NCBI RefSeq assembly: GCF_021209385.1
Contig: NZ_JAJOIL010000007.1
Coordinates: 1 to 64,000, forward strand
DNA: 64,000 nt
Direction of reading: 5' to 3'
DNA from: Seleniivibrio sp.
Lineage (GTDB): Bacteria; Chrysiogenota; Deferribacteres; Deferribacterales; Geovibrionaceae
In this document: positions 1-64,000 of the stretch, in pieces
How the letters are laid out: each line of letters opens with the position of its first letter
Numbering within the stretch: position 1 is the stretch's first letter
Notes under the pieces: generated by a model
What the model was told of the DNA's origin: nothing
Databases searched by the model: none
The model's input: the letters and a program-made list of their open reading frames with translations, nothing else
Made by a program: the position numbers and the translations under genes

Positions 1-2
1 GT

Positions 3-248
3 AAGAAGATATACGGGAGGCGTAAGGAGACGGTAGAGCGCAGCTTTGCGGATGCGAAGGAGCTTCACGGTCACCGCTATGCCCGGATGCGTGGAATAGG
101 TAAAGTATTTGAGCAGTGCCTTCTTTCGGCAGCAGTGCAGAATATGAAGAAGATAGCCCTTGTGCTGTCATATTTGCTTATATATTTCAGAGAAATGATT
201 GAAATATGGGTTATTAGTGATGAAAACCAGCTTTCGGCTGCAATATAA
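3..248 (+). mobile_element. IS1182-family-like transposase, C-terminal part (left end cut by window)
   Basis: An open frame enters from the left edge and stops at TAA 246-248. It reads KKIYGRRKETVERSF then ADAKELHGHRYARMRG and AAVQNMKKIA, which matches the C-terminal block of IS1182/IS5-type DDE transposases (a conserved R-K-E-T-V-E-R-x-F-A-D-A-K-E stretch around the catalytic Glu). Only about 81 codons are visible, so I cannot say whether the element is intact. The coding frame differs from any ATG-initiated frame here because its start lies outside the window. The family assignment rests on motif memory. Confidence 0.7.
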
Positions 249-283
249 ATCGGAAAAACAGAATTATGAGGCAAGAAAATAAG

Positions 284-315
284 AAACGCCGTACTTCTCA
301 AGAAATACGGCGTTT
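284..315 (-). terminator. Hairpin terminator, leftward
   Basis: The arms AAACGCCGTA (284-293) and TACGGCGTTT (306-315) pair, and the loop adds a TTCT/AGAA pairing. Read leftward the hairpin is followed by a T-rich tract (complement of 271-283). It lies after the leftward TonB-receptor gene and next to the transposase end, so it probably ends the leftward transcript. Confidence 0.55.
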
Positions 316-326
316 GTCATCAATCT

Positions 327-348
327 GAGGCTCCCCGAGGGGAGCCTC
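327..348. other. GC-rich hairpin just after the receptor stop
   Basis: A perfect 10-bp inverted repeat (GAGGCTCCCC at 327-336, GGGGAGCCTC at 339-348) with a 2-nt loop sits 5 bases beyond the receptor stop. It lacks a clear following T-run on the leftward strand, so it may stabilise the 3' end or assist the weaker hairpin at 284-315. Confidence 0.5.
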
Positions 349-353
349 TCTCT

Positions 354-2426
354 TTAAAATCTGTAATTCACTTCCATGCCAACGGTTCTTGGTTCACCCA
401 TATAGTTGAACGCTGTGCCTGAACCGCCGTCGCGCATCCATGTAAAGTATTCCTTGTCTCCAAGGTTCCTCACGAACAGATACACTTCGTATCCCTTCTG
501 CGATTCATATCCGATTTTTGCATTCATTATTTCGTATGCATCAACGGATTTTTCAGATGTGTTTGCCTTTGTATAATAGGTTCTGCCTGTGTGCCTGATA
601 TCGAATATGCCCACAAGCCCTGTGGAATGTCTGTATGATACTCCCGCCGTACCTGTGAATTTCGGAGCGCCTATCATATATTTGCCGTCATAGTTCACTG
701 AATCGACGACAAAATCATCATATTTCGCTTCCATGAGACCCGCTGTGGCGAAGATATCCAGTCCCTTTGCAACCCGCGCAGCAATATCCGCCTCTATACC
801 TGTGGTGTGTGCTTTACCCGCGTTTTTAACTGCGAAGATGGTGGATGAATAAAGCACCTCAAGCACCTGCATGTCATCGTAATCGGTGTGGAAGATATTC
901 GCGTTGAACATCACTCTGTTGTCGAAAAATTTGGATTTCATACCAATTTCATAGTTCATAGATTTTGTTTCGTCGAAAGATGCATGGTCTTTGTCGGCAG
1001 TTGTATAGTTGAAACCGCCGGGTGTGTAGCCCTGCGACACCAGCGCGTAAAAGTTAATGTTAGAAGAGGGGCTGTATGTCAGAGACATCTTGCCCAGAGC
1101 GGCAGACCAGTCCTTGTCAACTGTGTAGCTGTCGTCCGACATCACTGTTCCGCCTGCTGACATGATAAGTCTGTAGTCCATCTCCCTTTCGGTTCTTTCA
1201 TATCTGCCGCCCAGAGTCAGTGCTAATTTGTCGGAAAAGAGCGGAAGCGTTGTTTCTGCGAAAGCGGCAGCGGTGGTTGAATCCGTAACGGGTTTCCAGT
1301 TATATTTGTAGGTTGTCACAATATAGTCGTACATGCTGGACATCTCGTTCACGTCCATTTTGCTTTTATCGTAATACAGCCCGCCGAGCCATTTTATGCG
1401 GCTTTTATCCGATGAGGTGAAGCGTAACTCCTGAGAAAACGTCGGCAATTCAAAATCCTGCTGTCCCATTATGTATGCGCCGGACTGATAACCCATAAGG
1501 ATAACTTCATCAGTATCCACATTTTTGTACGAGCTGACGGATGTTATGTTCACACTGTCCAGAGCAAAATCCATATTGAGCTGTAACGTGTCGGTTTTTG
1601 ATGTTGTGTCGTCATATCTGCTTTTGTCGAACCCGCTGTAAATATCGTATGTGGGGGTGTCGGAAAAAACAGTGGGAGTGCTGACACCCTTCGCGTCGTT
1701 GTGGGTGTATTTCAGCATTATGTCGCTTTTTTGTGTGGGGGTTGCCCGCAGTTTTGCGGAATAGTAGTATTTTTCCGATTGATCGACATGCTTGGTTCCG
1801 CCGGGAGTCTTGTCTTCTATATATCCGTCGGTTTGTTCATATCCGCCTGAAAGTCCGAAATACAGCTTATCCTTCTGTATTGGACCTGAAACGGCAAACT
1901 TTGTCCTGAAAGTGTCGCGTTCCTCAACGGTGAACCCGATATTTCCTGTGTAGATATTCGACGGCTTTTTGGTGACGACGTTGATGGCACCGCTCATGGC
2001 GTTTTTGCCGTAAAGGGTTCCCTGCGGTCCTCTGAGAACTTCAATGCGTTCGATGTCCTCGAACGTGAAGTTATAACCGAAGTTGCTGTCGCTGGGCAGT
2101 CCGTCGACGTTCATAACCATAGGGCTTGCCGCCAGAAACTCGTTGGATGTCATACCTCTGGAAACTATCCATGTCTGGTTCAGACCCCAGTTGGTATCTA
2201 TCATGACGTTCGGGACATATCTGCCCAGATCAGCCATATTGTTCATCCCTGCGTCCTGAACGAACGTATCAGTCATAACGTTCATCGGTGCGGCGACCTT
2301 CTGTGCGTCCTCCGCCCTTTTTTCCGCAGTAACCGTAATTGTCTCAAGCTGCAGATCATCTGCAAAACAAACGCTTGATAACAGCGTCAAAATGGCCATG
2401 ACGCCAATAATCCGAAAATGCCTCAT
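354..2426 (-). CDS. TonB-dependent siderophore receptor (FyuA/FptA-like)
   Basis: Outer-membrane gated receptor, probably for an iron-siderophore complex, energised by TonB-ExbB-ExbD. The start at 2426 is chosen because CAGGAGG lies 8 bases upstream; the resulting 690-residue protein begins with a signal peptide (about residues 1-22) and then a TonB-box-like LETITVTAEKR. The plug domain carries VLRGPQGTLYG and GAINVVTKKP, both standard for the family. The barrel ends in a terminal aromatic (NYRF). Length is normal for the family. Downstream of the AraC gene at 2511 on the same strand, it probably depends on that regulator, as fyuA/fptA depend on YbtA/PchR. The substrate cannot be read from the sequence. 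Confidence 0.9.
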   Translation of the reverse strand: MRHFRIIGVMAILTLLSSVCFADDLQLETITVTAEKRAEDAQKVAAPMNVMTDTFVQDAGMNNMADLGRYVPNVMIDTNWGLNQTWIVSRGMTSNEFLAASPMVMNVDGLPSDSNFGYNFTFEDIERIEVLRGPQGTLYGKNAMSGAINVVTKKPSNIYTGNIGFTVEERDTFRTKFAVSGPIQKDKLYFGLSGGYEQTDGYIEDKTPGGTKHVDQSEKYYYSAKLRATPTQKSDIMLKYTHNDAKGVSTPTVFSDTPTYDIYSGFDKSRYDDTTSKTDTLQLNMDFALDSVNITSVSSYKNVDTDEVILMGYQSGAYIMGQQDFELPTFSQELRFTSSDKSRIKWLGGLYYDKSKMDVNEMSSMYDYIVTTYKYNWKPVTDSTTAAAFAETTLPLFSDKLALTLGGRYERTEREMDYRLIMSAGGTVMSDDSYTVDKDWSAALGKMSLTYSPSSNINFYALVSQGYTPGGFNYTTADKDHASFDETKSMNYEIGMKSKFFDNRVMFNANIFHTDYDDMQVLEVLYSSTIFAVKNAGKAHTTGIEADIAARVAKGLDIFATAGLMEAKYDDFVVDSVNYDGKYMIGAPKFTGTAGVSYRHSTGLVGIFDIRHTGRTYYTKANTSEKSVDAYEIMNAKIGYESQKGYEVYLFVRNLGDKEYFTWMRDGGSGTAFNYMGEPRTVGMEVNYRF

Positions 2427-2510
2427 AGTTCTAACCTCCTGAATATTAGGCATTTTCATCGTACATTTTCCGTTATGTTTTCTCTGCTCTCAAACGGATT
2501 GAAAGTTGTT

Positions 2511-3560
2511 TTAAACGGAGTACCTTATTCGGCTTTGTGTTATGTCGCTTTTGACATGGAACAGCATCTGCCCGGGGGTAACGTTGAAGTGTTTTTTGAA
2601 GGCCTTTATGAAGTGGCTGACGTTGGTATAGCCCACCGTCCACGCTATTTCGCTTACGGAGTATTCGCCTGTTTCAAGCATCATCTTTGCTTTTGCCATG
2701 CGCTCTGTCTGGATGAAACCGTATACCGTTACGCCGAATACTTCTTTGAAGCCTGCTTTGAGTTTGAAATCGTTTATGCCTGAAAGCCTTGCCAGCTCGC
2801 TTATGCTTGGCGGAGTATCAAGATGTTCGGTGATATACCCGCAAAGGTCGCGTAATTTGTCCACTTCTCCCGGCTGTAGAACGGATTTTTTTATCTGTTC
2901 ACAACCTGTCAGGAAAAAATCTGAAAAAACGCTGCTGAGTATCTCGAAAACCTTTGATTTTATGAAAAGCTCCCTCTTGGGAGATGCCAGCGAACAGCCG
3001 AGTATTGACCTTGCCGCGCCAAGCATGAGAGGTGATGCCGGAACTGATATTTCGTAAAAACTGTCGTTGTCGCCGAAATAGTCCAGCATATCTTCCCTAA
3101 CAAGGTGCATTTCGTCTTTGAAATGCACTCTGGCAAAGTTGCGGTCGAACGCTATGCTTACAGCCTGCGTCGGCTTGCCTTTGGTTTTTATGGTTCTGCC
3201 GGAAGTGTTGTTGGATTTTGAAATGATAAGAGAGTTGCTCTTTTTATTCTCTGTCATAATCTCTTTTCCGTTCTTGTGAAAAAAGGATATCAGATCCGAT
3301 TCCAGAGTTATGCCGAAACCGATGGGACACTCGCTGACATCGTATTCCATGACCATTTCGACTTCCGAAGGGATGTCTATAATGTAGACATAAAGCCCGC
3401 TTTGTATCTGCAGCTGTTCGACATATTTGCTTAAACCGAACATTCTGAAAATGTGATTGCTGACATTGATACTGTCGTATTCCCCCGCGCTGTTTCTGAG
3501 CCTGTAAACAGCCACGTCCTTTTCTGTCACAATATTCATAACGGGGAAAGTTTCCTGCAT
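2511..3560 (-). CDS. AraC-family regulator, PchR-like
   Basis: DNA-binding activator of about 349 residues. The C-terminal 100 residues form the two-helix-turn-helix AraC domain (FKLKAGFKEVFG, then the ARxMLETGEYSVSEIAW segment and VGYTNVSHFIKAFKK), the PchR subtype that responds to a siderophore bound by the N-terminal domain. I chose ATG 3560 because GGGAGG lies 8 bases upstream; an in-frame GTG at 3578 would add six residues. It shares a divergent promoter with a second AraC gene at 3694 and precedes a TonB receptor by 84 bases, so receptor activation by this protein is likely. The ligand is unknown. Confidence 0.85.
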   Translation of the reverse strand: MQETFPVMNIVTEKDVAVYRLRNSAGEYDSINVSNHIFRMFGLSKYVEQLQIQSGLYVYIIDIPSEVEMVMEYDVSECPIGFGITLESDLISFFHKNGKEIMTENKKSNSLIISKSNNTSGRTIKTKGKPTQAVSIAFDRNFARVHFKDEMHLVREDMLDYFGDNDSFYEISVPASPLMLGAARSILGCSLASPKRELFIKSKVFEILSSVFSDFFLTGCEQIKKSVLQPGEVDKLRDLCGYITEHLDTPPSISELARLSGINDFKLKAGFKEVFGVTVYGFIQTERMAKAKMMLETGEYSVSEIAWTVGYTNVSHFIKAFKKHFNVTPGQMLFHVKSDITQSRIRYSV

Positions 3561-3590
3561 CCTCACATCCTCCCGCACAGCGTAATAATT

Positions 3591-3671
3591 TGATAATAAT
3601 TATCATACGATACTGCTGTCCGTGTCAAGAAAATAATGATATTGACTATCAAAATCACTTGATATTATAAT
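3591..3671. promoter_or_regulatory. Divergent promoter region with Fur-box-like repeats
   Basis: GATAATAATTATCAT at 3592-3606 and AATAATGATATTGACTATCA at 3632-3651 resemble Fur boxes. A good sigma-70 promoter for the rightward AraC gene is visible: TTGACT (3642-3647), an 18-base spacer and TATAAT (3666-3671). The second Fur-like site covers the -35 box, which is where iron-bound Fur would repress. Confidence 0.6.
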
Positions 3672-3693
3672 CCGTATACAAGGGAGGCGTTTT

Positions 3694-4713
3694 ATGGCTT
3701 GTTCTTCTTGCAGTGTTGTTATGGATATCGGCTCAAACGGTGCCGTGTCAGTTCAGACCATACCTGAACCGATACTCAAACATGAAAATCTCGGACAGTA
3801 TATAGAGACAGTGTACGTTCAGCCGGGGGTGATACTCTATGTTCTGCGCATCCCCGCAGAAAAGGCGGTGGACATCAGCTTTGACGTGCGCGGCGGGCTT
3901 CTGACATTTGAGTGCTGGCTGAAAGGCAAACTGGAATACAGATTTAAGACCGAAAGCGGCGGAATGGGATTCGACCATGCGCAGGCGGGGTATGTCATGG
4001 CTGGTACGGCAGCTGTGGAGACGGGGTTTCTGCATAAACCTGCCGGAATGGCTGTTGAAATGGTTAAGCTGTCTTTTGAGCCGTCTGTGTTTGAAATGAT
4101 ACTCGAAAGGGTGTACGGGCTTAAGATACAGGATGCACCGGAGGTATTCTCTGTTATAACAGACAGCCGCAACAGATTTGTAAAACTGCCTCAGACGGCT
4201 TCTGTCGAGGCGGCGGCGAAGAGCATAGCCGAGTGCAGGCACATGAAGCCGTTGAGAAATCCTGTGATAGCCAACCTTGCCAACGGGCTTATATACACTA
4301 TTCTTTCGGATATCCTTCTGCGCCGCAGTGCAGGTTCTTTCGGTATACAGCCGGGGGATCTGGAAAAGTTTTACAGCATAAAATCTATGATAGACGAAAA
4401 CCTGTGCGAGCCGCTCTCTCATTGCCAGATAGCAAAACGGGCCGGCATCAACGAGTTTAAACTGAAAAACGGCTTTAAAGAGGTGTTCGGCACCACCGTT
4501 AACGGATATATGACCCAGCAGAGGATGAATAATGCACGGAAAATGCTGGAATCCGGCGGAACCAGCGTCAGTGAGGCGGCATGGAGCATCGGATATACCA
4601 ACGTCAGCCACTTCATTTCCGTATTCCGCAAATATTTCGGCGTAACACCGGGCAAGTTTCTTATGGACATAAAGCTCAAACTGGGCAGTCATGCCGTCGG
4701 TACTTCCGTTTAG
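3694..4713 (+). CDS. AraC-family regulator, PchR-like
   Basis: A 339-residue activator with the same C-terminal AraC/PchR pattern as its leftward neighbour (FKLKNGFKEVFGTTVNGYM, then SVSEAAWSIGYTNVSHFISVFRK). Start ATG 3694 has GGGAGG 6 bases upstream. The two regulators are clearly paralogous in the DNA-binding half but diverged in the N-terminal ligand half, suggesting that each answers to a different siderophore. A TonB receptor follows 80 bases downstream on the same strand. Autoregulation and iron repression are inferred from the Fur-like sites in the shared intergenic region. Confidence 0.85.
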   Translation: MACSSCSVVMDIGSNGAVSVQTIPEPILKHENLGQYIETVYVQPGVILYVLRIPAEKAVDISFDVRGGLLTFECWLKGKLEYRFKTESGGMGFDHAQAGYVMAGTAAVETGFLHKPAGMAVEMVKLSFEPSVFEMILERVYGLKIQDAPEVFSVITDSRNRFVKLPQTASVEAAAKSIAECRHMKPLRNPVIANLANGLIYTILSDILLRRSAGSFGIQPGDLEKFYSIKSMIDENLCEPLSHCQIAKRAGINEFKLKNGFKEVFGTTVNGYMTQQRMNNARKMLESGGTSVSEAAWSIGYTNVSHFISVFRKYFGVTPGKFLMDIKLKLGSHAVGTSV

Positions 4714-4793
4714 CATTATTTCTGCTCCCTTTGCAGGTAGAATTGAGGCGGCGGGAAAATATACTCTGCTTCATTGAACAAACGGAGGTTCAG

Positions 4794-6800
4794 ATGAGCA
4801 GATTATTTTTAGCAGTCTTCCTGCTGATAGCCGTTTCTGCGGCGGCGGAAGAGGTGGTTCTCGACCCCATAGAGGTGACCGCCAATAAGATGTCGCAGGA
4901 CGTGCAGTCCGTGCCGGCGGGGATAACTGTATTTACTGATCAGGGTATTGCGGACAAGGGCATCACCCAGACCAAGGATGTCTTTGAGCGCACACCGAAC
5001 ATGTATCTCACCAAAATGGGGCCGCTCGGTTATGAGAATATGGCGTCTGTGAGAGGCATCACATCGTTTATGACGGGCAGTCCCGTTTTAAGCTTCTATG
5101 TGGACGACGTTTACTATCCCGGGTTTGATATAAACCTGCTGGACGTTGAGCGCATAGAGGTTCTGCGCGGTCCGCAGGGTACCATATACGGCAGAAATTC
5201 CGAGGCTGGCGTTATCAACATCATCACAAAACAACCATCAAACGAATGGAGCGGCTCACTCGGCGCTTCATACGGCAGTTACAACACCTACGAAACGAAT
5301 TTCAGCGGCAACGGGGCGCTTGTAAAAGACAGGCTTTTTGTCCGCACCGCTTTGAAATACACATCGACAGACGGCTATTTTGAGAATAAATATGACGGTT
5401 CGGACGACGTTGACAAGGCAACTGCATTCGACGGCAAGCTTGCCCTTACGCTTGTTCCAGACAGTGCATGGAAGATAGGGCTGAAAATCGACGGGCAGAA
5501 ATACGACAGCAACTATGCCGAGTTCAGCACTTTCGACAGCGTTAAGGACGGCGATTTCGATGTTGACGTGAACGAGCCTGGCAGTGTTGAGCGGGACGCA
5601 TACGGAATATCGCTGAAAGCTGACCGTGACGGAAAGGGCGGGAAATTCACGTCCATTACCAGTTTCAGGAACGAGAAATATGACAGCCTTAACGATCTCG
5701 ACTTTACTTCGTATGACATGATGGAGCTTTCCACCTATAAAAAGACCGATTCATTCAGTCAGGAATTCAGATATGTGTCAGGAGGCACTGCATCTCCCGT
5801 CAGATTCACATCCGGTCTGTATTTCTATAAGGAGAAAGAGGAACAGGTGGTCGGTTTCGATATGATAGCCTACAGCGTTCTTTCCATGAGATACGGCGAT
5901 ACGGACACCACAGGCGCGGCTGTGTACGGACAGGCTGACTATACAGTCGGGAAATTCGTTTTGACGGCGGGTCTTCGATATGAGAATACACAGAAGGATT
6001 TTGACTACCGCTGGTCGGGCGGAAATATGATCGGCTACACCGACACAGACGGCTCCACAGACAAGTCATTTGACGCGGTTCTTCCCAAGGCGTCCGTAAC
6101 CTATAACTTCACAGATAATTTCAGGGCGTTCGTCAGTGCATCCAGAGGTTTCAGAAGCGGTGGCTTTAACCTGAACTCCGACGTTGGCAGGGAATATGAT
6201 TCCGAGTTCACATGGAACTATGAAGCGGGTGTTAAGGCGGAACTTCTGAACAGGAAGATGATGGTCAGCGCGTCCGTGTTCCACATAGACTGGACGGATA
6301 TGCAGGTTGAACTTCCTTCCTATCCTGACTTTGTGATAGAGAATGCGGCGGAAGCGAAAAGTCAGGGCTTTGAGGCGGAGATAAGATATCTCCCTGTCGG
6401 CTGGGCGGAAGTTTATGCCGGCGTGGGTTTTGTGGACGCGGAGTTTGAGGACTATGAAACCACTTCGGGTGACTATTCCGGTAACAAGGTTCCGAACGTT
6501 CCGGCAAATACCTTTAACGTCGGAACAACTTTAAGGTTTCTTAACAACTGGTTTGTGAACACCGAAATGACGGGTGCCGGAAAGATAGAGTATGACTCAG
6601 AGAATTCTATGCACCAGAACTCATATCAGGTGGTCAACGCCAAGATAGGCTATGAGACGGAACGTTTCGACGTGTATCTTTGGGCGAAAAACCTGTTCGA
6701 TGAGGCATACGCAACAAGAGCTTTCGAGATGAGCGGCGAATGGTATGCAAGGGCAGGCGACCCTCGAACCATCGGCGTGAATATGAACTACAGATTCTGA
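4794..6800 (+). CDS. TonB-dependent siderophore receptor
   Basis: A 668-residue outer-membrane receptor. ATG 4794 follows ACGGAGG; an upstream in-frame extension into the AraC gene is ignored. The N-terminus is a signal peptide ending in a small-residue run near residue 17, then LDPIEVTANKM as the TonB-box region. The plug has VLRGPQGTIYGRNS and GVINIITKQPS. The C-terminus is MNYRF. It forms a pair with the AraC gene upstream, mirroring the leftward regulator/receptor pair, so the 354-6800 block looks like an inverted duplication of a regulator-receptor cassette that has since diverged. The substrate is unknown; a phenolate or other siderophore is a guess from FyuA/FptA-like features. Confidence 0.88.
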   Translation: MSRLFLAVFLLIAVSAAAEEVVLDPIEVTANKMSQDVQSVPAGITVFTDQGIADKGITQTKDVFERTPNMYLTKMGPLGYENMASVRGITSFMTGSPVLSFYVDDVYYPGFDINLLDVERIEVLRGPQGTIYGRNSEAGVINIITKQPSNEWSGSLGASYGSYNTYETNFSGNGALVKDRLFVRTALKYTSTDGYFENKYDGSDDVDKATAFDGKLALTLVPDSAWKIGLKIDGQKYDSNYAEFSTFDSVKDGDFDVDVNEPGSVERDAYGISLKADRDGKGGKFTSITSFRNEKYDSLNDLDFTSYDMMELSTYKKTDSFSQEFRYVSGGTASPVRFTSGLYFYKEKEEQVVGFDMIAYSVLSMRYGDTDTTGAAVYGQADYTVGKFVLTAGLRYENTQKDFDYRWSGGNMIGYTDTDGSTDKSFDAVLPKASVTYNFTDNFRAFVSASRGFRSGGFNLNSDVGREYDSEFTWNYEAGVKAELLNRKMMVSASVFHIDWTDMQVELPSYPDFVIENAAEAKSQGFEAEIRYLPVGWAEVYAGVGFVDAEFEDYETTSGDYSGNKVPNVPANTFNVGTTLRFLNNWFVNTEMTGAGKIEYDSENSMHQNSYQVVNAKIGYETERFDVYLWAKNLFDEAYATRAFEMSGEWYARAGDPRTIGVNMNYRF

Positions 6801-6810
6801 TAAATCATAT

Positions 6811-6841
6811 GTGCGCCGCACTCTTTGTGGCGCACTTTTTC
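6811..6841 (+). terminator. Rho-independent terminator
   Basis: GTGCGCC (6811-6817) pairs with GGCGCAC (6829-6835) and is followed by a T-run. It lies 10 bases after the receptor stop. Confidence 0.85.
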
Positions 6842-6967
6842 TATGCATTATTATTTTCATTATTGCATATTCGGTTTTTTAATAAAACATCACAGCAGTA
6901 TCAGCCATATAAGAAATAATCCATTATTTAAAAGTATATTACACCGATTTCCGCGGCAAAAAGCATG

Positions 6968-6996
6968 TTGACACCTGTGCAAGTCTGAAAGATATT
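6968..6996 (+). promoter_or_regulatory. Candidate sigma-70 promoter of anfA
   Basis: TTGACA (6968-6973), a 17-base spacer and GATATT (6991-6996) lie about 65 bases before the anfA start. The -35 box is perfect; the -10 box matches 4 of 6. The rest of 6842-7062 shows no other convincing signal to me. Confidence 0.45.
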
Positions 6997-7062
6997 AGAA
7001 AATACAACGGTTTAAGGCAGGGCTTTGATTTATTTTCTAAACATAGGAACGAGGAAAATTCA

Positions 7063-8687
7063 ATGCCGTGCGGAAATAAACAGAGCAAACAGACAGAGTT
7101 CAAAGAGAATAATAGTCAGATAATACAGTCACATGTGGAGGCGGTGAACAAGTGCCGCAGCCATGAATGTCGTGCCAAGGTCTTTCCTCTGCTCTATCAG
7201 ATGAGCAGCGTCATAGCGGAAAGCTCCGACCTTTCACACACTCTCATAATCCTCCGCCGCATAATGAAACGCGAAATGAAGATGGTCTGCGGGATGATAT
7301 GCCTTTGCCACCAGCGCACCGGAAGAATCTTTATACACGACAGCTTCGGATTGACGGAAGCGGAGGAGTCAAAGGTATATATGACATGGGCGAGGGCATC
7401 ACGGGTAAGGTTGCCGAGACCGGAAAGCCTATCATGCTGTCCCGCGTGAGCGACGAGCCGACTTTTCTCCACAGAACCCGCGAACTTAAATACGGCATAG
7501 ATCAGGAGCTCTCCTTTATCTGCGTTCCCATAAAGCGCGGGCAGAAGGTGCTTGGCACTATAAGCGCGGAGCGGATATACGACAGCGCAAAACTTCTTGA
7601 ACAGGATGTCGAACTGCTCTCCACCTTCGCAGGGGTCATAGCCCCTGTGGTTGATCTGTACCTCATGGAGAACGTCGACAAGCCTATGCTGGAGCGGGAG
7701 AACAAGCGCCTTAACGACGCTCTTAAAAAGCGGTTCAGACCGTCCAACATCATAGGCAATTCAAAAGCCATGACAGAGGTTTATAACTATATAGGCAAGA
7801 TAGCTGCCACAAAGACCACCGTGCTTATTCTGGGCGAAAGCGGAGTAGGCAAAGAGCTTGTGGCAGGCGCGATACATTATAACAGTCCCCTTTCGGAAGG
7901 TCCGTTCGTTAAATTCAACTGTGCGGCGCTTCCTGAAAATATCATAGAGAGCGAGCTTTTCGGTCACGAAAAGGGTTCGTTCACAGGCGCCGTTGCGCCC
8001 CGTATCGGGCGTTTTGAAGAGGCACATGGCGGCACAATTTTTCTGGACGAGGTGGGCGAGCTTTCGCTTGCCATGCAGGCGAAACTGCTTCGTGTTTTAC
8101 AGGAAAAGACGTTTGAACGGGTGGGAAGCAACAAGCCTGTTAAGGTGGATATACGCATCATAGCCGCCACAAACCGCAATCTGTCGGATATGGTGACAAA
8201 CGGCACCTTCCGCGAAGACCTGTATTACAGGCTGAACATCTTTCCCATCACAATACCGCCGCTGCGGGACAGGGACAGCGACATAATCATCCTTGCCGAT
8301 CACTTTGTGGCACACTATTCAAAAGAGCAGAAGAAAAAGGTGAAACGCATCTCCACACCTGCCATAAACATGCTGATGAGCTACCACTGGCCGGGCAACG
8401 TGAGGGAGCTTGAAAACGCCATCGAGCGGGCGGTGATACTTTCGGAGGATGAGGTCATACACGGTTATAACCTTCCGCCTTCGCTTCAGAAACCGGTGCT
8501 TTCGGACACGGCTTCTCAGGGCGGGCTTGAGGCAAAACTTGCCGCGGTTGAGTATGAGATGCTTGTGGAAGCGCTCAAAACCCACAACGGAAATATATCC
8601 GAAGCCGCCGAAGAACTTGGCGTGACACGCAGGATATTCGGTCTGCGGCTTGCCAAATACAAAATAGATTACAGGACGTTCCGCTGA
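7063..8687 (+). CDS. anfA: AnfA/VnfA/NifA-type sigma-54 activator, frame-disrupted
   Basis: Enhancer-binding activator of the alternative nitrogenase. Read across one frame change it is about 541 residues, the usual AnfA size. The N-terminus (from ATG 7063, GAGGAA upstream) has a Cys motif KCRSHEC like the Cys-rich lead of AnfA/VnfA. The GAF domain follows. The AAA+ domain has [14 protein letters not shown] and the sigma-54 contact surface; a Fis-type helix-turn-helix ([16 protein letters not shown]) ends the protein. The frame changes near 7371-7375: the first frame gives [15 protein letters not shown] and the other resumes [13 protein letters not shown]. One missing A in the AAA run would explain it. 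It may be a sequencing error, a real null allele, or slippage on A-AAG. It overlaps draT at its stop. Confidence 0.85.
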
Positions 8688-9472
8688 GATACGGGTCTTT
8701 CAACTACTGCAATCTGCCGCCGTGGGTCATTGCGTCGAGGCATTTCAATGAAAATCCTCAGACAATAGAGATTCAGGGGGTAAGGGAGAATAACCGCTTC
8801 CTGTTTGCGAAGCTGAACGCAATCCCGCACAGGGAGGAGAGGGCGCAGTTCTTTATGGATTATATGTCGGTGAGGTTTCACCTGCACCACTGGGAGGAGC
8901 AGAACACCGATGCCGCCAGAATGAGTATCCGCAACAGTTATATGCGCTTTCTGAAAGGCTGGATGATAGATTCAAACTCCATCGCCGGAGCCGTTCTCAA
9001 ACACTGGGTTGAAAGACGTATCGGCATCAGCCCAACATACCACAATGCCTGCATAAACGATGTGAACTCGGACGAATATTACCGCTATATGGTGGATGCG
9101 ATGAACGGAAGCGTTCACACCAGCGCCATAGATTCCCAGCTCGACCTGCTGTACGAATACTGTCAGTTCGAGCTGAGAAAGTTTCGCCCCCGTCCTGAGC
9201 TCTTTACGTTGTTCAGGGGAACCCACGATGCGGAAGAATATGAAATTCTGGAAGAGCTCGGCGGACGGGAGCAAATCGTACGTCTTAATAATTTAGTTTC
9301 TTTCACAGACCAGTCCGAACGCGCATGGGAGTTTGGACGCACGGTCTGGCGGACGCTTGTTCCGCCCTCAAAGATATTTTATTTCAGCGGGCTTCTGCCC
9401 GGAAGCATCCTTAAGGGCGAAAACGAGTATATGATAATCGGCGGCGAATACCGCGTTAAAAGTATGCGTTAA
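8684..9472 (+). CDS. draT: Dinitrogenase-reductase ADP-ribosyltransferase DraT, apparent CTG start
   Basis: DraT transfers ADP-ribose from NAD+ to the conserved Arg of the nitrogenase iron protein, switching it off. Conserved family text begins before the first ATG (8855): [20 protein letters not shown] and [12 protein letters not shown]. Later blocks include TLFRGTH and NNLVSFT, the NAD-binding and catalytic part of the fold. No ATG, GTG or TTG lies in frame upstream of these residues within reach. CTG at 8684 overlaps the anfA stop (CTGA) and has AGGA exactly 7 bases upstream, so I take it as a translationally coupled start, giving 262 residues. A start at ATG 8855 would delete about 57 conserved residues. 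No draG is seen here. AnfH at 14816 carries the target Arg100. Confidence 0.82.
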
Positions 9473-9545
9473 TGAGACTGCCGCGCTGCGCTCGCAGAGA
9501 CGAATAATTGTCTTCGCGAGGAGCTTCAGCGACGACGCGATCTCA
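9473..9545. repeat. Palindromic intergenic element between convergent genes
   Basis: The element starts TGAGACTGCCGCG and ends ACGCGATCTCATA; the halves pair imperfectly around GAATAATT, and an internal GTCTTCGCGAGGAGC resembles the widespread GTCATTGCGAGGAGCGAAGC type of intergenic repeat. It lies between the 3' ends of draT and the leftward GGCT-fold gene, whose last codons and stop are inside it. It could act as a bidirectional terminator. Confidence 0.6.
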
Positions 9546-10107
9546 TACTATTTTTTTTAAGCAGGTCGTCACATCCGGCGCACTCAACCCTTCTGGGCAT
9601 AGTTGGCAGCGGAACTTCATATTTCGGGGTTCTTGTACTGCGGCTTTTCAGCCCTTCAATATAATCCGCCGGAAGCCCTTTTTCCTGCGCGCCTGCAATG
9701 ATGATATCCATATACGGTCTGGAGGGGGGCAGCTCCACTCCGAGCATATTCTTTTTATACATAAGTGGGTAATGGCTGTTTCCGTTTACGTCTGTCACAA
9801 CGACCGGATAGTGGAAATACTGTCCCGCCCCGTCAAGCCGCACATCCTGATATGCATCCATTTCAAGCCCTTCGTATGAGGACATTCTGTAAACGACGCC
9901 CCAGACGTCCTGTTTTTTGTCCGGCACAAGTGTTTCCTGCGCGCCGTCCCATATGTGGGTATAGCCGAAGAACGCCAGCCTGTGTCCTGTCAGCTTTGCA
10001 ACGGCAACGAACTCCGGCGCGAAGCATCTGGTTTTGATGTATTTTTCAAACATATCTGCGCCATAGGCGAAATATAGCCTACAGTCTCTGGAATAGTTGT
10101 CAACCAC
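9526..10107 (-). CDS. Gamma-glutamylcyclotransferase-fold (AIG2-like) protein in the anf operon
   Basis: A 193-residue protein whose N-terminus reads RLYFAYGADM, the substrate loop of the GGCT/AIG2 fold, followed by FAPEFVAVAKLTGHRLAF and WGVVYRMS. This fold usually removes 5-oxoproline from gamma-glutamyl amines or peptides, including glutathione breakdown. The start GTG 10107 is preceded by AAGGAGG, which is embedded in the Cys-rich tail codons of anfO, and the genes overlap by 8 bases, so translation is coupled. The C-terminus has a CAGC motif before a basic tail. Its role with Fe-only nitrogenase is unknown; glutathione, homocitrate or amide metabolism are only possibilities. The last codons come from the palindromic element. 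Confidence 0.75.
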   Translation of the reverse strand: MVDNYSRDCRLYFAYGADMFEKYIKTRCFAPEFVAVAKLTGHRLAFFGYTHIWDGAQETLVPDKKQDVWGVVYRMSSYEGLEMDAYQDVRLDGAGQYFHYPVVVTDVNGNSHYPLMYKKNMLGVELPPSRPYMDIIIAGAQEKGLPADYIEGLKSRSTRTPKYEVPLPTMPRRVECAGCDDLLKKNSMRSRRR

Positions 10108-10801
10108 AGCAGCCTCCTTTGCGTCTGCTTCCGCCGCCGCACGAACTGAGCGGAACGGACGGAGCGCATGAAGAACAGGCGGAGTTTCCGCCGTCTTTCG
10201 GAACCACAATGACGCGGATTCCGTTTTTACTGAGTGTTTTTGAATGTACTGTAACGTTCAGTTTTTCCGCATCACTCTCCAGCCATCTCGGGACGTGTTC
10301 GCATATTATCTCAAGGCTTTTGTATCCGCCCCTCATGAGAAACGGCAGAAGTATCTCCCTTGAGTTCAGCTTCGTGTATGTTTTAAGTGTTTCCACAAGA
10401 TTTATGTGGTATTTTCCGGCACATTCACTGCCTTGCAGTAGGGGCTCGGGAGCGACTGCCATAGATTCCAGCAGTTCTCTTTCCTCTTCCGAGGCGACGT
10501 ATCCGAGAACGTCATAAACGTTCCCTTCGGAGCGCCATGTTTTTATGCCGACGCTTTCAAGTATGGCGTTCATAACGCCTGTCATATCCTCGGCGATCAG
10601 TACCGAGCAGCCGCCGAACATACCGACGGTATCTTTAATGATGGACTGGAGCTGTTCAAGGTCTTCCGCCTCGTTCACATCCATAGAGAGGTCTGCAACC
10701 TCCGTCCATTCGTCCTCAATCTGATCATAGAGCCTTACGCTCCCTTTCTGTTTCAGCCCCGTAATGGTGTTTTCGGGGTCAACGTATGCCGCAAGACGCA
10801 T
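10100..10801 (-). CDS. anfO: Fe-only nitrogenase accessory protein AnfO
   Basis: A 233-residue protein of the AnfO family, recognised by its N-terminal MRLAAYVDPENTI and SVRLYD pattern and its place downstream of anfK. In Azotobacter and Rhodobacter anfO is required for full Fe-only nitrogenase activity, but its chemistry is not established. This copy ends in a Cys-rich, Gly/Ser-rich tail with CSSC and GGCCG, a plausible metal-binding end. The ATG 10801 follows GAGGTG. It lies 13 bases after the FMN-binding gene and overlaps the next gene by 8 bases, so it is mid-operon. Its presence argues that the DGK genes are Anf rather than Vnf. Confidence 0.82.
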   Translation of the reverse strand: MRLAAYVDPENTITGLKQKGSVRLYDQIEDEWTEVADLSMDVNEAEDLEQLQSIIKDTVGMFGGCSVLIAEDMTGVMNAILESVGIKTWRSEGNVYDVLGYVASEEERELLESMAVAPEPLLQGSECAGKYHINLVETLKTYTKLNSREILLPFLMRGGYKSLEIICEHVPRWLESDAEKLNVTVHSKTLSKNGIRVIVVPKDGGNSACSSCAPSVPLSSCGGGSRRKGGCCG

Positions 10802-10814
10802 GGGTCACCTCGCA

Positions 10815-11294
10815 TTATATGCCGTGTTTCTTACCCTTGATGGATTCAATGTCGATGCGTATCACCGCTGTGCCTTTAAGGCTGTTGAGAGGGTACTCGA
10901 ACTTTTTGTCGGTGAAGAGCGCGACTATCATATCCAGCGCTTTTATTTTTTCCGCCTCGTCTTCAACGAAAACTGCGTTTCCAAGCCCGATGACGGTTCT
11001 GTGTTTTGCTTCAAAATCGCACGCCTTATCGCTTTCAACCACTCCGTTGTCAATTGAAACGCTGAAGCAGACGAGGCTGTTCTTTTTCATTATTTCTATT
11101 TTCGTTCCTGCAAGAGCAGAGTGGAAATATACTGCTACGCCGTCGTAAGCATAAAAGACTGGAACGGTGAACGGTATGTTGTTGTCCGCAAGGGCTAGGT
11201 TCATCACCTGTCCTTTTTTAAGTATCTCGGCTATCTCCGCCGTGTCGGTTATCTCGCGCTGTTTTCTTCTCATTGGTCCGTGGTTAGGGTGCAT
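10815..11294 (-). CDS. PPOX-family FMN-binding split-barrel protein
   Basis: A 159-residue protein of the pyridoxamine-5'-phosphate-oxidase/NimA-like split-barrel fold. Visible blocks are QVMNLALADNNIPFTVPVFY, AVYFHSALAGTK and NSLVCFSVS, typical FMN-contact strands. ATG 11294 has GGAGG 7 bases upstream; a long in-frame extension toward anfK is ignored. It lies between anfK and anfO, 71 bases after anfK, on the same strand. Members bind FMN, F420 or haem, so a redox or cofactor-protection role in the Fe-only system is possible, but nothing here proves it. It is not part of the Azotobacter anfHDGKOR core. Confidence 0.75.
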   Translation of the reverse strand: MHPNHGPMRRKQREITDTAEIAEILKKGQVMNLALADNNIPFTVPVFYAYDGVAVYFHSALAGTKIEIMKKNSLVCFSVSIDNGVVESDKACDFEAKHRTVIGLGNAVFVEDEAEKIKALDMIVALFTDKKFEYPLNSLKGTAVIRIDIESIKGKKHGI

Positions 11295-11365
11295 AACAAT
11301 TCCTCCGAATAATAATTTAAAAAAGAGCGGCATCCGGGGTGAAAAGGGATGCCGCAAAGCAAACC

Positions 11366-12757
11366 TTACCACATGGCGAGAATCCACTCTCTGTCCTTCT
11401 TATACTCCATGTCGGTGAAAAGTACATTAGCCATCTCTTCCGCAAGCCAGACAGCGCCGTTGTAACCCACTTTGGGGTGGCGGTAGTAACCTGCTCTGTC
11501 GTATACGGGGAAGCCCACTCTTACCATCGGAATGTTGTTATCCACAGGTATGTAGCGTCCTTTTGAGTGACCGAGGATGAGGTCAACCTCAAGTCCTTTG
11601 TTCTTTATTCTGTCTTCAAGCTCCCAGAGGTCGGCGTTTGTAATGACCTCCATGTCAAATTCCGCGTGTTCCTTGATAGCGAGCAGACGCGGGTCTTTGG
11701 CATAGTTGGGGTTCTCGTCGCCTATCAGCAGAAGTACGGGTTTCATTGAAAGGTCGAGGCAGAACTCCGCAAGACCGATGGCAAGATCCGGATGTCCGTA
11801 GATTGCCACTTTTTTGTCGGCGAAGAACATGTGCGCGAGATCCTGAAGCGCGTCGATAGCTTTTCCGCGTTCGCGCACCAGAGATTCGGGGATAGGTTTT
11901 CCGGTGAGCTTTGAAACGTTTTTAAGGAACGTGTCCGTGTTTCTTATACCGATAGGTGTAGGACCTATGATTGTGGGTATTTCAAACTTGTCGCGGAGAT
12001 ACTCGGCGGCTTTTCCGCCTTCGTATTTGTTCAGCGCGATTGTGCCTATGGCGTTCGCAGTACCCTGCATATCTTCAATTGTTGTTGTGCCGTGGGAGAC
12101 AGCGCTCTTGTCGGGCATAAGGGGAGAGTCGAAATTCTCTATCTCGAAAAGGACGGTGGCATCCACATCCATCATTTTAAGCAGGTGTTTCAGTTCGGCA
12201 ACATCGCCAGGATCGACCCAGCCTGTGATGAGGTTCAGCTTGCCGTTGCACTCGTCAGTTTTAGTTGCGAAGTGTTTTACGAAAGCTGTGACAGCAGCGT
12301 CATAACCTGATGTCTGGGAGCCTTTGAAACTGGGGGTGTGTACAGGGAGGAGATGAACTTCCCTGTCGGCGTATTTTGTTGCCAGAAGACCTTTTTTAAG
12401 TTTTCTGATAACGCCTTCCACGTCGTCACCGATGATCTCTGTTGAACAGGTGGTGATGATCGGTACGACCTTGACATGGGGATAACGTTCAAGGAGAACG
12501 TCAACCGCTCCCTCGACACGGTGTACCGCACCGAGAACCGCCGCGTCTTCGTGGAGTGAAGAGGATGCGATGTCAAAGTTTTCGTTAAGGTGCTGTGAGA
12601 ACAGCAGACGGACGAACATGACACAGCCCTGACCGCCGTGAACTATTGCCGTACAGTCTTCAATGCCTATGCTGGCATATTGCGCGCCCGCCGGCTGGCA
12701 GGTGACCATAGGGTTGATTATACCTGCTCTTTTTTTGCTTTTTATTTCACATGACAT
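11366..12757 (-). CDS. anfK: Fe-only nitrogenase beta subunit AnfK
   Basis: A 463-residue beta subunit of the FeFe protein. It supplies half of the P-cluster ligands: Cys20 (MVTCQPAGA), Cys45 (GGQGCVMFVR) and Cys104 (ITTCSTEIIGDD) match the conserved three-Cys pattern. A Cys/Gly-rich NHGGQG-type loop and the STEIIGDD block are standard for NifK/AnfK. With AnfD and AnfG it forms the catalytic heterohexamer that reduces N2 using electrons from AnfH. ATG 12757 has GGAG 6 bases upstream. It is separated from anfG by 122 bases that contain a double palindromic element, unlike the tight spacing elsewhere in the operon. Confidence 0.95.
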   Translation of the reverse strand: MSCEIKSKKRAGIINPMVTCQPAGAQYASIGIEDCTAIVHGGQGCVMFVRLLFSQHLNENFDIASSSLHEDAAVLGAVHRVEGAVDVLLERYPHVKVVPIITTCSTEIIGDDVEGVIRKLKKGLLATKYADREVHLLPVHTPSFKGSQTSGYDAAVTAFVKHFATKTDECNGKLNLITGWVDPGDVAELKHLLKMMDVDATVLFEIENFDSPLMPDKSAVSHGTTTIEDMQGTANAIGTIALNKYEGGKAAEYLRDKFEIPTIIGPTPIGIRNTDTFLKNVSKLTGKPIPESLVRERGKAIDALQDLAHMFFADKKVAIYGHPDLAIGLAEFCLDLSMKPVLLLIGDENPNYAKDPRLLAIKEHAEFDMEVITNADLWELEDRIKNKGLEVDLILGHSKGRYIPVDNNIPMVRVGFPVYDRAGYYRHPKVGYNGAVWLAEEMANVLFTDMEYKKDREWILAMW

Positions 12758-12781
12758 AATTAGCTCCTAATTACGCTTCCT

Positions 12782-12865
12782 CCCTCCTTTAGCAAAGGAG
12801 GGTCGGGGTGGATTTGATTGATTATTTAATGTAAATCCCCCTTAATCCCCCTTTTATAAAGGGGG
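12782..12865. repeat. Double-hairpin palindromic element inside the anf operon
   Basis: Hairpin A pairs CCCTCCTTT (12782-12790) with AAAGGAGGG (12794-12802). Hairpin B pairs CCCCCTTT (12847-12854) with AAAGGGGG (12858-12865). The two hairpins with their flanks (GGATTT at 12810-12815, AAATCC at 12833-12838) are themselves inverted copies of each other, so the whole stretch resembles a BIME or small MITE. It lies between anfG and anfK. Confidence 0.75.
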
Positions 12866-12879
12866 AAATAAGGGTATTT

Positions 12880-13224
12880 TTAATACAGTTTCACCGTAAG
12901 TTCTTCGTTGAGTGAGCCATGGATGGTGACGTAGTCTATACGTTCTTTAAGCCCGTCCATCATCACTGCGATGTCCTCTTTGCCCATCTCATTCACCCAC
13001 GGAAACTTGGTCTTAAAACCGTCCGCAAGGCATTTTGCGTCCACCCAGTAGCATTTCAGCTCAGGTGTGCTTATGTCGGGCTGTTCACCCAGAAGCATTG
13101 TTTTAGTGATACCCAGAATACCGTTGTTCTGGTTTTCCCTGTCCCATGCTCTTGAGTGAAACTGCCAGAGGCATCTCTGCATGATATAGTTTTCAAGAAT
13201 TGCAATTCTTTCTTTCATTTCCAT
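12880..13224 (-). CDS. anfG: Fe-only nitrogenase delta subunit AnfG
   Basis: A 114-residue delta subunit found only in V and Fe-only nitrogenases, which stabilises the DK pair and may help cofactor insertion. The family block IAILENYIMQRCLWQFHSR followed by WDRENQN is clear, as is the DYVTIHGSLNEELTV end. ATG 13224 is chosen because GAGGAG lies 6 bases upstream; a longer in-frame extension overlaps anfD and is not believed. It begins 10 bases after the anfD stop, which fits H-D-G-K operon order. Confidence 0.95.
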   Translation of the reverse strand: MEMKERIAILENYIMQRCLWQFHSRAWDRENQNNGILGITKTMLLGEQPDISTPELKCYWVDAKCLADGFKTKFPWVNEMGKEDIAVMMDGLKERIDYVTIHGSLNEELTVKLY

Positions 13225-13234
13225 TTCAGTCTCC

Positions 13235-15772
<2,538 letters not shown>

Positions 15773-15810
15773 TTAGGCTTGCATGTCAAAGGGTTGAAAA
15801 ATTTTGAAAA

Positions 15811-15828
15811 TTGTAATGTTTATTACAA
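15811..15828. promoter_or_regulatory. NifA-type upstream activator site
   Basis: TTGTAATGTTTATTACAA is a perfect palindrome that contains TGT-N10-ACA (15812-15827), the consensus for NifA upstream activator sites. It is about 83 bases upstream of the -24 element. A second, degenerate copy of the same 14-base core starts at 15854. Confidence 0.65.
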
Positions 15829-15853
15829 ATCAGATGAGTATCGAAGTGTTTTG

Positions 15854-15870
15854 TTGTAATGTTTATTCCA
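15854..15870. promoter_or_regulatory. Second, degenerate activator-site copy
   Basis: TTGTAATGTTTATTCCA repeats the core of the 15811 site exactly for 14 bases and then ends CCA instead of ACA, giving TGT-N10-CCA. It may be a weaker activator half-site. Confidence 0.5.
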
Positions 15871-15894
15871 TTTCGGTACATTCTCTGTTTTTTC

Positions 15895-15910
15895 TGTACA
15901 TAAATGTACA
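15895..15910. promoter_or_regulatory. GTAC-N6-GTAC palindrome (VnfA/AnfA-type operator candidate)
   Basis: TGTACATAAATGTACA is a perfect palindrome containing GTAC-N6-GTAC (15896-15909), the arrangement described for VnfA sites. Another GTAC lies at 15876-15879. Both are in the anfH/lrgB spacer, about 150-180 bases upstream of the sigma-54 promoter. Confidence 0.6.
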
Positions 15911-15919
15911 AAATCAGGT

Positions 15920-16606
15920 TTAACGGAGAAGTACCTCAACCAGAGGTGCCGCAAGTACGTTCACCGCACCCACCAGCACCATTGTAAGCCCTGAAATAGC
16001 GCCGACCTCGCTGTCTATCTGGTGCGCTTTAGCAGTTCCTACGGCATGCGCTCCCATGCCGAAGAGACTGCCTTTCGCTATTGTTGACTGCAGGGGGAGC
16101 GATTTGAGCAGTAACTCGCCTATGGTTGCGCCGAAAAGTCCTGTTATTATCACGAACACTGCTGTAAGACCGGGTATTCCGCCTAACTCGCCGGAAACTA
16201 TCAGCGCAAAGGGTGTGCTGAGAGACCGAGGCAAAAGACTTATGCGGAGCTGGTCGCTCAGTCCGAACATGTTAGCGAGGAACCAGCTTGAAAGCATGGC
16301 TGTCACACTGCCCACAAGTACGCCGCCCATGAGTATCAGCCAGTGTTTTTTTATCAGCTCGCGCTGTTCGTATATGGGAATCGCGAACGCAACTGTCGCG
16401 GGGGCGAGCATTGCGAGCATCCAGTGGGTACTGCTGATGTATTCCTTGTATGGTACTCTGAAAGCCAGTACCACTATTATGAGCAGTATCGGGGCTATCA
16501 TAAGAGGTGACGACCACCACGCATGAAAGCGGCGGTTGACCAGCTTTCCCGCATGATAAAGTGCAATGGTGAGCGCAGACCAGAATATCAGGTGCACAAT
16601 GTTCAT
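15920..16606 (-). CDS. lrgB: LrgB/CidB-family membrane protein
   Basis: A 228-residue integral membrane protein of the LrgB family, partner of LrgA. It has about seven hydrophobic segments, and the family blocks SLLPRSLSTPFAL, GAHAVGTAKAHQID and EVGAISGLTMVL are all present. LrgAB/CidAB pairs were described as holin-like but also transport small metabolites such as pyruvate or glycolate. It begins 9 bases after lrgA in the same operon and ends in the spacer that carries the anf operator palindrome. The LysR gene divergent to lrgA is the likely regulator. Confidence 0.88.
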   Translation of the reverse strand: MNIVHLIFWSALTIALYHAGKLVNRRFHAWWSSPLMIAPILLIIVVLAFRVPYKEYISSTHWMLAMLAPATVAFAIPIYEQRELIKKHWLILMGGVLVGSVTAMLSSWFLANMFGLSDQLRISLLPRSLSTPFALIVSGELGGIPGLTAVFVIITGLFGATIGELLLKSLPLQSTIAKGSLFGMGAHAVGTAKAHQIDSEVGAISGLTMVLVGAVNVLAAPLVEVLLR

Positions 16607-16615
16607 GAGTTCTCC

Positions 16616-17017
16616 TTAGCCTTGCCTGCGGGCGAGATAACGGTAGACCATATCCACGAACAGAGCAGTTACCGCCATCACTATCGCGGTGCTCAGAAGT
16701 ATCACGGCAACTATCTTAAGCCCCAGCGTGCCGAAAAGTTCAGGGTGATCAAGGACAACAGGAACCGCCGGAACGAAGAACAGGAGCATTTCGCCCAGAA
16801 ACCATTTTGCGCCGAGCCGCACGCTGTGGACACTGATCTGTTTTGTGACAAGCAGTGCCACAACGAGGAACAGTCCGATGATACTTCCCGGAACGCTGAT
16901 GCCCGTCGCTTTTGCGGCGGCGGTGCCTATGAGCCAGAAGAGCATGATTATGCCTATCTGTGTCAGCATATTTGTGCGGCAGTGCCTGCGAAGTACTATT
17001 GAACCTGTTCTGAACAT
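16616..17017 (-). CDS. lrgA: LrgA/CidA-family membrane protein
   Basis: A 133-residue protein with about four membrane segments. The family signature SVPGSIIGLFLVVALL and the block GAKWFLGEMLLFFVPAVP are present. It probably works with LrgB, encoded 9 bases downstream. ATG 17017 has AGAGGT about 6 bases upstream. The gene is divergent from a LysR regulator across 102 bases, an arrangement common for CidR-controlled cidAB. The transported compound is not evident. Confidence 0.85.
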   Translation of the reverse strand: MFRTGSIVLRRHCRTNMLTQIGIIMLFWLIGTAAAKATGISVPGSIIGLFLVVALLVTKQISVHSVRLGAKWFLGEMLLFFVPAVPVVLDHPELFGTLGLKIVAVILLSTAIVMAVTALFVDMVYRYLARRQG

Positions 17018-17119
17018 CTTTTTACCTCTGTTTTTGTGAATACTCTTGAAATATAGTACCCGATGATATATTCGTAAAATGAATTGTAAGAATATAAATA
17101 AGTCATAAAAGGAATATAT

Positions 17120-18001
17120 ATGGAGCTTAGGAATATCAGGGCGTTTGTTGAAGTGGTCAGACAGGGCGGATTTTCAAATGCGGCAAAGCGGGTCTTTGCA
17201 ACTCAGTCTACCGTGAGCAAGGCTGTGAAACAGCTTGAAGACGAGCTTGGGGTTCTGCTTCTGGACAGGATAGGGCATAGCGTTAAGATGACGCAGGCGG
17301 GCGAGGTGGTGTTCAGACGCGGGTGCGCCATGCTTGATCATGTTGTTGAGATGCAGTCGGAGCTTGAGGAGCTGCGCGGAATGAAGCGCGGCACACTGCG
17401 TATGGGTTTTCCGCTTCTGGGGAGCAACACTCTGTTTGCGGATATCTTTGCCGTGTTTCGTCAGAAGTATCCCCATATTGAGATACAGATGGTTGAGCAG
17501 GGCGGCAAACGACTTGAAGAGATGCTTCTTGCCGGTGAGCTTGACCTTGCGGCGTCACTTCTGCCTGTGGACAGCGAAGAGCTGGACTGGCAGGAGGTCA
17601 GGAGCGAACCTATGGATCTGCTGGTAGCGAACGATCACCCGCTGGCGGATGAGAAAATTGTTGGTTTTTCAGACCTTAAAGAGTATCCGTTCATACTGTA
17701 TGCCCACGGGTTTGCGCTGAACCCTATGATACTGGAAGCCTGCAAGGGTAAGGGTTTTACACCTGTTATAGCGGCGCAGTCCAGCCAGATAGAGTTCATC
17801 ATAGGGCTTGTTGCGGCAAAGCTGGGGATCGCTCTTCTGCCAAGGATGATAGCTGCCCAGCATCCTCACCCTAAGACAAGGCTTGTTCCTGTCGGTGATC
17901 CTTCAATTTTCTGGCGTATGTCGCTGATGTGGCGCAAGGGTGCCTATCTGCCGCCTGCGGCACGCGCATGGCTGGAGCTTACGAAGGCTCATTGGGGATA
18001 G
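17120..18001 (+). CDS. LysR-family regulator, probably of lrgAB
   Basis: A 293-residue LysR-type regulator. The N-terminal winged helix is clear (MELRNIRAFVEVVRQGGFSNAAKRV, then TQSTVSKAVKQLEDELG). The effector domain starts near residue 90 (GTLRMGFPLLGSN). It is divergent from lrgA, and LysR-type regulators usually control the divergent gene, so a CidR-like role is inferred. The effector is unknown. No downstream gene shares its strand within 370 bases, so it is probably monocistronic. Confidence 0.85.
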   Translation: MELRNIRAFVEVVRQGGFSNAAKRVFATQSTVSKAVKQLEDELGVLLLDRIGHSVKMTQAGEVVFRRGCAMLDHVVEMQSELEELRGMKRGTLRMGFPLLGSNTLFADIFAVFRQKYPHIEIQMVEQGGKRLEEMLLAGELDLAASLLPVDSEELDWQEVRSEPMDLLVANDHPLADEKIVGFSDLKEYPFILYAHGFALNPMILEACKGKGFTPVIAAQSSQIEFIIGLVAAKLGIALLPRMIAAQHPHPKTRLVPVGDPSIFWRMSLMWRKGAYLPPAARAWLELTKAHWG

Positions 18002-18377
18002 AAAGATAACATGAATTTGATATATCTATAGATAAAATATGACTATAAAATAGTGTGTTATATTTTAAAGCAAGAAAATCATAGGTTATAACCTATTGAT
18101 ATATTTCGCTCATATGTTAATAATGCCTACCATTAATAGTTGCAGATAAACATTAAATATTTTTTATTAAGCAGTATCCGTATCGAAAAGTCCGCGGTTT
18201 TCGGGCATATGCGATAGAGAAACATAATATAAATTCTTGACAAATGGTTGAAATAAATATAACTAAACACAAAGATAGTTTTTTAATATAAGTAATTCTG
18301 AACATATGCTTTTTTAGTTAAAAAGCACAATAATTTATTTGTTTTTTTATTGGTAATCCACTTTTCAGAGGACTTTT
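18002..18377 (+). promoter_or_regulatory. AT-rich leader of the hydrogenase/chemoreceptor operon
   Basis: This 376-base gap holds no gene that I can support. It contains a perfect palindrome ATAGGTTATAACCTAT (18081-18096), a possible operator. TTGACA at 18237-18242 is followed by AT-rich -10 candidates (TATAAC at 18258 or TAACTA at 18260); spacing is imperfect. No sigma-54 element was seen. Confidence 0.35.
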
Positions 18378-19817
18378 ATGTCTAACTTATTGTCTGTTGA
18401 CCCTGTCAGCCGTATTGAGGGACACATGAGTGTCAGCACGGCTGTTGAAGGAGGAAGGGTCTCCAAGGTTCGTATTTCCGGTAATATGTACCGCGGACTT
18501 GAAAGACTCCTTTTGAACCGCCATCCTGTGGATTCGGCGCGCATTGCCCAAAGGGTCTGCGGAGTCTGCCACGAGGTACACGGAATCTCCTCCATTACTG
18601 CGTTGGAGCAGATATACAGAGTTGTGCCTCCGCACAACGGGCAGGTTCTGAGGGATATGATCCTTGGACTGCACATCGTTACCGACCACCTTCTCCACTT
18701 CTACAATCTTTGTTCCCCCGACTACATAGACTACTCAGCCGCCGCCGGATATTCCGGAAGGGATGCCGAAATGAAGAATATATCCGACTGGATAAGCTCT
18801 TCCGGCACGAAGTTTGTCATCAACAAAACTCCGGGGGACTATATAAAGGACAAAGGCACCGCAAGGCGCTTTGCCCTGCATTATTTTCAGGCGCTTAAGA
18901 TACGCGCGGAGGCAGCTTCCGGTCTGGCACTCATCGGCGGGAAGGTTCCATTTATCCATGCGCTTCTGCCGGGCGGAATCACGACCGAGATAACTCCAGA
19001 TACGCTCATGAGATACTACCGTGTTCTAACCGAAACGACGGATTTTGTGAACAATGCTTTCATCCCCGACGTTATGGAGCTTGCGGAGCGCTATCCGGAA
19101 TATTTCAAGATCGGCGGAGCATACGACACTTTCTATGCCCACGACTCACTTAAATATAAGAAAGGATACCTTTTTACATCCGGCGTTATCATCGACGGCG
19201 AAAAACGTAAATTTGACTATAAGATGGTGAAGGAACTTCTCAATTCTTCATATTACAATCCCGACGGCAGTCCTAACGAATCTGCTAAGGGCGCATACAG
19301 CTGGATAAAGTCCCCTCGCTATAACGGATATCCCCTTGAAACGGGACCCATAGCCCGCGCGGCTCTGTCTAACGATGCAGGTTTCAGACAGCTTATCGCC
19401 AGATACGGTCAGACGTCTATCCGCTCATCTGTTATGACAAGGCTTCTTGCCCGCGCATACGAATCGCGCAGAATATGCAACTATCTGTTTGAGCGTTCGG
19501 AGGATTTTGTTATCGGTAAACCCACGATAGCACATGTTGACCTGCAAAAGAAGCTCACGGGCGAAGGCATAGGTTTTTCACTTGCCGCCCGCGGCGCGCT
19601 CATACACCACATCAAGGCGTATGACGGAAGGGTCACTGATTATAAAATGATAGTGCCGTCCACATGGAACTTCGGTCCCACGGCGGCAGGCAAACACGGC
19701 GTTGCGGAGAAGGCGGTTCTGGGAACCCCTGTCCGTTTCGGCGGCGACAGCGGCTCAATAGAGGTCGGCAGGGTCATAAGAAGTTTCGACCCCTGCACGG
19801 CATGTTCTGTTCATTGA
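18378..19817 (+). CDS. [NiFe]-hydrogenase large subunit without C-terminal extension
   Basis: A 479-residue catalytic large subunit. The N-terminal VSRIEGH block and the first ligand motif RVCGVCHEVH (Cys61, Cys64) are present, and the second motif DPCTACSVH (Cys473, Cys476) ends the protein exactly at His479. Ordinary uptake hydrogenases carry a further 15-odd residues that a maturation protease removes; that tail is absent, as in sensory hydrogenases HoxC/HupV and in CooH. Gene order is large then small, the reverse of the usual. ATG 18378 has GAGGA 5 bases upstream. No maturation (hyp) genes or cytochrome b partner lie nearby. Whether it turns over or senses H2 cannot be decided here. Confidence 0.9.
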   Translation: MSNLLSVDPVSRIEGHMSVSTAVEGGRVSKVRISGNMYRGLERLLLNRHPVDSARIAQRVCGVCHEVHGISSITALEQIYRVVPPHNGQVLRDMILGLHIVTDHLLHFYNLCSPDYIDYSAAAGYSGRDAEMKNISDWISSSGTKFVINKTPGDYIKDKGTARRFALHYFQALKIRAEAASGLALIGGKVPFIHALLPGGITTEITPDTLMRYYRVLTETTDFVNNAFIPDVMELAERYPEYFKIGGAYDTFYAHDSLKYKKGYLFTSGVIIDGEKRKFDYKMVKELLNSSYYNPDGSPNESAKGAYSWIKSPRYNGYPLETGPIARAALSNDAGFRQLIARYGQTSIRSSVMTRLLARAYESRRICNYLFERSEDFVIGKPTIAHVDLQKKLTGEGIGFSLAARGALIHHIKAYDGRVTDYKMIVPSTWNFGPTAAGKHGVAEKAVLGTPVRFGGDSGSIEVGRVIRSFDPCTACSVH

Positions 19818-19827
19818 GGTGCGAAAG

Positions 19828-20787
19828 ATGCTGAGCAGAAGAGATTTCATCAAAAGATGCAGAGATATATCGGTAGCGGTCATAGGAGCGGAGGTTTTCG
19901 CCACGGACATAGCCGAAGGCTTCATGAGGATAGCGGCTTCAAAGCGTCCCCAGATAGTTTTCGTTCAGGGGCAGAGCTGTACCGGCTGTTCCATCTCAAT
20001 GACATACGGCAATGAATCGGATTTCATAGATTTTGTGACTAGGTTGGTCAGGGTGCAGGTGCATCCGAACCTTTCCTTCAGTCAGGGTCACGGCTACATA
20101 CAAATGCTTGAAGAGGTTACATCCGCAGGCGGTCATATCCTTGTGCTTGAGGGGAGCATCCCCCAGCGCATGAAAAAGGCATGCCTTCTGGGTGAGGAAC
20201 CCCTTTATGATGCTCTGAAAAAACACCTTCAGAAAGCTTATGCCGTTGTTGCCTGCGGAACCTGCGCGGTTTCCGGCGGAATACCCGCATCCGGCAGAAA
20301 CGAGACCGGAGCCATTGACATCGACCAGTATATGCGCCAGTGCGGCATAAGCAAACCGCTGATAAAAATCCCCGGCTGTCCGGCACACCCCGACAGGCTC
20401 ATGGGAACGGTGGCATATATTCTGGGCAGCGGGAAGATGCCTCCCATGAAGGACGGCGTACCCCAGCAGTATTTCGGCAACCTCATCCACAACAACTGCG
20501 GACGTTTTCAGTATTTCTCGCAGGATATCTACCTTAAAGATTTTGAGATTGATAAACACTCCTGCCTTCTGAAAAAAGGATGCAGAGGCACCATCACAAA
20601 ATCCGACTGCCCCACAAGGCGGTGGAACGGAGGCGTGAGCGTCTGCGTTGAAAGCAACGCCCCCTGCGTCGGCTGTACGCATAACGGATGGCCTTTCAAA
20701 GAGAATATCTATTACGAATCGCGGAACATTGAAGACCTTCCGTGGACAGACTTCAAAAAGAACGTACTGGGGATGGGTAAGAAATGA
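19828..20787 (+). CDS. [NiFe]-hydrogenase small subunit with Tat signal
   Basis: About 319 residues. The Tat motif SRRDFIK starts at residue 3 and a hydrophobic stretch follows, so the LS pair is exported folded. Proximal cluster ligands: CTGC (51-54), CGTC (143-146) and GCPAHP (Cys184). Distal cluster: HNNC (His221, Cys224), Cys246, Cys252. Medial cluster: Cys261, Cys280, Cys283. I place the start at ATG 19828, which has GAGGTG 6 bases upstream, rather than GTG 19819. No C-terminal membrane anchor is visible, so its electron acceptor must be soluble or another protein. The next gene overlaps it by 4 bases (ATGA). Confidence 0.9.
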
Positions 20788-22703
20788 TAAATTTTGATAA
20801 AAAATACCGCTTATCTCTCAAACATAAGATGGCAATAGCAACCGTTCTGATCATTGCGTTCACCATCTTAGGCACCATCGTCTTTGAAAATATCAAACTC
20901 AGGATGATCGAAAAATCCCTTAACAGATATATGAACTACCTTAAGGACATGATATACATGTCCACCTTTGACGCCCTTAAAAAAGGGAACATGATGACGT
21001 TCAACAATCTTATTGAGGAGATCGGCAAATATGAGGACGTTACCGAGTTTTCACTGATAAAGCCAGACGGAACAATCAGCTATTCGTCGCAGAGTAATAG
21101 GGTTAACACAAAAGTGGACACTGCGATCCTTACAGATAAAGAGGATATGCATCCGGAAGGTGACAACAACGTATATCTTTTCCCTGTAAAAACCATCGGT
21201 TACTGCATGCGCTGTCACACGGAATGGCAGGAAGGCGGAATCAACTCATATTATTATGTTAAACTCAGCAGGAAATCGCTGAACAACGTTCAGAGCATGT
21301 CTATGATATCGGACATCTTCGTGGTAATAAGCGGCTGTCTGATGATATTTGTCATATATTTTCTTGTGTCCAAGCTTGTCATACGAAACGTGGGCAGACT
21401 TCAGGACACCATTGTGCAGGCGGCGGAAAATCTTGACCTCAGCCTTGAATCTGACATTAAGACCAACGACGAGATGGGTGAGATATCCGACAGATATAAT
21501 AAGTTTATGCACGTTATCGGAAACGACATACTGCACACATTCAGATCCATTTCAAACATGATGGAACAGGCGCTTCCGCTGACGCTGACCACCATGCAGA
21601 TAAAAGAGATGAACACAGAGACCATGAGGCTTGCCGGAGAGGTTGCAGCTGCCAGTGAGGAGATAAGCGCCACTGTACGGGATTCTGCGGAGAACATCAG
21701 CGATTCATCGGTTAAGGCGGAGCAGACACTTGAAATGTCGAAGAAAGGACTTGAGGTTATGCTTGAAACCACGGCTATATCAACTGAGGTCGGCAATATT
21801 GTCAGCCTTCTTGCTGGGGAGATGAACGAGCTTCTCGGTTCCTCCAAAGAGGTTGGGGATATCGTCATGGTTATTACCGATATCACGGAACAGACAAACC
21901 TGCTTGCGCTCAATGCGGCAATTGAAGCGGCGAGGGCGGGTGAAGCGGGACGCGGATTCTCTGTTGTTGCGGACGAGGTTCGCAAGCTTGCAGAGAAGAC
22001 CAACGAGTCTGCATCCAATATATCAAGCGTTGTTAAAGCTATGCAGACCAAAGTGCAGAGCGCGGTTGACAACGCAGACGACGTTATGAAAAAGGTCAGA
22101 GTTCAGCTTGAAAGAGTTAACGATGCCAACGATAAATTCATGACAATACAGTCTTCTGTTGAAGACCTCAGCTCCAACATGACGCACATATCATCTTCCG
22201 TCCAGCAGCAGTCTGCGGCAATGACCCAGATAGCGGCGAATATTGACGAGGTTGCCCGCATGAGCGATGCCAACTCCGGCAGCATAGATGCTATGGTGGG
22301 CGGCGTTGAGACCGTTGTGGGACTTCTTGACGAATCAGAGAAAGAACTTAAAAAATTCACTCTCCAGTCCGTCGTCCTGCCCGTGATACACGCTAAGGTC
22401 AGCCATGTGCTTATGACCAAGAACATATATCACGGAGCGATGTATAAAAAACCGGTAAGCCTTGATAGCTACGATAACTGCGCTTTCACGGAGTTTTACA
22501 GAGGACGTGGCAGGGAGGTATTCGGAAACGACCCTGACTACAGAGAGATTGAGACGGTTCACCGCTCTCAGCATGACACTGCGGAAAAAATTCGGATCAG
22601 AATAGCCAAGGGCGAAACTGTTACGGATGAACTTGATATCCTTCAAGGTCATACGGAGAAGCTGGTTTCTCTTATGAATGGATTGATTGAGAGATATATG
22701 TAA
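20784..22703 (+). CDS. Chemoreceptor with periplasmic haem-c motif and C-terminal CZB domain
   Basis: A 639-residue MCP. Membrane segments lie near residues 14-34 and 177-198; the periplasmic part between them contains CMRCH (141-145), a covalent haem-c site. A HAMP-like linker follows, then the signalling hairpin tip ([18 protein letters not shown] near 370-390). After residue 530 a CZB-like zinc domain appears, with spaced His, Cys and HRSQH residues ([28 protein letters not shown]). The start overlaps the hydrogenase stop, so the three genes are co-translated. DcrA of Desulfovibrio and Geobacter receptors show that haem-c MCPs exist as redox sensors. Coupling to hydrogenase electrons is my inference from the operon. 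Confidence 0.88.
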
Positions 22704-22714
22704 AGAACTTTAAG

Positions 22715-22748
22715 GGCAATCGGAAAAGACACCGGTTGCCTTTTTTTT
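22715..22748. terminator. Bidirectional terminator
   Basis: GGCAATCGG (22715-22723) pairs with CCGGTTGCC (22732-22740), followed by eight T. It ends the rightward hydrogenase-MCP operon and abuts the 3' end of the leftward response regulator. Confidence 0.85.
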
Positions 22749-22749
22749 A

Positions 22750-24144
22750 TTAATTATTCGTTTTATCCAGATTTTTAAGCAGCTTGTGGAGTGTTTGGCG
22801 TGTTATGCCGAGAATTTTTGCGGCATCGGTTATGTTGCCTTTGCTGTGGTTTAAGGCTGAAGAGATCAGAATGGATTCCATCTTTTTTATGGTGGGGAAA
22901 TCTCCTGCATAATAAAACGGTTCGGATAGATTTTCTTTGGTACCTGTGCGTGGGTTTATATCGTGTCTGCGCATGAAGGATATCATGTCGCGGCTGTTGA
23001 GTTTTCTGCCGCGCGTAACCATGGCGAGGTCATTCATTATCGCCTGAAGCTGGCGAACGTTTCCCGGAAAACTGTAGTTTCTTAATATATCACCTATCCC
23101 CTGCGGCAGTGCCGCCGACATCAGACATCCTGATTCAAGAAGTGCCTTGTTGTAAAAATTCAGCGCCAGAAGCTCTATGTCGTCCTTCCTGTCGCGCAGA
23201 GGCGGGATGGTTATACAGTGGGTCGATATACGGAAAAGAAGGTCTTTTCTGAATTTTCCGGCTTTGACGTTGTTTTTAAGGTTAACACTCGTTGCGGCTA
23301 TGATGCGCACGTTGGCTTTGACGTTGCGGTCTGTTCCCAGAGGCATGTAGACCTTTTCCTGTAAAAGTCTCAAAAGTTTTATCTGTGCCGATTCGTTCAG
23401 GTCGCCTATCTCGTCCAGAAACAATGTTCCGTTCTCAGCTTCAGCAACAAGCCCTCTGCGAGGTTTTTCAGCCCCGGTGAAGGCTCCTTTTGTATGACCG
23501 AAGAGAGTGTCGGTGAACATGTTGTCGTCCAGACCGGAGATGTTTACGGCGACGTAGGAACCTTTCTGTCCGCTTGCCTTATGAACCGCTTCCGCAAAAA
23601 GTTCTTTGCCTGTTCCTGTTTCTCCCGTGATAAGAACGGGGAAGGTACTTTCAGAGACGAAGTTCAGATATCTGAATATTTCGAGCATTTTGCTGTTGCA
23701 CGTTATTATATTGCTGAAGAAAGAATTATGTTCGATTCTGCCTGTGGATGGTATTTGAAGTTCTGAGCTGTATCTCTTGTATACCTCAAGGGCGCGGAGT
23801 ATTACTTCGGCAAAAGCGTCCTTTTCAACGGGCTTGACAACGAAACTCACCGCTCCTTTTTGGAGGCAGCGCACGGCGGATTCGGTCTCGTTCTTCTCAA
23901 TCATCATCACAACCGAAGATTGCGGAAAACTTTGCGAGATGATTTCAAGTATTTCTTCACCATTTTGATGCGGCATATTCATATCGAGAAGAATGATGGC
24001 AGGATCAATTTTATCGGAGTCTTTCAGAAATTCTCGCGTATCATTGAAAGCTACTATGTCTGTTGCCCCTAACTGTCTGAGGCTACGGACATACATATCG
24101 GTCAGTTCTTTTTCATCATCAATTATAACAACTTGTGAGATCAT
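22750..24144 (-). CDS. NtrC-family sigma-54 response regulator
   Basis: A 464-residue regulator. The receiver domain has DD at 9-10 and phospho-acceptor Asp54 (ILLDMNMP). The AAA+ domain starts near residue 140 with GETGTGKE, an intact GAFTGA sigma-54 contact and FLDEIGD. A Fis-type helix-turn-helix ends the protein (NITDAAKILGITRQTLHKLL). ATG 24144 is used. It is divergent from the chemotaxis operon across a spacer with a perfect sigma-54 promoter, so it is the best local candidate to activate that operon. Its cognate kinase is not adjacent. Confidence 0.9.
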   Translation of the reverse strand: MISQVVIIDDEKELTDMYVRSLRQLGATDIVAFNDTREFLKDSDKIDPAIILLDMNMPHQNGEEILEIISQSFPQSSVVMMIEKNETESAVRCLQKGAVSFVVKPVEKDAFAEVILRALEVYKRYSSELQIPSTGRIEHNSFFSNIITCNSKMLEIFRYLNFVSESTFPVLITGETGTGKELFAEAVHKASGQKGSYVAVNISGLDDNMFTDTLFGHTKGAFTGAEKPRRGLVAEAENGTLFLDEIGDLNESAQIKLLRLLQEKVYMPLGTDRNVKANVRIIAATSVNLKNNVKAGKFRKDLLFRISTHCITIPPLRDRKDDIELLALNFYNKALLESGCLMSAALPQGIGDILRNYSFPGNVRQLQAIMNDLAMVTRGRKLNSRDMISFMRRHDINPRTGTKENLSEPFYYAGDFPTIKKMESILISSALNHSKGNITDAAKILGITRQTLHKLLKNLDKTNN

Positions 24145-24972
24145 GTAAAGTCACGACAGAGGAAATTAGCTGCTCCTCATCCCCCTATTTTTATTGAATT
24201 TATCTTTTCCGGTCTATAAAAGCTAAATCGTATTTGCCGATCATTTAATAAATATTAATAAGATAAACTTGCTCCCATTTTCACCCGCACATACAGCACC
24301 GGTGTCAGAAAAAGCAGTTTTTATCTGAACTGCAATCCGATTAACTACCAAACAATATGCCAATATTAGAGAAACGTTACTGGCTGTCAGTTTAGTTTAC
24401 TTTATTAATCGTCTGAAATGCGGTGTAAACAAAGTTTTTAGATAATTCTGTTATTTCAAACTCTGCATAAACAGGTCACACATCGTGCTAAAAATGGTGA
24501 TAGGTTTTTTAGAATATTTCTTACTATTTCAAACGCTATTGCATAATTAAACAGCAGTGCTTTGTCTGTTACCTGTTTTTTTTTTGTGATTTCTTTTCAG
24601 TATTTTTTTTTGTAAGTATGCGTTTTTGTTTTTGAAACTGTTAAATGGCTTATAAATAATAAAAAATTTGTTATTATTTCCGGAGACGTGTAAAATTTTT
24701 CTGTTTGTGTCATGTTCTGAGTTCTCCGCGTGAGGGCATTTTTAAGGCAAATATCGGAACCTGTTTTCAGTGTATATCATTCTTTATTAGTAGAAATCTG
24801 TGTTATACGCAACGAATTATTTGGTGAACGAAGTTATGTGTAATTGTAAATTTTTTTTACACACTACAAATTAATCAGTATTGTCTGATGATTATAAAAT
24901 TATTGTAATGTTTTCTTACACAGTTGTACGTTTTGAAAACCCATGACACCCGATAAACAATGAAAATGCGTT
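24145..24972. other. AT-rich intergenic region with inverted repeats, no gene seen
   Basis: About 830 bases, very AT-rich, with long T and A tracts (for example 24570-24620). I see no believable ORF, tRNA or riboswitch. Two inverted repeats near the sigma-54 promoter are candidates for regulator sites: TGTGTAA (24837-24843) with TTACACA (24857-24863), and TGTAA (24904-24908) with TTACA (24916-24920). A 61-codon leftward frame at 24875-25060 lacks coding character. Confidence 0.45.
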
Positions 24973-24988
24973 TGGCACTGTTATTGCA
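24973..24988 (+). promoter_or_regulatory. Sigma-54 promoter of the chemotaxis operon
   Basis: TGGCACTGTTATTGCA matches the -24/-12 consensus TGGCAC-N5-TTGCA at every fixed position. A start near 25000 would leave a leader of about 210 bases before the first gene. Confidence 0.8.
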
Positions 24989-25213
24989 AGAAATTATGGA
25001 TATGAAATGGATGGTTTTGTTAATGAGCCTTGAACCGGATTTGTCAACAGGGTGAAGCACACAGTAATCAGTTTTTGATAATAATTTAATTTTGCCCTGC
25101 GGTTCTTACCGACCCTGCGATTTTTCTTTTACCTGCTTGTGTCAAGGATCACAGAGAAAACGCTCCGGTATTATTTGCTTATTGATGAAACGCACGATAA
25201 CGGAGCATTATTG

Positions 25214-26428
25214 ATGAGTCTGTTTGACAGAAAAAAACTTGCCTTACTTATCATTCTGATCATTGTTCAGGCGGCAGTGATCTGCCTTGATACCTTGCAT
25301 ATCCGCCTTCTTGCCAGTATTCCGGTTCTTTTAATGACAGTTTTCATGCTGCGCGCAGTTGCAAGGGATGCGCTCGCAAATGTGAAAACTGACCGCGAAA
25401 ATAATCTGGTGGGGCAGCTTGAGGTTATAAACAAAGGTCTCGTGCCTGTCAGTTCAATAGTGGCTGATTATTCTTCCATAATAACGGTTTTTCAGGAGCA
25501 GATGAAAAAGGTTATCGCTGACAGTGAAGAAGCCAATAATATCATTTCCGGTAATTTCGGCAGAATAGCGGAAAAAGCCACGGAACAATCAGACGATGCC
25601 GGACGCGCTCTGGACAGTTTTACATCCGCCAAAACAGGGAAAATGGGCGGTAATTTTGTGGATATCAGCCGTAAGGCTCTCATTTCAGTCATAAGGGAAC
25701 TTGAGCATACAGGAGAGTATGCGGCGGAAACAAACAGCCAGCTTTCAGGTGTTATAGACGAGATACAGGGAATAAAGGAGATTGTCTCCAATGTTGAATA
25801 TATAGCCGACCAGACAAACCTTCTTGCATTGAACGCTGCCATCGAGGCGGCGCGGGCAGGTGAACACGGCAGAGGCTTTGCCGTTGTTGCCGACGAGATA
25901 CGCAAACTCTCAGAAAAATCCAACAAATTTGCATGTGAGATACGCATGGCTGTGGATGACATCGCCGGAAAGATAAACCACATACACGACAAATCAGTTG
26001 AGGATGCTGAAAATATAAAAAACACGTCCGCAAGATCCCATGAAGATGTTGAGAATGCGCTGAACATTCTGGATAAAGCCATCGAAAATGCCAATTCCAT
26101 AATGGCAGGACTCAAACAAAGTTCAATAAAACTGGCTGAAGATATCAACGACATGGTGGTTTCCATGCAGTATCAGGATATCAACAGACAGCGTCTTGAA
26201 CATGTCATAGACCCTATGGATATCATGAAGAACGATCTCGGAAGGATATCGGTGGGGTTGCGCGATGTTTCAAAAATGGATTTCAGCTCGGATCTTAAGA
26301 GTCTGAGCGATCATGTGAGAATGCTTTATACAATGGAATCGGAGAGAAAGGTCATGACCGAAAGGTCGGCGGGGCGTGCGGGAGTTATATCTGCCGCATC
26401 AAGAGACGATAACGTCGAACTATTTTAA
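25214..26428 (+). CDS. Methyl-accepting chemotaxis protein, membrane-anchored with cytoplasmic sensing
   Basis: About 404 residues from ATG 25214, chosen because GGAG lies 8 bases upstream; a GTG at 25139 in frame has no such site. Two membrane segments close together (roughly residues 8-48) leave almost no periplasmic loop and there is no obvious HAMP. The MCP tip [25 protein letters not shown] is clear. The C-terminus ends DDNVELF, an acidic-aromatic tail that may dock CheR/CheD-type enzymes. It likely senses an intracellular or membrane signal. It is the first gene of the che operon. Confidence 0.85.
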
Positions 26429-26447
26429 GTCTGCGGGGGGATCAGAA

Positions 26448-26795
26448 GTGAATATAGAAACAACAGTTAACGAAGGCAAAACAGTTATCGATATCTCAGG
26501 AAACCTGACAGTCAGCTATGTGGTTGAACTGCATTCCCGTATCAGAGAAGCGCTTCGGGAGTCCGACACTTTGGAGATAAGGATAGGGAAGGTGGACAAT
26601 GCCGACCTTACGCTTCTGCAGCTGCTCTGTTCCGCACACAGGGCTGCTATGTCCAGAGACAAACGCTTTGATGTCACAGGCAATAAGAACGAGCTTCTAA
26701 GCATGGACTGTTTCGCCGGATTCACCAGAGAAAAAGGCTGTGTGATTGATAAATACAACAACTGCGCACTGGTTAAGGAGAGATCAAATGTCTAA
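26448..26795 (+). CDS. STAS-domain protein in che operon
   Basis: A 115-residue single STAS (anti-sigma-antagonist-like) domain: a VIDISGNLTVSYVVELHSRIREA start, a central strand LEIRIGKVDNADLTLLQLL and a final NELLSMDCFAGF helix. Start GTG 26448 has a G-run (26435-26440) 7 bases upstream. It overlaps cheY by 8 bases. The usual phosphorylated Ser of SpoIIAA-like proteins (D-S-S-G) is replaced by DNAD, so classic kinase control is doubtful. STAS proteins linked to chemotaxis operons are known in several phyla, but their targets are mostly unclear. Confidence 0.8.
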   Translation: MNIETTVNEGKTVIDISGNLTVSYVVELHSRIREALRESDTLEIRIGKVDNADLTLLQLLCSAHRAAMSRDKRFDVTGNKNELLSMDCFAGFTREKGCVIDKYNNCALVKERSNV

Positions 26796-27153
26796 AACAA
26801 TTCTGTCTGTTGATGATTCCGCCAGCATCCGCCAGATGGTGAAATTCACCCTTGTCAAAGAAGGTTACAACGTCGTGGAGGCGTGTGACGGAAAAGACGC
26901 TCTGGCAAAGACCGCAGGCGTGAAATGCGACATGGTTATAACCGATCTTAACATGCCGAACATGGACGGCATATCACTCATAAAGGAACTTCGGCAGAAG
27001 CCGGAGTTTCGTTTCGTTCCCATAATAATGCTTACAACCGAATCACAGGATTCCAAAAAACAGGAGGGCAAATCCGCCGGCGCAACCGGATGGATAGTTA
27101 AGCCGTTCAAACCCGAACAGCTTGTTTCAGTAGCAAAAAAGGTTCTGGGGTAA
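26788..27153 (+). CDS. cheY: Chemotaxis response regulator CheY
   Basis: A 121-residue single receiver domain. Acidic pocket residues DD at 9-10, phospho-acceptor Asp53 (ITDLNMPNMDG), the Thr of LTTES and the Lys of VKPF are all in place. ATG 26788 has AAGGAG 7 bases upstream and overlaps the STAS gene; the earlier in-frame start would add an improbable leader. CheY-P would bind the flagellar switch. It is followed by cheA after 3 bases. Confidence 0.92.
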   Translation: MSKTILSVDDSASIRQMVKFTLVKEGYNVVEACDGKDALAKTAGVKCDMVITDLNMPNMDGISLIKELRQKPEFRFVPIIMLTTESQDSKKQEGKSAGATGWIVKPFKPEQLVSVAKKVLG

Positions 27154-27156
27154 GAT

Positions 27157-29220
27157 ATGTCATTGGATTCCAACCAGCAGGTATTCATAAATGAAGCTAC
27201 GGAGCTTTTGCAGGAGCTAGAGGAATCGCTTCTGGAGCTTGAGAACACTCCGGACAGTTCAGACCTGATAGCCCGCGTGTTCCGTGCCATGCACACTATA
27301 AAAGGTTCCGGCGCAATGTTCGGTTTCGACAACATCGCGTCGCTGGTTCACAGCATCGAAACGGCATACGATATGGTGCGCAACAACATCATGGATGTAA
27401 CAAAGCCGATGCTGGATTATTCGCTGAAAGCTTGCGACATAATCCGCGAGATGCTCGCAGACCCTGATATAAAAGCTGATTCTCCGCTGGCGGTGGAAAT
27501 AACAGATTATTTCAGCCGCGCGGCTAACATACAGAATCAGAAACTGCCTGATGTGCAGCCGGAGAGGGATAGCACCGCCCGGGGGGAGCTGCACACCTTC
27601 AGGATAACTTTCAAACCTTCTTTAAATATATTCATGAACGGAACCAACCCTGCTCTGCTTCTGAAAGAACTGCGGGAGATGGGTTCTGCAACGATAATCA
27701 CTCACGTTTCCGACGTTCCTCCGATAGACGATATCGAGCCGGAGAAATGTTATCTGTCGTGGGATATTATCCTTACAACCGATAAAAACGAGAACGATAT
27801 CCGTGACGTTTTCATATTTGTCGAAGATGACGCGGTGATAGATATCAAAGCTGTGGACGAAGCATTTGACGACCGCGAAAAGAAACTGGGCGAGATACTT
27901 CTTGAACGCGGATGCCTCACGGAAAGTCAGCTTAGCGAAGTTCTGAACGAAAAGAAACGACTGGGCGAGATAATGGTGGAAAAGGGGCTTGTCTCTGCTG
28001 AGGCTGTTGATACGGCTCTGATGGAACAGGCGCATGTTAAAAGCGTTCAGGAGAAAAAGGCACATGCTTCGGAGACGGCGTCCTCCATAAGGGTGCCTTC
28101 GGAGAGACTTGACTCTCTGGTCGACCTTGTGGGTGAGCTTGTGACAGTACAGGCAAGATTAAGTCAGATTGCGGCACAAAGGAACGATGCGGATATGCTT
28201 AAGGTGGCGGAAGAGGTTGAACGCCTCGTCTGGGAACTCAGAGACAATACCATGAGCATCAGGATGCTTGAGATAGGATCCACGTTCAACAGGTTTAAAA
28301 GACTGGTACGCGACCTGTCCATAGAATTGGGCAAAGAGATAGAGCTCGTTACATTCGGTGACGAGACAGAGATAGATAAGACTGTTATAGAAAAGCTTGG
28401 CGACCCTCTGGTGCATCTTATCAGAAACAGCATCGACCACGGCATTGAAAAGCCGGAAGAGAGGATTGCGGCAGGTAAGCCAGCCAAGGGGCATATCACC
28501 CTTCAGGCGAGCCATTCAGGCGACAGCGTGCTTATTGAAATAACGGACGACGGCAGAGGAATAAACAGGAAAGCCGTGCTTGAAAAAGCAAAGTCGAAGG
28601 GTCTTGTGGCTGAAAATGCCGAACTTTCCGACAGAGAAATATATGAACTGTTATTCGCTTCGGGTTTTTCAACGGCGGCGACAGTTTCCAGCGTTTCCGG
28701 AAGGGGCGTGGGGATGGATGTCGTGCGGAGAAACATCGAGGCTTTGCGGGGCACGATTGAGATAAACAGCTCGGAGGGAGTGGGAACGACAATCGTTCTT
28801 AAACTCCCGCTGACGCTGGCGATCATCGACGGACTCCTTGTGACCATCGGCGGACAGTTTTTCATACTGCCGCTTTCCATTGTCAACGAGTGCATCGAAT
28901 TCAACCGCTCAGAGAACAAAAGCGGTTCGGGGCGCAAGATTATCATGGTGCGCAACGAGCTTGTTCCTTATGTGCCTCTTCGCAGTTTCTTCAATATCAA
29001 AGGAGAGGAACCCGACATACAGCAGATCGTTATCATCAGCGTTGACGGCAGACGCGTCGGATTTGTTGTGGACAGTGTGGTGGGCGACCACCAGACGGTT
29101 ATAAAATCTCTGGGTAAGGCGTTTAAGGATATTGACTGCATATCCGGCGCATCGGTTCTGGGCGACGGTTCTGTGGCTCTGATAATAGACATTATGAAAA
29201 TCTACAATGATATAGGTTAA
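27157..29220 (+). CDS. cheA: Chemotaxis histidine kinase CheA with MshEN-like insert
   Basis: A 687-residue kinase. The P1 phosphotransfer domain has His46 in RAMHTIKGSG. The P3 dimerisation block (RVPSERLDSLVDLVGELVTVQ) begins near residue 312. The ATPase domain has the N-box HLIRNSIDHGIE and the G-boxes TDDGRG and GRGVGMDV. The CheW-like P5 domain ends the protein. Between P1 and P3, residues about 243-291 hold two tandem copies of a K/R-LGEI-hydrophobic...G...L motif that resembles the MshEN c-di-GMP-binding repeat of PilB/MshE-type ATPases. That resemblance is by eye only. Confidence 0.93.
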   Translation: MSLDSNQQVFINEATELLQELEESLLELENTPDSSDLIARVFRAMHTIKGSGAMFGFDNIASLVHSIETAYDMVRNNIMDVTKPMLDYSLKACDIIREMLADPDIKADSPLAVEITDYFSRAANIQNQKLPDVQPERDSTARGELHTFRITFKPSLNIFMNGTNPALLLKELREMGSATIITHVSDVPPIDDIEPEKCYLSWDIILTTDKNENDIRDVFIFVEDDAVIDIKAVDEAFDDREKKLGEILLERGCLTESQLSEVLNEKKRLGEIMVEKGLVSAEAVDTALMEQAHVKSVQEKKAHASETASSIRVPSERLDSLVDLVGELVTVQARLSQIAAQRNDADMLKVAEEVERLVWELRDNTMSIRMLEIGSTFNRFKRLVRDLSIELGKEIELVTFGDETEIDKTVIEKLGDPLVHLIRNSIDHGIEKPEERIAAGKPAKGHITLQASHSGDSVLIEITDDGRGINRKAVLEKAKSKGLVAENAELSDREIYELLFASGFSTAATVSSVSGRGVGMDVVRRNIEALRGTIEINSSEGVGTTIVLKLPLTLAIIDGLLVTIGGQFFILPLSIVNECIEFNRSENKSGSGRKIIMVRNELVPYVPLRSFFNIKGEEPDIQQIVIISVDGRRVGFVVDSVVGDHQTVIKSLGKAFKDIDCISGASVLGDGSVALIIDIMKIYNDIG

Positions 29221-29232
29221 AAGGAGGGTTTT

Positions 29233-31125
29233 ATGTTTAAAAATCTTAAGATCGGCGTAAAGCTGATGCTCGGGTTCGGTCTTGTCATTGCTCTTACGCT
29301 TATCGTGGGGCTGGTGGCATACAACGGACTTAATGTTGTTCTTAACGGCGCAAAATATTCAGATGCGCTGGCAACTATGGCAACCACTCTGAAAGATACC
29401 AGAATTCAGGAGAAAAACTACATAATAAGGCATGACGAGAGTGCAGCCGAGAAAGTTTCATCCGGCATAGCGGATATCAGAAAACTTGCGGAGGAAACGA
29501 AGGTATTTGGCAGTGACCAACAGGATGCTATTATAGAAGCCATAGCCAAAAGCTCTGACGACTATCTGGCAGCCTTCACAGAATATGTTAAGGTTCAGAA
29601 AGAACTTGATAAGAATTTAGAAGTAATGTCGCAGGATGCCTCAAAGGTTCTGGAAAAACTTAAAACTCTGGATGTCGATGCGAAAGTAACCACAGATATG
29701 TGGGTAATCCGTGCTCTGGTGAGGGAGATTTACTATAATAATCAGCTTGAAAAAGCGTCAGAGGTCAACACAATATTTGACGATATTGAGCGAAGACTTG
29801 CCGGAATTAATGATAAATCTGTTCTGGATTCCATGGCTTCCTACAGAAACGGACTTGTTGGAGTGATTGACGTTAAAAAGCTTCAGGTGACTCTTGATGA
29901 AAAGATGGTTAATGCAGCACGCGAAGCGGTAGACACAACAAACAAGGAGAACGCCGCCAGCACACAAGAGATGCTTGCCGCGTTTAAATCCGTTACTACC
30001 ATGATAATTATTATAATCTTTGGTGCCGTGATAATCGGTATTATTGCCGCAATAGTCATAACAAAAGGCATCACAGGACCCGTTTCAAAAGGCGTAGGCT
30101 TTGCCATAGAACTTTCCGGCGGAAATCTTGATGCGAAACTGGATATAGACCAGAAAGACGAGGTCGGTCAGCTTGCCGAGGCACTTAAAAACATGGTGGA
30201 TAAGCTTAGAAGCATCATAACCGATGTGCGCGTATCGGCGGACAACGTTGCCATAGGAAGCCGAGAACTTTCAAGCGCCGCACAGGATATGTCTCAGGGC
30301 GCCACAGAACAGGCGGCAAGCGCGGAAGAAGCCTCTGCATCTATGGAAGAGATGGCATCCAACATCAACCAGAATGCGGACAATGCGCTCCAGACTGAAA
30401 AGATAGCGCTGAAAGCGTCCGGCGATGCGAAAGAGGGCGGCGATGCGGTTCAGAAGACCGTAAAAGCTATGAAGGATATAGCAGACAAGATATCCATCAT
30501 AGAAGAGATAGCCCGCCAGACAAACCTGTTGGCGCTTAACGCGGCTATTGAAGCGGCACGCGCAGGGGAACACGGAAAGGGATTCGCGGTTGTGGCATCA
30601 GAGGTTCGCAAACTTGCTGAACGCAGTCAGGAAGCTGCCCGTGAAATCAGCGACCTTTCCTCATCCAGCGTAGACATCGCAGAGAAGGCAGGCGGACTGC
30701 TCATGCAGATACTTCCGGACATCCAGAAGACTTCGGAACTTGTTCAGGAGATAACAGCATCCAGTGCGGAAATGCGCACCGGCGGCGAGCAGATAAACAC
30801 GGCTATCCAGCAGCTTGATCAGGTAATCCAGAAAAATGCGGGCGCATCAGAAGAGATGGCGGCGACTGCGGAAGAACTTTCCAGCCAGTCAGAAGCGCTC
30901 CAGCAGGCTGTTTCGTTCTTTAAAATGAAATCAGACAGCACTGCAAAGAGTGTTCAGGCACCGAAAACAGCTAAAAAAGCGTCGTCCGCACCCGTAAAGC
31001 ATTTTGAAAAACCTGTTTTTCCGCACCACGGCAAGAAAAACGGAGGAAAAGATGGCGAGGGTATTAACCTTGACATGACCGACGGTAAAAAAGACCGCCT
31101 CGACACAGATTTTGAAAGCTTCTAA
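29233..31125 (+). CDS. Methyl-accepting chemotaxis protein with periplasmic four-helix sensor
   Basis: A 630-residue receptor. A first membrane segment (about residues 9-30) is followed by a 220-residue helical periplasmic domain, a second segment (about 256-278), HAMP and the signalling hairpin ([25 protein letters not shown]). The extreme C-terminus DFESF fits the x-aromatic-x-x-aromatic pentapeptide that tethers CheR. ATG 29233 has AAGGAGG upstream. It lies inside the che operon between cheA and cheW. The ligand is unknown. Confidence 0.88.
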
Positions 31126-31137
31126 GGGCGGTGTGCA

Positions 31138-31647
31138 ATGGAAGATAAAACTAATGGAAATGACAATATAAGTCAGGTGCTTACGTTTAAACTTGCGGAA
31201 GAGGTATACGGCGTGGATATCATGTCCGTCCGCGAGGTGCTGGACTTTTCCAGCGTTACCAAAGTGCCTCACACTCCGGATTTCATGGTGGGTGTTATAA
31301 ATCTCCGCGGGAACGTTGTTCCCGTTGTGGATCTGAAAAAGAAATTCCGTCTGGGCGATACGGAAAGAACAGTAAACACCTGTATCATCATCGTTGAAGT
31401 GGTGATAGACGACGAATCCACCGTACTCGGCGCACTTGCCGATTCCGTTCAGGAGGTCGTCGAGTTTGAACACGAAACCATTGAGGATGCGCCGCGTATA
31501 GGCACGCATCTCAACACTGCCTTCATCGCCGGAATGGCGAAGAAGGACAACGGTTTTGTAATAATTCTCGATGTGAACGCCGTTTTCTCCATGACGGAGA
31601 TAGGAACTTACACCGGCGTTGCGGCAGAGCTTGCTGCGGGACAATAG
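31138..31647 (+). CDS. cheW: Chemotaxis coupling protein CheW
   Basis: A 169-residue CheW, linking receptors to CheA. Typical sequence blocks are QVLTFKLAEEVYGVDIMSVREV, VINLRGNVVPVVDL and LADSVQEVVEF. It starts 12 bases after the MCP. The end lies 7 bases before the cheR start. Confidence 0.92.
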   Translation: MEDKTNGNDNISQVLTFKLAEEVYGVDIMSVREVLDFSSVTKVPHTPDFMVGVINLRGNVVPVVDLKKKFRLGDTERTVNTCIIIVEVVIDDESTVLGALADSVQEVVEFEHETIEDAPRIGTHLNTAFIAGMAKKDNGFVIILDVNAVFSMTEIGTYTGVAAELAAGQ

Positions 31648-31654
31648 AACGGAA

Positions 31655-32518
31655 ATGGATACCACTGTATATTCTGATGCAGACATCTACGGACAGAAAC
31701 TGACATCCGCTGAATTCGCCAGAATACAGTTGTTCATTCATGATAACTGCGGAATAAAACTCCCCGTCACCAAAAAGAGTATGGTGGAGGGGAGGCTCCG
31801 CAAACGGCTTAAAACACTTGGTATCGGCTCGTATACAGAGTATCTGTCGCTGGTGTTTGAAAGCTCCGATACGGCAGGCGAAGACGAAAAACTGAGGCTT
31901 ATTGATGCCATCACGACCAATAAGACGGATTTTTTTCGGGAACCGAATCATTTTGTCTATCTGACGGAAAAACTGCTTCCGCTCCTCACTGCGGACGGTG
32001 CCGGAACAAAGCGCTGTCTGAACGTCTGGAGCAGTGCGTGTTCCACAGGAGAAGAACCCTATACCCTTGCGATGGTTCTTGCAGAATTTTTCGGTATCGA
32101 CGGCAATTTCCGCGTATATGCAAGCGATATAAACTGTACTGTGCTTGAACGGGCTGTCAGCGGAATATATCGTATGGAGAAGATAGCGGCTGTGCCTGCC
32201 GCGTTTAAAATGAAGTATCTCATGCGTTCAAAAACCGACAGAACTCTGGCGCGCATAAGACCTGAACTTCGCGAAAAGGTTTCTTTCGGTCGCCTGAACC
32301 TGATGGACGATGTTTACCGTCTGCCTGTTCAGATGGATGTCTCATTTTGTCGCAATGTCATCATATATTTCGACACTGAGACCCAGCAGAATATCATTAA
32401 CAGGATATGCGCCGCCACAGCACCTGGCGGCTATGTGTTCCTGGGTCATTCGGAATCGGTACACGGCATGCAGATTGCCGCCAGACCTGTTGCCCCTACT
32501 ATACTTAAAAGGATATGA
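31655..32518 (+). CDS. cheR: Chemoreceptor methyltransferase CheR
   Basis: A 287-residue S-adenosylmethionine-dependent glutamate methyltransferase acting on receptors. The N-terminal helical domain ends near TTNKTDFFREPNHF; the catalytic domain has WSSACSTGEEPYTLA, the SAM-binding YASDINCTVLE and FCRNVIIYFD. I take ATG 31655; TTG codons upstream would overlap cheW and the ribosome site is weak either way. It would methylate the MCPs encoded in this operon, one of which ends in a CheR-docking pentapeptide. Confidence 0.92.
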   Translation: MDTTVYSDADIYGQKLTSAEFARIQLFIHDNCGIKLPVTKKSMVEGRLRKRLKTLGIGSYTEYLSLVFESSDTAGEDEKLRLIDAITTNKTDFFREPNHFVYLTEKLLPLLTADGAGTKRCLNVWSSACSTGEEPYTLAMVLAEFFGIDGNFRVYASDINCTVLERAVSGIYRMEKIAAVPAAFKMKYLMRSKTDRTLARIRPELREKVSFGRLNLMDDVYRLPVQMDVSFCRNVIIYFDTETQQNIINRICAATAPGGYVFLGHSESVHGMQIAARPVAPTILKRI

Positions 32519-32519
32519 A

Positions 32520-33050
32520 ATGCTTTACAGCATAGGCTGTGTCTACCTGAAACCGGGTGAAATCTATTTCAGCGACGTCCCCGCCGTAGTCAATACGGTT
32601 CTGGGTTCATGCGTAAGCGTTACCATGTATGTTCCGCGTCTGCGTGCGGGCATAATAAGTCATTGTGTTTTACCCACCGCTCTGGGCAATATCAGACGCA
32701 ATGAGGAAGCAATGAAATATGTGGACTGCGCTCTTTTATATATGCATAAAAAAATGACACTTGCCGGAGCAGATAAGCGCGAAACAGAAGTTAAGATGTT
32801 TGGCGGAAGTACCATGTTCGGTATCGAAAACGGAGAGAACAGTATCGGCTCTAAGAACATTTCGGCTGCAGTCTCTCTGATTCGTGGTCTTGGTTATTGT
32901 ATTGTGAAAAGCGATACCGGAGGCAGTTTTACAAGAAATCTTTCATTCAATATTGCGAGCGGAGTAGTTAATATCAAAAGAACAACCAATCTTTCAGACG
33001 ATTCTTACAACGGTTCAATAGATTGTAGGGGACTGGCTGTTTTTCCTTAA
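32520..33050 (+). CDS. cheD: Chemoreceptor glutamine deamidase CheD
   Basis: A 176-residue CheD. The catalytic Cys and His are seen in TVLGSCVSVTMY and GIISHCVLP; a later GGSTMFG block is also typical. CheD deamidates receptor glutamines and binds CheC or CheA partners. ATG 32520 overlaps no stop but has AAAAGGAT upstream; a longer in-frame extension into cheR is rejected. It ends the operon. No cheB follows. Confidence 0.9.
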   Translation: MLYSIGCVYLKPGEIYFSDVPAVVNTVLGSCVSVTMYVPRLRAGIISHCVLPTALGNIRRNEEAMKYVDCALLYMHKKMTLAGADKRETEVKMFGGSTMFGIENGENSIGSKNISAAVSLIRGLGYCIVKSDTGGSFTRNLSFNIASGVVNIKRTTNLSDDSYNGSIDCRGLAVFP

Positions 33051-33259
33051 TGATTCCATGGTTTTGTCACATTATAAATATTGATGATGTCAAATTTTCA
33101 ACACATTCTTTAAAAGCGTTATACTTTAAAAAAATAACGCACGAATAACCGGACAGGTTACGCGGCTAAGATTTTATCAAATAAGCAAAATATCTTATTG
33201 CATTTTTATGACATGTCCACTATAACCGTTGTGTATAATCTTATATAACGGGTGAGAAT
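33051..33259 (+). promoter_or_regulatory. Leader of the lipoprotein gene
   Basis: A 209-base gap after cheD. A perfect -10 box with TGTG extension is at 33234-33239 (TATAAT). The best -35 candidate, ATGACA at 33208, is 20 bases upstream, which is long. No terminator hairpin for the che operon was obvious. Confidence 0.35.
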
Positions 33260-35131
33260 ATGAAACTATTTGACATGGGAAAATCCCTGCTGAGACATGC
33301 AGGCACATTGCTTGTGGTCATGGCTCTCTCTGTTCTGCTTTACAGCTGCGGTTCCAGCAGCGGCAGCAGCAACGACGACGGAGGTGATATACCTCTTTCA
33401 AGCCCCAAAAACTTTGTTATTACTCCTAAAAACGCATCTCTTGACATCGCATGGACAAAACTTGTGTCTGTTCTGGATGTCGACGCAACGTATGAAGTGT
33501 ACATCGGTACAACTGCCGACAATACACAGAAACTCGATCTTACCCCCACAATTGCGGGTAATCTTGTTTCCTGCACAGTTTCTGCACTTGCTGATGGAAC
33601 ATCTCTGGTAAACGGTCAGACATATTACATCAGACTGCGAGCCATATATGAAGGTGTGGGTTCAGCTGAACTCAGCGATGCTGTTGAAGGCATGCCTGTT
33701 CCGGCTCCCTCGGCACCTGTAATCTCTTCTCATCTGGGGTATGAGAATATGCTTGAGGTGACCTGGGATGACGTTCAGTATGCTGTTAACTACAAAGTGT
33801 ACTGGAAAGCAGGTTCAACTGAAACAACTCCCGACGATGATGCCGAAGTTGAGATAGTGACAAATCCCAGAGCACTCATTAAAGATGTAACAAACGGTTC
33901 CGCTTATCGTGTCTGGATACAGGCAATGAACAACGCGGGCGAATCTGGTTACGACTTTGAAGATATCACTCCTGCGGCAGCTACAGTGGTTCCAGCTGCA
34001 CCCAGCGCCACAGGTTTCACATCCGTAAGCAGCAGCAAAACCCTGACAGTAAGCTGGACAGCTGTTGCAAACGCAAGAAGCTATGTTCTGAGATATTCAA
34101 CAAACAGCGGTTTTTCTAAAGCTGCAAATTATGAAGAAATTGCTGTTGACGCCCAGAGCGGTACGGTTACTCAGATGGTTACCGGTCTTACAAACGGCAC
34201 CACTTACTACTTTGCTGTTCAGGCAGTCAATAGTGTTGGCAGTTCTGCGTTCACGACTATAGGTTCAGCTGTTCCCGCTTCAAAAGCGGCTTCAAATCCC
34301 ATAGATTTCTCAGATATCGACTTTGAACTGGGTACTGCAAACTCTGAATACATCTTTGCAGAAGACGTTCCCGCAAGTGCGTTCTTCCCCACCGGAAGAT
34401 CAAGCGACCGCCTCACCAGATTCAAAGAAACAGCTATCGGCAATATGTTCTGTGACGGTACAGCATGGTACGTTGCCGACAAATATGAAGACGTTGACTT
34501 CGTTTTCCTTAACGGCGGTTATATTGAAGGTCCTATAGCTGAGGGTAAAGTTACTGTCGGCTCCATTATGCGTATCATCCCCTCTGAGTCGCTTGAAGAT
34601 ACTCTTACTGTAATATCTCTTACAGGCGAACAGGTTATCGATCTCTTCCGCAGAGCAGCGGCAGTTGTCCACACAGGACGCGGAAGCAAGAACACAGGCG
34701 CATTTGCTATGGTATCATCTCCCGTTAACTATACTATCCAGTATAAAACATGGGATGATACGACATGGGACGGTACAACAGCGCTTACTTCAACTGAATC
34801 AAGCGAATATCAGTATGGCTGGATAAAAGAGGACACGCTGAAAATAAACGGCGTTGATATCGACACCACCAAAACATACAGAATAGCAACAACATCATAT
34901 CTTGCTGACGGAAACGAAGGCTATATAACATTCCTTAACGGTACCAACAGAGTTGATCACACAGAATACCTCTGGGAAGCAGTTTCAAACTACATCTATG
35001 AGATGGGTTCTGTGACCCCTTACCTTGACGGACGTATGTCTCTGATAGGCGGTGTACCGCTTCAGGCTCCCGGCTGGAAAAAAGGCGCACTCGACTGGGT
35101 TGCTCCTTACGACCAGACAAACTATATGTAG
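33260..35131 (+). CDS. Lipoprotein: three fibronectin-III repeats plus 5'-nucleotidase C-terminal domain
   Basis: A 623-residue secreted lipoprotein. The lipobox LLYSC places the lipidated Cys at residue 30; a Ser/Gly/Asp linker follows. Three fibronectin type III-like modules occupy about residues 45-345. The last 250 residues match the C-terminal domain of 5'-nucleotidase/UshA family proteins: RFKETAIGNMFCDG, DFVFLNGGYIEG, GSIMRIIPSESL and TGEQVIDLF. The N-terminal metallophosphatase domain of that family is missing, so catalysis is doubtful; the C-domain alone binds nucleotide bases. ATG 33260 has GGTGAG upstream. A TonB receptor follows after a terminator. Confidence 0.82.
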   Translation: MKLFDMGKSLLRHAGTLLVVMALSVLLYSCGSSSGSSNDDGGDIPLSSPKNFVITPKNASLDIAWTKLVSVLDVDATYEVYIGTTADNTQKLDLTPTIAGNLVSCTVSALADGTSLVNGQTYYIRLRAIYEGVGSAELSDAVEGMPVPAPSAPVISSHLGYENMLEVTWDDVQYAVNYKVYWKAGSTETTPDDDAEVEIVTNPRALIKDVTNGSAYRVWIQAMNNAGESGYDFEDITPAAATVVPAAPSATGFTSVSSSKTLTVSWTAVANARSYVLRYSTNSGFSKAANYEEIAVDAQSGTVTQMVTGLTNGTTYYFAVQAVNSVGSSAFTTIGSAVPASKAASNPIDFSDIDFELGTANSEYIFAEDVPASAFFPTGRSSDRLTRFKETAIGNMFCDGTAWYVADKYEDVDFVFLNGGYIEGPIAEGKVTVGSIMRIIPSESLEDTLTVISLTGEQVIDLFRRAAAVVHTGRGSKNTGAFAMVSSPVNYTIQYKTWDDTTWDGTTALTSTESSEYQYGWIKEDTLKINGVDIDTTKTYRIATTSYLADGNEGYITFLNGTNRVDHTEYLWEAVSNYIYEMGSVTPYLDGRMSLIGGVPLQAPGWKKGALDWVAPYDQTNYM

Positions 35132-35142
35132 CAAATCCTTTT

Positions 35143-35180
35143 CAGCCCTCTGCGTATGCGCGCAGGGGGCTGATTCTTTT
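35143..35180 (+). terminator. Rho-independent terminator after lipoprotein gene
   Basis: CAGCCCTCTGCG (35143-35154) pairs with CGCAGGGGGCTG (35161-35172), followed by a T-rich run. It separates the lipoprotein from the TonB-receptor gene, which may have its own promoter. Confidence 0.82.
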
Positions 35181-35266
35181 TACAGACTAAAAGAGCCGTT
35201 TATAAAAGGGAGAGTTTTCACTATGGAGCATCTCCCCTTTTTAAATGCAGTTTTGAGGGGGTAAAT

Positions 35267-37288
35267 ATGAAGAGACTGTTAATTGTTACTCTGTTATTGT
35301 TTTCATTCGCTGTTTATGCAGACGATACTGCCGTTTCCACAGACGAACCCGTTTATAACCTTGAGATAAACAAGGAGGGAAAGAGGGAGAGCACGGCGGA
35401 CAAGGGCAATGTGATTACTCAGGATGAAATGGAGCGTGACAACGCCCATGACCTTTGGGAAGCCGTTCGCTACACACCGGGTATTATACTTTCCGGCGGC
35501 GGAAGCCGGAACGAATCATCTTTCACAGTCAGAGGTTTCGGTTCCGACAGCGTGCCGATATTCGTTGACGGGGTTATTCTGGCAAACCCGTATAAAGGCG
35601 AAGGCGACGCGGCAAGGATACTCACCGGAGACCTTGAGAGCGTTACAATTCAGAAAGGATACAGTTCCATGCTGCTCGGCGCGAACACTCTGGGCGGCGC
35701 TATCCTTATGGAGACAGCAAAACCAAAAAAAGAGTTTGAGGCGAGACTCGACACAACAGTTGAGTTTGACAGCATATACAAACGCGCAGCAAATTATTAT
35801 CTGGGCAGTATCGGAACAAAACAGGACAAGTTCTATTTCAAAGGCACTGTTCAGCACAGGGATGTCGATCACTTCAGACTTTCCGACGACTTTGAACCCA
35901 CATCCGTCAACCCGCAGGGCAAAGGCGAAAGGCTTTTCTCCGATTCAAAGGATTCAAAATACACTCTGGTTGCAGGTATAACCCCTTCCTCAAATCTTGA
36001 TATCTGGGCAACATACATCTATCAGGACGCGGACAAAGGCGTTTCTCCGCCTGAGACCACCATCGCCGGCGCATCAATCTGGGACTGGCCTGTGTGGAAA
36101 CGCAGAAGCTATTCTCTTGCCAGCTCATACCATTCAGGCAAGTTTTCACTGGATACCCTGATACATTACGACAAATACGACAACACTCTGCACGAGTATT
36201 ACAACATGGCGTCATACAATGCAGGCGTTCATAAACCGGCTTCCGATTACGATGAGTATTCCGCAGGCGGTCGTGTTACCGCAGGCTGGACGTTCAATCC
36301 TGAAAATAAGATAGAGTTTGCGGCAACCTATAAAAGGGAGCAGCACAACAGCCTTACAAAGGACATCAAGGATATGTCCATTAAAGAGGATACGTACTCC
36401 ATCGGTACGGAATATACCTACATTCCTGTGAAAAAGCTTACTATCGTAGGCGGTATCGGGTACGACACCCTGCATCCCGTGAGCTACTGGAGCAAATCCG
36501 ACGACTTTGCACAGTTCATAGGTTCGGAGGAATTCACAGTTGATACAGACAGTGAATGGCTCATAAAAGGTCAGCTCGGTGTGTTCTATGAGATGGTGGA
36601 CAATCACGAACTGCGTCTTACATACGCTCGTAAAAACCACTTCCCCAACATGTCTCAGAGATACTCCACCAGATTCGGTTCAGAGCTTCCTAACCCCCGG
36701 CTCCAACCGGAGATAGCTGACCATTATGAGCTTGGATATAAAGGCGATTTCGGAAGACTGAAACTGAACACCGCTCTTTATTACAGCGTGCTTAAAGATA
36801 AGATAACCACCATCGAGATACCCGATCCGACCTATCCCACCACGTCTGTGGATTATTCGCTGAACATCGACGAGGTGACGTTCTACGGGTATGAACTTTC
36901 TGCCGACGCATCTTTGAACAGATATGTTTCCGGCGGACTTGCTTTTTCAATAAATAAGTATGAAATAGGCAAAAGCGCGGATAAGACCGTTGATGTTATG
37001 AACTACTATCCTGAGATAACAACCAGCGGATACCTTGTCATAGCACCTTTCAGAGATTTTACTCTTACTCCCAGAGTGGAATATATAGACTCAAGATATG
37101 CAGACGTTGAGGGTAATGAGAAGCTCAGCAGTTACGTTCTTTTGGGACTTAAAGCGACGTACGACATCAATAAAAATTTCGCGGTTTCGGTTGGCGCAAG
37201 CAACATACTTGATGAGAACTACGAAATTCAGGAATACTATCCGCTGGCGGGAAGAACATTCTACGCGACACTCTCTGCCAGATACTGA
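35267..37288 (+). CDS. TonB-dependent receptor
   Basis: A 673-residue outer-membrane receptor with an N-terminal signal peptide (cleavage near residue 18, VYA-DD). The TonB-box region is weak (PVYNLEINKEG). The plug contains FTVRGFGSDSVPIFVDGV and VTIQKGYSSMLLGANTLGGAI; barrel repeats and a C-terminal aromatic (SARY) follow. ATG 35267 has GAGGGGG upstream. Its plug deviates from the LRGPQG type seen elsewhere in the window, so the substrate may not be a siderophore. It faces the tonB operon tail to tail and lies downstream of the nucleotidase-like lipoprotein, which may deliver or process the substrate; that link is speculative. Confidence 0.85.
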   Translation: MKRLLIVTLLLFSFAVYADDTAVSTDEPVYNLEINKEGKRESTADKGNVITQDEMERDNAHDLWEAVRYTPGIILSGGGSRNESSFTVRGFGSDSVPIFVDGVILANPYKGEGDAARILTGDLESVTIQKGYSSMLLGANTLGGAILMETAKPKKEFEARLDTTVEFDSIYKRAANYYLGSIGTKQDKFYFKGTVQHRDVDHFRLSDDFEPTSVNPQGKGERLFSDSKDSKYTLVAGITPSSNLDIWATYIYQDADKGVSPPETTIAGASIWDWPVWKRRSYSLASSYHSGKFSLDTLIHYDKYDNTLHEYYNMASYNAGVHKPASDYDEYSAGGRVTAGWTFNPENKIEFAATYKREQHNSLTKDIKDMSIKEDTYSIGTEYTYIPVKKLTIVGGIGYDTLHPVSYWSKSDDFAQFIGSEEFTVDTDSEWLIKGQLGVFYEMVDNHELRLTYARKNHFPNMSQRYSTRFGSELPNPRLQPEIADHYELGYKGDFGRLKLNTALYYSVLKDKITTIEIPDPTYPTTSVDYSLNIDEVTFYGYELSADASLNRYVSGGLAFSINKYEIGKSADKTVDVMNYYPEITTSGYLVIAPFRDFTLTPRVEYIDSRYADVEGNEKLSSYVLLGLKATYDINKNFAVSVGASNILDENYEIQEYYPLAGRTFYATLSARY

Positions 37289-37297
37289 TTGAAGCAG

Positions 37298-37326
37298 CCG
37301 CCGCGAAGAGTTTTCGCGGCGGTTTT
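37298..37326. terminator. Bidirectional terminator between receptor and tonB
   Basis: CCGCCGCGAA (37298-37307) pairs with TTCGCGGCGG (37313-37322), followed by four T. The two flanking genes converge on it. Confidence 0.8.
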
Positions 37327-37353
37327 AAATCCTTTCAAATATAAACAGATTAA

Positions 37354-38079
37354 TCAGCCCTGAAGTTTGTACATAACGGGTACGACAACGGAAATCTGCC
37401 TGTCTGCGTTATGCTTTATAGGGAAAACAGAGCGGACGAGCTTCATCGCCTCGTTATCCAGAACATCGTAACCGCTGGAAGAGACTATCTCTGAGTTTAC
37501 AAGAGTGCCGCTCGGAGATATGACGAGCTTCATCTTAACTATCCCCTCCATTCCTCTGCGTCTTGCCATCATAGGGTAGGTTTTGTTCTTTTCCAGTCTG
37601 GAACTGAGTGTGGACTGGTATGCGGAGTAGTCGAAAGAGGGCTTTGCTGCCGCTGTTGCAACAGGTGTTGCCGCCGGAGCGGATACCGGAGCTGATGCGA
37701 CAGGAGCGGGTGCGGGAGCGGCAGATTCAGCGGGTTCCTGCACAGGGGGTGCCGCAGGAACGGCGGTCTCTGCAACTGCCGCTGAGTTAACGGATTCAAA
37801 CACTTTATTTTCAACAGGTTTCGGTTTCGCAATCTGTTTCTGAACCGGTTTCGGCACGACGGGAGCGGGTGCTTCCGTTTTTTGCTGCTGAACGGGTTCA
37901 GGCGCTGGGGGCATAACTTCCTCAACGGGCGGAGGCGGAGCGATTTCCTTGAAATAAGCGGACAGGTCTATGACCTGGGTTTCCGGTTTAGGCGTAAGTC
38001 CCGGTATTGTTGATGCGTAGAACAGCGCGCCCAAAAGAAGACCGTGAATGGCTAATGACTGAACTGCCGCCTTTCTCAT
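37354..38079 (-). CDS. tonB: Energy transducer TonB
   Basis: A 241-residue TonB. One N-terminal membrane helix (about residues 9-27) is followed by a Pro/Ala/Glu/Lys-rich periplasmic spacer (PPPPVEEVMPP and KPVQKQIAKPKPVE) and a C-terminal globular domain with YPMMARRRGMEGIVKMKLVI and VMYKLQ. It carries proton-motive energy to the TonB receptors in this window. It ends the leftward exbB-exbD-tonB operon, starting 3 bases after exbD. Confidence 0.93.
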   Translation of the reverse strand: MRKAAVQSLAIHGLLLGALFYASTIPGLTPKPETQVIDLSAYFKEIAPPPPVEEVMPPAPEPVQQQKTEAPAPVVPKPVQKQIAKPKPVENKVFESVNSAAVAETAVPAAPPVQEPAESAAPAPAPVASAPVSAPAATPVATAAAKPSFDYSAYQSTLSSRLEKNKTYPMMARRRGMEGIVKMKLVISPSGTLVNSEIVSSSGYDVLDNEAMKLVRSVFPIKHNADRQISVVVPVMYKLQG

Positions 38080-38082
38080 GTC

Positions 38083-38457
38083 TTATTCCTTCTCTGTTTC
38101 GAGATTAACGTTTTTAAAGCCCGCCAGTTTCAGCATATTCATGATATCGACGAAGTTCTGTATCACAGAGTTTCTGTCGGCTCTGAGAACGACGGGACTC
38201 TCTTTGTCCAGAACGGAGATCGTTTCCGAAAGTCCCTGAAGGGAATAGGTTTTTCCCTCGTAGTAATATTCCCCGTCTTTTGAAACGTCTATTGTTATCC
38301 CCTGTTTCGCGCTTTCCGTCTGCGACGCTTTCGGAAGCTCTACGGGAATTGAACCCTTCGCTATGAAGGTCGCCGTTGCCAGCACTATCGTAAGAAGCAC
38401 CAGCATGATGTCGATAAAGGGAACAACGTTTATGGTATCAAAGCTTTTGTCTTTCAT
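38083..38457 (-). CDS. exbD: Biopolymer transport protein ExbD
   Basis: A 124-residue inner-membrane protein with a single N-terminal membrane helix whose conserved Asp is visible in NVVPFIDIMLVLLTIVLATATF. A periplasmic domain follows (LRADRNSVIQNFVDIMNMLKLAG). It forms the proton channel with ExbB that energises TonB. Its start overlaps the exbB end by 20 bases, indicating coupled translation. Confidence 0.93.
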   Translation of the reverse strand: MKDKSFDTINVVPFIDIMLVLLTIVLATATFIAKGSIPVELPKASQTESAKQGITIDVSKDGEYYYEGKTYSLQGLSETISVLDKESPVVLRADRNSVIQNFVDIMNMLKLAGFKNVNLETEKE

Positions 38458-38872
38458 TTTGAGCCTCTTTCGCGAGCATCAGCACATTGACCCTTCTGTG
38501 GAGCAGGTTATAAAGCACGATGGACGGTATCGCCACCAGAAGTCCCGCCGCAGTTGCCTTAAGCGCCAGTGCAAGCCCTGCCATGATATCGTTGACGTTC
38601 GTTGTGCCTCCGGTTCCCATGGAGTAGAACGTCTGCATGATACCGAGAACAGTTCCAAGAAGACCGATGTACGGCGCGTTGCTGCCTATGGTGGCTACTA
38701 TATGCAGACGCCCTGTCAGAGCTGATTCCAGTTCCTGTGTGGTCTGGTATGACTCAACGTCGGTGCTTTTGTAAAAGCGGTATCTTTCTATAGCGACGGC
38801 AATTGCCACTATGCTTAACACAACGAGTAATCCTATTATTCCGTAGTCAACAAGGTGTCCGAGCATATTCAT
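38438..38872 (-). CDS. exbB: Biopolymer transport protein ExbB
   Basis: A 144-residue short ExbB with three membrane helices. The MotA/ExbB signature APYIGLLGTVLGIMQTF and GLALALKATAAGLLVAIPSIVLYNLL is clear. It is first in the operon and divergent from the siderophore permease genes; a strong Fur-box-like site lies 22 bases upstream. ATG 38872 starts MNMLGH; a second Met is two codons later. Confidence 0.93.
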   Translation of the reverse strand: MNMLGHLVDYGIIGLLVVLSIVAIAVAIERYRFYKSTDVESYQTTQELESALTGRLHIVATIGSNAPYIGLLGTVLGIMQTFYSMGTGGTTNVNDIMAGLALALKATAAGLLVAIPSIVLYNLLHRRVNVLMLAKEAQNERQKL

Positions 38873-38893
38873 TATATCATCTCCGAAATAAGC

Positions 38894-38912
38894 GATAACG
38901 ATATTCGATATC
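38894..38912. promoter_or_regulatory. Fur-box-like site between exbB and siderophore permease genes
   Basis: GATAACGATATTCGATATC matches 15 of 19 positions of the classic Fur consensus. It sits in the 154-base divergent spacer, where Fur could repress both directions. TTGACA at 38960-38965 is a possible -35 box for the rightward genes. Confidence 0.65.
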
Positions 38913-39026
38913 AGATATTAATGCAGTAGTCAACTCAAAATTAAAAATACAATGAACACTTGACAAAAAAAGAGAATACGGTAAGTATTGCCTGAAATTG
39001 AATATCAATATCCGGTGATTTATTAA

Positions 39027-39980
39027 ATGAAGTTTATTGTTTTGCTGACGGCGGTTATCCTTCTCGGGTGCTGTTCACTCTTTCTGGGATACACCGAAAT
39101 TTCCGTTTCAGATATTTTCAATATGTCGGACAGACAGTCCCTTGTTATGGTCGCAAGCCGCATCCCGCGGATGGCTGCTGTCATAATAGCGGGCGCTTCC
39201 ATGAGCATCTGCGGGGTCATCATGCAGCAGATGACCCACAACAGGTTCGTTTCGCCCACGACAGCGGGTACAATGGATGCGGCGGCACTGGGAATCATGC
39301 TTTCCATGCTGATTTTCCCCGACGGCGGCACATATCAGCGTCTTTCCATATCCCTCGGTGTGACGCTTGCGGCTTCTGCGGTTTTCATGACCATCGCCGA
39401 ACGCATAAAATTTAAAAATCTGGTGTTCGTTCCGCTTCTGGGGATAATTTTCGGCAACATTCTGGACTCGGTGACCACCTTCATAGGTCTTCAGTTCAAT
39501 GTGGTGCACAGCATGGCTTCGTGGCTCCACGGCGACTTTTCATCGGTGATGCAGGGACGCTATGAGATAATGTACATCAGCATACCCCTTCTGGCGGCTG
39601 CATATATCTACGCAGACAGGTTTACCCTTATGGGGATGGGAAAGAGCTTTGCGGTGAATCTGGGCATGAACTACAGCACGATGTTCCGTCTGGGGCTGGT
39701 GATAGTCTCATGCGTAACGGCGGTGATAGTGCTTACGGTGGGGATGATACCCTTCGTCGGACTTATCGTACCGAACATCGTCAGTATACTTTACGGCGAC
39801 AACCTGCGGAAAACACTGCCGATAACGGCGCTTTCGGGGTCTCTGTTCCTGCTGGTGTGCGACATGCTCGGCAGAACCATAATGGCTCCTTATGAGATAT
39901 CCGTCAGCGTAATGGTGGGTATAATCGGCGGCGTTACTTTTCTTTATCTGATACTGGGGAGGCGGGTTAATGCGGGATAG
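39027..39980 (+). CDS. Siderophore ABC permease, FecCD family (FatD/CeuB-like)
   Basis: A 317-residue polytopic permease. Family text includes SRIPRMAAVIIAGASMSICGVIMQQMTHNRFVSPTT and GMIPFVGLIVPNIV, the second of which precedes the ATPase-contact loop. It pairs with the next gene to form the membrane channel of a ferric-siderophore importer. The stop overlaps the next start by 11 bases. The two-permease, ATPase, binding-protein order matches the FatDCEB and CeuBCDE loci. The upstream Fur-like site suggests iron repression. Confidence 0.9.
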   Translation: MKFIVLLTAVILLGCCSLFLGYTEISVSDIFNMSDRQSLVMVASRIPRMAAVIIAGASMSICGVIMQQMTHNRFVSPTTAGTMDAAALGIMLSMLIFPDGGTYQRLSISLGVTLAASAVFMTIAERIKFKNLVFVPLLGIIFGNILDSVTTFIGLQFNVVHSMASWLHGDFSSVMQGRYEIMYISIPLLAAAYIYADRFTLMGMGKSFAVNLGMNYSTMFRLGLVIVSCVTAVIVLTVGMIPFVGLIVPNIVSILYGDNLRKTLPITALSGSLFLLVCDMLGRTIMAPYEISVSVMVGIIGGVTFLYLILGRRVNAG

Positions 39981-40917
39981 TGTAAAACTCGCCGTACTTT
40001 CTGCTATAGCTGTCTGCTGTATTCTTCTTTTCATGTTTTACGATGCTGGAAGCGACCTTTCATTCATACTGCCGGAACGAGGCGCAAAAATTGCGGCTAT
40101 GGTGCTTACGGGGGTTGCAGTGGCGTATTCGTCGGTGATTTTTCAGACGATAACTTTCAACCGCATACTGACACCTTCTGTGATGGGGTTTGACTCTGTA
40201 TATCTGTTCTTGCAGACTACGGCGCTTTTCCTTTTCGGCGGCGGCGGGCTTATGATGGTCAACGAGACTTTCAATTTCTCTGTTTCGGCTTTGTCTTTGA
40301 TGCTGTTCATATTCTTTCTGTACAAACTGGTATTCGTGCGCAAGGGCAACGTCTTTTTCCTGATGCTTGTGGGTGTAGTGATGTGGACACTTTTCAGAAG
40401 CCTGACCGTGTTCATGCAGATGCTCATAGATCCCAACGAATATGCAGTTGTTCAGGACGCTATGTTCGCAAGCTTCAATAACGTCCGTGCGGATCTCATC
40501 GGTGTTTCGGCTGTGATTATTGCCGTGGTGGTTATATTCTGCGTGCCGATGCTCAGAAAGCTGGACGTTATGCTTCTCGGCAGGGAACACGCTATAAATC
40601 TTGGCATATCCTACGATCCGCTGGTGAAAAAGGTACTGATTATAATCACTCTTCTGGTGGCCGTACCCACAGCGCTGGTGGGGCAGATGACCTTTCTGGG
40701 CATAATAGTCAGCAACCTTGCATATGAAACCATGAAAACCTACAGACACGCATACGTCATAACGTGTGCCTCTCTGATATCCGTAATAGCTATAATAGGC
40801 GGGCAGTTCATTCTGGAGAGGGTTTTCTACTTTAATATAACCATTTCGGTGATAATAAATTTCGCCGGAGGAATCTACTTCATCTACCTTCTTACAAGGG
40901 AGAGCAAAAGATGCTGA
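39970..40917 (+). CDS. Siderophore ABC permease, FecCD family (FatC/CeuC-like)
   Basis: A 315-residue polytopic FecCD-type permease. Recognisable blocks are GVAVAYSSVIFQTITFNRILTPSVMGFDSVY and GQMTFLGIIVSNLAYE, parallel to those in the preceding gene. It overlaps the ATPase gene start by 7 bases. It lacks the second pair of charged coupling residues seen in some relatives, but otherwise the length is normal. Confidence 0.9.
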   Translation: MRDSVKLAVLSAIAVCCILLFMFYDAGSDLSFILPERGAKIAAMVLTGVAVAYSSVIFQTITFNRILTPSVMGFDSVYLFLQTTALFLFGGGGLMMVNETFNFSVSALSLMLFIFFLYKLVFVRKGNVFFLMLVGVVMWTLFRSLTVFMQMLIDPNEYAVVQDAMFASFNNVRADLIGVSAVIIAVVVIFCVPMLRKLDVMLLGREHAINLGISYDPLVKKVLIIITLLVAVPTALVGQMTFLGIIVSNLAYETMKTYRHAYVITCASLISVIAIIGGQFILERVFYFNITISVIINFAGGIYFIYLLTRESKRC

Positions 40918-41669
40918 AAACAGATAACATTTCAAAATATTACGACGAAAAGGCAGTTGTCGAGGGCGTGAGCGTTGAGATACCTAAAGGAAGAATAACG
41001 TCTTTTATCGGTTCAAACGGAGCAGGAAAAAGTACTCTGCTCTCTATAATAAGCCGGCTTATTAAACAGTCAGGCGGCAACGTTTATCTGGAAGGAACGC
41101 CCATAACAGATATTGCGGACAGCGAGCTTGCAAAGCGGGTTTCAATTCTGAAACAGTCCAGTCATGTCAATATACGCCTCACCGTGCGCGAGCTGGTTTC
41201 TTTCGGAAGATTTCCGTACAGCGGCGGGCGGCTTACGAAAGAGGACGAGGAAACGGTTTCTCGTGCCATCGGTTATATGGATCTTGAGAGTTCGGAGAAC
41301 AAATACATAGATACCCTGAGCGGGGGACAGCGCCAGAGGGCGTTCATTGCCATGATAATTGCACAGGACACTGACTACGTCCTTTTGGACGAGCCTCTGA
41401 ACAATCTGGACATGAAACATTCGGTGCAGATAATGAAGACCCTGCGCAGGCTCACCGACGAACTTGGTAAGACGGTTGTGCTTGTTATCCACGATATAAA
41501 CTTCGCATCCTGCTATTCGGATTATATTGCGGCGCTCAAAGACGGAAAACTCGCCGGATTCGGCACTGTGGATGAGATGATTGAGGGTGGAATCCTGAGA
41601 GATGTCTTCGGAATGGAATTTGACGTTCGTGAGATGAACGGCAGCAGGATATGCCTTTATTACACATGA
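40911..41669 (+). CDS. Siderophore ABC transporter ATPase
   Basis: A 252-residue ATPase. Walker A GSNGAGKST, Q-loop in ILKQSSHV, ABC signature LSGGQRQRA, Walker B YVLLDEPLNNLD and the switch His in VIHDINFA are all intact. It is coupled to the two permeases upstream and the binding protein downstream. Related to CeuD and FatE, it drives ferric-siderophore import across the inner membrane. Confidence 0.94.
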   Translation: MLKTDNISKYYDEKAVVEGVSVEIPKGRITSFIGSNGAGKSTLLSIISRLIKQSGGNVYLEGTPITDIADSELAKRVSILKQSSHVNIRLTVRELVSFGRFPYSGGRLTKEDEETVSRAIGYMDLESSENKYIDTLSGGQRQRAFIAMIIAQDTDYVLLDEPLNNLDMKHSVQIMKTLRRLTDELGKTVVLVIHDINFASCYSDYIAALKDGKLAGFGTVDEMIEGGILRDVFGMEFDVREMNGSRICLYYT

Positions 41670-41680
41670 TGAGGTGAAAA

Positions 41681-42601
41681 ATGAAAAAACTGTTTATTAC
41701 AGCTCTGCTTCTGCTTCTGCTGAGTGCGCAGGCACTTTTTGCGGCGGATTACACACTGATGATCAGAGGAAAGATCTCAACGCAGTTTCCGCAGAACCCT
41801 AAAAAAGTTGTTGTGATGGATTACAGCTCTCTGGACACTATGCAGGAGCTGGGGCTATCGTCCGTTGTGGCGGCTGTGCCGAAGGGAAATATGCCGGACT
41901 ATCTGTCTGCTTTTAACGATAAAAAATACGCGGACGTCGGCGGTGTGATGGATTTTGATATCGAAAAGATATACAGGCTGGCACCCGACCTGATAATAAT
42001 CAGCAACAGACAGGTGCGGATGCAGGAGAAGCTTTCAAAGATAGCCCCCACCGTTAACATCAACATCGACAGCACAAGATACGTCGATTCCTTTAAAGCA
42101 AACACCCTGCTTCTCGGCAGAATATGGAACAGAGAGGCGCAGGCGAAACAGCTTGTCGGTAAATTCGATGCAGAAGCGGACAGACTGCGCGCGGACATAG
42201 CGAAAGAGCAGGGCAGAGGACTTATCACCATGTTCAACGCAGGCAAGTTCAGCGCATACGGAAGCGGTTCCAGATTCGGCATAATACACGACGTCTTCGG
42301 TGTTAAGCAGGCAGACGGACATATCCAGATATCCACCCACGGAAAAAGCGTTAACAGCGAATACATAGCAAAACTGAACCCTGATTATCTGTTCATCATA
42401 AACAGAGATTCTGTTGTCGGCGGAAAAACGGCTTCAAAAAGCGACATCGAAAACAGACTGATACGCACCACGAATGCGTTTAAATCAAAAAGAATAGCAT
42501 ACCTCCCCGCAGACTACTGGTATCTCGCCAACGGCGGTGCAAAGTCCATGATGCTTATGCTGAAAGACATCCGCAGCGTTGTCGGAAAGGTTTCCGCATA
42601 A
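41681..42601 (+). CDS. Periplasmic ferric-siderophore binding protein (CeuE/FatB-like)
   Basis: A 306-residue binding protein with a signal peptide (about 1-21, LFAAD). No lipobox Cys is visible, so it is likely soluble in the periplasm. Fold features include KVVVMDYSSLDTMQELGL, VGGVMDFDIEKIYRLAPDLIIIS and the C-terminal LPADYWYLANGG, whose Tyr corresponds in place to the iron-ligand Tyr of CeuE. It starts 11 bases after the ATPase gene. Tetradentate catecholates are a plausible ligand but this is not proven. Confidence 0.88.
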   Translation: MKKLFITALLLLLLSAQALFAADYTLMIRGKISTQFPQNPKKVVVMDYSSLDTMQELGLSSVVAAVPKGNMPDYLSAFNDKKYADVGGVMDFDIEKIYRLAPDLIIISNRQVRMQEKLSKIAPTVNINIDSTRYVDSFKANTLLLGRIWNREAQAKQLVGKFDAEADRLRADIAKEQGRGLITMFNAGKFSAYGSGSRFGIIHDVFGVKQADGHIQISTHGKSVNSEYIAKLNPDYLFIINRDSVVGGKTASKSDIENRLIRTTNAFKSKRIAYLPADYWYLANGGAKSMMLMLKDIRSVVGKVSA

Positions 42602-42687
42602 CGTAAAGTTTCAGGAATAATCCATGTAAATTTAAGGAAAGTTCCATTCCCATGTTTAAAACAATTTGATATACTTCGCCGCAAGTT

Positions 42688-42706
42688 GATACTGATTATC
42701 AATACC
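42688..42706. promoter_or_regulatory. Fur-box-like site upstream of the receptor gene
   Basis: GATACTGATTATCAATACC matches 15 of 19 Fur consensus positions. It is 20 bases before the receptor start and would mask a promoter there. Confidence 0.6.
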
Positions 42707-42726
42707 GAATCGTTTTTGGAGGAAAG

Positions 42727-44787
42727 ATGAAGCCTAGGAATTTATTCAGACGCGGAAGTTTTATACTCGCCGTGTCTATGGCGCTCGGTTCGCTTACGGC
42801 GGCACATGCCGAGGAAGCTGTTGAGATCAAGCCCGTCGTCGTTACGGCGACAGGATACGAACAGTATATCGCGGATGCTCCGGCAAGCATCAGCGTGATA
42901 ACGAAAGAGGACATAGCAAAGGAACCCGCCGCGAGTGTCACAGACCTGCTTAAAAGGGTTGAGGGCGTGAGCATCACAGGTTCTTCGCCCAACGACACTG
43001 ATATCGTTGTCAGAGGTATGCCGGGCGAGTATACCCTCATTCTGGTGGATGGTAAACGCCAGAACACCAGAGAAACCATGAACAGAGGCACAGGCGGTGT
43101 TCAGGCGAACATGATCCCGCCTCTGGAGGCTATTGAACGTATTGAGATTGTAAGAGGTCCCATGTCTGCCGTGTACGGTTCCGAAGCCATGGGCGGTGTT
43201 ATAAACATAATCACCAAAAAGGTTCCCGATGAGTGGCACGGTTCGCTCACTCTGGGGACAATACAGCCCAAGGACGGAGATATCGGAACTACATTCAACA
43301 GACAGTTCTGGATAGGCGGTCCCATTGTAAAAGATAAGATCGGGTTCCAGCTTTACGGTCAGATGAACGACCGCAACGAGGATGATGTTTATTATCCCGG
43401 CTCTGCCACAAGCGGAAGCAACGGAAAAGAGGATGAGAACATTACTGCGAAATTCACTATCACGCCCAATAAAAATAACGAGATAAACGTTGAGGGCGGA
43501 TACGATACGCTGACATACACCGGAACAGGCGGCAAATCGCTCGCCGATACCGCTTCCGACACCAAAACCGAACACACCAGAAAACACTGGTCTGTCAGTC
43601 ACGACGGTAAATACGGCAATGCTTCAACAAGCATCGCTCTTTTTCAGGAGATAGCTGATCAGGAGAACTGGACGAACGGCGTTAAAAGCTCAACAAAACC
43701 GGAGCTGACAAACACCACGCTTGATGCCGGACTCTCCTATATGTTCACAAAACACTCTCTGCGTACGGGCGGTCAGGTAGCTAAAGCCGAGATCGAAGGC
43801 ATCGGAAATCAGGATTCTATTTCGGGACACCCGGAGAATACTGACGATGTTTCCATTGATTCATATGCCCTTTATCTGGAAGACGAGTATTTTGTTACGG
43901 ATAAATTTGCCATAACAGCCGGAGTTCGTATGGACGACGACGAGAGATATGGTTCAAACTGGACTCCCAGACTTTACACAGTTTATAAGCTGACAGACAG
44001 ATGGACGCTCAGAGGCGGCGTTGCGATGGGCTTTAAAGCTCCCACGATCCGCCAGACCACAGAAGGATATTGCATGACCACAGGCGGCGGAGCTCAGGTT
44101 GCCGGAACTCTTTGCGGTAATCCCGACCTAGACCCTGAAAAAAGCATCACAGAAGAGGCAGGGATCAGATATGATGCCCCCGGCGGCATCAGCTTCGGAT
44201 TCACTGTCTATAACAACGACATTAAGGACAAAGTATCCAGTTATGCAACAGATACTATGGATCCGCTGGTTCCCAGCAGATACCTCTACGAGTATGAAAA
44301 CATAGACGACGTGAACCTTAAAGGCGTAGAAGTATCTTTCAGCATGCCTTTCACAAAAACGCTGGATTTCAAAGCGAACTATACCTACACCGACTCAGAA
44401 CGCAGCGGCGGTGAACCCGCATACGACGGAAGCTCTCTGGACGGAAAACCTCTGGACAAAACGCCGGAACACATGTTCAACGCTCAGCTCGACTGGCAGG
44501 CGGCAAAACCCCTTCTGCTTTACACAAGAGCAAATGTTGTAAGCAAGCAATACTGGTCGGCGTTCAGAAACGGCGCCATGCGCTCAAGAGTACGCCCCGG
44601 AACGGAAACGTTTGATATCGGCGGTGTTTACGATGTGAACAAAGCGCTCTCGTTCAAACTTGCGGTGCTTAACATCTTTGATAAAAAGGTTTCAGTAGAC
44701 AACCGTTCACGCACAGGCGGACTTGACGGCAACTGGATGGTTGACGAAGGTCTTACCGTTGCGGCGGATATGACTGTAAGATTCTGA
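42727..44787 (+). CDS. TonB-dependent catecholate-siderophore receptor (CfrA/IroN/FepA-like)
   Basis: A 686-residue outer-membrane receptor. The signal peptide ends at AHA-EE (near residue 28). The TonB box VVVTATGYEQ follows. Plug blocks are ASVTDLLKRVEGV, DIVVRGMPGEYTLILVDGKRQNTRE and EIVRGPMSAVYGSEAMGGVINIITKK, a FepA/CirA/BfrD-type plug. The C-terminus is VRF. An esterase follows immediately. Together with the permease genes upstream this resembles the Campylobacter CfrA-CeuBCDE-Cee route for enterobactin-type siderophores. SD GGAGG lies 5 bases upstream of ATG 42727. Confidence 0.9.
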   Translation: MKPRNLFRRGSFILAVSMALGSLTAAHAEEAVEIKPVVVTATGYEQYIADAPASISVITKEDIAKEPAASVTDLLKRVEGVSITGSSPNDTDIVVRGMPGEYTLILVDGKRQNTRETMNRGTGGVQANMIPPLEAIERIEIVRGPMSAVYGSEAMGGVINIITKKVPDEWHGSLTLGTIQPKDGDIGTTFNRQFWIGGPIVKDKIGFQLYGQMNDRNEDDVYYPGSATSGSNGKEDENITAKFTITPNKNNEINVEGGYDTLTYTGTGGKSLADTASDTKTEHTRKHWSVSHDGKYGNASTSIALFQEIADQENWTNGVKSSTKPELTNTTLDAGLSYMFTKHSLRTGGQVAKAEIEGIGNQDSISGHPENTDDVSIDSYALYLEDEYFVTDKFAITAGVRMDDDERYGSNWTPRLYTVYKLTDRWTLRGGVAMGFKAPTIRQTTEGYCMTTGGGAQVAGTLCGNPDLDPEKSITEEAGIRYDAPGGISFGFTVYNNDIKDKVSSYATDTMDPLVPSRYLYEYENIDDVNLKGVEVSFSMPFTKTLDFKANYTYTDSERSGGEPAYDGSSLDGKPLDKTPEHMFNAQLDWQAAKPLLLYTRANVVSKQYWSAFRNGAMRSRVRPGTETFDIGGVYDVNKALSFKLAVLNIFDKKVSVDNRSRTGGLDGNWMVDEGLTVAADMTVRF

Positions 44788-44794
44788 TGATATA

Positions 44795-44838
44795 ATGAGA
44801 CCGCCGTGTCAACAGCGACGCGGCGGTCTCATATTTTT
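44795..44838 (+). terminator. Hairpin just before the esterase gene
   Basis: ATGAGACCGCCG (44795-44806) pairs with CGGCGGTCTCAT (44821-44832), followed by ATTTTT. The esterase ribosome site starts inside the T-run (TTGGAG 44837-44842), so the hairpin works as a terminator or attenuator rather than a clean operon end. Confidence 0.75.
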
Positions 44839-44847
44839 GGAGTATAA

Positions 44848-45747
44848 ATGAAATATGCTGTTCTTCTTTGTGTTCTTTTGACCGTTTACAGTGCGTGGGG
44901 GGAACCCGTGTTTGAGAAAGCAAAATATACCGACGGGCGTCAGTCACCGTTTTACACTTTTTATTACGATAAAGCTGTTTCTGCAGACGGCAGAAGAACA
45001 TACAGAATAATAACCGGAGTGCCGAAAGCAAAGGCTCCCGAAAAGGGGTACAGAGCTGTTTATGCCGTTGACGGCAATGCCGTTATACACCACATAACGG
45101 ACGCACAGCTTGAAAAGCTGGCGGAGAACGACCCGCCTGTGATAGTGGCGATTGGTTACGACGCGGACGTACTTTTCGATATGCCTTCCAGAACATACGA
45201 TTTCACACCGTCAAAAGACGGCAAACCCTTTAAGGACGAGCTTGACCCTTCGCGCGTTGGCGGCGGAGCAAGCCAATTCATAGACTTTATAGAAAGAACG
45301 GTTTTCCCCCTGTCGGAGACAAAGACGCACATCGACAGGGACAGAAGGACGCTTTTCGGTCATTCATACGGAGGACTGTTCGTTCTTTCTGCCCTGTCGG
45401 AGCGTCCCCGACTTTTCAGCCGCTATGTCAGCGCCGACCCGTCGCTTTGGTGGCAGGAGGGTGCGTTCTTTAAAAAGATAATGCAGACAAAGGATGTATC
45501 AGGCATCAGCCTTCTTATGATGAAGGGAGCCTCCGCCGAAGGGTATTTGCCGGCGAAAGGCGACATCGAAAAGGTGAGGATGAGAAAGAAACTCTACGCA
45601 AATGCTCCGAAAGACGCCGCGCTTGATGTTGTCAGAAAGCTTTCCGCAGAGGGCATGAAGACACAGTACAGAGAATACGGATATCTCTCTCACGGTTCGC
45701 TGTTCCCCGTTTCGCTGGATGCGGCACTGTTCGCAGATAAGGAGTAG
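44848..45747 (+). CDS. Siderophore esterase (Fes/IroE/Cee-like alpha/beta hydrolase)
   Basis: A 299-residue exported hydrolase with an N-terminal signal peptide. The nucleophile elbow GHSYGG has Ser173, and the catalytic His282 lies in YLSHGSLFP; these are the standard positions for the IroE/YbbA-type esterase family. VDGNAVIHH and IVAIGYDADVLFDMPSRTYD are further family blocks. It probably cleaves trilactone catecholate siderophores such as enterobactin in the periplasm to fragments that bind the transporter. It is 3 bases upstream of an AraC gene. SD TTGGAG, ATG 44848. Confidence 0.85.
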   Translation: MKYAVLLCVLLTVYSAWGEPVFEKAKYTDGRQSPFYTFYYDKAVSADGRRTYRIITGVPKAKAPEKGYRAVYAVDGNAVIHHITDAQLEKLAENDPPVIVAIGYDADVLFDMPSRTYDFTPSKDGKPFKDELDPSRVGGGASQFIDFIERTVFPLSETKTHIDRDRRTLFGHSYGGLFVLSALSERPRLFSRYVSADPSLWWQEGAFFKKIMQTKDVSGISLLMMKGASAEGYLPAKGDIEKVRMRKKLYANAPKDAALDVVRKLSAEGMKTQYREYGYLSHGSLFPVSLDAALFADKE

Positions 45748-45750
45748 GTC

Positions 45751-46602
45751 ATGGAAGTTTCATACAGCGATCTGGTAAACTATTTTTCAAAAGTTTCATA
45801 TAAAGTTATGGGTGTTCATCACCACACCAAGGGTGCGGGCTGTTCGCACAGTCAGATGACAGCTCCTTTTCCTGTGATGGTGTTCCCGCTGTCGGGTAAA
45901 GCGAAATTCACCTTTAACGGCACGCCGTATATCATTTCACCCGGAACTGTCGTCCACGGCGGCGCGAATATGACACTTGATAAGGTTGTGCTGGGAAAGA
46001 CCAGATGGGAATACATCATCGTCTTTTATGAAGCTGTTACACCTGAGCCTGAAAACATGCGCATGGCTGATCTGCATTTTGAGCTTTCAACAGGTAACAG
46101 CCCCAGACTGACTGAACTGCTCTGGCGGCTCTGGCGTGCTTATACCCATCCGGATTCTCTTTCGCTTTTCCGCACAGAGATGCTTTTTCGCTGTGTTCTG
46201 GAGGAACTGTTCGTTTCTGCCGGAGGCAGACAGAGCGGAGATGCTAAAGAACTTTTCGATCAGGTCTCGCTTTACATTCAGGAGCATTATACCGAACCGC
46301 TTTCCGTAAGGGAGCTTGCGGAGCAGTACGGTGTGAACGAGAACAGGCTTTTCTATATTTTCAACAAATTTGCCGGTATAGGTCCCGGGGACTATCTGAC
46401 AACTTACAGACTGAACAGGGCGCGTGATCTGCTTATCACAAGCGATGCAAACGTCAGTGAAGTTGCGAAAAGCGCCGGATACCCCGATCCTCTGTATTTC
46501 AGCCGCATGTTCAGAAAACGCTTCGGCTCATCACCGAGCGTCGTTCGCGAAAGATACAGACAGGATCAGTCCTGTCAGCAGTTTTGCCGTACGACAGGCT
46601 GA
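45751..46602 (+). CDS. AraC-family regulator of the siderophore locus
   Basis: A 283-residue AraC-type regulator. An N-terminal cupin-like sensor (VFPLSGKAKFTFNGTPYIISPGTVV) is followed by a C-terminal helix-turn-helix pair (SVRELAEQYGVNENRLFYIFNKFAG and VSEVAKSAGYPDPLYFSRMFRKRFG). This differs from the PchR-type regulators at the left end of the window. It begins 3 bases after the esterase and ends 1 base from the converging efflux gene. It probably activates the receptor and esterase genes; the ligand is unknown. Confidence 0.82.
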   Translation: MEVSYSDLVNYFSKVSYKVMGVHHHTKGAGCSHSQMTAPFPVMVFPLSGKAKFTFNGTPYIISPGTVVHGGANMTLDKVVLGKTRWEYIIVFYEAVTPEPENMRMADLHFELSTGNSPRLTELLWRLWRAYTHPDSLSLFRTEMLFRCVLEELFVSAGGRQSGDAKELFDQVSLYIQEHYTEPLSVRELAEQYGVNENRLFYIFNKFAGIGPGDYLTTYRLNRARDLLITSDANVSEVAKSAGYPDPLYFSRMFRKRFGSSPSVVRERYRQDQSCQQFCRTTG

Positions 46603-46603
46603 A

Positions 46604-49600
46604 TCAGCCGCCGGACGTGAGTTTTTCCATGCGGTCTATGGCGAGCAGATGGTCAAGTTCCGCGCTCAGGTTATCCGCCAGCGCTTTTTTTACGGCAGCC
46701 TGCGCCTTTGCGTATGCCGCTTCGCTTATCACACCAGCCGCGTATCTGTCGGCATTTATTCGTAACTGCTCTTTGTAAAGTTCAAGCGACTCGCGGGCAA
46801 CGTCTTTCATCTGTGCAGTCTGCTGAATGGAGTTATATGTCTTTATGACGTCCGTTTCGGTCTGTTCACGCACACGCAGAAGGTTTTGTGAAGCCTGAGC
46901 CGCCTGTGAATCCATGGATATCCTGTTGCCCTTCTTTTTGCCCCAGTCCAGAATGTTCCAGTCCAGTTTCAAGCCGACCACGGTTATGTTGTCGTTCAGA
47001 TATGATACTCCGTCGGTGTATATTTCTGCCGCGAACAGGGTAACATCCGGTATATATTCATAAACAGCCGCTTTCTGTCCGTGGCGGGCTTTTTCAAGTG
47101 TCTGTTTTGCAGACATGATGTCTGTGTTGGAAGCGGAAGCCTTTTCAATATATTGTTGACGCGTCAGTGTCTCCGCTCTGTCAGCCGGTATTTCAGCAGG
47201 GATAATAACTGTTCCCGCAGGCTGTCCGGTCAGAGTGTTCAGGTCTGCGTTGTAGTTTTCATAGCTGTTCTGTGCCGCCATCAGGTTCTGTCTGCTTTGC
47301 AGAAGCGCCGCTTTCGCCTCTATAACCGAAACTTCAAGCACACTGCCGGAGCTTACTCCGTCCAGCGCTTCCTTAAGGGCTAATTGTGCCCCTCTCTGCG
47401 CCGCGTGTGCCGCATCCTCCTGCGCATATGCTATCAGAAGTCCGTAATAAAGGCTTTTCACTGCGTATGCTATCTCATCCTGTGCTTTTTTCATATCGGC
47501 TTCGGATATCTTTCTGTCAGCTTTTGCCGCGCCGACGTTCTCTTTTATTTTAAGGAGCTGTGTCAGTGGCTGGGCTATTATGCCGTATGCCATTGCGGTT
47601 GCTCCGGAGGTCTTTACGTCATAGTCCGATGCGGGCAGTGAAAACCCTGCCACCGAACCAAGATCACCTGCGGGAATTACAGCCAGATTGTCCTGCAATG
47701 TGTCCGAATATGAACCTGATATCTTAACCTGCGGAAAATAGTCCGCCTTTGCGCCTGTAACTTTGCCATCAGCCTCGTCTATGCGAGCCTGTGCTATCTT
47801 TATGACGCGGCTGTTGTCCATTGCTGATTTAAGCGCCTGCTCCAGCGTCATGTTCACTGTTTCCGCATGCGCTGTGGAAACGATGAAGAACAATGCGAGA
47901 ACTGCAACTGCCGGGCTTTTAACGCGTTTGCCCATGACGATGACATAAAGCACCGGAACAACCAGCAGTGTGAAGAACATGGAAAATATCAGCCCCACCG
48001 CCATAACGCTTGCGAGGGGACTCCAGAGTGTCGAGCCTGAAAGTATCATAGGTATAACGCCTACCGCCGCCGCCATGGTCGTAAGGAAGATGGGGCGCAG
48101 TCTGCGCTGTCCCGCTTCCATTGCGGCAAGCTCAATGGGGTGTCCTTCCGCTATCTTCTCTTTTATGTAATCCACCAGTATGATGGAGTTTCTGACAACT
48201 ATACCGCTCAGGCTTATGACCCCCATGAAAGCGGTGAACCCGAACGGATTGCCAGTTATGAACAGACCAAACATCGCACCAAGAATGGAGAGCGGTATGG
48301 ACGACATGACTATGAGGGGTTCGCTGAAATTGCGGAATTGAACCAGCAAGACGATGAATATCGCCAGAAGGCTTATGCCCAAAGCACTTATCATCTGCGG
48401 CATTGTCTCTTCCTGATTGGAATTTTCACCGCCGTATGTCACTGTGTAGCCTTCGGGCAGGTTCAGTTTTTCTATCTTCGGTCGTATCTCGTTCAGCATT
48501 GATGATGCGTAATGTCCCTTTTTGATGAAGGCGTTGACGGTTATCGTCCGCACGCCGTTGCGCCGCACGAGACGGCTTGTCTGCCATTGGGGTTTGATGT
48601 CGGCAAAAGCCTTGACCGCTATGCCTTTTCCCGTTACTGACGATGCGACGTATGAGTCCTCTATGTCGCCGAAGTTTTTGCGCTTATCTTCCGGCAGTCT
48701 GAATATGATGGGAATACTTCTGTCGCCTTCGTGGTATATGCTGATGGTCTGCCCGTCCAGCGCCGCATCCAATGTGCCTGACACTCCGTAGTTCGTAATT
48801 CCCAATCGATTAGCCAGCTCATTATTAACCTCAACGTCCACCATTCCGGAGTCGTTGAAATAGTTGGTGTGGATGTCTCTGCTGTAAGGCACCTCGCGCA
48901 TGATAGCCATAACGTCGTTTGCCGCTTTTTTGAGGGTAGGGATGTCATAGCCTGATATCCGCACCTCTATGGGGGCTTCCATCTGCTGACCCTGCTGGAG
49001 TTCCTTCACAAGAACCAGTGCTTCGGGTGTCTCTTTGCCAAGCTTGGAGCTCAGTGAGCCGACCAGTTTTTTAGTCGCCTCAACAGATTCGGTGTTCACG
49101 ATTATCTGCGCATAGGCAGTGTCGGGCTGCTGCGGGTTAACATTATAATAGAACCTCGGCGCGCTCTGACCTATAAAAGATGCGTAGTGCAGAACTCCTT
49201 TGGTGTCCTTTAAAGTGTTTTCTATGTGAGCAACTGTCGTGTCGGTGCTGTCGGTCTTTGTCCCCTGCGGCATCCAGATGTCTATGGTGAACTGATTGCG
49301 CTCCGCAGAGGGGAAGAATTCCTGCGGGATATGCATGTAAAGGTACAGACCGCAGACGAACGACAGGATACCGATGCCTACGGCAAAGGTTTTGTTTTTC
49401 ATGAAAAACCGCATGTTATGCCCGTATGCCGTTTGCAGGAAGTCCAGCAGGCTGAATTTTTTCACTTTAGTTTCGCTATGCAGCCCTTTTTTGATAAAAA
49501 ATCGGCAGATTATCGGCGTAAGCAGTGTCGCAACGATGAACGATGTGGAAAGGGCAATGGTAACTGTCAGCGGAAGCGCCCTGATGAACTCGCCCACGGA

Positions 49601-50965
49601 GCCTGTGAGTATCAGCATGGGGAGAAACGCGCAGATGATCGTCACGGTGGCTGTCAGGACGGGGATCAGCACCTCGCCCACGGCACGCCATCCGACCTCT
49701 TCGCCTGTTACCTTTCTGTCCAGCAGATCGACGTAGTTGTCTGCAATAACAATCGCATCGTCAACCACAATTCCAAGCACCAGAATCAGCGATGCTATGG
49801 ACACCTGATGCAGCTCTATGCCGAAAAAGTTCATCACGGCAAGGGTAGCAAGGAGCGTGACGGGAATTGCCAGAGCCGCGATCACCGCCACCCTTATCGG
49901 GAGCAGAATAATTGTGACTATTATTACCGATGCTATCGCCAGCAGAAATTCATGGGTGAGCGATTCCATCCTGTCGGAAACCACCTGCGGCTGGTTAGCT
50001 ATCATGTCGAGTTTTATGTCAGGCGGCAGTATATTGTTAATCCTTGTGAAAACGCCAGAAAGACTCTCGCCGAGCTGTACTATGTTGTTTCCTTTCTGCA
50101 TCTCAACTGAAATTATGATACTCGGCTTTCCGTCGTAACGAACCTTGAAGTCGGAATCTTCATATGTTCTTGTCACATCGGCGATATCCCGCACATATAG
50201 CGGCTGTCCCGTCTGTGAAACGTTTATCAGTGTATTCCGTATGTCGTCCAGCGATGAGTATTCGCCTGTGGTCTTGACAGGTATGGACGTTGTATCCGTG
50301 TCCAGAGTTCCCGCACCGCCGGTGACATTTCGCGCCTGTATGGTCTGAATCATTCCTGCCGGGGTGACGGAGAACTGAGCCATCCTTTTCAGATCGCCCT
50401 TAATCTGTATCTGTTCCTCTTTTTCGCCGTAAAGCGCCAGTTTGCCCACTTCGCGCACGGTACGCATCTCGTCCTCTATCCTTTCGGCGTAGTCCTTAAG
50501 CTGTGTGTATGTGTAGTTATCACCATGCACCGCGAGAAGCATCGCCACTGTGTCGCCGAAGTCAGAAACCACCATGACACCGCGAACGCCTCTGGGAAGT
50601 TCTGTGTACGAAGTTTCGTTCATTTCGTGGCGCAGTTTTGCCCAGAAAAGGTCTGCATCCTTCACACTGTCTTCGAGTTCAACGTTTATTATCGCTATGC
50701 CGGGTCTGCTGGTGGAATAAGTCCTGCTTTTGTATACTTCCTGATATTTGAAGATATGCCTTTCAAGCACCTTTGTGACCTGTTTTTCCACCTCTTCTGT
50801 GGTTGCGCCCGGATAGGACGCCATTACAAGTCCTGTGCGGATAGTTATTGAAGGGTCTTCCGTCTTCGGCATGGTGAAGAAGGCATGAAGCCCGACGGCA
50901 AGCATAAGAAGCGCCATGAAAATGGCGACTGCGGGGTATTTCTGCGAAGCTTTTACAAGATTCAT
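46604..50965 (-). CDS. RND transporter fused to TolC-like outer-membrane factor
   Basis: A single open frame of 1453 residues. Residues 1-1010 are an HAE1-type RND pump: membrane segments, PGATTEEVEKQVT, VVDDAIVIADNYVDLL with paired Asp in TM4, GVISLSGIVVRNSIILVDY and a final VVPVLYVIVMGK. Residues 1011-1034 look like a signal peptide (MGKRVKSPAVAVLALFF and a cleavage site AHA-E at 1034). The rest is a TolC/OEP-type outer-membrane factor. There is no stop or ribosome site between the parts. ATG 50965 has AGGGG 7 bases upstream. Either a bifunctional precursor cleaved at the internal signal, or a fusion. It is co-operonic with the adaptor and TetR genes. Confidence 0.9.
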   Translation of the reverse strand: MNLVKASQKYPAVAIFMALLMLAVGLHAFFTMPKTEDPSITIRTGLVMASYPGATTEEVEKQVTKVLERHIFKYQEVYKSRTYSTSRPGIAIINVELEDSVKDADLFWAKLRHEMNETSYTELPRGVRGVMVVSDFGDTVAMLLAVHGDNYTYTQLKDYAERIEDEMRTVREVGKLALYGEKEEQIQIKGDLKRMAQFSVTPAGMIQTIQARNVTGGAGTLDTDTTSIPVKTTGEYSSLDDIRNTLINVSQTGQPLYVRDIADVTRTYEDSDFKVRYDGKPSIIISVEMQKGNNIVQLGESLSGVFTRINNILPPDIKLDMIANQPQVVSDRMESLTHEFLLAIASVIIVTIILLPIRVAVIAALAIPVTLLATLAVMNFFGIELHQVSIASLILVLGIVVDDAIVIADNYVDLLDRKVTGEEVGWRAVGEVLIPVLTATVTIICAFLPMLILTGSVGEFIRALPLTVTIALSTSFIVATLLTPIICRFFIKKGLHSETKVKKFSLLDFLQTAYGHNMRFFMKNKTFAVGIGILSFVCGLYLYMHIPQEFFPSAERNQFTIDIWMPQGTKTDSTDTTVAHIENTLKDTKGVLHYASFIGQSAPRFYYNVNPQQPDTAYAQIIVNTESVEATKKLVGSLSSKLGKETPEALVLVKELQQGQQMEAPIEVRISGYDIPTLKKAANDVMAIMREVPYSRDIHTNYFNDSGMVDVEVNNELANRLGITNYGVSGTLDAALDGQTISIYHEGDRSIPIIFRLPEDKRKNFGDIEDSYVASSVTGKGIAVKAFADIKPQWQTSRLVRRNGVRTITVNAFIKKGHYASSMLNEIRPKIEKLNLPEGYTVTYGGENSNQEETMPQMISALGISLLAIFIVLLVQFRNFSEPLIVMSSIPLSILGAMFGLFITGNPFGFTAFMGVISLSGIVVRNSIILVDYIKEKIAEGHPIELAAMEAGQRRLRPIFLTTMAAAVGVIPMILSGSTLWSPLASVMAVGLIFSMFFTLLVVPVLYVIVMGKRVKSPAVAVLALFFIVSTAHAETVNMTLEQALKSAMDNSRVIKIAQARIDEADGKVTGAKADYFPQVKISGSYSDTLQDNLAVIPAGDLGSVAGFSLPASDYDVKTSGATAMAYGIIAQPLTQLLKIKENVGAAKADRKISEADMKKAQDEIAYAVKSLYYGLLIAYAQEDAAHAAQRGAQLALKEALDGVSSGSVLEVSVIEAKAALLQSRQNLMAAQNSYENYNADLNTLTGQPAGTVIIPAEIPADRAETLTRQQYIEKASASNTDIMSAKQTLEKARHGQKAAVYEYIPDVTLFAAEIYTDGVSYLNDNITVVGLKLDWNILDWGKKKGNRISMDSQAAQASQNLLRVREQTETDVIKTYNSIQQTAQMKDVARESLELYKEQLRINADRYAAGVISEAAYAKAQAAVKKALADNLSAELDHLLAIDRMEKLTSGG

Positions 50966-50975
50966 GAGAAAACCC

Positions 50976-52166
50976 CTATTTGACAGGGCTGACATCCAGC
51001 CCGTCAGAAAGTTTGTTCTGTCCGGCGGTGACTATCAATTCGTCGCCTTTCAGTCCCGATCTTATTATTGTTTGCTGTCCGTATACGGAGCCTGTTTCAA
51101 CCTGTTTGGAGTATGCTTTCTTTTTATCGGGGAAATAGACGTATACGATGGTTGCGCCCTGCGGGTCTCGCAGAACTGATTCAACAGGCACCGTCAGCGC
51201 CTTTACCGGCTGTTTAGTATCTATTGATATCTCCGCAACCATTCCCAGACGGATCGCATGATCCGGGTTCGGCACGGTTATTCTTGTCATGTAGGTTCTG
51301 GTGGCGGGATCAGCAGAAACGTTTATCACCCTTACGGTTCCGGTGAATTTTCTGTCGGGCATGGCGGGGACGGAAACGTCAGCCGTCTGCCCTGTGGCGG
51401 CGAAGCGGATGTCTGTTTCAGCTATGCCCGCGTTGACCTCCACCGGGTCGAGGGGGGATATCTCGAATACGGGATAGCCTGCCTGTATGGTTTCGCCGGC
51501 TTCACAGAGGCGCTTTGTCACAAATCCGCTGACGGGCGCTTTTAACACAGTGTCGTTCAGAGCTTTTTCCGCGAGCTTAACATATGCCGCTGCCTGTTCG
51601 TATCCTGCCTTAGCCTGTGCCTTGTCTTCGGGCTGTGCGCCTGTCTGAGCCATTTCATACTGTTGCTTTGCTGATTCGTATGCCGCTTTGAATTTTTCAA
51701 AATCGTTAGGGGCGAGGCTCTTATTGTCATATAGCATTTTCATGCGTCTGTATTCGTCCGACGCTCTGTCATATGCTATTTTTGCCTGTTCGAGCTGTTC
51801 CGCACGGGCAGGGGATTTCGCCTTCATGTAGGCGGCGTTCGCCATGTCAGCCGACGCCTTGGCTTTGTCCAGATTGCTTCTGTAGTCTGTGTTGTCAAGC
51901 TCCGCAAGCACCTGACCCGCCTGAACGTAGTCACCCTCTCTGGGGATGGATTTGACGACCCGTCCGCTGACGAGGAACGAAACCTTTGACGGGTTGTCCT
52001 GCGCCGTGATAACGCCGGATGCTGTTATTTTATATGTATCGTCGATGCGCTTTACCTGTGAAACCTTAACGGGTATCGGTTCGCGTTTCGGCTGTTCCTC
52101 TTTGCCTTTGCAGCCGACAAGTGAAATAATGAAAATTGCAATTAAAAAATATCCGATATTCTTCAT
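50976..52166 (-). CDS. RND periplasmic adaptor lipoprotein (HlyD/AcrA family)
   Basis: A 396-residue adaptor. The signal peptide has the lipobox LVGC with the lipidated Cys at about residue 19. The biotinyl-lipoyl half-motifs are split by a long coiled-coil rich in Ala, Lys and Glu (from DNTDYRSNLDKAKASADM to PEDKAQAKAGYEQAAAYV). It bridges the inner-membrane RND pump to the outer-membrane channel encoded in the next, fused gene. Its start overlaps the TetR stop by 4 bases (ATGA). Confidence 0.9.
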   Translation of the reverse strand: MKNIGYFLIAIFIISLVGCKGKEEQPKREPIPVKVSQVKRIDDTYKITASGVITAQDNPSKVSFLVSGRVVKSIPREGDYVQAGQVLAELDNTDYRSNLDKAKASADMANAAYMKAKSPARAEQLEQAKIAYDRASDEYRRMKMLYDNKSLAPNDFEKFKAAYESAKQQYEMAQTGAQPEDKAQAKAGYEQAAAYVKLAEKALNDTVLKAPVSGFVTKRLCEAGETIQAGYPVFEISPLDPVEVNAGIAETDIRFAATGQTADVSVPAMPDRKFTGTVRVINVSADPATRTYMTRITVPNPDHAIRLGMVAEISIDTKQPVKALTVPVESVLRDPQGATIVYVYFPDKKKAYSKQVETGSVYGQQTIIRSGLKGDELIVTAGQNKLSDGLDVSPVK

Positions 52167-52759
52167 TTGCCGCTCCCTGTGAATCCTTTAATAAGTGTGT
52201 CTATAGCTAAGTTTATCAATTTATCCGGTTGTTCCCACGGGAAATTGCGATTTTGTATAAGGTTTGAAACTATGCCGTGCATGGAACTCCACATAACCTG
52301 AACGCCTGCTTCAGGTTCTCCGGATATCTGCGAAGCTATGTTAAGCACTGTTCCGTATGCCCTCATTCCGTTTGTTCCGCTTTCCAGAAAACGGAAAAAA
52401 GATTTTTCGCTGCGCGGGGTCATGAAGGCAATTGTGTAACTGTCCTGATTTTCCAGACCGAATTTTGCATAGGTTAGCATGCACCTTTTAAGATTCTCTT
52501 CCGGCGTATTGTTTTCGTCAACTGCGGCGGCGATCAATCCGGCAACCTGAGCGAATATTTCGTCGCATACACAGAAGATGATCTCGTCTTTACTTTTGAA
52601 ATATGTGTATATCGCGGTGGGGGAGTAATCTATCTCCGCCGCTATGCGACGCATGGAAAGACTGGCTATACCGTCTTTCAGAATGGTTTTGCGGGCAACG
52701 GACAATATCTTTTCCCTTAGCGGCTTATTTACGTTCTGCTTTCTTTTTTTCGCATACAT
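52163..52759 (-). CDS. TetR-family repressor of the efflux operon
   Basis: A 198-residue TetR repressor. The N-terminal helix-turn-helix reads ARKTILKDGIASLSMRRIAAEIDYSPTAIYTYFKSKDEI, a textbook match. The C-terminal part would bind the inducer, probably a pump substrate. It is first in the leftward operon and a 23-bp palindrome lies 20 bases upstream of its start, so it most likely represses its own operon. Confidence 0.9.
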   Translation of the reverse strand: MYAKKRKQNVNKPLREKILSVARKTILKDGIASLSMRRIAAEIDYSPTAIYTYFKSKDEIIFCVCDEIFAQVAGLIAAAVDENNTPEENLKRCMLTYAKFGLENQDSYTIAFMTPRSEKSFFRFLESGTNGMRAYGTVLNIASQISGEPEAGVQVMWSSMHGIVSNLIQNRNFPWEQPDKLINLAIDTLIKGFTGSGK

Positions 52760-52778
52760 ATCAGAACCTCACTTGGTT

Positions 52779-52801
52779 AACACTGTTAAGTTAACAGTGT
52801 T
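52779..52801. promoter_or_regulatory. TetR operator palindrome
   Basis: AACACTGTTAA (52779-52789) and TTAACAGTGTT (52791-52801) form a perfect inverted repeat around a single G, 20 bases upstream of the TetR start. Confidence 0.75.
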
Positions 52802-52849
52802 AAGTTAGCTCGTAAAGAAAAAACCGTCAATAGGGAAATAGGAAAAAAA

Positions 52850-54532
52850 TCAGTTAACGGCGGGAAGTATTATCTCGAAATCAGCGCCCAGAGAGGTGTT
52901 AGTGACAGTTATTGTTCCGTTCATGTGGTTATGAATGATAAGCTTTGCCAGATAGAGTCCCAGACCTGTACCTTTTCCTTCTTCTTTTGTGGTGAAGTAC
53001 GGATTGAATATATGTGGTTTGACCTCTTCTTTTATACCGCCTCCGGTGTCCTCGATGTTTATGGTCACATGGGTTCCGGTCTTGTTTATCCTGACATGGA
53101 TATATCCTTCGGTCTGGTAGCCGGCATTTATCCGCTCCTCTATGGCGAATATGGAGTTATACACCAGATTGGTTATAACCTGTTTAAACTCTCCTCTGAA
53201 CCCTTTCACAACTGTTTCGTTGTTATGTGAGCTTGGTATATCTGCAATGCTTGCGTTTTCGATGACTCTGGTGGGACTTGAATATGATACGAAAGGTTTA
53301 ATGTTTTTCGCCAGCATCTGTATCTCCACCAGACGCAGAAGGCTGATTACCTCGTTGCTTACGTCGAATTCGCTCTCTTTGTCGTCAGGTTTAAAGAACG
53401 TTCTGAAATCGTCAATGGTTGACGACAGATAGTCCAGAGTGTTCATCTGTTTTTCTTCAAACTCGGCTATCTCTTCTTCAGTCAGTGTGTTTTCGCGGAA
53501 ACTGTCGGCTATGTTCTGGGTGCGCAGACCGATTATATTAAGCGGCTGACGCCACTGGTGGGCGATGGCGTTTATCATCATGCCCATATCCGCAAGTTTC
53601 TTTTGCTCAAAGATTATTTCCTGCTGTTTGCGAACGAAGGCGACTTCTTCCTCAACTCTGTTTTTAAGTTTATTGTTAAGCTCTTTCAGTTCATTTTCCA
53701 GCTTTTTTATCTTGGTTATATCCTTAGAAACGTTAAGAAGAACCCTTTTGCCTTTATATTCGTGTATGCTGGCGGACATGATCCCGTGAACTATTGTTCC
53801 GTTTTTGCTTATAAAATCAGCTTCAAAATTGTGGCAATACCCGTATTTTTTGACGGTTTCGATAAGATACTGTCTTGCCTCAGGATTTTTCCAGATGTTG
53901 AGATCGAGTGAGGATTTGCCGATAACCTCTTCGGGAGTGTAGCCCATTATCGCAGTAAATCCGTTATTGATTTGTATGTAAATGCCGGTTTCTATGTCGT
54001 TAAGGTTAATAGCATCCTGACTGGTTTTGAAGGCATTTATGAACATCTCTTCGTTCTGGCGAGCCAGCTCTTTGGATTTTTGCAGTTCTTCTACCTTTTT
54101 TGAAAGTGCCGCTGTTTTTTCATCGACCGCTTTCAAAAGAGTTCTTTCAAGCTGCGTCTTCTCAGAGATGTCGAATATGTAGTTGACCGAGAACTCAACG
54201 TCGTTGATTTTGTGATAGCCGGAGATGATTTCAACTTCGATCTCTGCACCGTTTTTATTTCTGTGTCTGGTGGTGAACCTGTTCACCATTTTGGTGCGCA
54301 GGTACCTTATGAATTCCCCGACCTCTTCTGTGGAGTGTGCCGAATCAATGAAACTGACATGCTTGCCTTTAAGCTCATCTTCGGTATAGCCCAGATAGTT
54401 GGTTACGGCATCATTGATTTTGAGAATACAACCGCTGGCATCCACCCAGAAAACAGGAAGATATGGGTTAGATTGAAGAGCTTCAAAATACAGTTTACGG
54501 AACTCGTCGTTGTTCTCTATTCTGTTTTTCAC
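52850..54532 (-). CDS. PAS-domain sensor histidine kinase
   Basis: A 560-residue soluble histidine kinase without membrane segments. Two PAS domains (about residues 20-130 and 165-285) are linked by coiled coil. The HisKA block is IAHQWRQPLNIIGL with the phospho-acceptor His; the ATPase domain has NLVYNSIFAIEE (N-box), EDTGGGI and GTGLGLYL. The HQWRQPLN type is common in epsilon/delta-proteobacterial and Deferribacterota PAS kinases. No response regulator gene is adjacent; partners are unknown. It is transcribed alone between the TetR promoter and the radical SAM gene. Confidence 0.88.
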   Translation of the reverse strand: MKNRIENNDEFRKLYFEALQSNPYLPVFWVDASGCILKINDAVTNYLGYTEDELKGKHVSFIDSAHSTEEVGEFIRYLRTKMVNRFTTRHRNKNGAEIEVEIISGYHKINDVEFSVNYIFDISEKTQLERTLLKAVDEKTAALSKKVEELQKSKELARQNEEMFINAFKTSQDAINLNDIETGIYIQINNGFTAIMGYTPEEVIGKSSLDLNIWKNPEARQYLIETVKKYGYCHNFEADFISKNGTIVHGIMSASIHEYKGKRVLLNVSKDITKIKKLENELKELNNKLKNRVEEEVAFVRKQQEIIFEQKKLADMGMMINAIAHQWRQPLNIIGLRTQNIADSFRENTLTEEEIAEFEEKQMNTLDYLSSTIDDFRTFFKPDDKESEFDVSNEVISLLRLVEIQMLAKNIKPFVSYSSPTRVIENASIADIPSSHNNETVVKGFRGEFKQVITNLVYNSIFAIEERINAGYQTEGYIHVRINKTGTHVTINIEDTGGGIKEEVKPHIFNPYFTTKEEGKGTGLGLYLAKLIIHNHMNGTITVTNTSLGADFEIILPAVN

Positions 54533-54614
54533 AAATCACTCTGTATGGATGAATATATGAGTATTATATATCAAATTCACAAATATCACAACAAAGCGAT
54601 TTTTATGTTATTAC

Positions 54615-55658
54615 TCATCGTGTCTGTTCAAATTTTGATACTCTCTCAGTGGGATAGAAAGCGTGCAAAAGTTCTGAGGCGTAAGGTGTTATTCTGTTTT
54701 TCGGGTCTTCCGTGTATCTTTCAAACCAGAGACCTGCGACTTTATTTTTACCCTCATGCACTTTTTTGCTGTTTCTGTCCGCGTATCTTTCGCATAGTTC
54801 AGCAAGGCAGGGAAGCTTTTCATATTCAGCCTTAACAGCTTCTTTTCTGGTTTCAACCACTTCTGAGCAGTCTGCGGAAAGGATGCTTTTAATATTTTCA
54901 GGCTCAAAATAGACGAACATGCCTATGTTGTCGGGATTCTTTTCATCGCATGACGCAAGCCTGTCCGCCCACTGCCTTTCTGAAAGAAGTTCCTCCGGCA
55001 TCATATAGCGCATTACGCCTGCCGGAATCTGCTTAACGTCGTTTTCATCTATCCTGATATCCTCCAGTTCACGGGCGTTGCCTCTGAAATGGAGCGGATA
55101 AACGCTTCTTCTCTGGGGTTTACCTATGGCGTCCAGATCGTCGCAGAGCTGTTCTATGCTGTTGATATTCTCTTTTGTTATGAAAATCCGCTGTTCAACG
55201 TTCAGTCCCAAAGCGAAAGCAGCCCTCTGTGCGCCGAGCAGATATTCCAGATCGCCTTTGCGTCTGTTCATTGCGTCGTGGAACTGTGCGGTTCCGCTCA
55301 TTGAGAAGATTACCTTCTTAAGTCCAAGTTCCTTGCGCTGCGCCAGCCAGTCGAACATCTCCGCTTCGTTTCTCATTTTCATGCCGCCCATGAGCAGGCT
55401 GTCAGAGAGTTTTCCGCATTTTCTGGTCATTTCCAGATACCATTTGTACTGGTCTATAGTCAGGTCATAGTTGCTGGCAAGCTCAAAACCTATAGCCATT
55501 CCGTTCTGATTGCCCCATTTTACATATTTTTCAACTGTTTGTGTGTAGTCTTCCCATTGAAGACCTGGCTGTGACTGGTCGCCCTGAAGGCAATATCTGC
55601 ACCTGTGGGCGCATTTTGTAACTCTTCCCCAGACAGTTATCCTTTTAATATTTGTCAT
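54615..55658 (-). CDS. Radical SAM protein of unknown function
   Basis: A 347-residue protein with an N-terminal radical-SAM cluster motif CAHRCRYC (CxxxCxxC) shortly after the start. A TIM-barrel-like stretch follows (AIGFELASNYDLT, KKVIFSMSGTAQF and VYPLHFRGN). Later Cys residues (SCDEKNP, CLAELCERY) might bind another cluster but their spacing is not diagnostic. ATG 55658 has a G-run 8 bases upstream; a longer in-frame leader is discarded. It is divergent from an Rrf2 regulator. I do not recognise the substrate. Confidence 0.72.
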   Translation of the reverse strand: MTNIKRITVWGRVTKCAHRCRYCLQGDQSQPGLQWEDYTQTVEKYVKWGNQNGMAIGFELASNYDLTIDQYKWYLEMTRKCGKLSDSLLMGGMKMRNEAEMFDWLAQRKELGLKKVIFSMSGTAQFHDAMNRRKGDLEYLLGAQRAAFALGLNVEQRIFITKENINSIEQLCDDLDAIGKPQRRSVYPLHFRGNARELEDIRIDENDVKQIPAGVMRYMMPEELLSERQWADRLASCDEKNPDNIGMFVYFEPENIKSILSADCSEVVETRKEAVKAEYEKLPCLAELCERYADRNSKKVHEGKNKVAGLWFERYTEDPKNRITPYASELLHAFYPTERVSKFEQTR

Positions 55659-55871
55659 GTTAATTTTCCCCCGTTGTCGTACATCTTGCCGCCGTTTCAT
55701 TGCCGCGTCAAGTACCTGCGGATATTCAATAACGCCGCAATAATGTGACTGTCGGAATACAGCCGCAAAATGGCATTTGAACAATAACGCATATAATTGC
55801 AGTCCTTTTCCTGTTGAATATTCTACATAATACATATATCTTGTTGACTGAAAAGTTAAAGGACGGGCAAT

Positions 55872-56333
55872 ATGTTCTCAATGAAAACGGTATACGGACT
55901 TAAAGCATTACAATTTCTGGCATCAAAGGGTGCCGGCGAGCATGTTCTCATCTCCGAGATAGCCGAGCACGAAAAGATACCGAAAAAATTCCTTGAGACC
56001 ATCCTGCTCACCCTGAAAAACGAAGGACTGCTCACCAGCAAAATAGGAAAAGGCGGCGGTTATCAGCTTGCTTTTCCTCCGTCGTCCGTTACTATGGAAC
56101 GTATAGTTTCAGCTCTGGAAGGTCCTCTGGCACTTGTCCCCTGTGTTTATGAGGAGACAGGTTCCAAGTGCGAATACTGCGACGACAGCTCTATCTGCGG
56201 TGTCCGCCTTGTCATGTCCGAGCTTACGGACGAATTCATCGCCTCTCTGCGCGGCAAAACTCTGCAGGATATGCAGACCATGACCGACGAGGCGATCCAG
56301 AACTCAAACGGTCTGATAAACTACACTATTTGA
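55872..56333 (+). CDS. Rrf2-family regulator, IscR-like
   Basis: A 153-residue regulator. The winged helix (TVYGLKALQFLASKG, then KIPKKFLETILLTLKNEGLLTSKIGKGGGYQLA) is typical. The cluster loop contains Cys residues in ALVPCVYEETGSKCEYC and SSICGVR, four in the region rather than the three of IscR. It stands before a nifS/iscS-type gene on the same strand, but a convergent gene lies between them, so it may regulate cysteine desulfurase and Fe-S supply at a distance. The radical SAM gene is divergent. Confidence 0.82.
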   Translation: MFSMKTVYGLKALQFLASKGAGEHVLISEIAEHEKIPKKFLETILLTLKNEGLLTSKIGKGGGYQLAFPPSSVTMERIVSALEGPLALVPCVYEETGSKCEYCDDSSICGVRLVMSELTDEFIASLRGKTLQDMQTMTDEAIQNSNGLINYTI

Positions 56334-56802
56334 TTGATCTCATGAACGCTTTCAGATATTTCATGCTGTCTGCATCTTTAACTGCCACCCAATAGTTGCC
56401 CGTATCTTTCAGAAAATAATAATTGTCCATGCCCATTCCCTGAACCTGAGTAACGCCGATTCCATTGATATTCATCCTTTTCATATCGCTGAATACTTTG
56501 CTCTGGGGCATTCTAACGTCCATATCTTTATAAAGCTGCTGTGCTTTCAGATTGTTTTCCGAGAAAGACGCCCAGACATAGACGCTTCCGTCGGCACATT
56601 TGTATTCCGCGGAATACGCATCTTTCGCATCTATCTGTTTTCTGTGGAGATAGGCTATCTCCGTAAGCGCTGTTCTGCCTGATCTTTCTGCTATTATTGA
56701 ACATCCTGCAACGGAAGGTATTTCAGGGTCTTTCTGTGCCGCCTGCGCAGCCCATGCGTATAACATCATCATAATTGCAATAAATGAAATTTTTATGGTC
56801 AT
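56326..56802 (-). CDS. Small secreted protein of unknown function
   Basis: A 158-residue protein with an N-terminal signal peptide (cleavage near residue 22, AQA-AQ). I do not recognise a family. Two Cys (AGCSIIAER and EYKCADGS) could form a disulfide in the periplasm. The C-terminus is DADSMKYLKAFMRSIK. It overlaps the 3' end of the Rrf2 gene by 8 bases in opposite orientation, and has TTGTTTTATG-type AT-rich DNA upstream but no recognised operator. Confidence 0.7.
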   Translation of the reverse strand: MTIKISFIAIMMMLYAWAAQAAQKDPEIPSVAGCSIIAERSGRTALTEIAYLHRKQIDAKDAYSAEYKCADGSVYVWASFSENNLKAQQLYKDMDVRMPQSKVFSDMKRMNINGIGVTQVQGMGMDNYYFLKDTGNYWVAVKDADSMKYLKAFMRSIK

Positions 56803-56938
56803 TTTTCCTCCTAAACATTTGTTTTATGCAGATATGACACCGACTCAATGCAATAGTTCACTGCACCTTGACAGCACAGACGGCTATATATATTATCTAT
56901 AAATGCTATCAAAATTCTGATATTTTATTGGTGATCAG

Positions 56939-58063
56939 ATGATCTATTTCGACAACAACGCAACAACTCCTCTTGCAAAAGAGGTAAAGGAAGAAATGGC
57001 GTCCTGCTTCGACATATTCGGCAACCCTTCCAGCCTCCACATAGAGGGGCAAAGATCCCGACAGGTAATAGACAAGGCAAGAAAACGGGTGGCTGACTTC
57101 ATAGGCGCCCGTCCCGAAGAAATAGTTTTTACAGGGAGCGGAACCGAGGCTGACAACATAGCCGTTTCAGGCTTTGCGTTCTCAGAACCGGAGGGTGCTT
57201 TCATCACAACAGCGATAGAACACTCCGCAATCCTTAAGCCTGTTTGCAGGCTTGAGGATGAAGGGCGCACCGTGATAAAGCTTCTGCCTGATGACAACGG
57301 AAGCATCAACCCTGAACACGCCATGGGAGCTATCCGAAGCGTAGACAAAGGACTTCTTACCATAATGACGGCGAACAACGAAACGGGAGTTATTCAGCCT
57401 ATAAAGGAACTCGCTGCTGCGGCAAAGGCACAGGGGCTTCTGGTGCATACCGATGCTGTTCAGGCGGCGGGAAAGATTCCGCTGAACGTTGACGAACTTG
57501 GGGTTGATATGCTGAGCATCTCTGCCCATAAATTCCACGGCCCCAAGGGCATAGGCGCTCTTTATATCAGAGGCGGCGTAAAGCTTTCCCCAGTCCATCT
57601 CGGCGGAACGCAGGAACACGCAATGCGCCCCGGAACCGAGAACATAATCGCCATAGCCGGAATCGGAATGGCTTGCGAGCTTGCGGGACAGCACATGTGC
57701 GACAGCAGGCTAAGGGATATGTTCGAGGAGATGATACTCGCGTCAGTTCCCAATTCGTTCGTTAACGGCAAAGACGCACCCCGCGTGCCGAACACATCCA
57801 ACATCGGTTTCAGAGGGCTTGAAAATCAGGCTATAGTGATAAATCTTGACCTTGAGGATATTGCCGCATCAACAGGCGCGGCTTGCAGTGCAGCGAAAAA
57901 GGAAGCGTCACACGTTCTGACGGCTATGTGTATGTCGTCTGCGGAAGCGCGCTCATCGGTTCGCTTCTCTTTCAGCAGGTATAACACGGAAGAGGAGATA
58001 GTGACCGCCGTTGAAAAGATACGCACAACAGTTGAAAGGATGAGGAAAAGACTTGCAAAATAA
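56939..58063 (+). CDS. Cysteine desulfurase (NifS/IscS-like)
   Basis: A 374-residue PLP enzyme that releases sulfur from cysteine for Fe-S clusters and thiolated tRNA. Key residues: His95 (TAIEHSA), the PLP Lys198 (SISAHKFHGPKG) and the catalytic Cys316 (STGAACSAAKKEASHV). The short catalytic loop is NifS-like (class I). It overlaps mnmA by 11 bases, so it is the probable sulfur donor for tRNA thiolation and perhaps for Fe-S supply to the nitrogenase and hydrogenase here. The start is ATG 56939. Confidence 0.93.
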   Translation: MIYFDNNATTPLAKEVKEEMASCFDIFGNPSSLHIEGQRSRQVIDKARKRVADFIGARPEEIVFTGSGTEADNIAVSGFAFSEPEGAFITTAIEHSAILKPVCRLEDEGRTVIKLLPDDNGSINPEHAMGAIRSVDKGLLTIMTANNETGVIQPIKELAAAAKAQGLLVHTDAVQAAGKIPLNVDELGVDMLSISAHKFHGPKGIGALYIRGGVKLSPVHLGGTQEHAMRPGTENIIAIAGIGMACELAGQHMCDSRLRDMFEEMILASVPNSFVNGKDAPRVPNTSNIGFRGLENQAIVINLDLEDIAASTGAACSAAKKEASHVLTAMCMSSAEARSSVRFSFSRYNTEEEIVTAVEKIRTTVERMRKRLAK

Positions 58064-59126
58064 ACGTGTCATAGCCGCCATGAGCGGCGGAGTGGATTCG
58101 TCTGCGGCGGCGGCAATGCTGGTTGAACAGGGCTACGATGTGATAGGCGTCACCATGAAGCTCCGCGAATGTTCAGAAACGGAGGAAAGCCCCTCCTGCT
58201 GCGGTGTGGACGGCATACTGAAAGCGTCCGCCGCGTGTGCGAAGCTCGGCATCAGACACTATGTCTACGATTGTATAAAGGATTTCGAGGAGATGATACT
58301 CAAGCCCGCATGGGAGGAGTATTCAAACGGCAGAACGCCAAGCCCCTGCCTTAACTGCAACGAAAAGGTGAAGTTCGGGCTTCTGATGAAATTTGCAGAC
58401 GAACTGGGTGCGGATTACATAGCCACAGGGCATTATTCCAGAACAGTAACGGATGAGAACGGCGTGACATGCCTCATGCGCGGACAGGACAAGAACAAAG
58501 ATCAGTCATATTTCCTTGCTGGGCTAACCCGTGAACAGCTCAAAAGGGTTCTGTTTCCGCTTGGCGAGATGGTGAAACCGCAGGTTCGTGAATATGCCAG
58601 AACGCACGATATCCCAAGCGCAGAAACCCCCGACAGTCAGGACGCCTGTCTTGTGGGCGCGTTCGGCAGTTTTTCCGAGATGCTCCGTCACAGGTTTTCC
58701 GGCGTTGCTCTGAAAGGGGATGTTGTTGACGAACAGGGCGTTAAGATAGCACCCCATGAGGGCATCCACAGATTCACCGTCGGTCAGCGGCGCGGACTGA
58801 ATCTGAATACCCATAAGACCTACTGGGTTAAGAATATATCCGGCAATACGGTAACGGTCACTGACAACAGCGAGAACGTCTTCGGCAATTTCCTGATAGC
58901 TGATAATATGTCCACCGTATACGAATATGCAGAGGGCGAAACCGTGCGCTGTCAGGTACAGGTGCGATACAGACAGAAGCCTGTTAGCGGCACATACACC
59001 TGTCTCGGCGGCGGAAAGGGCAGTGTCGTGTTTGATGAACCTGTCTCAGCCATAGCACCCGGGCAGGCTGTCGTTCTTTTCGACGGTGAGAAGGTTCTTG
59101 GTCGCGGACGCATAATCTCTTCTTAA
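58053..59126 (+). CDS. mnmA: tRNA-specific 2-thiouridylase MnmA
   Basis: A 357-residue ATP-dependent enzyme that makes 2-thiouridine at tRNA wobble positions. The PP-loop SGGVDSS is at residues 11-17. The catalytic Cys102 (CLNCNEK) and Cys199 (SQDACLVG) are present. The start TTG 58053 is inferred from GAGG upstream and from the expected distance to the PP-loop; no ATG fits. It overlaps the cysteine desulfurase by 11 bases, a common pairing since NifS/IscS supplies the sulfur. Confidence 0.9.
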   Translation: MQNKRVIAAMSGGVDSSAAAAMLVEQGYDVIGVTMKLRECSETEESPSCCGVDGILKASAACAKLGIRHYVYDCIKDFEEMILKPAWEEYSNGRTPSPCLNCNEKVKFGLLMKFADELGADYIATGHYSRTVTDENGVTCLMRGQDKNKDQSYFLAGLTREQLKRVLFPLGEMVKPQVREYARTHDIPSAETPDSQDACLVGAFGSFSEMLRHRFSGVALKGDVVDEQGVKIAPHEGIHRFTVGQRRGLNLNTHKTYWVKNISGNTVTVTDNSENVFGNFLIADNMSTVYEYAEGETVRCQVQVRYRQKPVSGTYTCLGGGKGSVVFDEPVSAIAPGQAVVLFDGEKVLGRGRIISS

Positions 59127-59148
59127 CAAACAATAATCACATCTTTAA

Positions 59149-59176
59149 GGCACGGCTTTGACCGTGCCTTTTTTTT
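59149..59176 (+). terminator. Rho-independent terminator after mnmA
   Basis: GGCACGG (59149-59155) pairs with CCGTGCC (59162-59168), followed by eight T. Confidence 0.88.
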
Positions 59177-59389
59177 GCCTGAAAACAGTGTCGAAAATTA
59201 TACACAGGTACATTTTCCTATGCAGAATAGTCGGCATGAGAACATACCGAATCACCCATTCACCATCTCTTTGTTTGTCTTCTAAAGCCTTTATATTTAA
59301 ATCTTTTTATGCTTCCAGTGCCGTTCCGGAACAACTTGGCATGTTTAATGTTATTGTTCTGGAAGAATTTATTTTCAGGAGGCGATCTT

Positions 59390-59782
59390 ATGAAAAAGAT
59401 CATTATGACACTGTCCCTTATCATTTGCGTTGCGGCTCTCGCTATTGCTGCCCCCCTCAGCATCACTAAGAAAACAGGCAACTACACAGTTGTTTCCGTT
59501 TTCGACAAAAACCCTGCGACTATGGGCAAAAACAAAGTGAACATCACCATCAAAGACGGCGACAAGGCTGTTGACGGTGCAAAAGTTGCCGTTTACTACT
59601 CAATGCCCGCCATGGCAGGGATGCCCGCAATGGAATACAAAGTGATTGCAAACGGCAAAGGCGGTTCTTATTCCGCAGTGCTCGATCTGGGAATGTCAGG
59701 TCCCTGGAACGTTGATGTCAAATTTGTTCTGCCCGGTTCAAAAGCAGTTCAGCAGGCATCTTACTCCATCGACGCCAGATAA
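59390..59782 (+). CDS. YtkA/FixH-like secreted protein
   Basis: A 130-residue exported protein with a signal peptide ending AIA-AP near residue 20. The mature part has a beta-sandwich-like pattern and a Met/Pro-rich YSMPAMAGMPAMEY segment, as in YtkA-like and FixH-type proteins that may bind copper or other metals. Start ATG 59390 has CAGGAGG upstream. The gene precedes a CusCBA-type efflux operon by 52 bases, which suits a metal-handling role. The exact function is not known. Confidence 0.7.
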   Translation: MKKIIMTLSLIICVAALAIAAPLSITKKTGNYTVVSVFDKNPATMGKNKVNITIKDGDKAVDGAKVAVYYSMPAMAGMPAMEYKVIANGKGGSYSAVLDLGMSGPWNVDVKFVLPGSKAVQQASYSIDAR

Positions 59783-59833
59783 TCATGCATAGAGGGGGGA
59801 GGTTTTCCTCCCCTTCTTTTGCGGAGGAAAAAC

Positions 59834-61090
59834 GTGAAGATACAAGCATATTTACTTTCAATTTTCATTTTAACGGCAGGCGCGGCAAAGGCTGAAACGG
59901 TAGATATTGACGCTCTCACCGAAACCGCCCTTTCAAAAAATATAAAACTGGAATCCATGAAATACGGCGTAAGTGCGTCGGAAAATGCAGAGGTTTATTC
60001 TGGAAGCCTTACAGACCCGATGGTGAGCCTCGGCTTGGTCAACGAAGGAACCAACTATACCGTCGGTCAGGCGGGAATGTCCCGTTATACCGTGATGGTG
60101 AGCCAGATGTTTCCGTTCTTCGGAAAGCTGGGCGCTAAACAGACAGAGGCGAAATATAAAACTCAGGCTCTGCGCGAAAGTGTCCGTGCCGAAAAACTGG
60201 AGGTCATCAATTCAGTAAGGTCACTTTATCTTGACCTTTATAACATTCAGGAATCGAAAAAACTGCTGAACACAAAAATGAGGCTGATCCAGATGACGGA
60301 AAGCTCCGCACAGGCGAAATACAGCTCCGGCATGATGGATTCTAAAGACGTTCTCATGGTTCAGCGTGAAAAATATATGGTGATGGAAGCACTTGAGATG
60401 ATGAACGAGAAAGAGCGGATGCTTAAGACCTCGCTTGCACACATCACAGGAAAGGATTCGGACGATTTCGGTGAGTTTGCACTTCTGCCCGACAGAGAGG
60501 GTGAACTCGACGTTCAGGCGCTTTATAAGATGGCAGTGGAAAGCTCCGTCACTCTTAAAAGCATGGAGAACGAGGTCAACGCAATGGCGGCGAACGTAAA
60601 GATGAAGGAGCTTGAAAAATATCCTGATTTCACAGTCACCCTCGGTTATGAACCCAGACCCGGCTATACAATGTCCGATGTCTATTCAGCAAGCATAGGG
60701 TTCAACATTCCGCTTTATTACAGCAGCCGTCAGCTTCCCGCCATAAACGAGGCGAAGGCGCAGAAGCTGAAAGCAGATACGGTCTACAGCAACATGCGCC
60801 ACGAGCTTAGAAGCATGCTTACGGAGCTTGTTGCAAATGCGGATTCATCAAAACGCATAATGGACATATATCAGTCAGGTATTTCCGCCAAAGCTGACCA
60901 GACAAGAGACGCCGCACTTGCCGCATATAAACAGGGCAGAGGCAACGCATCGGACGTTATCGCGGCGGTTAACACTTCTGTTGAATACAAAATGAAATAT
61001 CTCGAAAAATATTCCGAGAGAGAAAAGAGCCTCAGCAGGCTCAACGTGCTTACGGGAGGAAAGCTCTATGGAACGATCATCGAGGATTAA
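59834..61090 (+). CDS. Outer-membrane efflux factor (CusC-like, TolC family)
   Basis: A 418-residue outer-membrane factor. The signal peptide ends AKA-E near residue 20. The two OEP halves are visible as SGSLTDPMVSLGLVNEG with the QMFPFFGKLG block and then ATGY-like beta segments (TVTLGYEPRPG, ASIGFNIPLYY). Start GTG 59834 has GGAGG 6 bases upstream. Its stop overlaps the adaptor gene by 23 bases. It is the outer channel of the tripartite pump whose adaptor and CusA follow. Confidence 0.85.
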   Translation: MKIQAYLLSIFILTAGAAKAETVDIDALTETALSKNIKLESMKYGVSASENAEVYSGSLTDPMVSLGLVNEGTNYTVGQAGMSRYTVMVSQMFPFFGKLGAKQTEAKYKTQALRESVRAEKLEVINSVRSLYLDLYNIQESKKLLNTKMRLIQMTESSAQAKYSSGMMDSKDVLMVQREKYMVMEALEMMNEKERMLKTSLAHITGKDSDDFGEFALLPDREGELDVQALYKMAVESSVTLKSMENEVNAMAANVKMKELEKYPDFTVTLGYEPRPGYTMSDVYSASIGFNIPLYYSSRQLPAINEAKAQKLKADTVYSNMRHELRSMLTELVANADSSKRIMDIYQSGISAKADQTRDAALAAYKQGRGNASDVIAAVNTSVEYKMKYLEKYSEREKSLSRLNVLTGGKLYGTIIED

Positions 61091-62186
61091 GATATACGCA
61101 ATGACATTTCTTGCCGCTCTTGCGCTGGCTATGCCTGCGTTTGCGGATGAGTTTGATATATTTGACGAGCAGAAGCTTCTTGAGATAAAACCGGCAATCC
61201 TGCAAAAGATGGGAGTGCGCCTTACAAAAGTTAAATACGGCGACAGTACAAAATCAATAAAACTGCCCGGTATCGTGAATACCGACGAGACTTCAACCTT
61301 TACCGTTAACACAAAGTTCGGCGGCTGGATAGAGAGGCTCTATCTGGATTATACAGGCAAAACAGTGGGCAAAGGCGCGAAAATAGCGGAAATATACAGC
61401 CCCGAAATGGTTGCCGCACAGGAGGAATACCTTTCGTTCCTGCGTCATGCCAACGGGTTTAAAACCCAGCAGGATTCATACGGCGGTGTGTTTGCCGACG
61501 ATGCGAAACAGCTTGCCGCCGGCGCGCGTGCAAGGCTTAAATACTGGGATATGAGCGAGGCGCAGATACGCGAACTTGAGCGCACGGGTAAAACGCGCCG
61601 TACTGTTTCAGTATACAGCCCGTCCAACGGCTACGTTCTGGCGAAGAACGTTTCCGCGGGTATGATGGTTCAGCCCGGAATGGCTCTTTTCACTCTGGCA
61701 TCAACCGACAGAATGTGGGTTATTGCCGACGTGTATGAAGAGGATATGAAATTCATCCGGCAGGGTGCCACAGCTAAGTTTACGCTGTCAAGCCAGCCTA
61801 ATGTCGCTTTTGACATAAAGGCGGATTACATATATCCCGAAGTTTCACCAAATACAAGAACGCTCAAGGTTCGTTTTCCCGTGGTCAACCGCGGAAACAA
61901 ACTTAAACCCGCGATGTACGGTGATATAACTCTTAACGTTAAATCAGGAAAGATACTTAAGGTTGAAGAGGATGCCGTTATCGACGACGGAAAACGCAAG
62001 ATAGTTTTCGTTTCAAAGGGCGAGGGCAAGTTTGAACCCCGCGAAATAGTGACAGGCGTGAAAGCCGACGGTTTTTATGAGATACGCCGCGGGCTTAAAG
62101 CCAATGACGTTGTTGCCAGAGGCGCGAACTTCCTTCTGGATTCCGAGGCACAGCTTAAAGGTATCAACCCCGTCAAGGTGCAGTAA
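61068..62186 (+). CDS. Heavy-metal efflux adaptor (CusB-like)
   Basis: A 372-residue membrane-fusion protein with a signal peptide (cleavage near AFA-DE). CusB-type blocks are RLYLDYTGKTVGKGAKIAEIYSPEMVAAQEEYL and SVYSPSNGYVLAKNVSAGMMVQPG, then TDRMWVIADVYEED. It links CusA to the outer channel and in the Cus system binds Cu(I)/Ag(I) through Met residues. It starts within the previous gene and its stop overlaps the cusA start by one base (TAATG). Confidence 0.88.
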   Translation: MERSSRIKIYAMTFLAALALAMPAFADEFDIFDEQKLLEIKPAILQKMGVRLTKVKYGDSTKSIKLPGIVNTDETSTFTVNTKFGGWIERLYLDYTGKTVGKGAKIAEIYSPEMVAAQEEYLSFLRHANGFKTQQDSYGGVFADDAKQLAAGARARLKYWDMSEAQIRELERTGKTRRTVSVYSPSNGYVLAKNVSAGMMVQPGMALFTLASTDRMWVIADVYEEDMKFIRQGATAKFTLSSQPNVAFDIKADYIYPEVSPNTRTLKVRFPVVNRGNKLKPAMYGDITLNVKSGKILKVEEDAVIDDGKRKIVFVSKGEGKFEPREIVTGVKADGFYEIRRGLKANDVVARGANFLLDSEAQLKGINPVKVQ

Positions 62187-64000
62187 TGATAGAGAAACTT
62201 ATCGGTTTTTCCGCCAGAAACAAGTTTCTGGTGATACTGTTTATTCTGGCGGCAGTGGGCGCAGGGTTGTGGTCTGCTAAAAAGACCCCTCTGGATGCAA
62301 TACCCGACCTGAGCGACGTTCAGGTCATAGTTTTCACCGAATGGTCAGGGCGCTCCCCCGACCTTGTGGAAGACCAGATAACCTACCCCATCGTCAGCAG
62401 TCTGCTGGCGGCTCCGAAGGTTAAGGTGGTAAGGGGTTATTCGTTCTTCGGATTCTCCTACGTTTACGCCATTTTCGACGACGGAACGGATATCTACTGG
62501 GCGCGCAGCCGTGTTCTTGAGAACATAAGCAAGATAAGCGGAAAACTGCCGCCGAACGTCAGCCCCGCTCTGGGACCCGATGCGACTGGCGTAGGCTGGG
62601 TGTATCAGTATGCGCTGGTGGACAAATCCGGCAAACATAACCTCAGTGAACTGCGGTCATATCAGGACTGGTATCTGAAGTACGCTCTTGAAGAGGTAAA
62701 AGGTGTTGCGGAAGTAGCATCTGTGGGCGGACACGTCAAAGAATACCAGATAAACATAGATCCCGACAAACTCCGCGGATACGGCATAAGCCTGAACCAG
62801 CTTGTTAAAGCGGTGCGCGACAGCAACCGCGACACGGGCGGGCGCTCCGTTGAGCTTTCCGGCAGAGACTTCATGGTCAAGGGTATCGGATATATCAAAA
62901 ATCTGGACGATATCCGCAACATAGTCATCAAAAACGACGGAATGGGCGTTCCCGTGCTTGTCAGTGACGTTGCATCTGTTGAAACAGGACCCACCATGCG
63001 AAGAGGCATAGCCGACTTTAACGGCGACGGCGAAGCTGTCGGCGGCGTTGTGGTCATGCGCTACGGCGAAAACGCACTCAACGTAATCAACAATGTTAAA
63101 GCCAAAATAGAAACCCTGAAATCGTCACTTCCCGAAGGTGTTGAGCTGGTTCCCGTATACGACCGCTCAACTCTCATCGTGGATTCCATAAAGACACTGC
63201 GCGACAAACTTATCGAGGAGATAATCATTGTCAGTCTCGTGTGCATAGTGTTCCTGTTCCATTTCCGTTCGGCGCTGGTGGCGATACTCACGCTTCCCGT
63301 GGCAATTGTGATGTCGTTCATCATGTTCCGCTGGCTTGGCATCACATCAAACATCATGTCGCTTGGCGGTATAGCTATTGCAATCGGTGCAATGGTGGAT
63401 GCGGCGATAGTTATGGTTGAGAATGCTCACAAACAGCTTGAGCATAATCCCGATGCGAACAGGGTAGAGGTGATTATCGCCGCCGCGCAGAAGGTGGGCA
63501 AGCCGCTCTTCTTCTCGCTTCTGATAATCACCGTGTCTTTCCTTCCCGTTTTCGCTCTTGAAGCGCAGGAAGGCAGGCTGTTCAAGCCACTTGCATATAC
63601 AAAGACCTTTTCAATGCTGTTTGCGTCCATCCTTTCGGTGACGCTGGTTCCGGCACTTATGGTCATATTCATAAAAGGAAAGATACGCCACGAGCAGGAT
63701 AACCCTATAACCAAGGCGCTGGTGTTTCTGTATAACCCGTTCGTGCAGTTCGCACTGAAATACAGATATTTTGTAATGGCGCTGGCGGTGGTATCTCTTG
63801 CCGCAACCTATCCCATAGTTAAAAAACTCGGCTCGGAGTTTATGCCCGTACTGAACGAAGGCGCCATTTTCTATATGCCGACCACTCTGCCGGGGATATC
63901 CGCATCCGAGGCGGCAAAGAGCTTACAGGCGCAGAACGAGCTGATAAAGAGCGTTCCTGAAGTTGACACCGTTTTCGGAAAGGCGGGCAACGCAACCACA
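62186..64000 (+). CDS. Heavy-metal RND pump CusA/CzcA family (cut by window)
   Basis: About 605 codons of an RND pump are visible. Recognisable blocks are MIEKLIGFSARNKFLVILF, the family text PLDAIPDLSDVQVIVFTEW, GVAEVASVGGHVKEYQINIDP and VDAAIVMVEN with the proton-relay Asp of TM4. The heavy-metal efflux type is supported by the CusB-type adaptor gene upstream. Copper, silver or other divalent ions are possible; the Met ladder of CusA cannot be judged because the end lies outside. Right-truncated by the window. Confidence 0.9.
   Translation, partial: MIEKLIGFSARNKFLVILFILAAVGAGLWSAKKTPLDAIPDLSDVQVIVFTEWSGRSPDLVEDQITYPIVSSLLAAPKVKVVRGYSFFGFSYVYAIFDDGTDIYWARSRVLENISKISGKLPPNVSPALGPDATGVGWVYQYALVDKSGKHNLSELRSYQDWYLKYALEEVKGVAEVASVGGHVKEYQINIDPDKLRGYGISLNQLVKAVRDSNRDTGGRSVELSGRDFMVKGIGYIKNLDDIRNIVIKNDGMGVPVLVSDVASVETGPTMRRGIADFNGDGEAVGGVVVMRYGENALNVINNVKAKIETLKSSLPEGVELVPVYDRSTLIVDSIKTLRDKLIEEIIIVSLVCIVFLFHFRSALVAILTLPVAIVMSFIMFRWLGITSNIMSLGGIAIAIGAMVDAAIVMVENAHKQLEHNPDANRVEVIIAAAQKVGKPLFFSLLIITVSFLPVFALEAQEGRLFKPLAYTKTFSMLFASILSVTLVPALMVIFIKGKIRHEQDNPITKALVFLYNPFVQFALKYRYFVMALAVVSLAATYPIVKKLGSEFMPVLNEGAIFYMPTTLPGISASEAAKSLQAQNELIKSVPEVDTVFGKAGNATT

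Follow-up and report, generated by a model that had tools for sequence, protein, structure and literature searches.

Gene organisation of the hydrogenase-receptor locus

The window analysed here, a 64,000-nucleotide stretch of Seleniivibrio sp. DNA, carries three consecutive forward-strand genes for a [NiFe]-hydrogenase large subunit (LSU, 18378-19817), a hydrogenase small subunit (SSU, 19828-20787) and a putative haem-c chemoreceptor (20784-22703). The LSU (479 aa; PF00374, E=5e-93) is group-1-like: the L1 (RxCGxCxxxH) and L2 (DPCxxCxxH) motifs of group 1 are both present and invariant in the LSU alignment, both subunits have their best PDB relatives among [NiFeSe] and [NiFe] group 1 enzymes, and the best NCBIfam matches also belong to group 1. 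L1 (RVCGVCHEVH, 18552-18581) provides the N-terminal Cys pair that ligates Ni/Fe, and its residues C61, C64 and H68 are invariant across 14 aligned homologues. L2 reads DPCTACSVH and is followed directly by the stop codon (19788-19817), leaving no trace of the C-terminal extension that is normally removed in maturation. Selenocysteine in L2 is ruled out, as its Cys codons are TGC and TGT rather than TGA.

The SSU (PF01058 and PF14720) starts at the ATG at 19828, with a GTG at 19819 as a possible alternative. Its N-terminus, MLSRRDFIK, includes the Tat signal SRRDFIK; the protein has ligands for three Fe-S clusters and lacks a C-terminal membrane anchor. The receptor (639 aa; PF00015, E=7e-45) places a periplasmic domain between two transmembrane segments, TM1 and TM2.

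A preliminary description of this DNA had proposed that a Tat-exported [NiFe]-hydrogenase pair shares one operon with the receptor, and the domains, the gene order and the position of the terminator confirm this. The 4-base overlap that it reported holds for the SSU stop and receptor start (ATGA), whereas the LSU and SSU genes are 10 bases apart. An intrinsic terminator with a 12-bp stem and a T-run closes the unit at 22712-22743 (+). It is the only strong forward-strand terminator in a sequence scan, which found none within the trio, the location at which a terminator had been named as counter-evidence. Judged by this layout, LSU, SSU and receptor are one operon.

No sigma-54 site turned up in a motif scan immediately upstream of the LSU gene. 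An exact sigma-54 -24/-12 consensus, TGGCACTGTTATTGCA, lies at 24973-24988 (+), about 150 bp upstream of a che cluster (from 25139), and adjoins an NtrC-like regulator gene at 22750-24144 (-). We rejected this regulator, the che cluster and a LysR gene (17120) as members of the unit, as they are not conserved beyond the genus. Elsewhere in the window, a single 1463-aa ORF at 46604-50995 (-) is a fusion in which an RND pump (ACR_tran) is joined to domains of the outer-membrane efflux protein type (OEP). The operon contains no hyp genes, as had been noted, although hypD is found elsewhere in the same genome (G000:C41). With hypD, cytochrome-c assembly genes and the che cluster just downstream of the trio all present, the machinery for maturation and output therefore exists in this organism.

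Recurrence of the trio and the missing LSU tail

We surveyed hundreds of unannotated genomes, mainly from two phyla and including 51 of the organism's own phylum and 395 Desulfobacterota, and found the trio in anaerobes belonging to at least two bacterial phyla. LSU homologues at 41-93% identity occur in 13 of the 51 own-phylum genomes, where ordinary group-1 enzymes reach 36-39%; in all 13 the order is LSU-SSU-receptor and the receptor has one CXXCH. A genome-contig scan found the identical order in Desulfobacterota and related bacteria (loci L061, L062, L063, L066 and L067), and an LSU-profile search of the 395 Desulfobacterota genomes returned 44 matches at 1e-120 or better.

Across all sets, every tail-less LSU that could be resolved, that is, one ending at the His of DPCxxCxxH, is followed by an SSU and then by a receptor that has two TMs and a single periplasmic CXXCH (40/40 unique loci, two further ones stopping at contig ends). 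Homologous operons lacking the receptor, which had been put forward as a counter-sign, are thus not a regular occurrence. By contrast, LSUs with an 11-17-residue tail, in loci read from the profile matches, have no such receptor, and 15 other own-phylum hydrogenases with tails of 7-15 aa have no receptor or MCP within their 1.5 kb flanks. In the tree set, receptor linkage is found for 38/38 tail-less and 0/28 tail-bearing group-1 LSUs (Fisher 3e-19, a value inflated by the relatedness of the rows and therefore a guide only). The known sensory and regulatory hydrogenases likewise lack the C-terminal tail.

In 34 of the 40 loci the receptor gene overlaps the SSU gene or is separated from it by at most 60 bases. 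The sole displaced receptor, in L040, owes its position to an insertion sequence, whose DDE transposase gene (6533-7951, +) landed between SSU and receptor in the opposite orientation. Because the order recurs in 40 loci, with linkage in every one, chance adjacency can be ruled out. As the preliminary description had stated for this locus, no respiratory partner accompanies the pair: no cytochrome partner is conserved beside the trio. In a quick tree the tail-less LSUs require one tail change (SH-aLRT 90), whereas a careful tree requires two, with a single change in 20% of bootstraps; the tail-less set thus may or may not have a single origin. Tail-bearing hydrogenases with LSU-SSU order and no haem receptor (L140, L141, L143) branch separately in the LSU tree.

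The reciprocal search gave a corresponding picture. With the haem-domain profile alone, the 395 Desulfobacterota genomes yielded 26 loci, 18 of which have an SSU within 1.5 kb upstream; the identity of these SSU-linked haem domains falls to 20-30%. In the organism's own phylum (Deferribacterota), 19 of 26 matches adjoin an SSU/LSU pair, L040 included. The remaining matches are mostly weak, with a few closer relatives that have no adjacent hydrogenase (L074, L185 and L193). The last of these (L193:1455-3564, +, genome G020) is closely related to the GGDEF-type receptors described below, has no hydrogenase within 1.5 kb upstream and is possibly an orphan left after hydrogenase loss. At L106:3388-4146 (+) the haem sensor stands alone: it has both TMs but neither an output domain nor a neighbouring hydrogenase, and the gene after it encodes an unrelated sensor of the Cache type. 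In L062 the trio has a divergently oriented neighbour (1947-3680, -), a second MCP of the haem type that carries a CXXCH and a Tll0287-like domain.

Conserved residues and architecture of the receptor

The sensor module of the receptor (20826-21368, +) comprises TM1, a periplasmic PAS-like domain and TM2. Its AlphaFold2 model (mean pLDDT 81.6) retrieved with Foldseek the extracytoplasmic PAS-like sensors WalK, CitA and DctB and, furthermore, the domain-swapped haem-c MCP sensors GSU0935 and GSU0582 (3b42/3b47; E ~0.01, high rmsd), so that model, fold search and motif agree on a PAS-like fold with a CXXCH between two TMs. The fold search did better than a PDB sequence search with the haem domain, which gave chance matches only. 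Against PF21563, the family of GSU0935-type sensors, the domain scores 13.2 bits, under the gathering score of 27.

The single CXXCH of the periplasmic domain, already pointed out in the preliminary description, is a CMRCH at 21204-21218 and is predicted to attach haem c covalently. Non-conservation of this motif had been named as grounds for doubt and is rejected here: CXXCH is present in 40/40 loci, as is an upstream Met, and both belong to the nine receptor positions that are at least 95% conserved. In our receptor the Met is Met70 (20991-20993), a candidate sixth haem ligand 75 residues before His145. In GSU0935, whose haem has a potential of -251 mV, His144 and Met60 ligate the haem and a ligand is swapped on redox change (PMC8396549). 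The Met70/His145 spacing resembles that of Met60/His144, which is an analogy rather than proof.

The MCP signalling domain occupies 21786-22262 (residues 335-493). The proposed CZB-like zinc domain at the C-terminus (22404-22592) gives a genuine match to PF13682, but its score of 24.8 bits is below the Pfam cut-off of 29.4. Its His/His/Cys/His/His pattern, a candidate for the 3His/1Cys set of zinc ligands, is retained in 8/8 orthologues, the closest ones being the only receptors to carry the domain. Most receptors have MCP outputs; PAS-PAS-GGDEF-EAL takes their place in L050 and L051, and PAS-PAS-GGDEF in L052, with hydrogenase and haem sensor kept in all three. That the output changes while hydrogenase and haem sensor travel together argues for a sensor unit and against a respiratory enzyme with a chance neighbour. 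These output swaps, like the absence of tail and anchor, go beyond the preliminary description.

In the SSUs the Tat RR is present in 40/40 loci and a C-terminal TM in 0/40. The Fe-S ligand Cys and His residues are almost all conserved, with a fourth medial Cys in 40/40. In seven SSUs (L061, L062, L063, L066, L067, L098 and L099) the second Cys of the proximal CxxC is replaced by Asp or Glu, the other ligands being kept. Active-site ligands and the Fe-S relay are intact. At V63 and L111, which we take to be equivalent to the gas-channel sites of RH-type enzymes, the residues are as in metabolic enzymes, and a narrow RH-type gas channel is not seen at these two presumed equivalents. The active site thus looks catalytically normal, and uptake activity may be compatible with it.

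A candidate periplasmic H2 sensor

We hypothesize, with a probability of about two in three, that the trio is a periplasmic H2/redox sensor in which hydrogenase electrons pass to the haem c of the receptor and set its signal. The Tat-exported hydrogenase would oxidise H2 in the periplasm, or equilibrate with the H2/H+ couple, and electrons would move through the three SSU clusters to the single haem in the PAS-like domain. The redox state of the haem, probably via Met binding and release as proposed for GSU0935 and GSU0582, would alter the transmembrane signal and hence CheA activity or, in some relatives, GGDEF/EAL enzymes attached to the same sensor. Other carriers in the periplasm would be needed to reoxidise the haem, and the receptor may therefore read the balance of H2 versus oxidant. 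Taking the GSU0935 potential, an equilibrium calculation puts the haem at half reduction near 3e-6 atm H2, or ~2.4 nM. The values usually reported for anoxic sediments span this concentration. Gene order, motifs, conservation, linkage, the absent tail and anchor, the output swaps and the predicted fold are observed; from them we infer that haem is attached, that the proteins form a complex and exchange electrons, that the unit responds to H2, and in which direction taxis runs. The preliminary reading of H2/redox sensing via haem is supported, since none of the three counter-signs named for it appeared as far as sequence can tell; reduction of the haem by H2 and taxis itself are the predicted parts of it.

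Other accounts of the same operon can be given. An ordinary periplasmic uptake hydrogenase could feed the cytochrome c pool while a co-expressed energy-taxis receptor, making no direct contact with it, reads general periplasmic redox. The intact active-site ligands and relay suit such an arrangement, and haem-c MCPs without hydrogenases are known (GSU0582/0935, PMC8396549; here L087 and L193). However, we consider it unlikely, given the strict one-to-one linkage of the receptor with tail-less LSUs only, the lack of a conserved cytochrome partner and the survival of the hydrogenase-sensor pairing when the output is swapped. The linkage to tail-less LSUs only is also left unexplained on the view that the haem is a binding site for O2, NO or CO and that the receptor, instead of responding to H2, lets cells avoid gases toxic to the hydrogenase. 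Although diatomic gases do bind to the haems of GSU0582 and GSU0935, and the literature treats DcrA as a redox/oxygen sensor (PMC8396549), this explanation is improbable, as other, tailed hydrogenases in the same genomes have no such receptor beside them.

It has also been proposed for HoxBC-HoxJ that hydrogenase state is sensed by protein contact, and group 2b sensory hydrogenases signal via a bound kinase (PMC5665086; PMC6978683). Applied to the trio, contact of this kind would leave the haem a structural role, which we find very improbable, since the conservation of CXXCH and the distant Met, both among the nine most constant receptor positions, fits a redox-active haem better than a structural one. 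Counting against the sensor reading itself are the close sensor relative without a hydrogenase (L193), the weaker relatives, which are often unlinked, and the catalytically normal look of the active site.

The trio resembles several known systems in part. Like the group 2b regulatory hydrogenases (HoxBC-HoxJ, HupUV-HupT), it couples a hydrogenase pair, in our reading also a sensor, to a signalling protein, and the ligands for three [4Fe-4S] clusters are common to both (PMC5665086). Those enzymes, however, are cytoplasmic members of group 2 without a Tat signal and with a histidine kinase partner, whereas the trio is Tat-exported, group-1-like and paired with a membrane haem-c receptor that has MCP or GGDEF outputs only. 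MCP or GGDEF output is shared with HydDB [FeFe] group C2, ‘chemotactic (putative)’, and [NiFe] group 2c, ‘diguanylate cyclase-linked (putative)’ (PMC5037454), but these are another enzyme class and group, the LSU here being a PF00374 [NiFe] protein and not an [FeFe] H-cluster protein; the HydDB table mentions neither haem receptor nor export for C2 or 2c. With GSU0582/GSU0935 (PF21563) and DcrA the receptor has in common a periplasmic PAS-like domain, one CXXCH, likely Met/His ligation and MCP output, and the review of these proteins mentions no hydrogenase with them (PMC8396549).

The periplasmic [NiFeSe] and group 1a-1b hydrogenases provide the closest PDB subunit sequences and share Tat export and, in [NiFeSe] enzymes, the fourth medial Cys. 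They nevertheless have a C-terminal tail, no such receptor and a respiratory assignment in HydDB, while the trio LSU has a tail of 0 residues and Cys in place of Sec. In HydDB, [NiFe] group 1 stands under the heading of respiratory uptake, and the sensory classes listed are 2b (kinase-linked), 2c and [FeFe] C1-C3 (PMC5037454). The trio would work like a regulatory hydrogenase, but it differs from group 2b in location and partner and from ordinary group 1 in lacking the tail; we therefore place it among the H2-sensing hydrogenases as a separate variant. Nautilia has a second hydrogenase that carries an uptake annotation and has been compared with enzymes of Desulfotalea (PMC2628731); it may be a further member of this type.

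In the open-access literature we found no paper describing a hydrogenase-haem receptor pairing and no receptor named for H2 taxis. A table in PMC12727194 lists an MCP cluster, number 29 with 87 genes, in the vicinity of [NiFe] large subunits, and we found no comment on it there. H2 taxis is reported for Methanococcus maripaludis, according to a title cited in PMC6864099, and suspected in Oleidesulfovibrio (PMC12004927).

Taken together, the trio looks like an undescribed bacterial route to H2 sensing and offers a concrete, recurring candidate for an H2-taxis receptor with a simple mechanism, in which the enzyme would reduce the haem of the receptor. In our best reading, [NiFe] group 1 holds a periplasmic sensory branch that would pass H2 electrons to a receptor haem. 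The chances seem evenly balanced that an entire group-1 branch, likely annotated as uptake, serves as an electron-wired H2-taxis receptor and, by output swap, places c-di-GMP under H2 control. The absent C-terminal tail, the LSU-SSU-receptor order and the CXXCH provide a signature for this type in genomes. If the reading is true, some of the hydrogenases that genome surveys assign to respiratory uptake would be sensors, and predictions of H2 use would be affected.
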